This document shows positions 1 through 64,000 of a stretch of 64,000 nucleotides of DNA, in pieces (position 1 is the first letter of the stretch; every line of letters starts with the position of its first letter). The notes under the pieces were generated by a model. The model saw only the letters and a program-made list of their open reading frames with translations. It was not told where the DNA came from and made no database searches. Origin of the DNA: Tomocerus qinae (lineage: Eukaryota; Arthropoda; Collembola; Entomobryomorpha; Tomoceridae); the NCBI GenBank assembly GCA_020055645.1, contig CM034547.1, forward strand, positions 15,966,513 to 16,030,512. Reading direction: 5' to 3'. The position numbers and the translations under genes are program-made.

Positions 1-35
1 AGGATGTAAAACTTTAGATGTGAAAATTCCCAATA
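1..35. repeat. partial copy of the terminal repeat of the 3.8-4.6 kb element
   Basis: The first 35 bases carry GATGTAAAACTTTAGATGTG followed by AAAATTCC. This is nearly the same as 4551-4578 and as the reverse complement of 3802-3820. Similarity to the left arm at 3795-3820 continues a few bases further (AATACC). It is probably one edge of another copy of the same dispersed repeat, cut by the window border. Confidence 0.6.
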
Positions 36-3000
36 CCCTACATTGATAGTGAGTGGTGTAACTACTCTTAAACATATTGAGCAATGACTACAGTCAACTC
101 TCAAGTCATGTGAATAAAGTATTGACGAACCCAAATCGTTTCATGGAGTTTTGAGAAAAGGAAATTCTTCTGATTACAAGAAAGGAAATATGGCAAACAA
201 ATTGACCTGGATGTAGTAATGAGTCTTCTTTAACTACGGTCTACCAGAGGAAGCTCCAAGCCTTTGATATTGATTCTGGTTAATCTAATTGACTACTTCA
301 GCTGGTCGATTAGGAAATTGAAGATCATAATTTACTAAAAGAGGGCTGAGTTGGTCTATATAACCAATTCTTTCTGAACTCTACTATTTTGAGTTTCAGA
401 TTCGGATACATCAGTGATATGAAGTTTTGAAACTTAATGCAAAGCAGAGAAATTGCGAAAGATGAGAGAACTTTCATTTTGTAAGAGAATTAATAGGTTG
501 GGACAGGGATACTGAAAGAAAATATGTCAGCATATACCCTGAAGACCTTAGCTTAGCGAACGAATTGTAAAAGGATACTTATGGTAGGATGAATTTTGGA
601 TTACTTTGGCTGATTATTATTATTCATCGAGTTTTGAGCCTAGCCTTCAACATTTGTCGTTTTGTATGCGTAGCTTAATTCTAGCCAGCGGTATACTGTA
701 AATCGGCTCAAACACTCCAATCAATCATGCAAATACGTAAGTAGAAAATATTTAATTTGTGTCTCAAAGTATATCATTGTAACAATATTACTACTCCTAT
801 TTACCGACAGAATGCTTTATAGTAGTCTGAGTCCTGAGTGGCAACTAGATAGTATTGTCACCAAATAAGTGAATCATATGTATTACATACAAATACTAAA
901 TCCTTAAAATTGATTTTTTCTAGTAATGTCACTACATTTATTACAACACTTTTGCTGTTAATATTTCAGTTTCAACCATGCACGTGTCCTGATTTATTGG
1001 TTCATTTCATTTATTGTTATGGTATGGTACAGCTGTGACCTGACTTATTTTCTACATCATAAACAAAGAACATCAGTCAACCAGATAGTCATAATAATAA
1101 GCAGCGTAAAGCTACAATTCCTTTTGTCATAGCACACAAATAAAGTGTACCAAAGAGTAAATAATTGGATTGTACTTGCTAAATTCGTTATTATGATGCT
1201 TGCACAGTAAAAATTAACGCTAAACTCTAAATACTGCTACTGGTGTGTACTAATTATGTCAATGATTTATGATTTTCTCCTCCAGCATAATAATATGCCC
1301 TTGTCAAAAAATACTGTCTCTGTGTAGAGTGGAGATAGTAGAGAAACATAAACTTTGTTTTATCTTTTCACTACAAATTTCATCCCTTTGTTTAAACGCT
1401 GCTTAAATGAATTATGTAAACCTCAGTAAGCTTGTAAGCTATTAACAAGTTGTAGTACTTGTACATAAGAGGCTTCGAAAAATATTTTGACATTTACAAT
1501 ATACTGAACCTTTATCTACTTCTATTAATCTTGGAATATACTGATTGTAAGCAATCATTAGTGCTCTAGTAGTTTTCATTGTACAGCTTTATTGATATCT
1601 GGCACAGTTACTCATTTTTAGTTTCACTCAGTAGCTATAACTATAAGCTTTTTAAATAGTCATTAATTTGATTAAAACTTTACTTTGAAATGTGTGCGTA
1701 CACGTACTATAAGTGAACAGTACGCTGTAGAATTGTTCAATGTTTTACATTTAACAAAGACAACAGTCAACTATAAAATGTTATTGACCCTCTGGACCCT
1801 AGTACTATAATCGGATTAAAATACTTAAATTGTTCTTTGTACTCTCTAATTGAATTTTATACTTTGTCAGCATTCTATTCAAAATATAGCACAAAGTCGT
1901 TGATGTTGTAGTTGTAACTAATTTTGCTTTGCCTACCTGATTTACTGATGCCATAAGCCTACGTAATGAAATCTTCACAGAGTAGCATTTTGAGTTCAGG
2001 CACAATTATACCAAGCATCAAATGATGAATGTTTTCTCTTTTCTGTTGAATAGTAAGTCTTACTTTTTGCAGCAGATGATGGGAAATAAAAGGTAATTAG
2101 GTTTACTCTGCTTCCACTTCCTCCACCATTTACATAAACGCTCTTGATGTCATTTTGTAGACAAAATTACATTCTCATACCAAAATGTAGATAGAGTACA
2201 GAGAAGCATTCATGACATGAAGTGGCCTTGAATCTTTCTCTGGGCACACTAATGTCAACGACCGTCATCTATGTAGTATGTATATTTCTCGCAGTAGCCT
2301 ACTCTGTACAGCGATTAAAATAATGATCCCATTGTATGGAGCTTAAATACTAATCTAAACAAAATTATTTCATTGTAAGTAACCTGACTAATAATTACAT
2401 AGGACACACCCACCCACACCTACCCTATGGAATTTAAAAAGTAATTGGAAAAGTACATATAGTCTACAGTAAGCTCTAAAAATTTTACTATCAATAAAAT
2501 GTCAATAGATGTTATTTTAACCTGACCCAATGTATTAATATCTCATATGTACTCTGTTCTATGCGATTAGGGCTGGATTTTCTTTTCATCTTAGGAACTA
2601 CATTACATTATATAATATGCATGTGATTTGGTTAATAACATTAATCAAATTACTATTCTGTTTGACGAATTCTTGGAATAATTTCTCAAAGGTTAATGCT
2701 TGAATGGTCAAAAGAAATTCTCTAGGGTTTCCCAAGAGTACTAGACCGTATAGAGACCTAGTTAAAGATTGGCATAAGTTCGAAAATAATTTAAACCAGA
2801 ATTGTAGACGGTCAAAAACGACTTACAATTTCCTATTTATAGGTGCATTGACTTACGCATATCTTATAAATACTGAAGTATTTTCACCTTACTTTCTAAA
2901 CTTTCCACAGTGGGTGGTATATGTTACAATTATATTCGAGTAACTAGCTTCCGTCTTAAAGTCTATTGTGTGCACTACTCATTGAAATGGCAATAAACGG

Positions 3001-3800
3001 CATCTAGTTTACATATCAAGGCGTTTGTAGGACCACGAACTTTAATTTTGCTCTATTTGTGGTTCAGATTAGTCTACAGATACGGCAGACTGCTCAATTC
3101 AGTCAGCTATAACACACACTGACTCTTTGAAACTTCACTTTCAAAGTTCTCATAAACGTGTGTGAACTTCCATGCTTTTCTCATAAAATTTAAATTAGTG
3201 AAACTACAAATAGCAAACTTAACATATGGTTGTGGTTTGGGAAGCAGAAGGCATACCTTAACCGTAAAGGTAATTGTATTAATTAACCATCTCTAGACTA
3301 CTCTCTCGTCTATTTAAAGTTGTTTGTTAGATATCTCTGAATTATAAACTGTGTAACTTATTTAGAGGTGTATGAAAATACTAATATTGCTTATAATGTT
3401 AGTATCAAAATGGAATATGAAAAAAGTTCAATAACCTTCGACCCCCACTAGGTACCGCTACCATTGACCTAAACAAAAGCTTCTTTACTCTCGATTATTT
3501 CTGCTTTTATAAAAATATTTTATTGCAATGCAAGCCGAGAAAAAACTTGACCAAATCAAAAAAGTCCTTATTTTCTTATAAATTAACATCTCACTGGTTA
3601 TGAAATTTAAATTAAGGGTCATACCCAAAACACTAGCCGACAGTGTGTTGCATATTGGGGCAAATGAGACTAACAATAGTTGACGGGTTGGTACTTATCA
3701 GTATGTGTGCTGCATGATGTACTCTATCATTTTCAGGTACCATTTAAATTTTGAAGATGAATTACATGTAAGTAAACTGTGATTGTGAGCTTACGGTATT
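36..3800. other. no recognised gene; unassigned AT-rich DNA
   Basis: I see no domain, splice-consistent exon series or RNA gene here. The longest ATG-initiated frame is 79 codons (2704-2943, plus strand). It has hydrophobic stretches but no recognised family and no matching splice context, so I treat it as chance. The stretch could include the unseen 5' exons of the CUB-sushi gene downstream, but nothing shows that directly. Confidence 0.5.
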
Positions 3801-4579
3801 CGGAATTTTCACATCTAAAGTACTTCTAGGGGAAGCAAAGTTAACCACATACTGCAGCTTTACAACTAGGTACTGCAGCATTACAACAGTGTACTGAAGT
3901 TTTACAACTAGGTACTGCAGTTTTACAACTAGGTACTGCAGTTTTACAACTAGGTACTGCAGCTTTACAACTAGGTACTGCAGCTTTACAACGGTGTACT
4001 GAAGTTTTACAACTAGGTACTGCAATTTTACAACTAGGTACTGCAGCTTTACAACTAGGTACTGCAGCTTTACACCAGTGTACTGAAGTTTTACAACTAG
4101 GTACTGCAGCTTTACAACTAGGTACTGCAGCTTTACAACTAGGTACTGCAGCTTTACAACTAGGTACTGCAGCTTTACAACAGTGTACTGAAGTTTTACA
4201 ACTAGGTACTGCAGCTTTACAACTAGGTACTGCAGCTTTACAACTAGGTACTGCAGCTTTACAACAGTGTACTGAAGTTTTACAACTAGGTACTGCAGTT
4301 TTACAACTAGGTACTGCAGCTTTACAACTAGGTACTGCAGCTTTACAACTAGGTACTGCAGCTTTACAACAGTGTACTGAAGTTTTACAACTAGGTACTG
4401 CAATTTTACAACTAGGTACTGCAGCTTTACAACTAGGTACTGCAGCTTTACAACTAGGTACTGCAGCTTTACAACTAGGTACTGCAGCATTACAACAGTG
4501 TACTGAAGTTTTACAACCATGAAACTAAACTAAACTTTTCACTATCCCTAGATGTAAAACTTAAGATGTGAAAATTCCG
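3801..4579. mobile_element. inverted-repeat-bounded element carrying a minisatellite
   Basis: A left arm at 3801-3830 (GGAATTTTCACATCTAAAG, ending TTCTAGG) is matched in reverse by a right arm at 4547-4579 (CCTAGATG, ending GTGAAAATTCCG). The arms are about 30 bp with small gaps. Nearly all the interior is a 21-bp tandem array. Further arm-like sequence at position 1 shows that the arm is dispersed in this genome. This resembles minisatellite-bearing non-autonomous DNA elements of arthropods. No clear target-site duplication is visible, so the outer borders are uncertain and a rearranged repeat is also possible. Confidence 0.5.
3848..4517. repeat. 21-bp minisatellite, about 32 units, with higher-order order
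   Basis: Units share the core GGTACTGCAGCTTTACAA preceded by CTA. A second unit type reads GTGTACTGAAGTTTTACAA. The variant units begin at 3889, 3994, 4078, 4183, 4267, 4372 and 4498. Their spacing is therefore 105, 84, 105, 84, 105 and 126 bp, that is 5, 4, 5, 4, 5 and 6 units. This implies a higher-order period of 9 units (189 bp). Because 21 is a multiple of three, a long minus-strand frame runs through the array, but this is a by-product and not a gene. Confidence 0.95.
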
Positions 4580-4851
4580 GGTTCCATGAACTACAAGTTC
4601 TAACTTTCTGGGATAAAAACAGTAGTGCTTCACACGGTATATCATAGCATGAATTTATTTGACGAGAAATTGAAAAATTTACTATTTAAATATTTGGATT
4701 GAAGCTCAAAGCACCACGCACCACTTCCACACAAAGTAAAACCGTCGTATACACATTGCTTGCTTATCTCATATTATAATTTTAGCTTGCTTTTATGTTA
4801 TGAAACCTGAGAACAGTTCCTCTCTGCTGTATGCAACTATTTACAGACTGG

Positions 4852-4913
4852 TACATCAACGTACATCAACTTACATTAACGTACATCAACTTACATTAAC
4901 GTACATCAACTTT
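4852..4913. repeat. short 10/20-bp tandem repeat
   Basis: About six copies of a 10-bp unit alternate between GTACATCAAC and TTACATTAAC-like forms. It is a small simple array just downstream of the minisatellite element, in otherwise unassigned DNA. Confidence 0.85.
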
Positions 4914-5947
4914 ACAGACTCGTACTTCTCAATTTATTCTTAACCTCTGAATCCAGGTTGTTAAAATAAATATTAATGATGTCTATGTTATGTTCTATGT
5001 AGATTCAATTTGTCTATCGCAACTACTGTACTTGTACTGTCATTTAATTTGAACCCAAAAATCAAAAGCATCATTACAGTTGTCACAAAAAATGGTTTAG
5101 TCGTTTTCAGTAGAGTGGACTCTCCAATGCAATTTGATGGTCCATTCTGTACTCCTGATCACAAAGTGTGAACTATTGTTACAGTGTGATTATAAATATT
5201 ATTAATGGATGCACAGAGATTCTGACAGCCTCGCGTAGATATGTTTCTACCAACGGGCATTTGCTTTTGGCCTTTTTTGCTCGGGGGAGAACTGTAATAC
5301 ATATGTACAAACTTTCAGTAATTGCTTTCGCGATCCATTCCCTATGTAATTATTAACTCGTTTCTGTGTAAGTTAATAGCAGCCTGTAAACCTAATGGAT
5401 GGCGATGGTAATAGAAGTACCCCTTCTACATAAAAGTTCAGATCAATGTGTAATGAGTTTCCAGAATATCATCGAGTTACTGAACTAATAAACTGCCGTG
5501 CTGTGTGTGTAGATAGTTTATTGGGCTAGTTATTGTGCTAAGTTAGTTGTATATCCTCTGACTCTGAGATAAATGACAGATAAATAAAAGCGCAACAGCT
5601 TTGCTCCGTTTGATACCTATATCTAATGCAATCAGTGGGGTTCCAGCAGCTTCCAGAAATACATCCTCTCGTTCTAAACATTATCCTGCACTGTCATGTT
5701 GTGGTCATTTCATCAAATGACTAAAAATGTGAAAAATGGGAGGAATCCATTAACGTCTACTGGAGAACCACAGCCACAGCGGCTTTTTCCATTGTAACAG
5801 TCAAATTTACGGCTACCCAAAGTTGAATATCATTCCATGCATCAGAAGATAGCTTATTATGTGAATCATACTACTTGCGTATATTGAAGTGAGTATAATT
5901 TGGTGGTAGTGGTCGGACGGAATATCCACATGCTGTCACATGTTATA
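4914..5947. other. no recognised gene
   Basis: No domain-bearing frame or RNA gene was found. The interval lies between the short tandem repeat and the minus-strand open frame that starts at 5948. Confidence 0.5.
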
Positions 5948-6484
5948 TCACGAGCTGTCAGAACTACAACCAAAAATTATATCCATTTCATTAAAGTAAT
6001 GCACAAACAGCGGACAATCCTTAGAGGATGCTATCCATCCACGGAAACGAGAGTCTACATAGTCTACAAGTCGTGAAATATGAGAACAACTTCGAGGAAC
6101 TTTCACTGCTCTTTTGTATTTGCTCATTGGATACAGACAGACTACATTTTCATGTTTCATGTAACAAAATTGGAAAATTTGTTTCTCACTCACGGAAACG
6201 CCTAGGCAAAATTTTACCAATTTTTGAAAGTTTCTGAAGCATTCTGCAATATGTTCCTGATCCCGCCCACTATTGTATGGATGTTGTATTGTTCTACTCC
6301 ACAAGTTATAATAATAAACTAAACGAACCGACAGAAAATCCATTGTACGAGTTGGCAATAACAAGGTAGAATGAATTTTCGCATTTTCTACTTTCTTGGC
6401 TTCGAGAGTGACTAACTGTTTCACCTTCACCTTGTCTGCAACTGTAACAACATTACCATTGACATTGTATTGTAGTGCTTCTTG
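5948..6484 (-). CDS. unrecognised open frame of about 178 codons, possible exon or repeat-derived fragment
   Basis: The minus strand is open from 6484 to the stop at 5948-5950, long for this AT-rich DNA. The first in-frame ATG is only at about 6343, so if the frame is coding it is probably an internal or terminal exon, or a relic of a mobile element. The predicted protein is rich in Cys, Lys, Tyr and Phe. It contains the stretches VKQLVTLEAKKVENAKIHST, SVRLVYYYNLWSRT and SHISRLVDYVDSRFRGW. I do not recognise the family. There is no signal peptide or clear membrane segment. A CAG that could serve as an acceptor lies within the upstream part of the frame. It could still be a chance frame. Confidence 0.3.
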   Translation of the reverse strand, partial: QEALQYNVNGNVVTVADKVKVKQLVTLEAKKVENAKIHSTLLLPTRTMDFLSVRLVYYYNLWSRTIQHPYNSGRDQEHIAECFRNFQKLVKFCLGVSVSEKQIFQFCYMKHENVVCLYPMSKYKRAVKVPRSCSHISRLVDYVDSRFRGWIASSKDCPLFVHYFNEMDIIFGCSSDSS

Positions 6485-9400
6485 TTAGTTCTAATGTAAA
6501 CTAATGCTTTGAAAGCGAAACGACTCAAGGTAAATGGAAAATGCAGCCTTATAGTCAAAATCCATTAGAGAATCATACACTACGATACTGAATCAATATC
6601 TGCTTAGGTCAATTTAAAGCTCTCCATTCCACAGCTCTTCATCCCCAGACTCGAATCCTTACAGATACTAAGGAATTGACTAATAACAAATAATATGAAA
6701 TCAATAATTTATTGTCTACTTAAATATCGAGGAAGTACCTAAAGATAGTATAAGATGGTAATAACCAAGAAGATTCTGTTAGCAGTTCCGTTCAATGTCT
6801 CCTTACAATGTAAAATGCAGTCTGAAAATGGGTTTCCCAATGATGCATTAATCCGTATTCTGTGTGGATTTGAATTGGACACTAAGAATTTCATATTATG
6901 GAATGTAGCGGTCGTGGTGAGTCGATCGTGAGTGAAAGAACATCTGCTCCTTCATCACCACGATCGTTCTGCTGCTATGTCACTGTCTATCCCGATTGAG
7001 AAAGAGTAGGGGAGGACAACCGAAAACGCGGTATCCAGTAGGTATATAGGTGTATGACCGATTCGATCAAGTAAAAATACGTGAGACATCGCATATGTTA
7101 TGTAGGTATATATTTTGTAGTACACTGAGCACAATTTGAAATCGTATTTTTTAACACTAAAACGCTTTTTGAACGCTCTTATGGTTTTCTCCACAAGTAT
7201 TTTTCTGTGAGAAATCGACTTAAAGATGAGAATTGGCTTGTCTTGACCTTATTGAATCAAATAATAAAAATTCTATAATATATTCCATGAACTTGTCAGT
7301 GTCACATGTCTTTTCCAGTAGCTGAAGATGCGACAGTTGTAGTTGGTACTTGGCCAAGGAAGCTTTAGTGAAATGTTCTTATACACATGCTAATGCTAAA
7401 ATTATTGCCATAAGACTCTGTTAACTGTACAGTCTCAACTGATATAGATAATAGCCTCTACCTATAGTACATTCCGTTTTGATGTATACTCATCCTAAGT
7501 AACTGTTATCTCGTCATGATGAATTATGTAACACCACACTCACGTTAAAGGGTTTATAAGTGTGTACGCATATATAAAAATTTGCACAATCCTTGGGCAG
7601 AAGCTGAGACAGCCGTAGTCAGAAAATCTGCATCATAAAAATGCACAAGCTGAAAAGAACCCTGAAGAACTCTTTATCTAGTGCACATTAAATAGAAATG
7701 TAAAGCAAGATTCTACATTTGGAAAGAGTTGCTAACCTGTCTGGCCTACCCTTTATGTCTTTCTTATTGTCTACGTGATTTTCATACGTATGGTGTATTA
7801 TATTGGCACATATCATTCAATAGTACCGTATCATAGTTAGTTTTACATACGAAGTGATTTGGTATGGGTTAGTTTCGTATATCCTAGAAATGTGAGTGAA
7901 CATAATGAAAACCTGGCCAAGTGATGTCTAAAATAAACGAAAATCAGAATTCGGAGTCCGATGGCCAATCTACAGTATGTACACTCTCTCTTTGTAAATC
8001 CGTACATCTGTCTTAGTCCTTGTCACGTTCATTTGATCCTTAAAATATATTCCGGGGACAGGAGGAAGAACACATGTGTAGTGTGACACCCAACTTTGTT
8101 ATTATGAATGGTAGTAGAATTTCAGTGCTTGTTACGAGTTTCTTCCTTTCCCAATCTGACACGCAGAGGCATTGTCACAATGGATTATTATGGTTGACTA
8201 CACAGTACACAGACTGTCAAGTGAATTCGAATGGTTTTCATTGCTTGAATACAAAAATTGGTCCCTTTCGCTTCCACATTTTTGGATTATCATCATCTTT
8301 CGGGAAGTACAAGGTTAGACAAGACTGGAAACTATAGAACTGCGTTGTTTCGTGATGAAAAAGGTTGCTCTTTTGATGTGATGAGGCAAAGGCGACTAGA
8401 AATTCATTCACTCTGTCTATGTCAATATACTTTGTATTATAGGTATAATACTGGCAAAACTAAAAAGAAAAACACATTTCACAACTCATGCAAAGATAAA
8501 GTGTAAACCAAAGTAAAGTATTCCATGAACATACTATTGCTAGCATATGCTGTAGCTCTGTAACTTTGCTGTACCCACACTTTTTTTATAAATCCGCATA
8601 TAATATCGTGTACTTACTTCCATCAGCCTCAACTGGACTGACTCATTTATGAGTATAATCAGATGAAGTAAGATATAACTTTCATCTGTACTTTCACCAT
8701 TAGCTTTCATTAAAAAATGAACATTAATACAGAATGTCAGTTGTCTGCATAATTAATGTGGTGTAACTTTCCTCGTAACGTGTTTTGTTTGCATTTCATT
8801 TCTGTTTGGTGGTTATTGATGTAATAGCTTTTGTACCTCGTCTGTCTGCTCTTTGTGGTCATTTATAACAGTAATAAGCATCCTTGAGCTCGAGTTTGGA
8901 AGGGAACAAAGTAATACATATTGTAAATGCATTGACGCAGGTACAATTTCATACATTTTCAGATAAATTTGGTCTTACTAAGTCTTAAATAAAATTGTAT
9001 TTATTTCTGAAGTTCAGAGTTCAGACTCGAACGTTGAAATGGGAAGGTCTTATGGTTGTATTTAAATAAACAAATATGACATTCACTCTGCAAAATAAAA
9101 GATTACTAATGTGCCAGTGTGTGTTCCTGTCCAATTGTATCCATTCAAATGTAATAGGATTGTGATCCCAACTGAATGTGACAGAAATTCAAGTGAACAA
9201 TATAGGACTTCATATACCTAAGTACAAAGATAGGGGAAGGAAAATTAAATTGGTGTAGATTTGGTTTAGCTGTAATGCTGTATAGTGATACTCCCAATAA
9301 GAGTGATCTGGTGGGTATTGATATTCAGGACAGAGTAGTACATATTGAATATGTACCTACTGTTACACACAAATTGTGCGCTGCGAGGTACCAGCCCATA

Positions 9401-9564
9401 TTTATAGAGGTTTGGGGTAAAAGTCTGTGAAGCGCTAAGCGTGAAGACTACTCCATCAGACTCAAGTGACGTTTGATTTCGTTTGGTTGTGACTGACACT
9501 ATTTTGCATCAGTAGTCGTGGACATTAAGGCTGAGTTAAATGAAATTTTTCATGTATGTTGCAG
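6485..9564. other. no recognised gene; probable intron or 5' flank of the CUB-sushi gene
   Basis: Several small frames exist (for example 8074-8337, plus strand) but none has a recognisable domain or a phase-1 donor that would fit the first mapped CUB exon at 9565. A signal-peptide exon for that gene must lie here or further upstream; I could not identify it. Confidence 0.45.
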
Positions 9565-12500
9565 GTGACGTGCATTCAAAGTGCAATTCAGATGTTACTC
9601 CGGCACGCGAGGGATTCTTGATAAACCCTGGATATCCCGAACTCTACCCTGGTGACCGGCCCTGTCAATGGAGACTGCACGTGCCACAACAAAAGATTCT
9701 ACTCGTATTTTTCGACATTTCCCTGCGTGGTAAAAGATCCAATATTACATTTCTATTGTGTTTTGTATCATATCTATTCATGAATTAGGTTAGGTGCCTG
9801 TTTCATGCATCAAAAGCTCAGAAAGCCAAATTAAACTACTTAAATGCACAGGGCCGCCTCGGAAGTCAGACGACTGAGTTAGTATTATCTGTTGCCAGTC
9901 TATTTCACTCAGACTATTTCCTTTAACCTTTTCAGTTTTCAAATGAGACTGCATAAAAGGAGTTAATTTCCTCGTTTAGGTAAGGAATTATGGTTAGTCT
10001 TAACTTAGCAAGCATTAATAATGTGTTCATAAGTAATACCTATAATGGTTAGATGACATCATTCTTGCCCTAATTAATGCTCATTAGAGCGTCTTTTATA
10101 TAAGTTATGTGGCAACCAATGAGTCTGTCTGGTTTTGCGATGCATGTTTGTTTTGGACAGCTTCCAGTATGCAGTATGTTGACATCAGAGTGATTGTAAA
10201 TGGGTAAATCGAAATAAACATTTAGTAAGATGTAAAATAAATATGAGAAATAGTGGATTTCATTAGAAGTGTGAGTTATAGATTGGTAACAAACAAATAT
10301 ATGTATATATTTGCTATGAATAAAAAAGGTGTCTCAAGTTGGTATAATTATAAGTAGCTTGTACGATACCTTATTTATATGTATTGGAAGTAGTGTAATA
10401 GCAATTTAGGTTTCAATATTTTCTATAACTTAATGAATGCTTTTATGTGGCAGGTTTTCTCGACCAAAGTTGATTTAAGTGTGTTGTTGACAATATTCAA
10501 AACATTTCAATAACACATAGTTCAATGCTCTTATTTACAATACGAGATTTCCTCTATCCCACTATTGCAAATCCACACAATTGGCAAATCGATATTATAT
10601 GAGGTACCTCTACGTTCCTTAAAGGTACCTTTACTTACATGTACTCGAGAATTGGAATCATTAAAATATCGTCGTAAGAAAACCATCTTCAAAGTCAGCC
10701 AAAGCTTGTTAGCTTTGTGTTACGGTGTGGTTTTAACCATGATCAAACTTCTTTAGATCTTGATTTATGTTAATTAAGAAGTGGTTGATGTGTCCTTTTA
10801 CTATGTAAATTAAATCACATCTCAATGTCGTAGACATTTTGGGGCCGATGAATCTTTGATTCAATTAATGTACATTCTCATTGCTATATGAGGATGCGAA
10901 ATTACTGGGTAAAAATATTTATATAAATCCTATAGATGATCTAAGTAATAGTTAAATGCGCAGTTTCTGTACAATGCAGTAACGAGCAGAGAATGTTAAC
11001 TTTTCTTTTCCTGTGGGATCTATTGAAATATTTTCATTTGGCAAAGGTTTTTTTTTCAGATTTGGATTATCTACTAGTGATATTTTTTTTCAATAAAAGA
11101 CATAAAAAATTCAGTCCACATGAATTTCATATTAACGTACGAACTTTTGCAGGCGTAAATCTGTTTTGCTTTACTAATTAAAGAGTAAGTTCAAAGTTGA
11201 GATCACATCGTCACCTTTCTTTCTTGGGCTTCGGTAGCTCTCCGTCTCCGTGTTGTCGAAGTTGTAATTTAAAGTAATTTATTATTTCTATAACATTAAA
11301 AGCGGATAATATCTAATGCTCCTAATGTTGAGACGACCTTGGCTCACTTCGTAGCTTTACCAAACAATAATAAGATATTCTACATTTTGAGCTTATTATG
11401 TCACATATTATAATTTTTGGTAATTCGCATGTCTAGATGCTAACATCTTTCATAGCTTAGCTTACTAGAGTGTTCCTTTTAAAACCGCGTTCGTTTTCCA
11501 ATTAGTGAGTCGCGCTGACATTGGGAAACGTGCATCAATTCTCCTGGGCCATGGATCATATTTATATTCAGCTAAGAAGAACTGAAAAAGTCTGAGTAAA
11601 CTATGTTATATGAATTTTGTGGTTAAATCCTCTTATGTATTTAGTATGCACTGTAATATTAGGCTATTCATGAGATGTATAGAAAATTGTATTACATCCA
11701 GTGACATACTTAGTTAAATGGTATATAATGGATTTTGACTCAATTTTGGCAAGTCTTAACTTTGTTTAGGTAGGCATTGGGAACTGCTGTACTTAGAATT
11801 CCATTATAACGTCTCTAAGAAGATCATTCTAGTTCAATGTTGCATATAGCATGAGATTAGTTGTGCAACAAGTATAAAATATACAGAACTAAGTTTTATC
11901 GAAGTAAGTCTTGTAATTATATTTTGTGGTTGATTACTTTTTTAGGTCAGGAAAGGTCACAATGTCGAGATGAGTTATTGGTGAGTGAAGGCAGAACAAA
12001 GCTGTTTAGTACCTGTGGCGATCATTCCTCTGCAATTGCGGTTCTCTCCGAGTCTGATCGAGTAGATGTTACCCTTTCTCCATTCAGCCGAATGGCATTT
12101 CCTAAAAGAGGATTCTTATTATATTTTCGTGGTAAGTAATTCCCATCTTACTTTTCTTCTCATCCATCATAAACCTAATTCCAAATAACCGTTTTTAGCG
12201 TGTAAGTATGATTCTTTTAGTGCTGACAGCTGATGTAGGTACAGGTACTGAGAATTAAGATGAAAAGTTACAATAGTAGTAACACCTGCTTATATGAAAT
12301 CAACGTGATCGTACTTAGTGTAACATTTTATCTAAACTTTCTCTGCGTTTTCTTCAACTCACGTGGAGATTAACCTTTATATTTGCTGTTGAAATTAGAA
12401 ACTTTAAAGGAAATGAAAAAGTGTACTCATGGATATTAAAACTCCCTTAACCATCTACTGGTAGAATAGCTGCGCTTCAGGTGCAGAATACGATTTCACA

Positions 12501-15500
12501 ACAATCTCAATTATTTTACATCCTTGAAATAGAACATAATGCCTCGTGGAATTTCAACATAAAAATTTTGTGATTCCGTTCCGGTGGAAAGTTATTATAA
12601 TGTACTTGAGATCAATACGCCTGTCTGGACGTATTGCACATAGTTTTGTTTAATAACGAAAGAGGGTTTATGAAATTGATCAGTTATGAGTATTTTTCAT
12701 AATAAATGAGTAAACATTTAAAGTTTTGTTTGTGATGGTATTTGAGGGCATTTAATTTTCACTTGTATCAGTACTATGAGAAACACTTATTAATTTTCAA
12801 ACCATCCTACATTGGTAAATAATTACTTCTGTTTATTTTAGTCAATTAGTTTCGATTTCAATTTACAATCTTCACATTTTGGCAGATATTATATACACTC
12901 CAAAAATCTGTCCAATCCTTGTCTTGGCAGATTTATATGGAGAGAAAGTGTTGTGTATTCCTTTTTACATAACAAAATGATACAACCTAAAGTGTAAAGA
13001 TGTGAGATAATAAATTATATTTAATGTTTGGTACAGTACATAAAAAGCCAAACATTTATTTTTTCAGTAATCGGTTGCAGTAAGCCAGAGGGGCCTGACA
13101 ACTCTTATATGGTCTTCCGTAATGCAACCCAAGCGTATTTCCTTTGCAATGTCGGCTATATTTTCCCAGATACTTTTACTCGTGACAGGTGGTTATCTTG
13201 CAATCCCCTTGAACACACATGGAATGATTTAGTTCCGCGTTGTGAAGGTAAGTACTATGTCCTTAATATTTCTCAAAAGTCAACATTACTACTTCATTAT
13301 AGCTTTTAAGTACTAAACCACATTTATAGAAGCCAAATTTTGTATGGTACAAGTTATGTAGCAATTTCTGTGTAGCCTCTGATTTGAGGTCATAAATTGC
13401 TTCTCATCATGTAAATTTCAATTTTGTGGAAATGCAACTCGAGAATTCACATGATATGGGTTAATGATTCTACAAGTGTTTATTCATAAAATGATTGCGT
13501 ATGCAATAATAGAGCTTGACTCAATCATTCTGGTGGATACTGAAATGGATTTTGATTCGTAGTTGTTTGTACAGCGTTTTAATAAACTGTAATTTAAAAT
13601 TTTAGATGTTAAGAGTTTGGTGGGGCGATCTGCTGTAGATGATATTCTTCGAAACAATCCTGCCGTATGGCCTGTTCTTCAACGTGAAGAGGAGGATATT
13701 TTCACAGGTTCGTGATTCGTGACTACCCATTGGGAAAACAATAATTACGCTTGCTTTCTTTTCCCATTCTACAAGGACACACATTAAACTATCCCTATAT
13801 GCAAGTACACTGTGTATAATGTAACTAGTAGAACCGCCATTATCTATACTATGATACAGCAAATGCATAATATCCATCAACTTTTGTACTTTACACGTTA
13901 TTAAGCTGTTCGTGTCAGTAACAATAACACAGTTCAGCCTTCTAGTTTAATCATCATCTTGCGTAGTTTTTGTTGGTTTTCTATTGAATGTGTGCACAGC
14001 ACTCTTTCAGATTGCAGACACACACACCCTTATACAATACACACACACGCGACGGGGCAGTACTTCTACTCACTGTAGTGTAATTTCATTTGGACATGTC
14101 ACACCTGCCCCTCCATTTAAAATTCATGTCAAACTGTCATTAGACCATTTGCTTATCCTATGTATGTACTACGTAATAAAGATCGCTGTGTTTTTTGATT
14201 CCTTGCAGATTATGTCGCTCCCGTGTTAGTCATTGTCTTTCTATTCGTAATCAATGGAATCATTCTTTTGTGCATTCGAAGACAGAGAAACAGGTATGTC
14301 GTTATGTACTAATTGTGAATGTTTCTGAGGCTATAATTCAATGTTTACCTTCCCTACTAATTAAAGACGCTTAATAGCATCGCTAAATTGATATAGGTAT
14401 GTAAAATGACTAGTGTTCTAATATGTAACATCATGCAGTAATGTCAGTCGTAGCTAGTAAGTGCTGCTAATAAATTGGCAGTTATTACCATTAAGAGAAT
14501 ATGTGATACTTTTTGTCTTAGTGTTTCATAACTAAGTACCCAGAATAGAAGACATACCCTGATAGGCATTTTCTTTACTACTAAGGTTTAATGTGCTCCA
14601 ACGAGTGTTGGTATAGTATTATGGGGAAATAAAGGTAAAATTACCAATATTTATAGCCCTTTGTGGTTCCTCAATATACGAGTTAAATAGTAACGACCTT
14701 TCTGCAAGAAATGGTAAAGAGCGAAGCCTAATGAAAGACTTACGTAGACGTAGTCTCACGGTTGGATTGGTATTTTAGAGCTAATAACTCTGGATTTTAC
14801 ACAAGAATGATCAATAAAATCTAACAAGGGATGATGCTCTATTTTATGTTTCAAAAGATTACCAGTCTGGGTAGAAATATGACAAATGAAGCATATTATG
14901 TGTAGATAACAGCGTTACCCTAATCCCTAAGGCTCTAACCTGACGTGTACCATAAAATGTATATCAAAATCGTAACGACGTTTATCATCCAGATACACCT
15001 ATTCGACTTAGTTTTATAATATGTAACGTGTACCATAGAAGTGCTCAAACTAAAATGACGAGTTCTTAAAATCAGGGGTAAAACACGTTTTCTACGGGCT
15101 TCCTTGAAAAACTTTCAGCTCAGACAGAGTAAAATGAAATACTGATACGTGACAGACATACCATTTTGTTTGAGAGCTTTGCAAAGAGATCTTGAGACTT
15201 CGCACTTGGCAATCTATGCTGTCTGATTTTGATAGATACTTCCGTTGGAAGCATTTATACTACTCACTTACTGAGATTTCCGATGAATACCTTAAGCTAA
15301 AAGGTATGCAAACAGCAGCTGATTCGTCTGTAGGGCCCATGTTCTCCTTATAACCAGTTTTATCCACTATTAAATAAACAAAAACGAAGACACAAAAATC
15401 ATTAGATTGTAGTACTTAAAGGATTATTGTGGATGTAATAACAGTATTTCAATGAAACAATAATTTATTTCTAATGCTTATAACAGAGACATCATTATGT

Positions 15501-16018
15501 CTCAGGCAGCTGAGCATAGAACTATTGTTTTTATGGCTGAATGAAAAGAGGTGTTTGTAGTCAACATGTCAATCTCGATCCTGTTTTCGTCGTCGAAAGA
15601 GAATTGTTTTGTTGCGCAAGTGATAACAAATATTATCTGGTTGTCAGTTTTGTCTTAAGAAAGGAATGGTTTTTATTGTGACAGGTTGGAGGAGATTGAA
15701 AATGAAACGAATCAAGAAATGGAGCAGATATTTGGTGGTTCGCCGGAAGAGAGCACGTTTACGTTTCCTAGTTCGATAGGAGAAGATTTATGGGACCAAG
15801 ACGATCAAGACCCAACACTAACCACATTGACTCTGCAAGACAATGACACACCCTCGTCATCAGCCAGGAGAGCTGATCTGAGCTTGGAGCCAAGTATTTT
15901 AAGGGGACTCCAAAGTTTCAATACTGGGAATGGGCATGTTAATGGCAGAGCTGGTGGCTACACTAATGGAACTATTTTGCCAGGTTTTAATGGATTTCCT
16001 CGTACTACGGCAGTGTAG
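9565..16018 (+). CDS. CUB-sushi type I transmembrane protein (3' six exons; N-terminus not found)
   Basis: Exons read 9565-9729, 11946-12131, 13068-13247, 13606-13707, 14209-14293 and 15685-16018, about 350 residues. All junctions are GT-AG and phases match: phase 1 throughout, then phase 2 before the last exon. Exons 1-2 encode one CUB domain: a Cys, then GFLINPGYPELYPGDRPCQW, then SQCRDE and LFSTCGD. Exon 3 is a single sushi/CCP module with four Cys and a Trp between the third and fourth (GCSKPEG, FLCNVGY, LSCNP, TWNDLVPRCEG). Exon 4 is an acidic stalk. Exon 5 is a membrane span (VLVIVFLFVINGIILLCI) followed by RRQRNR. Exon 6 is a Ser/Asp/Gly-rich cytoplasmic tail of about 110 residues ending TTAV. 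The protein should sit in the plasma membrane with CUB and sushi outside, probably for adhesion or ligand binding. No specific orthologue is recognised. The signal-peptide exon was not found. Confidence 0.85.
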
Positions 16019-16396
16019 TTGGAGTTTTTACGGCAGCGTCATCTTCCCTAGTCTTTTTGTCTTGTCCTTGATGTCCCTTATGGACTGAAAATGAATATAA
16101 CGATAAAAACATAGGCAGGCACCTTTATGTACATCCTCGTAGAAACAAAATGTAATAATCGATCTTTTTATTCACTATACTGTAAGTTCATACATTCTGA
16201 GTTGCAGTCATGATTGGGGAATTGTTTTGGAGTATGATTTTGCATTATATAAGATGTATGGGATGATAGAACAAGTTATACAATTCTAATGCCTACTATC
16301 TGTGAGTATTGAGTGAGGTAGCCAAGTTACTGTCATCAACTATCTCATAGACAAGACGAAGTGTAATCGCCGTACTTCTAATCCTAACGAAGCGAA

Positions 16397-16402
16397 AATA
16401 AA
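16397..16402 (+). terminator. candidate poly(A) signal of the CUB-sushi gene
   Basis: AATAAA lies about 380 bp after the stop codon, in the expected orientation. It is the nearest clear signal downstream; use is not proven. Confidence 0.45.
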
Positions 16403-17011
16403 CTATTATTTTACGCAGCATGCATTTGGTATGGCTTCGCCCACTTCAATACTCACTGCTATAACTATTGTCTTTAGTTAGCACACAAGTATCAATTTAA
16501 AAAGGTCGAATACACACATTGAATGTAGTAGTCTTTATAGTCGTCTTGACTTTGGTGGCCATTCAGAATAATGGAAAACTCCGTATGTCTTGAGATTCGA
16601 GGTTCATTTATATTCCTGAATGTTCTTCTCAGCTATAAGCCGCAGAGACTTCCATTATTATCGTCACTTGTTCGTTAGTTTCTCTTTAACTTGGGCAAAC
16701 GTCATTTCATGTGGTGGTTAATCCCGTTAACGTGTGCATAGGCCAACTGAGATTCCTAACCGTTTACTTTCACTACATTTCTCCGACTTTCTATACACTT
16801 TCTCCTTTCGAATTACAGTCTTTATTGTATACCCTTCCTTTATGATGTAATTTCCCTTTCGACAGAGACGCCCTACCGGAATTATCTTCTCCAACTGTTT
16901 TACAGATTCATTTAATGAACATTGAGGAGGATGTCTTTTTTGACTGCCTCGAGATCAAATGAAATCATTAGTCCACAAAATGCAGCACAACAAGAATTAC
17001 TATTTTACTTA

Positions 17012-17248
17012 TTAAATCCGACTGAAAGTTTTAAGTTTCAATATTCTACTTTGCATTACAACACTGCCCTCCCTATACAACTGTTGTACATAATGCGGCT
17101 CGTGTAATGTAATTATATCGTGGGCTGAGTACCTTAAACAAAAGGGGGCTTCAGGGTTAGCAGTGTAGTAAGCCTCCACAGGGAGACAATTTGCCCCTTT
17201 TCCAACAATTTGAATAATATGAATAATAAATAGTAGTAACATTTTCAT
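17012..17248 (-). CDS. putative small secreted peptide (tentative)
   Basis: From an ATG at 17248 the minus strand reads MKMLLLFIIHIIQIVGKG, a convincing signal peptide, then a short mature region with two Cys (ANCLPVEAYYTANPEAPFCL). A potential donor, AAG followed by GTACTC, lies just after that Cys, so the mature peptide may continue in another exon. Without splicing the frame runs to 78 codons and stops at 17012-17014. A TATATATAG stretch at about 17316-17324 is suitably placed upstream as a TATA box. No family is recognised and chance cannot be excluded in AT-rich DNA. Confidence 0.3.
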   Translation of the reverse strand: MKMLLLFIIHIIQIVGKGANCLPVEAYYTANPEAPFCLRYSAHDIITLHEPHYVQQLYREGSVVMQSRILKLKTFSRI

Positions 17249-17324
17249 GGAAATACGATGAGGGTCTAAGTTGTTTCCCCTGAATCCCCAAATTTTGCTT
17301 ACGACACTCAATTCACTATATATA

Positions 17325-19143
17325 GTTACGAGTATCTGTGTACAGTGAGTACAGATGTTACAGTGACTGTATTATGGGTATGCGTCGTTTTTAGAACATG
17401 AAAGAAAATAGGTCACGCTCTTATCTGTTGAAAAACTAGTTCTTAGGTTTCAAAGAAATTTAAAAGAGATGCCTATACATACTTATGTACATCATAAAGG
17501 AATTGACTGTTGAACCAGAGCATTTATGAATACTACAAATTAGAACATCAGGGAAATATTACGTCGGGAGGAGATATACGTAGACTGCAATGACTCTATT
17601 GAAGTTGATACAATCCTAAGTATAACCTACATGACTGTTGAAAATGTATTTAAATAGTAATAGCAAATTAAATGGCTACATTATACATGGAATAGGTATT
17701 TTGGATCTTAACATGAAAGACACTACTACTAGAGATAGATAAGGTATGATAGTCATATTGAATGTTAATTTGGATGAATAGACTGACTTTTACATTTACT
17801 CATTACGTTGATATTACTACAATTCAACCGTATTAAATTGCAAGTATTATGATTTCTATTTCGTATCAGCTTTACTTTCATCTTCTGTGTGCTCTTGACA
17901 TTTCAATCATTAAGTTTTAATTTGAAAGCTTTAGAAGTGTAATATAAGTAACTAGTAAGTACTACTCATAATTATATGATTTCATGTTAGAAAATCCATA
18001 TTAGAGACGTTACTACTTCATAAGATCTGAATTTAGGTTGAGTCACAACTATTAATAATTTATGATTCTATACTTAAGATGAAGGCATACAACTGTGTGA
18101 ATATAGTTATGATCTGAGATATTTAGAGTCACGACGTAGTTGGAGCATGAAGGTCAATGTTGTACTATTATAGAGATAGTTTGTTTTTAAACAGCTACAT
18201 TAAACCGGTAAATGTAGCATTTTTGAATAATTCATTCGACTAACTAATGTGCATTGCAAAGCTTATAATAATACTATGATTATGACAAGAATGAATTAAA
18301 AACCGCAGTATACATAAAATGTACCACTAGTGCCATTATGAAGTGAAGTTTGTTTGTAAAGGAAAACTTATTGCATTGCATATTTATTTAACACTGGAGT
18401 AAAATATAAATTCACTAACAATAAATCAATAAATGCAATTTAACTCACCCATGAACCTAAACGATATTACTTATACTTAAATTCTATTATTACAATGTAA
18501 ACAATGTTAGCAAGCCTGTAAGACGTAACAATAAAACCATTTGAGCATACAAGTTAACAAAATTTGCAAGCCCTGGAAAAATTCCCTTGATGGCATGACA
18601 TGGCATGTACAATTACCAACATTACATTTACATGCAGATATCCTGCATAACAATAAGCATATTACACAACAAACAACGTATATTTTTGGTGTGGTAGCTG
18701 TACCATACTTGACCATTAATATAATGCTCCAGTATTTACCTCACTTTAATTTTACTATTAACTGCAAGTAAACAAATGATAAAAATTATTGCTACCATTA
18801 CTCACTCCTGTAACTCCTACATTACATACTCTGCTTATCAACTAACTACATTCTTCAAAATTAATTCACAAGCTCAATAATTGCTATTAATTTTTAATCA
18901 ATGTGGAAGACTCGTTGTGTTGATTTTGTTGATCAATAAAGACAATAATTTTTCAATAGTTATAATAAAGAAGTACAGTACTAGATTCTTGTAAATTTAA
19001 ATAAATTTTCTAATTAATATATCACTTGACATATAAATAGCTTTGTTCCGCTGTTTACACGTTTGTTATTTATGGCCAGTTTAAGGCTTACTTAAATATG
19101 AGTTTTTTCCTGTCCGTGGGAGTACTTGAGTCAATAAAGGTTC
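17325..19143. other. intergenic; no recognised gene
   Basis: This lies between the tentative peptide and the 3' end of the minus-strand cysteine proteinase gene. It must contain that gene's 3' UTR, but no unambiguous AATAAA on the minus strand could be assigned. Small frames here, including a Cys-rich one at 18507-18716, overlap each other on both strands and look accidental. Confidence 0.5.
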
Positions 19144-29585
<10,442 letters not shown>

Positions 29586-30324
29586 GGTATTTTGTAGTAA
29601 TCCTAGAGCGAAAATCCTTGTAAGCAATCAAAAATCCAACTTAAAAATATCAATAGTTTAGACAATAAAGAAGGGTTCCGTAGTGGGACGGTTCAGAGCA
29701 TTTTTTTGGCCTGTGAATCGGAGTCGGAGTGTATGTAATAATCTGGGTGGAACGGAAGGGGACTTATAAGACAGCCAAGGCAACTTATATAATAATAATA
29801 ATTTATTAGACTTGGTAATCTTGTATTCTTATCTTATTATTTATTATTATCTTTTATTTGGTTAGTAAAAATAATTTGCAAATTACAAGGGAGGAGGGAA
29901 AAGGTTCTTTTAACTCTTCTAGTGACTATTATGACCTATTTTTAGGAAATGGTTTATACTATTATAGATAGGCAGAATCCAGAACCCAAATTCTCCCCAT
30001 GACCCAAAGTATTTTTCTGTCTGTCTCGACTATGTAATTATTACAAATTATAAACGAAAGTTTGACATGATAATACTTTTTCAAAAGGGTCAGTCAACCT
30101 ATCTAGAATTGTGTACAAGCCAAAAAAATAATTACTGACAATTACTTTTAGTTGGAATACATAGGTATACGGACTCTAACAAAAGTTTACTGTTATTAAT
30201 AATTATCTCTCTTTTCACAGCAGTTGAGCAACCTAAATACATCGAATCACTGGCTAAAGAGCTTATTAATTAGGTATATTAAACTTACTTTTGTCCACGA
30301 TTTCAATTGAAAGGAAAAATTCCT
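29586..30324 (-). other. 26-29-p: 5' UTR of the cysteine proteinase gene: leader exon and intron
   Basis: On the minus strand a good acceptor (TTTTCGCTCTAG) places the start of the second exon at 29602, 17 bp before the ATG. Upstream, a strong donor (GTAAGTTT at about 30287-30280) ends a short non-coding exon running from about 30324. The intron of about 0.7 kb contains no open frame of note apart from AT-rich simple sequence such as AAT repeats near 29790. Confidence 0.5.
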
Positions 30325-30350
30325 GCAACCCAGGTTAATTAGAACTTGAT

Positions 30351-30358
30351 TTTATATA
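30351..30358 (-). promoter_or_regulatory. 26-29-p: TATA box of the cysteine proteinase gene
   Basis: The minus strand reads TATATAAA here. About 34 bases downstream is TTGCAGG, an acceptable initiator (about 30324), followed by the short leader exon. The spacing and the downstream splice donor make this a coherent promoter, though it is inferred from sequence alone. Confidence 0.55.
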
Positions 30359-30882
30359 GAGTTCATTTGCTCGTCATTTACGAGACAGTTACAGATTACA
30401 AACACAGTTATTAAGAACTGACAGCGCTGAACGAGCAAACATCAAATTACCGATTTAGTCTTTCAGAAGTTGAACTTTTACAAATGATATAAAAAGTATA
30501 AGTCTTTCATATTAGATAAGGTCTTTTCTATAATTGAGACGACAGTACAGTGTTTGGTGAAACCTTATGAATGATGTCGAAGTAGGATTAATATACATAA
30601 ATGGATTAGATATACAAGTCAAAAGTATGCAAACTTTATCAGCAATTTTAATACTAAATATTATTCATGAACATAGTAAGTAATAGGCATAATGATTACA
30701 CGGTCTGTACTATTTAATATGGATCTATTTTCATTTAATATTTTCTCTAGTCCTATAGCCATAATATGCGTGTACCAATTTATGGTAATTATTAATGATC
30801 ACGAACTAAAATATATTTTTATAACCACAGTATATTGTTTTCCTTTGGTTCGAGTAAATATTTTCTATGTATGACTTGTAGT

Positions 30883-31478
30883 CTTGTAGACAGTGTACAA
30901 AATACCATTTACCACTTACCAGTGGTAAGTGGTTTTTAATGGTATTTAACGTTAAATACCACTACCTAAAAAGTAGTGGTAAGTGGTATAAATGGTAAAA
31001 AATAGTTTCATTTAAATTTCGTGTTTAAATTTTGAACAAAATTCGGGGGCAAAGTACGAAATAGCTTAGCAGATGATCATTGTTGTCACAAATTGATAAG
31101 TGTTCATCAATCAGCGTAGGATTCAACCAATGAGGGCGCTAACAACCCTTGCCGATTGAGAAATTAATTGCAATTAAATTAGCATCAATTTTAAATGGAC
31201 GATACCAAATACAATCTTTCTTTTTTCATTTTTTTATAACTTTTGGTGTACAATCAAATAAATATGATTAATTTAATTGATATTGGAAATATTTCATAGA
31301 AAACAAAGTTCTAAAACTTATATTTTAGGAAGTCTAGTGTATCTGTACTCAGCTGTCTAATCAATTGCTAAAATTTACCCTTTTTACCATTAAATGCATT
31401 TTTACCATTAAGTGCATTTTTACCACTGTGATGGTAAAAAAGGCTAAAAAGTGGTAAATTTTGTACACTGCTTGTAGA
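30883..31478. mobile_element. non-autonomous hAT MITE, 580 bp, with 8-bp target duplication
   Basis: The element spans 30891-31470. It begins CAGTGTACAAAAT and ends with the reverse complement ATTTTGTACACTG. The inverted repeats continue imperfectly through TACCACTT. The flanks are identical 8-mers, CTTGTAGA at 30883-30890 and 31471-31478, a perfect target-site duplication. A CAGTG terminus with an 8-bp duplication is diagnostic of the hAT superfamily. There is no transposase frame, so movement would depend on an autonomous relative elsewhere. The intact duplication and well-matched ends suggest a fairly recent insertion. It sits about 0.5 kb upstream of the proteinase promoter. Confidence 0.9.
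30911..30980. repeat. cluster of three hairpins inside the hAT element
   Basis: Three palindromes follow each other: 30911-30933 (arms ACCACTTACC with a 3-base loop), 30940-30961 (a perfect 22-bp palindrome centred on AACGTT), and 30958-30980 (arms ACCACTAC and GTAGTGGT, 7-base loop). They are subterminal to the left inverted repeat and reuse its TACCACTT motif. Confidence 0.85.
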
Positions 31479-34400
31479 GAGTGAATATTGATTTTAGTTA
31501 TCATTCTTCTCATATTTGCATTTTTAAGAAACGCTATATGTACTGTACAGTGTACAGTGAACTCCCATAGATCGTGGACAGAATGAAGAAGCTAGCCTTA
31601 TGTTTATTTATTTATATCATACATTAAATATGAAGATTACAAAATAGAAAGATGTATTTGGATGTTACATTACATGCCATTCAAACTAGAATATAACTTA
31701 CATAGAATGATATACTATACTCCATACTGTAATTACACGTGATAATGATAATCACATAATTTGGAATTTTAATTTTAAGATAACTAATTTAACAGCTAGT
31801 AAATACATGAAATGTGAAGCTAACTTTTCAAAGGATGCATTGAGGTAATGAATAATGAATCTCAGAAGGAAGTGCTTTGTGTGCAATTATCATTGAATTT
31901 AAGAGTTCGTTTAAGGAGATTTCCTTGAAAAAGTTTCTTGATGGTCTCTAAGAATACATTAAATTACAGATAGCTTTCCTCAACTACCAAAGAAGATTTC
32001 TGAGGAAGTAGAAAATGATTGCGAAATTGAAACCTGGAAAACACTTTTTAGTGTCCTCACTAGTAATCTCATAAGAGTTGGAAGATGATGAAACATCTTA
32101 GTTGTACCACTGTACTGTCCCTTATTTTTAGCACATTTAGCTGCATAAGAGTTACATTTTGATGTTGCCTGTGTGCGTGGGTGAATTGATTGTGCTAATA
32201 CTAAGAAAGTAAAATCCGGGAGCAACAAGACCAAAAGAGTAAAAGGAGAAGACAGACGTGACTGACTTACAGTAAAAGATGATATGATAATGATGTCTAT
32301 TGCAAAGATTCACCATCTATTTGGCATCGCTGAATATGCAATAGAATTGCGAGTACTTATAGTGATCAAAATTCAAATAGACATTTAATCTTTGTTATAT
32401 GGCTATCTTTATATTTCTGCACATTTACTTTTATGAATCGCATTTCATTTTAATGATGATCGCACTTTTGATGGTAAAGGGATTGCGTAATTGTGAGTAT
32501 ACATGATGTGAATACTACAACTTTTTCTTTCTATCATTGGCCCATTAAGAAGGCTTAGGGTATAGCAGCAGATTATGATGCTCAGTCTTATGAATCTTAA
32601 AAGTACTTCTGATATAATTTGCATGGATCATGAAGAAGAAAACGAACATTAAGCAAATTGCTAACTACAGATACTAAATACAAAGATTATCACATCATAC
32701 AGCCTTAGTATATTGCTTTTTAAGATTATGAAAAGAGTATAAAATGGATGAACTGGTGTACAATCACTGTAGTGTTATACTTGAATTTCAAAATTAATGG
32801 ACAAATCAAATTAATGCAAAACATTTATATAATGGACGCTTGCCTGTTAGATAGCAACACGGGGGCTACGTCAATTCTAGCAAAGAGAAAAGCTTTCTTT
32901 CATAATTATTACACATTCTATATGAAAATTATACAATGCAACTCCAACTGCTAAGTCATAGACATTTGACCCTGGAAAATTGTTGACAGCGAAAGCTGAC
33001 AGTAATATAATGTCATAACTAACAAGATTTGTCATTTATTTTATTTTATTTTGTATGCATGGAGTAAATACAACTTATCAAATCCACCTTATTGCTTGTC
33101 ATATTCAGGGGCAATCTAATGGTCTTTGCTCTTGACTCGAACCTCGACTCTCGATTAGATTAAAGCTAAAAGTATCTATATTTAACCCTCAAACATTATA
33201 TCTTAGTATAATAACTACCGAATTGAAAGATCAATAATAAAATCCTGCTGAAGGAAAGAGATGCAAAAAGGATGCATGGAAATCAAAATCAAAAGAAAAG
33301 GACTCACCAACAATAATAATTGTCGTAAATAACAGGTGCTTAATCCTCTTTAGTAGTACATGAAATCCAAGTCAGAATATATTTTACTGTTTACCAAGCT
33401 GAATTTATGGATTTATTTTAAAACCGCATTTGCAGCTTTTTTGTAAGGATGAATGTCCTGTTGGAAGTGGTAGTGAAGATTTGGAACAATTTCCTTAGTA
33501 GCACAAAGGATGACTGAAAGTAATGTCAGCTGATAATAATATCTACTCAGCTGCACCCCACTCGTATGTGAGTTGGTGCCGAGTAAAAAGCATCCCCCTG
33601 AGACCTCTAGACTCCAGAACAGCTTCACTATATAATATACATGGAAAAGGAGATATCATAATAGTATCTAGGATATGTTTACTGCATTACCACTTTCAAT
33701 TATTTACAACCCATGGAAATGAGAAGCTTCAGTAGTTAAAAAGCTGAAAACCGGCTACAGATGTGGATCTCCCTTTTTGTTACTTCTGTGTGCTCCATTC
33801 TATGTACACAGATATGAGGTCCATAACCAAACGTAATGGGGCACAAGGGAAAAGATACTACAAGTGTTAGGGCAGGCTTAGCTTTGTAGCCCAAAAGGTA
33901 CAATGTGCGATCCCTGACCTTGCTCTTGGATCTTTGCTTTTGCTCTCCATGCATGCTTTGTGGATATCACGAACATATTATAGCTAAAGGCTAGTCAGAC
34001 CTGACAAACCTAAATAAATCCAGTTACAAGTTGAAACACTATATGCATTCATGGATTTCCTTCTTTACAAAGTTCTCTTTTAGTCAGTTCCGTGTAAAAG
34101 TACTTGTTCCTTTTTTTCCGCAACACTGCATAAGAAAGAGAATTGGAAAACATCAATCCCCCAGTAGATTTATATCTCACGTAGGACTTATCCAAATAGC
34201 CGTACATTTGGTTTAGGCATGGATAAATAGAAAACTATTTATTCTTCGGAATATTTCAGCATTAGATATTGGCAGTGCCAATTTCTAATGACTTTCACGG
34301 ATGGTGATGGATAAATAGCATTCTTCAGCTTTTATCAATCGAAATTCCATATTAGCGTCCATATTAGCCAGATAAAGTTCTTTATTGTTGTAGTATGTTT

Positions 34401-35410
34401 TCATTGTTAAAGATTTATTTAGTCTCTATAGAAGACGCGTATATTAAAATAGTTCTAATTCTGAGCCCTAGTCCTGATATGAACCGAGGTCATCAAAAAA
34501 ATGGGCTGTCAGGGACCGATTCCTACGAGGGAATCACTCCTAAAAGACTTTACTCCTAAAGGATTCCTAAAAAGTACTTCTTCCTCCAATGCAATATATT
34601 AACTGATTCATCAAAACCACATAAATTATGATATTGACTACTTAAGTATTTGTTTAAATACACACCTTAAGTGATGACGTGTTTTATTCCATAATTGCAT
34701 CTAGATGTACCTAAGGTCTTTAAATTTTATAAGGTAATTCAATTTTGGGAAGTGCTATTATTGTATTGTAAGCTTTTTGAAAGAGTATCTGACTACAATT
34801 GGATACAAATATGACATAGTATGAGAGAATGATATATAGGGCGATATAAATAAAGATTGATTAAATATTGTAAACAATAAAGCAAGGAGTCGCCTTTAAT
34901 AGTTGATTACAACAAGCAGTTCTTGCGTACCTTAAAGATACGATTTCGGCTGTAATATACTTAGTTAACAGTCAAATAAATGAAATATAACCGAAATTGA
35001 AGCAAACGAACGATTTTTCCTCCTTCTTTCCTAAGTATTCAAATAAAGAATCTCTACGCTCTACATTGACATTTGAAACAGAAAGACAAGAATTGAGAAG
35101 AAGCATTTTTACAATGATGAGTTAAATAGGCTACTATATAGATGGGTGTTATGCTACTATAGATATAAACCTATGTACTATTAATATTGTATTTATGTAC
35201 TTAAACAGTAGTTATTTGTAACTTGCAAGTTGCAGCGTATACGATGATGATTGTTTTGCGATGTTATAGAATAGTCATTTTACATCTATACACATCTAAT
35301 TATATATTATAGATATAGCATATTATGATTCGACAGTAGTATTTACTTGATACAGATCTAAACTTAACACATCAGGAGCAACAGCTCTTGCAGATATCTT
35401 TTTATAATTT
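31479..35410. other. intergenic; no recognised gene
   Basis: No domain-bearing frame was found. The stretch around 33400-33960 is less AT-rich than its surroundings and open for 70 or so codons on both strands, without a recognisable product; it may be an old repeat. A degenerate repeat of ACTCCTAAAAG/GATTCCTAAAA lies near 34545-34576. Confidence 0.5.
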
Positions 35411-35512
35411 TTATTAGTTTTTATTTCTTGACTAGATATTTAGGTGTACACATTCACAATACAATAGATGTTAACATTATTTTATAGTACAGTTAGAGTA
35501 AATTAAATTAAT

Positions 35513-35530
35513 TGATGATGATGATGATGT
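35513..35530. repeat. GAT/ATG microsatellite
   Basis: About six trinucleotide repeats (GATGATGAT) occur in or just beyond the probable 3' UTR of the downstream minus-strand gene. Confidence 0.8.
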
Positions 35531-35881
35531 TTGTTGGTTATCCTTTATAGATAGATCACGATGCATTTTTATGATGATGTACATAAGGTACGCTGTTGTG
35601 GACATAAATGACATGACTCTGAAATGTAGACGATGATGCTATTTATGTTGTTACGATGATAGATATTCGAGAGAGAGAGTGAATTTCGTTTTCAATTGAG
35701 AGAAATTGGCCGAAAAGGAATTTTGAATCGAAGCAAGACTTGAATAAATGTACGATGCGTGGAGCAATACATTATAATACACTTAATGGATCTTCTTTGT
35801 TGTGTTTGTGGTTTCTTGGACCTTGTATCATACTTTTAGATGGTGAACGACAGACTTCGAGTTGTAGACTTGAGATTTATT

Positions 35882-36247
35882 TTAGAAGCCGATGGTGACC
35901 TTTCTGGCGTATGTTTTGGTGTGAGCAATGTAATGGCTGGAGCTGCTTCGGATGTTTTGAAGGAGAACGGTGTCTTTATTCAAGCGCAATGATTGAGTGC
36001 GTTTGCTCCTGTCTATGTAAGATTTAAGAGCTCGTTCTTCCCACAGCATAGGTTTGGGTACATCAGGTCTTGAGCCTTTCGAACGTTGGTCCAAGTATTC
36101 AATCATAGGGCGGTAGTAGTAGGAGCCATAGTCATAGTTGTACTCGTACAGATTGCTCTTGGGCCTGGACCAGTGGCTGAACTGAGTGACAGCTCGTCGC
36201 TTGGGAGCGGAACTCGTCCCGGTTGTGTCCAATTCTGCTTCACCCAT
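35882..36247 (-). CDS. myofilin-like thick-filament protein, short paralogue (121 aa)
   Basis: One coding exon from the ATG at 36247 to the stop at 35882. An acceptor (TATTATCCAG) puts the exon start at 36264, so the 17 bases before the ATG are leader and the start is well supported. Residues 25-53 carry HW.RP, Y.YN, G..YY.P and YLD, which align without gaps to residues 9-37 of the 344-aa protein at 55973-57007. The rest is basic, with no signal peptide or membrane span. From family memory, this N-terminal pattern is like insect myofilin and the unique N-terminus of short paramyosin; I could not run a search, so the name is tentative. The expected role is a structural component of muscle thick filaments. 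Possible poly(A) signals lie near 35400-35430 on the minus strand. Confidence 0.7.
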   Translation of the reverse strand: MGEAELDTTGTSSAPKRRAVTQFSHWSRPKSNLYEYNYDYGSYYYRPMIEYLDQRSKGSRPDVPKPMLWEERALKSYIDRSKRTQSLRLNKDTVLLQNIRSSSSHYIAHTKTYARKVTIGF

Positions 36248-36264
36248 ACTTTTCTATATCAGAC

Positions 36265-38699
36265 CTGGATAATACACAAAATAATATTATAACCTCCCAA
36301 AAACACGCAGAAATCCCAAAATGTCATTTCAGCAATGCTTCATAAATAAAATTGTGCATTCAAATGGTGCAAAATGAAATTAAGTTACAGCCTCCCTTTA
36401 CTGCATACATTTTCAGTACTCAAATATTACATTACCTGTGTTGTCTTTGTATTGATTTGCATGCAAAATAAGAAACTACTTACAAACAACTTCACGTTGC
36501 ATTTTGGAGTTAGTTTTGTAACAATCTTAGATATGGTAGGGTGGGCGTGGGTCCTAATTTGATTACTGTAAGTAGTTTCTACCAACCCAATGTATTTGGG
36601 TATTTGAAAAGGTCAAAACAAGTTATAGTGAAATAGTAATGAGGGAGTAAATAAAATCGGCCATGACATAAAGTGAATTACGAAATATAGGTAAAGAAAG
36701 TAGATAAAGATATTAGTGTTTACTCGCCGAAAGAGTATATTTAATTTATATGTAGGAAACCCAACGAACCAAAACCACAAAGTTAATTTTCCCTTCAAGG
36801 AAAATTATCTTTGTGGTCTCGCTATGGAAGAAAATCCCTTGAGTCTTAGAAATATGTAAGTTTTAACGAAAACAGTGTCACAATTACGTTTCACTTGAAG
36901 GGACATTATATATAATCTCGTGTCAAAGACATACCGTGAAAAAATAAATTGCGAATGAGAGTAATGAAAGTGGTAAGATTGTAAACCATATCTTGTTCTT
37001 GTCATTTGTAATCTAACGTGCTAATTAGAAAGTGTAGGTGAATTAATAGGCATAGGAAATTAATCATTACATAAGATGCTATAGAGGTGGTTATTCGCCA
37101 TACAAATGAAGAGGTGGCACTATTGTGAGTCTAGCTATTTAGTATTTGTAGTGTGACATTAGTAGAATTAGTATTTCCATTCATATAAATAGATAGTAAC
37201 ACAAAGGGATGAGTCAAAGAGAGGTTAATGTAGGGAAGAGAGTCATGTAGGCGGGTGATGGCAATAATGTTCCCTTTATTCCTATTATGAAGTGTTCAGT
37301 AATCCAGTGCCGACACCACTCTGCGGTGGTCTTCTCAATAGTCGATCCTCTCAAAGGATAATCATCTTTCTTATTAACAGAGTTATGATCCAATTAACAC
37401 CTAGCTGCATACAAATGACGGATAATAACATGACCAGTGTAGTCATCCTGTTTCAAATGCAAAGGAACATGATTGTTACATTTTATTGTGCAGATCGTAA
37501 TCACACAGCAGTACTATAGCATTAGCTACACTTAATGCTATCTTATACTCCACTACTCGCAAAAGCAGATTGCTTGTTCATTAATGTTGTGTAGGAAGGA
37601 AAATTGGTTTATTTCAAAGCTAGCTTTCTTTGAGTGAACGAGTCAACTCTGGAGGGCTCGTGGCTATAATTAACCACAACAGGGCGTCAGACACGAGACA
37701 CAAGATACTCTTCTCTAAGAAACAACGCTAGATTAGAACTGTAGAAGCAAGCCAACTATTTCAATTTGGACAAGCAACAGGACTAACAAACAATGTAGAA
37801 AATCAGACAGCGAAAAAGCGGTATACGTGCTATGAAACTACATTGTCGTCTAAATTCATTCTCGAGTGTATGCCATGCACTATATGCCTTGCAAGTCTGA
37901 AGATACTTTCATACTCTCTTTACAAAAGACGAGGAAACAAAGGAATACTCATTTCTTAACCCTAAAACTAAGAGTCTCTGCACTCCATACTCAAATATCC
38001 ACTGAACTCACTAAAACACGTTAAAATCATACTCAAAGAATCATCTTACAATACACCCACGCAAGTAATTCAAATACCTGCGTATAATTACACTTGTAAT
38101 ACCAAGTTTTTTTTATACCTATACAGGTCTACCTATATGTACTAAAATAATAAATAAATTTCAGCGAAATGAGCCAAAGTACATAGAAATGGAAATAAAG
38201 GTTGAGCTTTGATCTTGAATGTTCAGGTAAAGTATTGTACAAGCCTTATAGTTGTATAAAGGCCCATTAGAACATATTATATTGAAAGTGGGAAAGCAAT
38301 TATCTAAGCTTTTTGATTTGACAGCTGTATACAACAGTTTTCTAACAAATATTACCACACCGACACTGAATGAACAATAGAGACGAGTTAATGAATGAAA
38401 GGTGAATTTACTACATAAGTACTAATTGAAAGGTTGGAGAATTGCTAAAGGCGGATAAGTTTCTTTGCAAACTAAAATTAAGTTTGAATGGGAGTTGTGG
38501 GTGTTTGTAAACTTGTGTAAAGATTGTGTAATTACCATTCTATTGATGGAGAAAGGGTGATGTAGTAGTTGTGTGTGCATTTGTTATCTCATTTCGGGGA
38601 AAAGGCTTTCAATTAGTAGCACAATAATATAAGAAATGTAACAGGGTAGAGGTAGAAAAAGGGGATAAAATGGCAATAAATTATGAAATGAATGAATAC
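36265..38699 (-). other. intron in the 5' UTR of the short myofilin-like gene
   Basis: Bounded by the donor CAG/GTATTC at 38699 and the acceptor TATTATCCAG at 36265. The length is about 2.4 kb. It holds no recognisable gene on either strand; frames of 60-75 codons at 36374-36562, 37292-37519 and 38161-38358 show no domains. Confidence 0.45.
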
Positions 38700-38746
38700 C
38701 TGAATTAATAAAGTCCGAAAATAAAAAGTGCTGCTCAGACAGAACT
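38700..38746 (-). promoter_or_regulatory. probable transcription start and non-coding first exon of the short myofilin-like gene
   Basis: On the minus strand TTTCAGTTC at about 38750-38742 fits the arthropod initiator TCAGTY, giving a start near 38746. There is no TATA box. A 47-nt leader ends at the donor ATTCAG/GTATTC (38700). The upstream DNA to about 39000 is GC-richer than the surroundings, as expected of a promoter region. This is inferred from sequence signals only. Confidence 0.4.
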
Positions 38747-41700
38747 GAAAAGATGGAATTGATGGAGGAAGAGGACGGAGCTGATTTTGTTGGGTGATTG
38801 ATAGAGACTCCCGGCTCCCGGTCTGTGCTGTTGTAGTTGACTTGAGTTAGGATGGCACAACTCTGTTTATTGTGATGTTGGCTATTATTTTATTATGATT
38901 GCTTGTGGTGGCTCAGCCTTCAGTTACTTCAGACCGGGATGGCAAGCGTTGGACTTGACTGGCTGGAAGTGAAAGACACAGCAGCTCCCCGAAATCAGCG
39001 ACTGATTCACTCCAGCTCTGCTTCCTCCATTCCATCTTACACACATGAACATTCATGCAACCTTTCTGTCGTTGATTGAGAAGATGTTGAAATACATACT
39101 TTTACATTTACATAGCACGGCATACATATGTTATAGGTAATCTAGCTACACATTACTTCCTTTTTGTCTCTACTGCTTCTACATCATTATAAGCGCCACA
39201 CAAACTCATCGCACAAATACGTAAGCGAAGCAATTGACTGAAAAGTTTATATTTACGTATAGCGAGTAGTCCTAGACATATTATGCAATTGGAATGGCTC
39301 AACATTGAGTTGTGTGCTACACTTACATATATTTGTCAGTCAGTATTAATTTTGCACCACTTGCGTAAGTAGATCTTCTTCACAAGTAGTGCAAGGTATT
39401 ACCGTAATATCTCTTATTAATGTACATATAAATATATAAAGCGGTTTGGCTTAAGACACTTACTAAGTCGGCTTCAACTATTTACACCTTCGTTATATAA
39501 GGTGTTTGAATAAAGTATATTTCTATAGAGTGTTTGATGCAGCATCTTTTAAGATACATAGAAATCAGGTTAGTCGGTAAAGTGGAAACGAAGCAAAGGT
39601 ACTAAATGCTCTCAACTTGTGGCCTATGAAAATTATATGTAGTTGGGATGGCTATGCTGTCATTCTTGTCTCAACTATAGGATGAAACTTTCCCTCACTG
39701 ATCACCTCAGAAAGAGGGGAATCACTTCTGGGAGAGCGAGACGATCTGACGATTCCAAAGGAAAACCCACCAACTGAGTTTTCTATAGAGTCAAGATCAG
39801 AAATAAGACTTAAAGCCACATTACTTACTTATAACCACGTCCACAAAGCGTAGCAAAAGCCAACTGCAGTCAAGACAGAGGGTGTAGAATTTCGGAGATG
39901 GATTTTGTATGAACACTTTTTACTATCTCTCAGAGAGCTCTCTATCTTGAACACGGTAATAAAGTTGTAGAGCTACTTACTACCTACAACTTCACGTAGG
40001 AGAAACTCAGCGCCTTACTTACGTATTCTTTCAATGAACTTTTACTCAAACATCGTCAGCATAAGATTCGTATACTTTCCACTTTTACTTCTTCGGTGTC
40101 GTCAACTACCTAGATATTATCTGTATACTCATCTCTGTGCTCAAACTACAAATCCTGCTGTGCGTGCTCTCCTCATCCACAAAAATCGTCGATACTAACG
40201 TGTGCATATATATGTCACATATCCTGTTACCGGATACCTACATTTTCTCCGAAAGTCTCTATTCTCTAGGAGAATTTAATTAGTGTCCTAAACTTTCTTT
40301 GACAGATTTAGTTTACTTACAGGAAACTTTTTTATTGGACTCTTTTATCTTGAAAATTATCTTCCAAGAAAATATCACAAGTAATCATGGCAAAATACTA
40401 GCAACAGGTATACATTAAAAATAATATGAATTACACTGATTTGAAGTGAGGTACCAAAGAAAATAGAGGTAGAGCATTTTCTGAATTCTAAGATTGGGAT
40501 TGCAGTATTTTGCACCATGCGATTCATGCAGTTGCTGCAGTGAATGCGGATTTAGTGGGGGTAAAATTCGTTCGAAACCAAGTCAGTGAGTTTTAACAGA
40601 TTATTGTGATGTAGCGTTACTTTTTAGGTACGTTATGCAAGTCTTAAATATCCGGTAACGTAGAAAAGCTATATATTGTGGAATACCTATGAAGGTATGG
40701 TGAGGATGCATACAATGTAGATCTTTGTTCATGGGACGTTTGGAACATATATCTGTCACCGAGAAAAAACATGGGCAATAGCAATAAAGAAGCTATGCTT
40801 AATCCAAAGAGTAAGTACAATCCGTGTGTCTGTGTGCTATCAATAGTGGATGGTGTATCTGCAGAGTAGTTTGCTGTGTGCATGTCCCACGTATCTGTGA
40901 GACGGATGGAGGAGAGCAGAAGCCAAGTGTATTAGCATCTGTACCTTTAAGTATATAGTCCACAAACAATGAAGCTTTTGAGGGTGACTCACTTTGTAAT
41001 GCATTAATCTTAAGGCTTTTAGTAGTATGTAGGTATGTGTGTATTGAACATTACAAATTATCAGTACATGCTATCCATTAATAATGAAGGAATTTCCCAA
41101 TATTATTTGGGCTTTATGACTCTGAATTTATAGAGGACAAATAAGTAAATATTTTCTCATTCTATTTGCTAAACTTCAAAACAAAATGAATACAAGGGGA
41201 AAATTCATTAAATCAAAAGTCAACTCATGAATAGGATAAGGTCGAGTAGAAACCAGATCTTTTCTTTCTGCAGTTAGACACTTCACGCCACTATTTCTCT
41301 CTTTCATCCTCACGGGCTCTGACTGCGCCAACTTTGTTACAGATGAGAGGAAGAGTGCCAAGATTTTCATTTGAATGTTTTTACTTACTTCACCACACTT
41401 CACTTCAGTTGATTTTTCTTACTCCGTTAGTATCTGTATTGCTTACAATTACCCAGAGGATATACCCAAACCCTCAGAAAATGAAATTAATACTAACGTA
41501 ACTTATCACTGAAAATGTTGGAGCTGCACTGCTTTCATTTAGCAACCTATCCTTCTTTCTCGTACGTAAATAGTACACAGTATTTATGTACAAGTGTAAG
41601 CGCCCAACTCTCAACACCATATTCTACTAATAGTTGCTGAAATAATTTGTGTATATTAAGTCTGGCATATTATATTTACCTACTAACACACCAAGTCCAC

Positions 41701-44700
41701 AACACCTACCACATTTCTTATCATCATAAGTTCACTTTTCTAACAGATGTAGCCGATGCAGAAAATTTTAAATGCTAACCCCTAATGCAAAATTTCTGAA
41801 TTTACCACAGTAAAATGAATAGGGAATAAGAAATGTTACACAATGGTGTGATGAATGGTGGAATTGTTTTGATTAAATCTTTGTAAGGATGAACTAGTTA
41901 CAGGTGGTTCTTTTTAATATCAATAGAAAGTAAACAACAAACTACAATCCTTCAAATTAAAGTTATCAAATAAATTCTTAGAATTTGGATATTACTTGTG
42001 CAGAATCAACACAAAAGAAAATTATTTTGCCCGCCTGGAGTGTGACATTTGGCAAAAACAAAATTTTTCCCTGTACTTCCTAAGAAGTCATAAAATTTTA
42101 TTTTCTGCCATCAAAGAGTGTACGTTATATTTGTCTTCAGGATTTAAAATAAAATTCTTTCTCTGTTTGGAGTTAAGACACAAATGAAACTAGAAGTATT
42201 TGGCACTGATGGACATATCCTCTTTATTTCTCAAGTAGAGATCATCCTACTTGTCGCTTAAGTAATTTTTGGCATAACACCTTCGATAGCATCATTGCAT
42301 TGTTCTTTAGGCGCCTGATTCCTGTGCATTTGTCTCATGCATAATGTCTAACGATATACTTAAAATACTTACGTAAATATAGCTAATTACGATTTTTTCT
42401 TCTTGTTCACCTTCTTTTCTGGAGATTTTCCATCCTTTTTTTGTGTTTCTACATAGCTATCTTAGTTGTGTCGTTGTATGACATGATCCTTGTTATAGTT
42501 TCTTTTTCTACTACTACAATATTGTGCATGGGAATAGTGGAGTGTGTCTGATTAAGTTTACTTTGGCTTTCGTTGCCGACAAAAGCAAAACGCATGGAGC
42601 TGATAATTGGCTTCATTTCTTTTAGAGGAGGGCAAACTGACTTAAGAAAAATCTAATAAACTAACGAATAATATATCACAATCTATTAAATAACTTTGAG
42701 TTAATTGTATATATCTCAGTCATGACTATTTCATCAAGAAATTAGGTCAAAAGTAATTTTATCATTCATCTTGAAGCCCTGTAGCAAGTATGTTGCAACA
42801 ATTGTTGTTGTGCAGGAAGAAAAATATTGCTAATTAGTAAGTGGAATTAATTTGTTCCTGAAGAGAAGTTGACATTGAACTCATTTTATGTATAGTTATG
42901 CTCTTAATTATTCTTGGAGTTGAATACCAAGAGCTTTTGTTTACCTAAGACAAAAAAATTCCCTTCAATTTAATCAAAAATGTCTGAAGGAAAGCAACAA
43001 ATGCTTTGAATTTGTAAAACTTTATTTTTGAGAAGTCATCATGGCATTATTGGTGTTGATTTTAGCCTGCCTGTTTCTCATTTGTTAAATTTTCTCGTAT
43101 AGATATAAAAAGGGCGAGTTTATATACTACGTATAGGAACAAACCCTCAATGAAGAATTCTTTGAAATAACTACGTAGTGACTACTAGTGACAGCTTTAG
43201 ACAGTACCTCAAGAGACGTGTGTTCGCTATTATTAATTATTTACTACTAGAAAAATGATACTTCTTCAGATGTCTTTTCCTGAGCCTGTTAGAGCCAGAC
43301 GAGGCTGAAAGTGAAACAGATGGAATTAGATTTGACAGTTTCTTTCTACTAATTCTTCTCAATGCGTAGCCATACGAAAACTAAGTATGAAATTGTATGA
43401 AATGAGTCTGATAATGACATGACAGCAAGATCTAAACATTTCCCTTCTTTCATTAGTGTACCAACCGGGTACCTACTACGGTATTGCAGTAGTAATACAT
43501 GGCGATTACATCATGCCCTACTTTCCTCCGTCACTATGTTTCAGCTACTTAGCTTGTAAAGTCACTAGTGAATGCTCAAAATCCGCTATTTATTAGGCTG
43601 CGCTTTGAATGAAATATTACACACCAATGTCGGTCCCTTTAGGATGTAAGTCACTCATTTCAGAGAATGAAAATAGTTCATCCACAACGCAAAGAAAAAC
43701 TTTTTTCTCCTTTACAATGAAGTAATGATTCTAATCCTCCATACACACAATTTCAATCTTGCTATATTTCATTAGCTTTAATATCTAGGTCATCAGAACA
43801 TATGCATACAAAAAATATAATCAAAGACCATGCTAACAATGACCATATCTACATAAAACTATTTTTGGAAATGTAACCAAGTTCATAACTTTTGATATTT
43901 GAATCCACAAAAAAATAAGCAGCTATGGACTATTCTATATCTGCAGAAGATAGACAAATTAATTACAAGTAGCATAATATTTTTATCTGATGGGATTGTG
44001 ATGTAATGACATTTAGTAATAACACATTCCATCGTGACTTGATTTTCGTACCTGAACAATAATTTCTCGATTCCTACTATCTATGGAAAATGTTTTCAAT
44101 AAATTCACGTTTCATCGTGAATTGAATGATTTTCGCTATTCACTTTTCCTTTGTAAGAAAATAGTACTATGCAACAAATCCGATTTATGTGTAGTGCGCA
44201 CTGTTCCAGAAAGTGTGCATGGTCACTGGCTAAAAAATCTGTACTTTTCCAGAAGCGTGTTAAATCAGATTCCATTTTCAAAGCGTAAGAGCACAATAGG
44301 ATAGTCCATCATTCTTGCATTCATTTTCTATTTCATTCGAATAAATACATGCATTTGTCCAGAAACATTCTTTTGCAGTTCTTTACAATGAGATCAAAAG
44401 AGTTTGAGCTGTTCCTCATGCGTGCATGTAGCGAAGAGATAGATATATCCCATTTACTATTGTCACAGTGAGATACGAATATCATGACCATAACAAAGGC
44501 AAAAAATAGTCATGCATATTACTATTATAGAAAGTTCAATTTCAGTAGCACAGCTACCCATCTACTTACATATTATACTTTTCCTGTAGAATGAGACAAT
44601 TTAAAATGTCCTACTTTCTGTTGCTTGCACATTTATTGCAAACCTTTTGTGTACGTGTGTGAGAATGATGTAGCTATCCCACTGACGCTAATAGTTTCTG

Positions 44701-47700
44701 TAAGTACCCTTCATGTGTCGCAACCTCATCACAGCCCAACACAAGTGTATCATTTTCATTGTCACAAAATGGCAGCCGTTCGTCCCGGTCCATTCTTCTA
44801 TTCAACTATTTGATGCAGACTCATGTGCTTAATTTCATCTGTGATATATTCTGTACAACCTTTTGTTCAACTTACAACTGACTACTGCTAGTAGGCTAGG
44901 ACTACTATTCATCTATTTATGATATTCAGCACAAGCGGAAAATAGAGTCAAAACTGTAGTTGCCACATGGGAAAATATTTTAGCCAAGTTACCCGCATCA
45001 CATATTTTTGGCTCCTTCGTTTTCTGCTATATGTAAGTAGATGGTTCCACTTGACCTGACACTTACAATTCAACTCTGGAGTGACTGACGCAGACACAAC
45101 TGACAACTAAATTACGCAATCTGTCACAAACAATTCAAAGAAAAAGAACAGGTCACAAACAGAATATGGAAAATACAAATGTGCATTATGTTATTCTTCC
45201 TTCTAGCAAATAATGCAAAATATAAATACCTGGAATAAAAGCAAGAATTACCTCATTTCCAAAAGTTCCATATAAAAGTAATCTACAAGAATAACAATCA
45301 ACCATTCAGTTGGATGCTATTCACTTATATTACTTATTACAATTAGTTTGATTTCAATGCAATAGCAGATCCTGGTCTTTTATGTTCTGGTGTGTTTTCA
45401 TCAATTTATATTTTTCTGGGAAAAATCAGGAAAAACAAAACGATATGAGAAATTCTAACTTTTTCGTATGTATTTACGAAAAATGAGAAATACTAATCAA
45501 ACAATAATTAAATTGTCATACACAGCCATAAGCCATACAACCATCATGAATGAATGTATAGATTACCTACTGGGAAAACAAAGTTGAATTAATAAAACAA
45601 TTATATCATATCACTCACTCTTCAATAATTGCCTTTACGAATGTCTGCTATATATTGCAATTACATGATAAAGTCTCCAACTTGTTTTTGTTTTGAAGTT
45701 GAAGTTGCGTCATAGCATATCCATTAAGAATCCCACGAAAGATTTTATGTTGGCTATGTCGAAACACACAGCTGAATATGCAGACATAAATCATCATCTT
45801 TCTTTTTACACAGCCATAGGAATATTGAGACTTTGAGATCTGAATGTAAAAGAATTTATTAGGAAGACTGGAACGGGCTAACTCTTGTGGCGAAAGACGT
45901 TCTGCATGAAGAAGCATACATGTGTACAGTGTTTCAGATTGGTGTAAAGCACTTGAAAAAGTTTTTCGTGAGCATGCAGATATATCTCATTCAAAACTGA
46001 ATTTGCAATGATACATATTGATACAAAAGTAGGTGAAATTCGTAATTTAAAATAACAGAATGTTTTACAAGAAGAAAAATAGGTCAAGGATAAGAGTTTT
46101 GCAATTAAGATACCTAAATAGTAACTCTGTTATAGAAATTATGCAATATAAAATGTTTGTATTACTTAAAGGTGTAACTTTTTTAACTTTTAAATGAACA
46201 AAATCTGTACTGAATTAGAGATTTGTCATTTTATAGTTAGTCAATCTCATGAGAAAACCTTTACTAAAATACTCAACAATATACAACGATCAATAGTCTT
46301 TAACAGCTGCTCCCTTTGCTCCTCTTCGTATGTATTTAAGCCTCTCGTTTAAGAAATGTTTGGAATAAATCAATAGTAATTGTTTTTAGGTTAGTTTTTA
46401 AGGTTTCAATATTAAGTGACTCCGAATAAAAAGGATGATTTACAAAGTCGATGTTGCTCCTCAAATAGTTAATATTACAGTAGCATAGCCATGGAATACA
46501 ACCATGTCTGTCATCAATAGCTCATAGATCCATGAAGTAGGTGTGCATAGTAGAGATAGAGATAGTTAGTAATTTTTATGTAGCATATGATATTTAATGT
46601 GGTGTTAGTGAAGTATGCCAACCTAGATAGTGCACAAGTACGGTATTAGTCAGACAGTTCCTGGTTTATGTAGTAAATGAGATCTTGAGTAATGAGTGGT
46701 AGCAAAGGTAACCTTAGAGTGGGTGGACCTGCATGCTTAAGCCACTAAATCACAAGAGTTCCATTTGCAAAAAATGAGTCAGTATAAAACTTAAGACAGC
46801 AACACGAAGGTTCTTAAGTGTTCTAATTTTTAGAGAGGATTCTTATTTATAGCTACTTTTATTATGATATGTAGGAGAGTCAGCTAAGTTCACTCAGATA
46901 CCTATGGAATTATGACTTGCATACCTTAAAATATTTGAACACATCTGACTGTAAGTCAATTTTAGTCATGCCACACATTAGTAAATCTTTAAGCTGTTAC
47001 GAAACTAACCAATGACAACTGAAATGACCTTCTAAAATTGTGTTTATGTACATTCCTATTACTTATAAGAATATTGCACCACTCCATTTACATCATCCAA
47101 CGTTATTACACTTACATCCAAGCAAAGTCACGGCAAATCTCAAGTAAAGAAAAGTAAAGATAAAAATTATTACTTCGTCTTTGGAAAGACTAATTCTATA
47201 ATATCCAGCCATGTAATGTACATGATTCATCTTCTTCGAAATGAGCTAAATAACGCTACAGTTGAAATCCCTCTAACTATATTCCCTTGTCAAAGAGGAT
47301 TTTCAATGTAAAAGTTAATGAAAGTCCAAGGGAAAGCATTTATGGTCAAATTACTTCTATCCTACCTTTGATTAGCTAAATAACATGGACTATAGTCAGA
47401 ATGCTTTAATCTGCAGAAGTATAAGGATGAAAATATTTAATTTCCTTTGCACTTCGTCTTACGTCTAAGTACTACAATTCAATATGTTTTTTTAAATAGG
47501 ATGCAATAAACTGCATTTTGGTTTATTTAAGCGATTGTGCAAGTTTTAACATGCCCTAATATACAGCGTAAGGATAACGATGAAAACTGTGAAGGGTCTT
47601 TAGGGGAACCACTTAACCGATCAAAAACTTTTAACTCCGTGATTCGGGATGCAGAACTAAGGTTGATAAACATTTCATACAGAAAAGCAAAGGGATCTTT

Positions 47701-50700
47701 GAAGTGCAATTCCTAGGATATTGTCTTTAGTGTGGGATGGAATGAATTGTTGTAAGTTACACGTGCATTTTACCATTACTATTTCTGAGAGAACGGAAAA
47801 TCTACTCATACATAGACCTTTGAGTTAGTTTGAGCTGTTTGATAACATTTTAGTAAAAGTCATAAACAAATGCTATCAAAGAGTTTTCTCTTGTTTATCG
47901 TTAAAACTTTTCCTTTGACCTTCTTTACTGCCCAAATTATGTTATATCTGCGTGACTTAGTTTTGAAGTGCAAAGGCTACTGTTTTACTATGTGCTGCTG
48001 TTAACAGATTGTAAAGAATAGGATCCTAATTTACCCAGAGTGCAATTTCTTCTTTTCCTGTTCCATTATTTATACAATTGCTAAATTAGGAACTCTTGCA
48101 TCGCAGTATGTGTCTGAGTGTAGAAAGTAGAGGATGACATGTCCCAGGGTGAAAATAAAGTATATAAACTGCTAGTGCCACTTACAAGGATCATTTAAAG
48201 TGAATTAAAAAACCACATGCTGGTTGTGTACATTACATTTGTTTAGTGTGCAAACTTTGCACTATTTCTAATTTACTGCTGCTAAGCCATGAATGAAATA
48301 ATGGACTGATGTAATTGGAGTCAAAAAATATCTCTTGCTAAATACTGAGCATACCATACCAAAGGCTATTAAAAAGTTACTTAGATAGTATATCAGTGTA
48401 AAAGGACCATTTAGGATTAACTAACACGTAATTACTTACTCCCATGTCACTTCTATTTTATTTCTATCTAAACATTGCTCTTTGTATACAAACATTTATT
48501 ACAGGTGTACCAACGGTAGAATCGACCCTAAAAGTTGCTTCCAAAATTAACTTATACTTTGCTTATTGACGCTTTTGATGATATCGCATATCGGTGGTGC
48601 CAATCTTGTCGTTAAACATTTTTGGATTGGTACAAATACATTAAGCTACAAAAAGGCTGCTACTATATGGCGAAATGTTCTATTTGTTGTTTACTTTGAA
48701 TCATCTGATGTGGAAATAATTTTGATGTGGTTTTTGCCATTTTGTCCAGTGCGTATTGTATTTGAGATTGTGTTGCTAAAATGATCTTCCAAAAAGATCA
48801 CTCTATATTGTAATGTATGCAATACTACTACACTGTATTACGCTGCTATGTCATATGAATGACTTATTGTCTCAATGAACTGTTTTGTTGTTTCTTTGAG
48901 TTTTTTTAATTTGTGTGAACATAAATAAAGTCTAACAAGGCCATGAGAAAGTCTGTGCATGATTAATTGATTGCGGAGTGTTGGGAAGAAAAACATATCT
49001 TTAATGTCTCCAAATTGTCTGTCATAGCTTGGGTTTGTTTTTTAGGTGTGGGATCTTGATCTAGATGCAGAAAATAAAAGGAAGCGAAGCAAGACTTAAT
49101 TCACAGTGCACAGTAGACATAAGCGTGGCTGTAATACTTTATAGGAAAAAGCGTCTTTCTTTAACGGGTACTATTAAGAAAGGATAATATGGATTTCGAC
49201 TACTGTCAACTGTTATGCCAATGGAGCCAATGTAAGTATCTTGTAGAACTGTTAGTGTGCTAATACAGATAAAGCTACCTACATTAAAGATTTATATACG
49301 CCGTTGTTTTTTATATACGAGAAAGATTTTCTGCATGGTTGATGGTTATCTTATCTTTAACAAAGACACTATTTTGCAACTTCCATGTTAGATGTGTTGT
49401 GGTGCTATAGTATATATATGGCATTCCCTATTAGCAGTACTGAATATAGCTACGTGAACTATATATAAACACAGAGGATGCATGTAGAACATAAAAAAGG
49501 ACTTTCGCTTAGTACAAGTACATATTTATGGACGCCTATTTTGGGACATGCAATCTATTCTGTTCTGCTTTGACTTTATGACCTTCGAATGCGTAACTAG
49601 CAGAAATAAATGGATAGGGTAAGTATAGAACTTTTAGACAGCAAAAAATTGTGTCCTACGATAATACAACAGTTAAATATCACCACTACAAGACAATTGA
49701 GTCCGCTTTACGCAAATTATTATCGCCCTTTGACTCCTTTCTATGTAGACAGTAGCTATTCATTGTAACTGCTCCATTATTTTTTACACAATGTACCTAA
49801 AACAAAGCATCACTCAAAAACGTGACTGAATACCGATCTTTCATACCATTAGTAAATACAGCAAAACCTTTCTATGGTATCGCATTGTATTACACGGTAG
49901 ATTTTATTGATTTTCAGTATTGCTGAAGACAATTGTGAGTCATAACAGGTTATTGTACCGAATTGCAAGTGATTTAGTAAATTCGGTACTAAATACAAAT
50001 ATTGACCCCATTTTACTAATGTGAATTGTGGAAACGATTCGAAATACACCTTACAATAATTCGCGTCTACCAATTTCGATTTATGTTATGAAAATAGGAA
50101 AGTGAATGTCAAAGGAGGACCCAGACAGGAACTGTATTGCAATTTACTGGCGATTTAATTCCCGTTATCTGCAATGCATACAACTTTTTTATGCAAATAA
50201 CATTGACTTTTTGACTAAATCCTAGTCTTGGGACGTATTACAGTCTTACTTGACAATGAATTCATTGGAATTGGAAGGTTGGAACTTACTCGAACAACTT
50301 AATAGAAGGCTGGGGGTAGAAAATAAATTTTTATCGCTTTTAGTTTTAGCTAAGGCTGAATTTAGAGTTCGTTGTCTAGGCCGGAACCATTTCCCACTAC
50401 CATCAACCCACTAGCTCTCTCAGACTTTTTTAGTCCAACAAGATAAATAACACTCGTGAAAAAAATTGGAAAAGAATTTGATTAAATTACCCAAGAGGAT
50501 TCATTGTTTAAAGATCAGCTAATGACTGCCAATGAGAAACGCTTGAGGAAGAACAATGTTGAAGATCACAATGTAAATTGCAATTGGGCAGAATGCTCCA
50601 ATGTTAAATGATCAAAGAGCAGAACAAAAACATTAACATAATAATAATATTACCAAAGGATAACCATTTTATAGTTCATTTTATTTCATGGATATCATGG

Positions 50701-51825
50701 CTCAGCAGTTATACGCTTACGAAGTAAACCATAAATTACGCAACCTACACCATTAACAATGTTCTTTCCTTTCAGTTTGAGGTTTTACAGATATTCTAGT
50801 ACGTTGAAAAATACATTGCATCATTGACACTTTTGATTTGGATTACAGCATATTTTTATTCGCAAGACAAAAAATTTAAATCCACAAGATTCTGGCATAA
50901 AATCAAGGAATAAAATAACTAAAAATTCCTGTTGCAATATCCTGTAGCTGGTTTTGAGAGAACATGAGGATTATGCTACAAAATCGTACTGCTACTTATT
51001 ATGCGGAAAATGCTGCACACTGCAGTACTGGTAATCCCGTATAGATTGCTTGACTACTATTGCTTACTGGCATTAGTATCCATAAGCAGAAATATCCTTT
51101 CGGGCGGAAAATTGGTTCGGTTTCCGCTATAAAGTACCAAGAGCGAGTTTACTGCAGAAATTATTAAATCGAGACCCATATTATGCTGTGCATGTCTTCA
51201 ATTTCATTACATCTTCGAAATGCATTTTACATGTGCATCTGTCTACGCTAATAATAGAACATTTATACTCAGGCATGTAAATCTTATTTGCAAAAAGTTA
51301 TGAGAAAATTTTTAAATCGGATAATACAGACAGACTTGATAACAAGATAGAACCCTTCAGAATGAAGGTCAAATTCATAAAATTGTATTAGTTGTAAGAG
51401 TTATAAGAAAGATAATATAAAATCCCCTGTTATCCCTGAGAAAAGGTATTTCTACATGCATACAGTCTTCAACTTCAACCTAAATGTAGCGTACACTGCT
51501 AATTTAGCATTTTTGATGATTTCAGTGATAAAATAATTAATTTTTGTCAGTCATGATTAGTTCCGGTTCTATTGGATTCAAAGAAAATGAGGAGCTAAAT
51601 ATTGTTTTCTATTACTCGAGGGGAAAAACAATTAATCCTTGTGGAATTGTGAATTTTTACTTAGGTATTTTTAATTGTACAATCACTAATGTTCACAATT
51701 ACGTCGTTTTTCTTTAGTTGTAGCTAAGACGGATGGAGGAGCATTTTTCTGGTATCGTGTACATCTAGTATATGTATGTGTATCCACTTATTTAATTCTG
51801 TGTGTAGCTAGACTACTATTTTGTA

Positions 51826-51926
51826 CCCTAATGTGAAAGATGTTATATATGCGAGAACAGATATGTATATTATAGGCAGCCTATGTAGTAAAAGCTAATG
51901 GTTAACTCTAAAATGAATTGCTTAAT
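51826..51926 (+). repeat. diverged repeat, copy 1
   Basis: CCTAATGTGAAAGAT, AAAGCTAATG and TCTAAAAT.AATTGCT occur in the same order and similar spacing at 53387-53483. The two copies are about 1.6 kb apart in direct orientation and perhaps 70% alike. No terminal structure is visible. Confidence 0.65.
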
Positions 51927-52966
51927 TTTACAATTTCATGTCTCAGAGAAAGCAAGTCAGAGAGTCAGAAATATTTACTTGTCTCAAATTAATTAGCAAC
52001 TTTGTGCCCAGTGTGTAATTGAGGTTCTTTAAATGTAGATTAAAGTTTCATTTGCATTTTCTTATAAATGAGTCGGTAAAATTACTCTGCATATCATATT
52101 AGATGCGTTATAACATAGCAGAATTTAAAAAAATATTATTCTATAGTTTTGCCCCTCAAAGATAATTTTTGCAAAGTACAAAATAGGAGTAGATCTAAAG
52201 AGTAAATATTTTTGTATTATTTCCCGTCAGCATAGCACTGATTTTAAAGCCAAAAGTTTTATCATTTACTCATTTACCTATTTTGTTTTTTATCATAGGG
52301 TTTGACGGGTTGGAAAATAGGAGAGATATACTCACCCTGTAAACATATGCATAATTGCTTTAACATTTTAACATTATCTGCGTGCAACGGTTTTATGGTA
52401 GGAACGCGTAGGCTTTTATTACAATGTCGGATGACAATTGACATAGACAAAGATGGGGATAGGAGACGCAAATGGACGAAAGGCGAGTCAGAGGAACGTG
52501 AGTAATGATTCTGGTTTGCCAATAAACGTTCCACTAAACTAAACATAATCTAATAGCTGCACAAGAAGATAAGCCTTCGAAATACTCAGATAAGTATACG
52601 TACAAATGGACCGTACTCATTTACAGAGACAATATGCTCATGTGCATCAACCTACGGGTCTTACAGAAAGAATTCTGCTACCAAGAGATTGCCAGATTCT
52701 TTGTTCACTTTTATAATAGCAGTACAAGCAGTAGAACTAGTAATTTAATATCCTACAATTCATATGACCACATACTTAACACATACTAACATAATTGTAT
52801 CAAATTAATGTGGATGTACAGTGGCAATCACTGTAACAATTAGCACTCTATTTTCAAGAGATGTTATAGCTCATTACCTGAGAGAAACCCTCTACGATTA
52901 TGATGGGGGATAACTATCTGTATGGTTCCTTTAGAACTTGGAACATAATAATATTTATCTTGAGGG

Positions 52967-53007
52967 TTTTAGCTATTTAGATAATCTCATTTTAGCTATT
53001 TAGATAA
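52967..53007. repeat. two-copy 23-bp tandem repeat
   Basis: TTTTAGCTATTTAGATAA occurs twice, at 52967 and 52990, separated by TCTCA. Confidence 0.9.
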
Positions 53008-53386
53008 CCGACCGAAGGAGTCTCATCTCATACCTTATTTCTTACGGGCTGCTATTTTACTGGTTCCTGCACCAAAAATTGTAATTCGTAATATTTCTAC
53101 AGTAAACACAATCTGTAGTAGTTTACATACAAAAGCACGTTTTATTTGTTTATTATAAAGTTGAGTCGAATAGCGAAAATGAACGTGTAAAAGCATTAAA
53201 GTTAACCTTTGACAAGGTAATTCTGTAAACTAAAGACATCATTTTAAATAGGAAATATAAATGTTCCCGTTAATAATATTCAATGAAATAATAAATCATT
53301 AATCAACTAGGTAGTATACATTCTACTTACTTATAATTATAATTCTGTACATAACTCTCATAACTGGACCAATATTTTATATCCAT

Positions 53387-53483
53387 TCCTAATGTGAAAG
53401 ATAAATGCGTCTCTGCGAAGATAGATAATATTAGCAATTATGCATAGTGAAAGCTAATGCTTAATTCTAAAATAAATTGCTAA
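53387..53483 (+). repeat. diverged repeat, copy 2
   Basis: Second copy of the segment at 51826-51926. It carries CCTAATGTGAAAGATAAATG, GTGAAAGCTAATG and TCTAAAATAAATTGCT. It is either an old local duplication or two members of a dispersed family. Confidence 0.65.
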
Positions 53484-55484
53484 ATGAACGTTATAGAAGG
53501 GTCACTTAGATGCAACTGTGATCTGTAAAGTAGTTTTTTTTTACGTATTTGCACATAATCCTTATTTTATAGAGAACAAAATTGAGTCATAACTGTGAAA
53601 ATGATGTTCCAATCTTTTGAAACCGAGCCATTTGGGATATATGCAATTAAAATTCTGGAGCTTCTGTGAAAATTATACCTATTCCTATGCAAGGATATAA
53701 TATTATCGCAATATTTCAATAATAGAATATTTATTATTTAAAACCTAATTTCATACAGCGACATAGGATTCAAGGATTACAATTCCCAACTCTAATCACG
53801 TATTCGTTTAAAAAGGCAACTTGAAAATCGTCTATTTACATTGCGGCAGTGAGCTTTCAGCGAAGAATGTGGACGGAAGTAGAAACAAGCCTTTTCTTGT
53901 GAGATATGATTGTCTTCCTGTGCATCATTCAATTGTTACCCAATCGTTTCATAAAATAATTTTTCTCTTTCGTATAAACCTAGTTAACATAACTAGGCAT
54001 TAAATTATTGTTAGTAGTACATCATGATATTTTACAATATTATCTTAATTAGAATACAGGAATTTCTTATACTGTACATAAACAGATATAACAGTGTCTT
54101 GTAATTTTGAGCTTTAAATATTGTATTGTCAATTCATGTTATTTATGAATACAGGACATCATTCATGATATTTGAAGTCAACATTTATTCGTCTCATATC
54201 TGATTAAATCAGACTCAGTATACATAGAATTACAATTACGTAAATTACACCTAAAAGTTCGTATTTAGTAATTACTAACATAATAATATTTTATTTGATT
54301 TAGCGTCTTAGTAGTTAATAATAGACTAAATAGATTTTCAAAATATTTCAGTGTGTGTTGATAAAACATAGAATGCGGGTTGTTGCCTTCTATTTCTAAT
54401 TTTTTCGGTCATTCTAATTTGTGGCTTTCCATCTGTTAGCAAAGACTAAGCCTGATTAGAAAATGTCTTTGCATAATGTCTAGATTGTTAATGCAGGTCT
54501 ACTAATTGCTGACACAAGTGACTTCAATTAGGAACTATATATAATACATCGACCTAGAATACTATAATCAAGTCAACATGATGTAGCATGACCATTTTAG
54601 CCTATAATTACTACAATAATTTAAAAGGAGGACACAAAAACATTTCTATATGACAAATCTAAGTTATATAAGGTATCTACTATCCTATGGGTAGGGTGAC
54701 TGCATTTCAGAGTCAATTCATGCAGATATTATGCAAGTATTCACGACTCACATGTTCCATGTCATTACACTCAACTCAGACCGTGTAATTTTCAGCTTCA
54801 TTTGCATAAACTTATGTATGGATTAAATTACAGTTTATTTATTAGGTCGAAATAGACAGCAGAACGAAAATCATCCATTCTAAAGGACATAACATTATTT
54901 ATGGCAACAGATAATATGCTTCATACAGCAAAATGTAAAGATACAATAGTGCACCGAACTTTTAACTGAATATTACTTAGGATTTGATGCATAGACATCT
55001 TTGTGTAGTGCAAAATTGAATGGACATCCTATTTCAAATTGAATGTTACTTATATGCAGTTAAAGTAAACTGCCAGTTTAATGGGCTGAGATTCAATAAA
55101 TATTCAAATCTGCATTTAGCGAACATTCTATAGAGTATGGCAAGCATCTGTAATATCATCAAGAGAGCTATAGCACTTATCTAAGGAGATATTTAGTATT
55201 CCACACAAACAGATATGCACAGTTAAATATTGAATATGTACATAAACACTCGTACTTGATAAAATGAAAATGTAGAGCAAGGCTCTTGGCAAAGGGCGAT
55301 TTTGTCTTTTAACCGATATACTTACTACAGATAATTTACATAATGTCCTAGCGCTAAGTATACATGTAAGTTTAACAATATGTTATACAATATCATGGAG
55401 CGAGTCTAATTTTAGAAACTACTATGGGCTAAATCACTTGGTAAAACTGGATTTAATTTTGGAAACGAGGATTTGGAAGAGATA

Positions 55485-55500
55485 TTTATTTATTTATTTA
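55485..55500 (-). terminator. candidate poly(A) signals of the long myofilin-like gene
   Basis: On the minus strand a run of overlapping AATAAA motifs lies about 480 bp after the stop of the 344-aa protein. It is also a TTTA microsatellite, so use as a signal is uncertain. Confidence 0.35.
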
Positions 55501-55972
55501 TAATTAACATGCCTATAAAGTCTGAACATTATTGTTTATGGCACAGGCAGAGGAAGTGCCTATAGTCCTCAATTTCATTGCTCAATGTCCCAATTCTTGC
55601 TTGAATTACAATTAGCGATTACACATAACAGACTTTAACAGACACTAAAATATCCTATAGTGGCAATACACAATAAATCACTTTTCCATTACATCATTTT
55701 GGAGACCTAAAATTACGTAAATATTCGCAATTACAACGTAATTAATTTCTAATTAAACTCATTCATACTCTGAGATGCACGGTGCATTCAGTATTACAAT
55801 TTAGTTTTACAAGTTCAGTAAGAAAATGTCCAATTTGAGTAGTACAGGTATAACCTTATTCGGTAGGTAATGAAAGATATGTGTGTACAATTAGTTTTCG
55901 TTTTTACATAGTTATAGCACATCATGAGCTACATAAATGACATGTAGGTATTGTGATCTAAATATCATTGAA

Positions 55973-57007
55973 TTAATCGGATTCAACAGTAGATCGTATG
56001 GTTCGTTGTGTCATGACAGTTCTCGAGGAAATGCTGGTGCTTCCAGCCATTCTTGCAGAATTGTATTCATTTCCAAAAGCTTCATCTTCTGCCGCACGTT
56101 TAGCCACAGCCTCTGATCCGATAGCTAAGTCTGGGAAAGAAGATTCCAATTTTGCAAGGCGGGCCTTTGCCCTCTGTCGAATTTGATCTGCTCTCGACAT
56201 GTTGAAATCAGCCTCCTCCATGGCTTGGTCTTCTTGGGCTTTGGCCTTTAAACGGGCTCTGAACTTTGACGCGCTATTCTCCGCTTCCCGATTCATTTCT
56301 TCGATCATATCATCAGCCCTTTGCCTAGCGGCTTTCATAGCTGCACTGTTCCTGCTGCTTTTGAAAGGATCTTCCGTGGCCAAATCGGCATCAGCAGTTT
56401 TGGCGACTGCCTGTGCCTCGATCCTATTCTTTCGGCGGGCTAAAAAGATATCCAGCGGATCTGTTGTATCGGCAACGGCAGATTTTGGTGACATAGCCTG
56501 CTCATCAACCCCCGCGGCGTTTAATAGCCGGTCACCCAATACAAATTTGAGTTTTCGATTACTGCTACTGACACTTGTACTCGTGCTTTTCAGATCTGTT
56601 GACTCTCGGAGAGAAGATTTCAGATCTGTGGATTCACGGAGAGCAGAGGACAAGGATTCTTCTGCATTCTGTCTTCTATCCAAAAGCCCTCCTAAATCAT
56701 CTAATGAGCCGTAACGATCGATCAGAGTTCTTTCTCTATTTTCCGCATTGACATTAGCAGATTCGGAACTCTCTTCTGCATTGGAACTGGCCGTTGTACG
56801 CCAATTACCGAGCCTTCCGTAAATAGGGTTTTCCACAAATCTCTCAGCAAACGTTTTAGCCGAGGGGGGTGTCTGAGCTCGTCCTGCTCGCTTAGTGTCC
56901 AAATAGTTCAACTGAGGAGTATAGTATTGCTCTCCGACTGAGAAATTGTAGTCGTAAGTCCTAGTTATGGGTCTTCTCCAGTGAGATGCACGACCGGTTC
57001 TCGACAT
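55973..57007 (-). CDS. myofilin/short-paramyosin-like muscle protein, long paralogue (344 aa)
   Basis: A single open exon from the ATG at 57007 to the stop at 55973, markedly GC-richer than the flanks. Residues 9-37 carry HW.RP, YDYN, G..YY.P and NYLD, matching residues 25-53 of the 121-aa protein about 20 kb away on the same strand. After this module comes KTFAERFVENPIYGR, then a Ser-rich segment with LRESTDLKS twice in tandem (about 125-145). An Ala/Arg/Glu/Lys-rich, helix-prone C-terminal half follows (SRADQIRQRAKARLAKLE), ending RTVMTQRTIRSTVESD. There is no signal peptide or membrane span. A structural thick-filament role is inferred from the N-terminal motif; the family name is from memory and not searched. 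A leader exon probably ends at 58479. An unusually long frame on the opposite strand (56199-56714) is a shadow of this gene. Confidence 0.8.
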   Translation of the reverse strand: MSRTGRASHWRRPITRTYDYNFSVGEQYYTPQLNYLDTKRAGRAQTPPSAKTFAERFVENPIYGRLGNWRTTASSNAEESSESANVNAENRERTLIDRYGSLDDLGGLLDRRQNAEESLSSALRESTDLKSSLRESTDLKSTSTSVSSSNRKLKFVLGDRLLNAAGVDEQAMSPKSAVADTTDPLDIFLARRKNRIEAQAVAKTADADLATEDPFKSSRNSAAMKAARQRADDMIEEMNREAENSASKFRARLKAKAQEDQAMEEADFNMSRADQIRQRAKARLAKLESSFPDLAIGSEAVAKRAAEDEAFGNEYNSARMAGSTSISSRTVMTQRTIRSTVESD

Positions 57008-58478
57008 CTTGGCTTAATAGTTCTATTTACTATGAAGATTTCTTGGTTTTCCTTTCCGTTTCAATTATTTATTGCTAACAACAGCCTCCACAGGGTTAAT
57101 GTCTATAGTACAAACAACAAAAATTATTATTGTACAGACATTATAAATCAATAGCACATACTAACACTCAGATCAAATCCTCAATTCACGCTATACACAA
57201 TTCTAATGACTCAAACTTCCTTCTATACACGTAATACATACATAAATACTGTATACATAGTTGTCGCTATAATGCTAAAATACGTATCATAAAGAACATA
57301 AATGTGTGGTGCCAGATGTACATAACGTACACTCCGTATGAATTCCCATATCACAACAGACGCAACTAATTTATAGACTACTGCACAGAACAAGCCCAAC
57401 TGCATTTATGTAGGTATTTGCAATTAAAGCATCAGCAGGATCGATTTATAATAAATGGGTCATGTTACTTGTAATTGAAAACCTGCAATTGTGAACATTA
57501 TTGTTATAGCTTTTCCGTGCTCGTTCTCATCAGAGACAAGGGATTCAATCAAAGCTTTAGAGGTTGTAGTTGCTCATAAGAAAACATTAATTAGTCCCAA
57601 TTTGTACGTTGAAGACATGGGCACGTAACACCCCTAATTACGTAAGTGTACAAGACGCAGGTTTTTAGTTGAGGTAATTGGTTTGGTGGTGAGTGAAAAA
57701 AGTGCAATGAAAGCTAAGCTATACGACTAAATAAGGCAGTGGGAGCTATTATTGGACTACAGCAAAAGGAGAAAGAACGTAAAAAATGTGAAGCAATGTA
57801 CAGCCGTGGTGTAGGGCACTAAAATTAAAGCAAATCGTATAGAACTGCAAAATAGAAGTGTATGCGTCAAGTATAGTAAGTAGGAGGGAAGGAAAGGCTG
57901 GAATCTTTAGCTACACATGCCACATAGGTATACAATATACTACTATTTTACGCTTAGGTTAAAGTATAGTAAAAGATGTGACTGTAGCGAAAAGTCTAAG
58001 ACCTCAGTCGGCAGTCTCAGCCAAAATAAAAAGCAACCCAAGGCAATAATTACATTACATATGAGAATAGCAAGGTGCCTATAATAATGGTAGAATGACT
58101 GTAGATAGGTATATAGGTATGGAATACAGAAGCAAGTAAGAATTGTTCACTTGTCTTGCTGGAATGCTATATTATGTGACAGAAATGCCTGACAATGCAG
58201 AAGGAAATACTATTGTACAGATTCTAAAGATACGTTCGTTAGATTTTAGCAATATTCTCGAGTCACCTCTAACGAAGTCAATGCTTAAATCACATCACTG
58301 AAATACATACTAGGATACTTGGATAGAGATCATCTTAGGAAGCTAAGGCAGATATGTAGGATGTAAAAAATGGGAATCTTGACGATTTCTTTTCTTAACA
58401 CATCACAGATCTGCAGAGACAGCTACTACTCCAGTCAGCATACCAATAAATGTAATATAAAAAGTGGATAGAACTAAC
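57008..58478 (-). other. probable 5' UTR intron of the long myofilin-like gene
   Basis: No coding frame of note. Candidate acceptors before the ATG are CTTCATAG at about 57024 and CTGTTGTTAG at 57075; the second has the better pyrimidine context. The donor is AAAAG/GTTAGT at 58479. Confidence 0.35.
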
Positions 58479-58663
58479 CTTTTCCTTCTTTCTCTGGTGA
58501 TCTTTCCTTTTCCGTCTGGCCCTCTTCCGTCCGGTCCTGTCCGGGATGACAATTTAATTGAATCCAACTCCAAGACACGAGCACACACGACAGTCACACC
58601 TTTAGCACCCAAACAGTCAATTCGGTTAGGATTAAATACAAACAGCACAATGCAGTCCTTCAC
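58479..58663 (-). promoter_or_regulatory. candidate GC-rich leader exon of the long myofilin-like gene
   Basis: A GC-richer block on the minus strand ends at a good donor (AAAAG/GTTAGT, 58479). It is the only such block upstream of the 57007 start codon, and the paralogue at 36 kb also has a non-coding first exon. The block is itself open from an ATG at 58663 and contains KITRERRKRLV, but it has no recognised domain. I read it as leader rather than as a separate gene. Its 5' end is not defined. Confidence 0.35.
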
Positions 58664-61624
58664 AATAATTAATCCTCACTCAAAGTGCTTTTCTAATGAT
58701 TACAATCTTTTGCATGTGGCACACAATAAATACTCAGCAAAAGAATCACCTTAATCTGCTGGAGTGCACTTGAAAGGCTCCTGAAAACCACAACCTGAGA
58801 TTCGGTTTTTGAGAAATGGAAGAAAAAATAAATGCAGTAAAATTTTCACGAGCAGTACGGTGACTACTAAGTTTGTTTTCTTATTCTCCCGGATTCAATT
58901 TAGATCTTGAGAGCTTTAGTAGAGAGTTTAAAGGATGAGCTGCCTGGCATGGCCCAGACTGAACGAGTCTAGTCAAAGTGTTACGAAGAAAAAATGCAAA
59001 CTAGGTACTACTACAGACGAAACAGTTAAGTAAGTCGAGTCAAGGGAGTCTTTCAATCTTTAACTCAAGTTATCCGATACCGCACCGAACTGGATAGACA
59101 AAACCTTCACTAATCTACACTTACTATACATATATAATTATACGAAACCTTGCATATATGCTAAATATATACCTACATAACTTCCATATAAACAAATGAA
59201 TGTTCCTATATACATAGATACTTACCCATGTGCTATATATTTGTTTCCGTTCGCTAGATACATACAAGAAATTTGATGAGGATAAGCTAAACTCCTATTA
59301 AATGCAGATATAGCATCAAGACCTGCTCTAAATACTGTCTAATTGCAAGAAAAGAATTTTTGATGAGGAACAGACCAACAAACTGATTATACTTGAGTAA
59401 GAAATAAGAATGAGTAAGCAGGGAAAAATAGGAAACCCGATTACTCAGATCAAAGTCTCTTTCTCTCTCAATGTATGCCTCATTCACAGTCTGTCTCTTT
59501 ATCCCTTGTTGATGACATGCTGACATGACCTGCAGAAAGAAAGCTTTATGCTTACTTGCAAGAAAGATAATATCTAATAATGACTACGTAGGCATTTATG
59601 TAGAATTTTCACAAGAAAACGACAGATACCTAGAAGATATCATTTGGAACTGAATCTCAAAACTTAAATGCAGAATATACGCAATCTCTATAAGACCATT
59701 TTCTACCCGTGAATGAAATCGAAGTATGCTACATTTGTAGAACAATATTCTATTATTGGTGATAGAGCATTTAGTAGCTATAGATTATTTGCTGTTCCGG
59801 AGCCAGAAGGGATGTAGAGAAAATGGGACTGTTTATATAGAAGCCCAGTTATGTCTGTTGATTCGGTAATCTCTTTCTTTCATGCAGATCTGGGTTTCTT
59901 TGTTATACTAATATATACAAGCCGAATCCCAACGGAAATTGAAGATTTGGGCCGGTTGTCAAGATCTTTAATGTAGAAGGGATCTAACAATAAAAAATAA
60001 ACTAAGATACCGCAATGAGAGCAAGGAGAATTAGGATCGCTCTTTCGCACTGACGGTCTTCATCTGTTTGTGCACTACAAATTTGGCAGACAATTAAAGA
60101 AAGGGAAGACCTGATAATGAAACAAGATGTGTATGTAGACTCATTCGAACTGAATGCAGTCATTTACACGACCGAAATCCGAATTCCGAGGTCGGTAGGT
60201 CGTTTTGATGAACTACATGAGCATGCACACTGTTTAGAAAGAATATCCTCCTGTTGTTCAATGAGTGAAGTGTGAACATGCAGACTGTATTTTTACTCTT
60301 CATCCTGTTACGAGGTTATTGTGCATACGCTAATGTACATTATTAGCAGAAAGCTATGCTTTGCACAAGGGCAATTTATAAGGATTTATGGTTATGCGAC
60401 AGGGGACAGATATACTATGCTTCTGTCTACTTGTACACTGCTATAGATAATGGGCGGTGACTCCTGATGGTGTTTGGAGGTAGAAAGTGGGATAAAAAAT
60501 GTGCAATGCATAAATTAAATCGCATTGATTTAGCCAAACCGAATCTATACCTGGAATATGTGTGGTCATTATTGTCAATCCTAAATACATTACCATTGTA
60601 TAATTTAACTTCAACCGCAGGTTTTACTTAAAAGTCTACATGCGTATGTAAAGGGTAGTTGCGGTAGTGAACATAGAGATATGTTTTAGCATAGTCCACC
60701 TGTAAAAAATAGTATTTAATATAGCTATACAGCTATAGTTATATAAATGTTATAGCATGACACGCTGTAAAATGAAATGTGACGGACTCCTAATCAGGTA
60801 TTGTGCAATGTTGTGCCAATTTTTCATTGCCATTTTGAGTGGTAGAAGTACCTATCTAATTTGTAAACTTGTATGTAACAATAGAAAGGAACAAATAAAT
60901 GTAGGTAAGCTGCACACATGCATCCATTAAGATGTAATATATATGTAAAAGTAATGTGCAAACACAAGAAACAATCATTCACTACAAGATACAAGGGAAT
61001 TGACTATCTCGAGAGTGCCGTAAATGCCACAAATGCAGCCCAGAATTTAAATTAATCCCGTCGTAAATTATACATCAATTGGGTTCAGTAACTTGTATCG
61101 TATATAAGTGCACAATGCACTTACCTATAGGTAAGTTCGTTGTCAATTTAGGAGATTTATTTTTAGAGAAGTAGGTTATTTTTGTCACAATATTGATCCA
61201 GTGTTTAATAATAAATACTCAGTAAGATATAATTTATACTTTCAATTGAATTCATAAATATTATTGATGTAAACTTAGTTTGTTGTATATTGCGTAATAT
61301 TCCCCATCACCTAAGATGTTCATCTTTCGAATGTTAAGATTGATACCTTGTGGTAAAATGGTATTATAGATATTATGCATTTGAATTCAATTTTCTATTG
61401 TCATGCTATCTGCAACGCATCAAACAATGATCAAGGCGTGGCTAACCAAGTGTGTCAAAAACAAATATTATGCCGCATCTAATTGCAGGGGAATTAAAAG
61501 TGCCATGCTTTCTGATTACTAGCTTACAAAGGGGGTGACTAATAAATGAATGTGTCATGATTCATGATTTTCACTTTGCCTATTTAGTAGGTACATAATC
61601 TTTTAGAGTTGAAGTAGTTTAAAC
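58664..61624. other. intergenic; no recognised gene
   Basis: Nothing with a recognisable domain was seen. This is the 5' flank of the plus-strand fusion gene that starts at 61625; no convincing TATA box or initiator could be assigned to it. Confidence 0.5.
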
Positions 61625-63947
61625 ATGTTCTCTTTCATTTTCATTCGATTTAGTATCTACAGTCTTTTATTATGTATTTTACAAATCAACTCCCTACCCT
61701 TGGATGAGAGTGGGGAGGAAAAATTGCCATTTGATTGTGGAATTTTTCCAGAGAAACATTTTGGAGGAGATCCTGTTGCTCTATCAGCTTCTCAAAAATT
61801 GGAATTCAATCCTGATACAAAGATTTTATTTGGAAAAGAATCGATTTCCGTTCTTTTGAATGAACATTGTGCTTTAGTACTGTGCACGACTACTAATAAT
61901 AATAAAAGTACAATTTGTACTGAAGTTACTGAAACGAAAGGTGATATTTCTGTAAACAGTGAGATCAGTAGTATTACTAGCACAGCTTGTTATTGTCCAT
62001 CAAAAGGTCAAAGTGTACAGAAGAAAACAACAGAGTTAACAAAAGATTGTGCTGTAATTTATAAGGATTGGCATTATTCAGGTAGAAAGGTACAAGTGAG
62101 ACATGTGGGAAGCACAGGAAGAACACGAAATTCATTTGGATCTGTTAAAGTCAAGCCTGGATGTTCGATTAGTTTTTGGTCTTCTCTACATCACAATATG
62201 CAATTTTCCTTTGTGCTTGAAAATTCCACCAGCTTAGTTAAAAATGTAAGTTAGATCATTTTTCAGATCACTTTCCACTTCTACCACACATGTAGTATCT
62301 TTATACATATATTTCTAATGGATGAGCTATGAGCATAAAAAAACAATCTATGTATTCAGCAGTGTCAATTTGTATTAATTGATTGTGCAGAATGAAAAAG
62401 ACACCCGGCTATGGTACTGTTGCTCTTGCGATTCCTGCTCGGAGACAGTATGTAAAAATGCTAGAGATGATATTAATAACACTGAAGATGACGACAACAA
62501 TTATGACTTTGCTCAATTTGCCGAATACAGTAAGAAGATAATAGGAGTTGGGAGAAATTACAGGTAGGTGTAGTTATATTTTAGCGTGAGCAATATCAAT
62601 TACAATAGCAGTTTACTATACATAGCTGGTAATAAGAATGTGGTACTAAGATGTACAACCATGACTGTACTGTCATTATGGTTTAATGGTAAGATTGCAA
62701 AGATGCAAAAAATTCATTTGGACAGTAATCAACTGCAATACATATAAAAACTCTTTTTCTCTCCTTGGCATTGTTTACCCGAAACAGATGGAATAAAACC
62801 GAGCTGTCTAAAGTTCTTAAGGAACCAGATGCTCCTATAATCTTCATGAAACCAACTTCGTCCTTCATCCAAGAAGGAACTTTGGTTAAAGTAAGACAAA
62901 AACTGCATAAATACAATTTTGCACGTCGACCACTAGCACAATACATGCACAGATGCATAAAATAAATTTTCGGCTAATGGTTGCTGAATAACAAATCGTT
63001 TTTTGAATATGTCCACTTTCAGAACAAATGACTATTTGATTTTGATACTATGTATGTGTTTAGCTTCCAACCAACCTTGGAGCAATTTTCTACGAGTTGG
63101 AACTAGGAGTCGTAATTGGGAAACGGGGAAAAGATATCTCCGAAGAAGACGCTTTGAAGCATGTCGCTGGATATTTTCTTTCTTTGGATATGACAGCCAA
63201 AGAGTTCCTGGTCATTATCCTTTCACACAAATTGTTATTGCTCGTAAATGATAACTGCAATTCGGGATGGTATAACTTATTTAATTGATGATCATGGCGA
63301 AGAAGAGCTTTATACTATCATACGCCTTACTATAGTTAAAACGTAATTCTTAATTCTTGGAGTTAATACTTAATCTTTTATAGCAGTAATGAATATTTAC
63401 ACCTCTTTATAATAACGAGTAAGAAACTCATCGCTTTTCTAGTCACTTTTGGGGAAATGTAAGGCTCAGGTAGTAATAATATTGGTTCGCTTGCCGGTTG
63501 ATGCTTTCTACTAGCGCATTGTGGTTGTTGGAGTGGATTATGTACCTACACAATGTATTATATTATAGTTAACGTCCTAATTAGTCCTGGGGTCTTAAAT
63601 ATTTTTTACAGAAAAAAGCTATTGCTGAAGGCAAACCTTGGGAAATTGGTAAAGGATTTGATTATGGCTGCCCAATTAGTTCATTCATCCCTAAGAAATT
63701 GGTACCTGATCCGAACAATCTTCAACTAACCTGCAGAGTGAATGGAAATCTAACTCAACATGAAAACACGGGCAATATGATTTTTAATGTCCGCCAATTA
63801 ATTGCTTACATTTCAAAATTCATGACACTTGAACCGTTTGATGTCATTTTAACTGGTACTCCAGACGGTTTCGGAGCCCTGGCTCCCGGAGACATTGTTG
63901 AAGGAGAGGTTGACGATTTAATGAAAATCCAATTTGAGGCAGTTTGA
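61625..63947 (+). CDS. FAHD1: secreted beta/gamma-crystallin-like module fused in frame to a FAHD1-type acylpyruvase
   Basis: Exons 61625-62245, 62391-62563, 62788-62890, 63064-63210 and 63612-63947; phases 0, 2, 0, 0 match at every junction, giving 459 aa. Residues 1-24 are a signal peptide. Residues 38-130 and 142-223 look like two crystallin-type Greek-key units: CGIFPEKHFGGD with FGKESISVLLNEHC, and CAVIYKDWHYSGRK with SFGSVKVKPGC. Each unit closes with a Cys cluster (ACYC; WYCCSC). After an acidic linker, residues 247-459 are a FAHD1 domain: KKIIGVGRNY, FMKPTSS, YELELGVVIGKR, LDMTA, GKGF, DVILTGTPDGFG. Metal ligands Glu310, Glu312 and Asp341 and Lys362 are kept. FAHD1 normally cleaves acylpyruvates and decarboxylates oxaloacetate in mitochondria, so a signal peptide is out of place. 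The 62563/62788 junction makes the last codon of GRNYR. Confidence 0.8.
62391..62563 (+). other. bridging exon of the crystallin-FAHD1 gene
   Basis: This exon starts after TTGATTGTGCAG and stays open for its full length. It encodes WYCCSCDSC, which ends the second crystallin-like unit, then an acidic linker (INNTEDDDNN), then FAQFAEYSKKIIGVGRNY, the first strand of FAHD1. No in-frame ATG or stop separates the two halves; the ATGs present are in other frames. It is therefore the physical evidence for the fusion. Confidence 0.8.
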
Positions 63948-64000
63948 ATGTTTTGTGCCTTTGAATATTCATTCTAAGCTTTAAACACAGATATTTCATA

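Follow-up and report, generated by a model that had tools for sequence, protein, structure and literature searches.

Organization of the locus

The window analyzed here is the whole stretch of 64,000 nucleotides that extends over C2:15966513–16030512 of the Tomocerus qinae genome. Towards its end, five exons on the forward strand (61625–63947) give, upon splicing and translation, a single open frame of 459 amino acids without any stop before its end. All four introns have GT-AG borders and join exons of matching phases (62245/62391, 62563/62788, 62890/63064, and 63210/63612), so that the exon borders and the continuous frame to position 63947 proposed in the sequence-only reading of this DNA are confirmed. 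The predicted protein consists, in this order, of a start resembling a signal peptide, two Cys-rich units, an acidic linker, and a FAHD1 domain. Exon 1 (61625–62245, forward strand as for all features of this gene) begins with the ATG, encodes a hydrophobic signal-like segment (residues ~1–23), the complete Cys-rich unit 1, and the greater part of unit 2, and ends on a phase 0 donor (AAT/gtaagt), as placed by splicing and translation. Intron 1 (62246–62390, 145 bp, GT-AG, phase 0) marks the junction between the head and the FAHD1 part. Exon 2 (62391–62563) carries in a single frame a Cys cluster, the acidic linker (ARDDINNTEDDDNNYD), and the first FAHD1 strand (FAEYSKKIIGVGRNY). The FAHD1 domain continues through exon 3 (62788–62890), exon 4 (63064–63210), and exon 5 (63612–63947), the latter ending with a TGA stop codon (63945–63947). 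The exon 4 donor at 63210 (CTG/gtcatt) is weak; the corresponding site of the ordinary paralogue described below reads CAA/gtaatt.

Positions 61697–62245 of exon 1 contain no in-frame stop; the two remaining forward frames have 7 and 20. Codon usage was scored on the basis of 949 training codons, each score being expressed as the number of random stop-free stretches that score equally high. For exon 1, 546 of 1088 stretches do so; out of 2000, the numbers are 300 for the part of exon 2 encoding the Cys cluster and the linker (where a second forward frame is open too), and 61, 62, and 642 for exons 3, 4, and 5, respectively. Little weight was given to this test in either direction because, for long exons, most of the random stop-free stretches are probably coding sequences or repeats.

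Several other features were observed in the neighborhood. Two frames on the reverse strand of the window (55976–57013 and 35885–36253) contain a WYR-like motif (HW.RP...YDYN...G..YY.P...YLD). The former, of 346 amino acids, matches flightin structures with E-values of 0.00067 and 0.0081; the latter gave no match in a Pfam search, its motif being judged by eye. Both frames may perhaps encode flightin-like proteins or alternative N-termini of muscle thick-filament proteins. The flightin WYR domain is estimated, in PMC8301185, to date back to a common ancestor shared by crustaceans and hexapods; on this basis the match points to a pancrustacean as the probable host. The window also comprises a tandem array with a 21-bp unit (3850–4517, 31.8 copies, 90% matches), in which several frames are open, and an Inhibitor_I29 cathepsin propeptide domain (23496–23819, reverse strand, E 1.5e-15). 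Just downstream of the window lie pieces of PRMT5 (L012:4863–6959, forward strand; PRMT5_TIM 2e-8 and 2.9e-24, PRMT5 9.6e-45) and a small Cys-containing gene (L012:~1640–2560, reverse strand), which by eye is perhaps secreted and whose tried pieces had no Pfam match.

The Cys-rich head

The hydropathy maximum of the whole protein (2.07) is reached by windows spanning residues 5–22, and the next-best window beyond residue 40, located in the FAHD1 part, is not far below (1.74). Residues ~1–23 look like a signal peptide. The following Cys-rich unit 1 (61724–61996) extends from LPFDCGIF to ACYC and forms an internal repeat with unit 2 (62045–62453), which is split by intron 1 and obtains its closing Cys cluster (WYCCSCDSC..C) from exon 2. 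The two units share 23% identity (alignment A2), a likeness whose score is reached by 8 of 1000 shuffles. Scanning the genome for further copies of the head yielded none, the 2 matches recovered from 2 candidates both being the fused gene itself.

The head had been described as crystallin-like, and this assignment could not be confirmed. The Pfam search of the head and of each unit retrieved no family, and neither unit matched PF00030 at E<=10 with the filters of HMMER on. No solved structure matched the whole head or unit 2 at E<=10, and a profile built from the two units found a single solved structure, a non-crystallin, with an E-value of 0.83. Alignment by hhalign against 7 crystallin domains gave probabilities of 0.5% for unit 1 and 12.9% for unit 2 (P 0.0022, 21 columns). 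When the units were compared with crystallin-fold sequences, the score of unit 2 was reached by 4, 45, and 183 of 1000 shuffles for Protein S, Ciona, and human gamma-D, respectively, and that of unit 1 by 392, 69, and 392. In common with the beta/gamma-crystallins (PF00030), the head has two repeated units and a short resemblance to motif A (IFPEKHFGG, VIYKDWHYSGRK); on the other hand it has no Pfam match. By contrast L016, another gene of this genome, matches PF00030 with an E-value of 4.5e-8 when joined by eye across its intron, and of 0.0101 exon by exon. As the profile tests do not confirm a crystallin, we name the head Cys-rich, perhaps crystallin-like.

PF00030 has five matches in the genome, and the fused gene is not among them. 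Other beta/gamma-crystallin-like genes with a Cys pattern are L016, L019, and L020, and only the first passes the PF00030 cut-off. By eye, both L016 and L019 show a signal-like start and an intron within the first motif.

The FAHD1 domain and its ordinary paralogue

The presence of a FAHD1 domain in the fused gene is beyond doubt: residues 256–455 match the Pfam FAA_hydrolase family with an E-value of 1.2e-56, covering positions 1–210 of the 214 of the profile, and solved structures of FAHD1 match as well (6sbi, E 7.2e-53; 6fog, E 3.8e-51). The genome (334 Mb, 115 contigs) was searched both with the Pfam family and with the FAHD1 part of the fused protein, and each search yielded 8 matches from 9 candidates, comprising one further FAHD1, on C3, and more distant FAA_hydrolase genes. 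A FAA_hydrolase match located on C1 (L011) has no tblastn match to FAHD1, and the locus L010 is FAHD2-like by eye.

The additional FAHD1 is the second, unfused copy whose possible existence had been raised earlier. It encodes an ordinary protein of 216 amino acids in four exons (L009, 5868–3829 on the minus strand), with the ATG in its first exon. Its presence rules out the fused gene as the sole FAHD1 of this genome and implies that there has been no relocation of the ordinary enzyme. Introns 2, 3, and 4 of the fused gene each have a counterpart, identical in position and phase, among the three introns of the ordinary copy. These shared introns rule out retroposition and identify the fused copy as a duplicate made at the DNA level. 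Identities amount to 119/216 between the ordinary and the human protein, 83/219 between the fused and the human one, and 103/215 between the two springtail copies; the column comparison and tree given below use a retrieved human FAHD1 sequence.

Predicted junction of the two parts

The frame 62379–62567 is open, is preceded by a TAA (62376–62378), and contains the first FAHD1 strand together with the Cys cluster that closes unit 2. The final part of exon 2 aligns with the coding exon with which the ordinary FAHD1 begins, and no in-frame ATG that could serve as a separate FAHD1 start is found in exon 2, as the sequence-only reading had claimed. We infer from this gene model that head and FAHD1 domain are joined in one mRNA across exons 1 and 2.

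The same region could instead hold two genes, although we consider this unlikely. One would encode a secreted Cys-rich protein terminating within or after exon 1, or by way of a retained intron 1; the other, a divergent paralogue of FAHD1, would begin in an unrecognised exon further upstream that is spliced to exon 2. Indeed, if intron 1 were retained, translation would terminate at 62252, and the AATAAA that exon 1 contains at 61901 is a point against the fusion. The match of phases at the exon 1–2 junction has a one-in-three probability by chance, which also counts against it, and the coding signal is weak in the Cys cluster and linker part of exon 2. However, separate genes would leave unit 2 without its closing Cys cluster, and exon 2 has no in-frame ATG and a stop just upstream, whereas the ordinary FAHD1 does have an ATG in the matching exon. 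Moreover, the 145 bp of intron 1 contain neither AATAAA nor ATTAAA. As for the other introns, AATAAA is absent from introns 2 and 4, and one located within intron 3 at 62961 is a further weak point of the model. The in-frame fusion is well supported as a gene model, and the crystallin identity of the head is unproven. The gene probably represents an unusual fusion of domains in a single lineage of animals.

Active site of the fused FAHD1 domain

The ordinary copy retains all the catalytic residues checked. In the fused copy, exon 3 encodes Asn at the position of the catalytic His30 (62792–62794), and exon 4 encodes Phe for His69 (63088–63090), Lys for Arg106 (63199–63201), and Leu for Gln109 (63208–63210). 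Retained are Glu33, the metal ligands Glu71, Glu73, and Asp102 (exon 4), and Lys123 and Thr192 (exon 5). His30 is conserved in all five other sequences of the alignment, which are human, mouse, E. coli YcgM, HpcE domain 2, and the ordinary copy. The ordinary copy shares 71 invariant columns with human, mouse, and E. coli YcgM, and the fused copy deviates in 18 of these, including H30, H69, R106, and Q109; conversely, the fused copy shares 56 invariant columns with the same three sequences, and the ordinary copy deviates in 3 of them.

Passages of PMC8398924 and PMC7116474 describe the roles of these residues in FAHD1: the His30-Glu33 dyad positions a water molecule, Gln109 acts on the conformation of the substrate, Arg106 is bonded to Glu73 and Gln109, Lys123 is the proton source, and Glu71, Glu73, and Asp102 bind the metal. 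K123 and Q109 are also named in an excerpt of PMC12176266. PMC8398924 itself notes that the residues essential for catalysis have yet to be worked out from the oxalate structure.

An extracellular or lysosomal acylpyruvase, as envisaged in the sequence-only reading, appears unlikely given the replacement of His30 of the dyad by Asn and the further changes of the active site, including those of Arg106 and Gln109; a secreted FAHD1-fold pseudoenzyme fits the substitutions better. It could also be supposed that the fusion is real and that its FAHD1 part continues to act as an enzyme, catalyzing an altered reaction (for example that of a decarboxylase or a tautomerase) extracellularly or within the secretory pathway. 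Such an activity would be in line with the retained Glu71, Glu73, Asp102, Glu33, Lys123, and Thr192, and with HpcE domain 2, named isomerase/decarboxylase in its PDB entry, which also has Leu at the position of Gln109; because of this shared Leu, Gln109>Leu alone is not decisive and some activity may remain. Nevertheless, we regard a working enzyme as quite improbable, considering that Asn here replaces a His30 found in every other sequence compared and that the Q154A variant of Cg1458 lost its decarboxylase activity, which is given as abolished in a passage of PMC7116474 and as "almost abolished" (98%) in one of PMC8398924.

Asn30 opens an N-glycosylation sequon (NKT). The 459 residues contain 5 sequons overall, a number that by a rough estimate from composition is about the chance level and thus uninformative. 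As for a proprotein cut in the acidic linker, another suggestion made earlier, the entire protein has no R-X-K/R-R site, and the linker shows a single K/R-x-x-R, namely KNAR at residue 229, so that cleavage by furin is unsupported.

Constraint and proposed origin

In a tree of the six sequences (fused, ordinary, human, mouse, E. coli YcgM, and HpcE domain 2), the fused and ordinary copies pair with a moderate support of 90/93, under the 95/80 mark of the tool, and their branch lengths are 0.87 and 0.18, respectively. Of the 215 codons compared between them, 154 are identical at the second position and 81 at the third; dN is 0.42 and the NG86 method yields no finite dS. The fused FAHD1 part thus looks to be under constraint, since a neutrally decaying copy would be expected to display another pattern of codon positions and substitutions. 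That the gene is a decaying duplicate, either a functionless pseudogene or a read-through product, is very improbable: the long branch, the altered active-site positions, and the weak exon 4 donor would suit it, but 459 codons are free of stops and frameshifts, and third codon positions are far more divergent than first and second ones.

The reading that we favor, and hold to be fairly probable from the gene model and the sequence comparisons, is that of a captured and constrained FAHD1-fold pseudoenzyme, a duplicate fused downstream of a secreted-looking Cys-rich head, the product being probably secreted. The FAHD1 gene would have been duplicated at the DNA level, introns included, and the duplicate placed immediately downstream of an exon that encodes a Cys-rich protein of secreted appearance, the duplicate's first coding exon being drawn into the reading frame of that upstream gene. 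The resulting transcript would then encode the signal peptide, the two Cys-rich units, the acidic linker, and the FAHD1 fold, and the product would enter the secretory pathway and have lost its acylpyruvase activity. Dimerization is a trait of the FAHD1 family, and the FAHD1 part might constitute a stable folding, dimerizing, and perhaps metal- or dicarboxylate-binding platform for the presentation of Cys-rich heads. We would only tentatively go further and suppose that a secreted protein thereby turned a captured metabolic enzyme into an extracellular scaffold, in which the catalytic His of the active-site lid became the Asn of a sequon; within this same, rather speculative scheme, this would lock the enzyme in an inactive state because of its new compartment. 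Because the genome holds an ordinary FAHD1 with the same introns, the order of duplication, capture, and His30 loss could be resolved by means of related species.

Comparison with known systems

A literature search on FAHD1 in combination with crystallin, fusion, pseudoenzyme, and insect returned neither this architecture nor a secreted FAHD1-fold pseudoenzyme with a Cys-rich head among the matches listed, and one on crystallin and springtails nothing on the head-FAHD1 architecture, again among the matches listed. If transcribed as modeled, the gene would represent a clear case of capture of the duplicate of a mitochondrial or cytosolic enzyme by a secretory gene, the catalytic residues being lost and the fold retained. 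In comparison with FAHD1, the acylpyruvase/oxaloacetate decarboxylase of the FAH superfamily, the fused copy has the entire FAA_hydrolase domain with Glu71/Glu73/Asp102, Glu33, and Lys123, but it differs by Asn30, Phe69, Lys106, and Leu109, and by the secreted-looking Cys-rich head in place of the short FAHD1 N-terminus. The beetle polygalacturonases and Fam20A offer examples of pseudoenzymes born by duplication, which retained the fold and lost catalysis, as the fused copy presumably did; Fam20A is, in addition, a protein of the secretory pathway, where the fused product would also be found. Those relatives are secretory from the outset. In contrast to these two systems, it is here a mitochondrial or cytosolic enzyme that would have gained a secreted-looking head by gene fusion.
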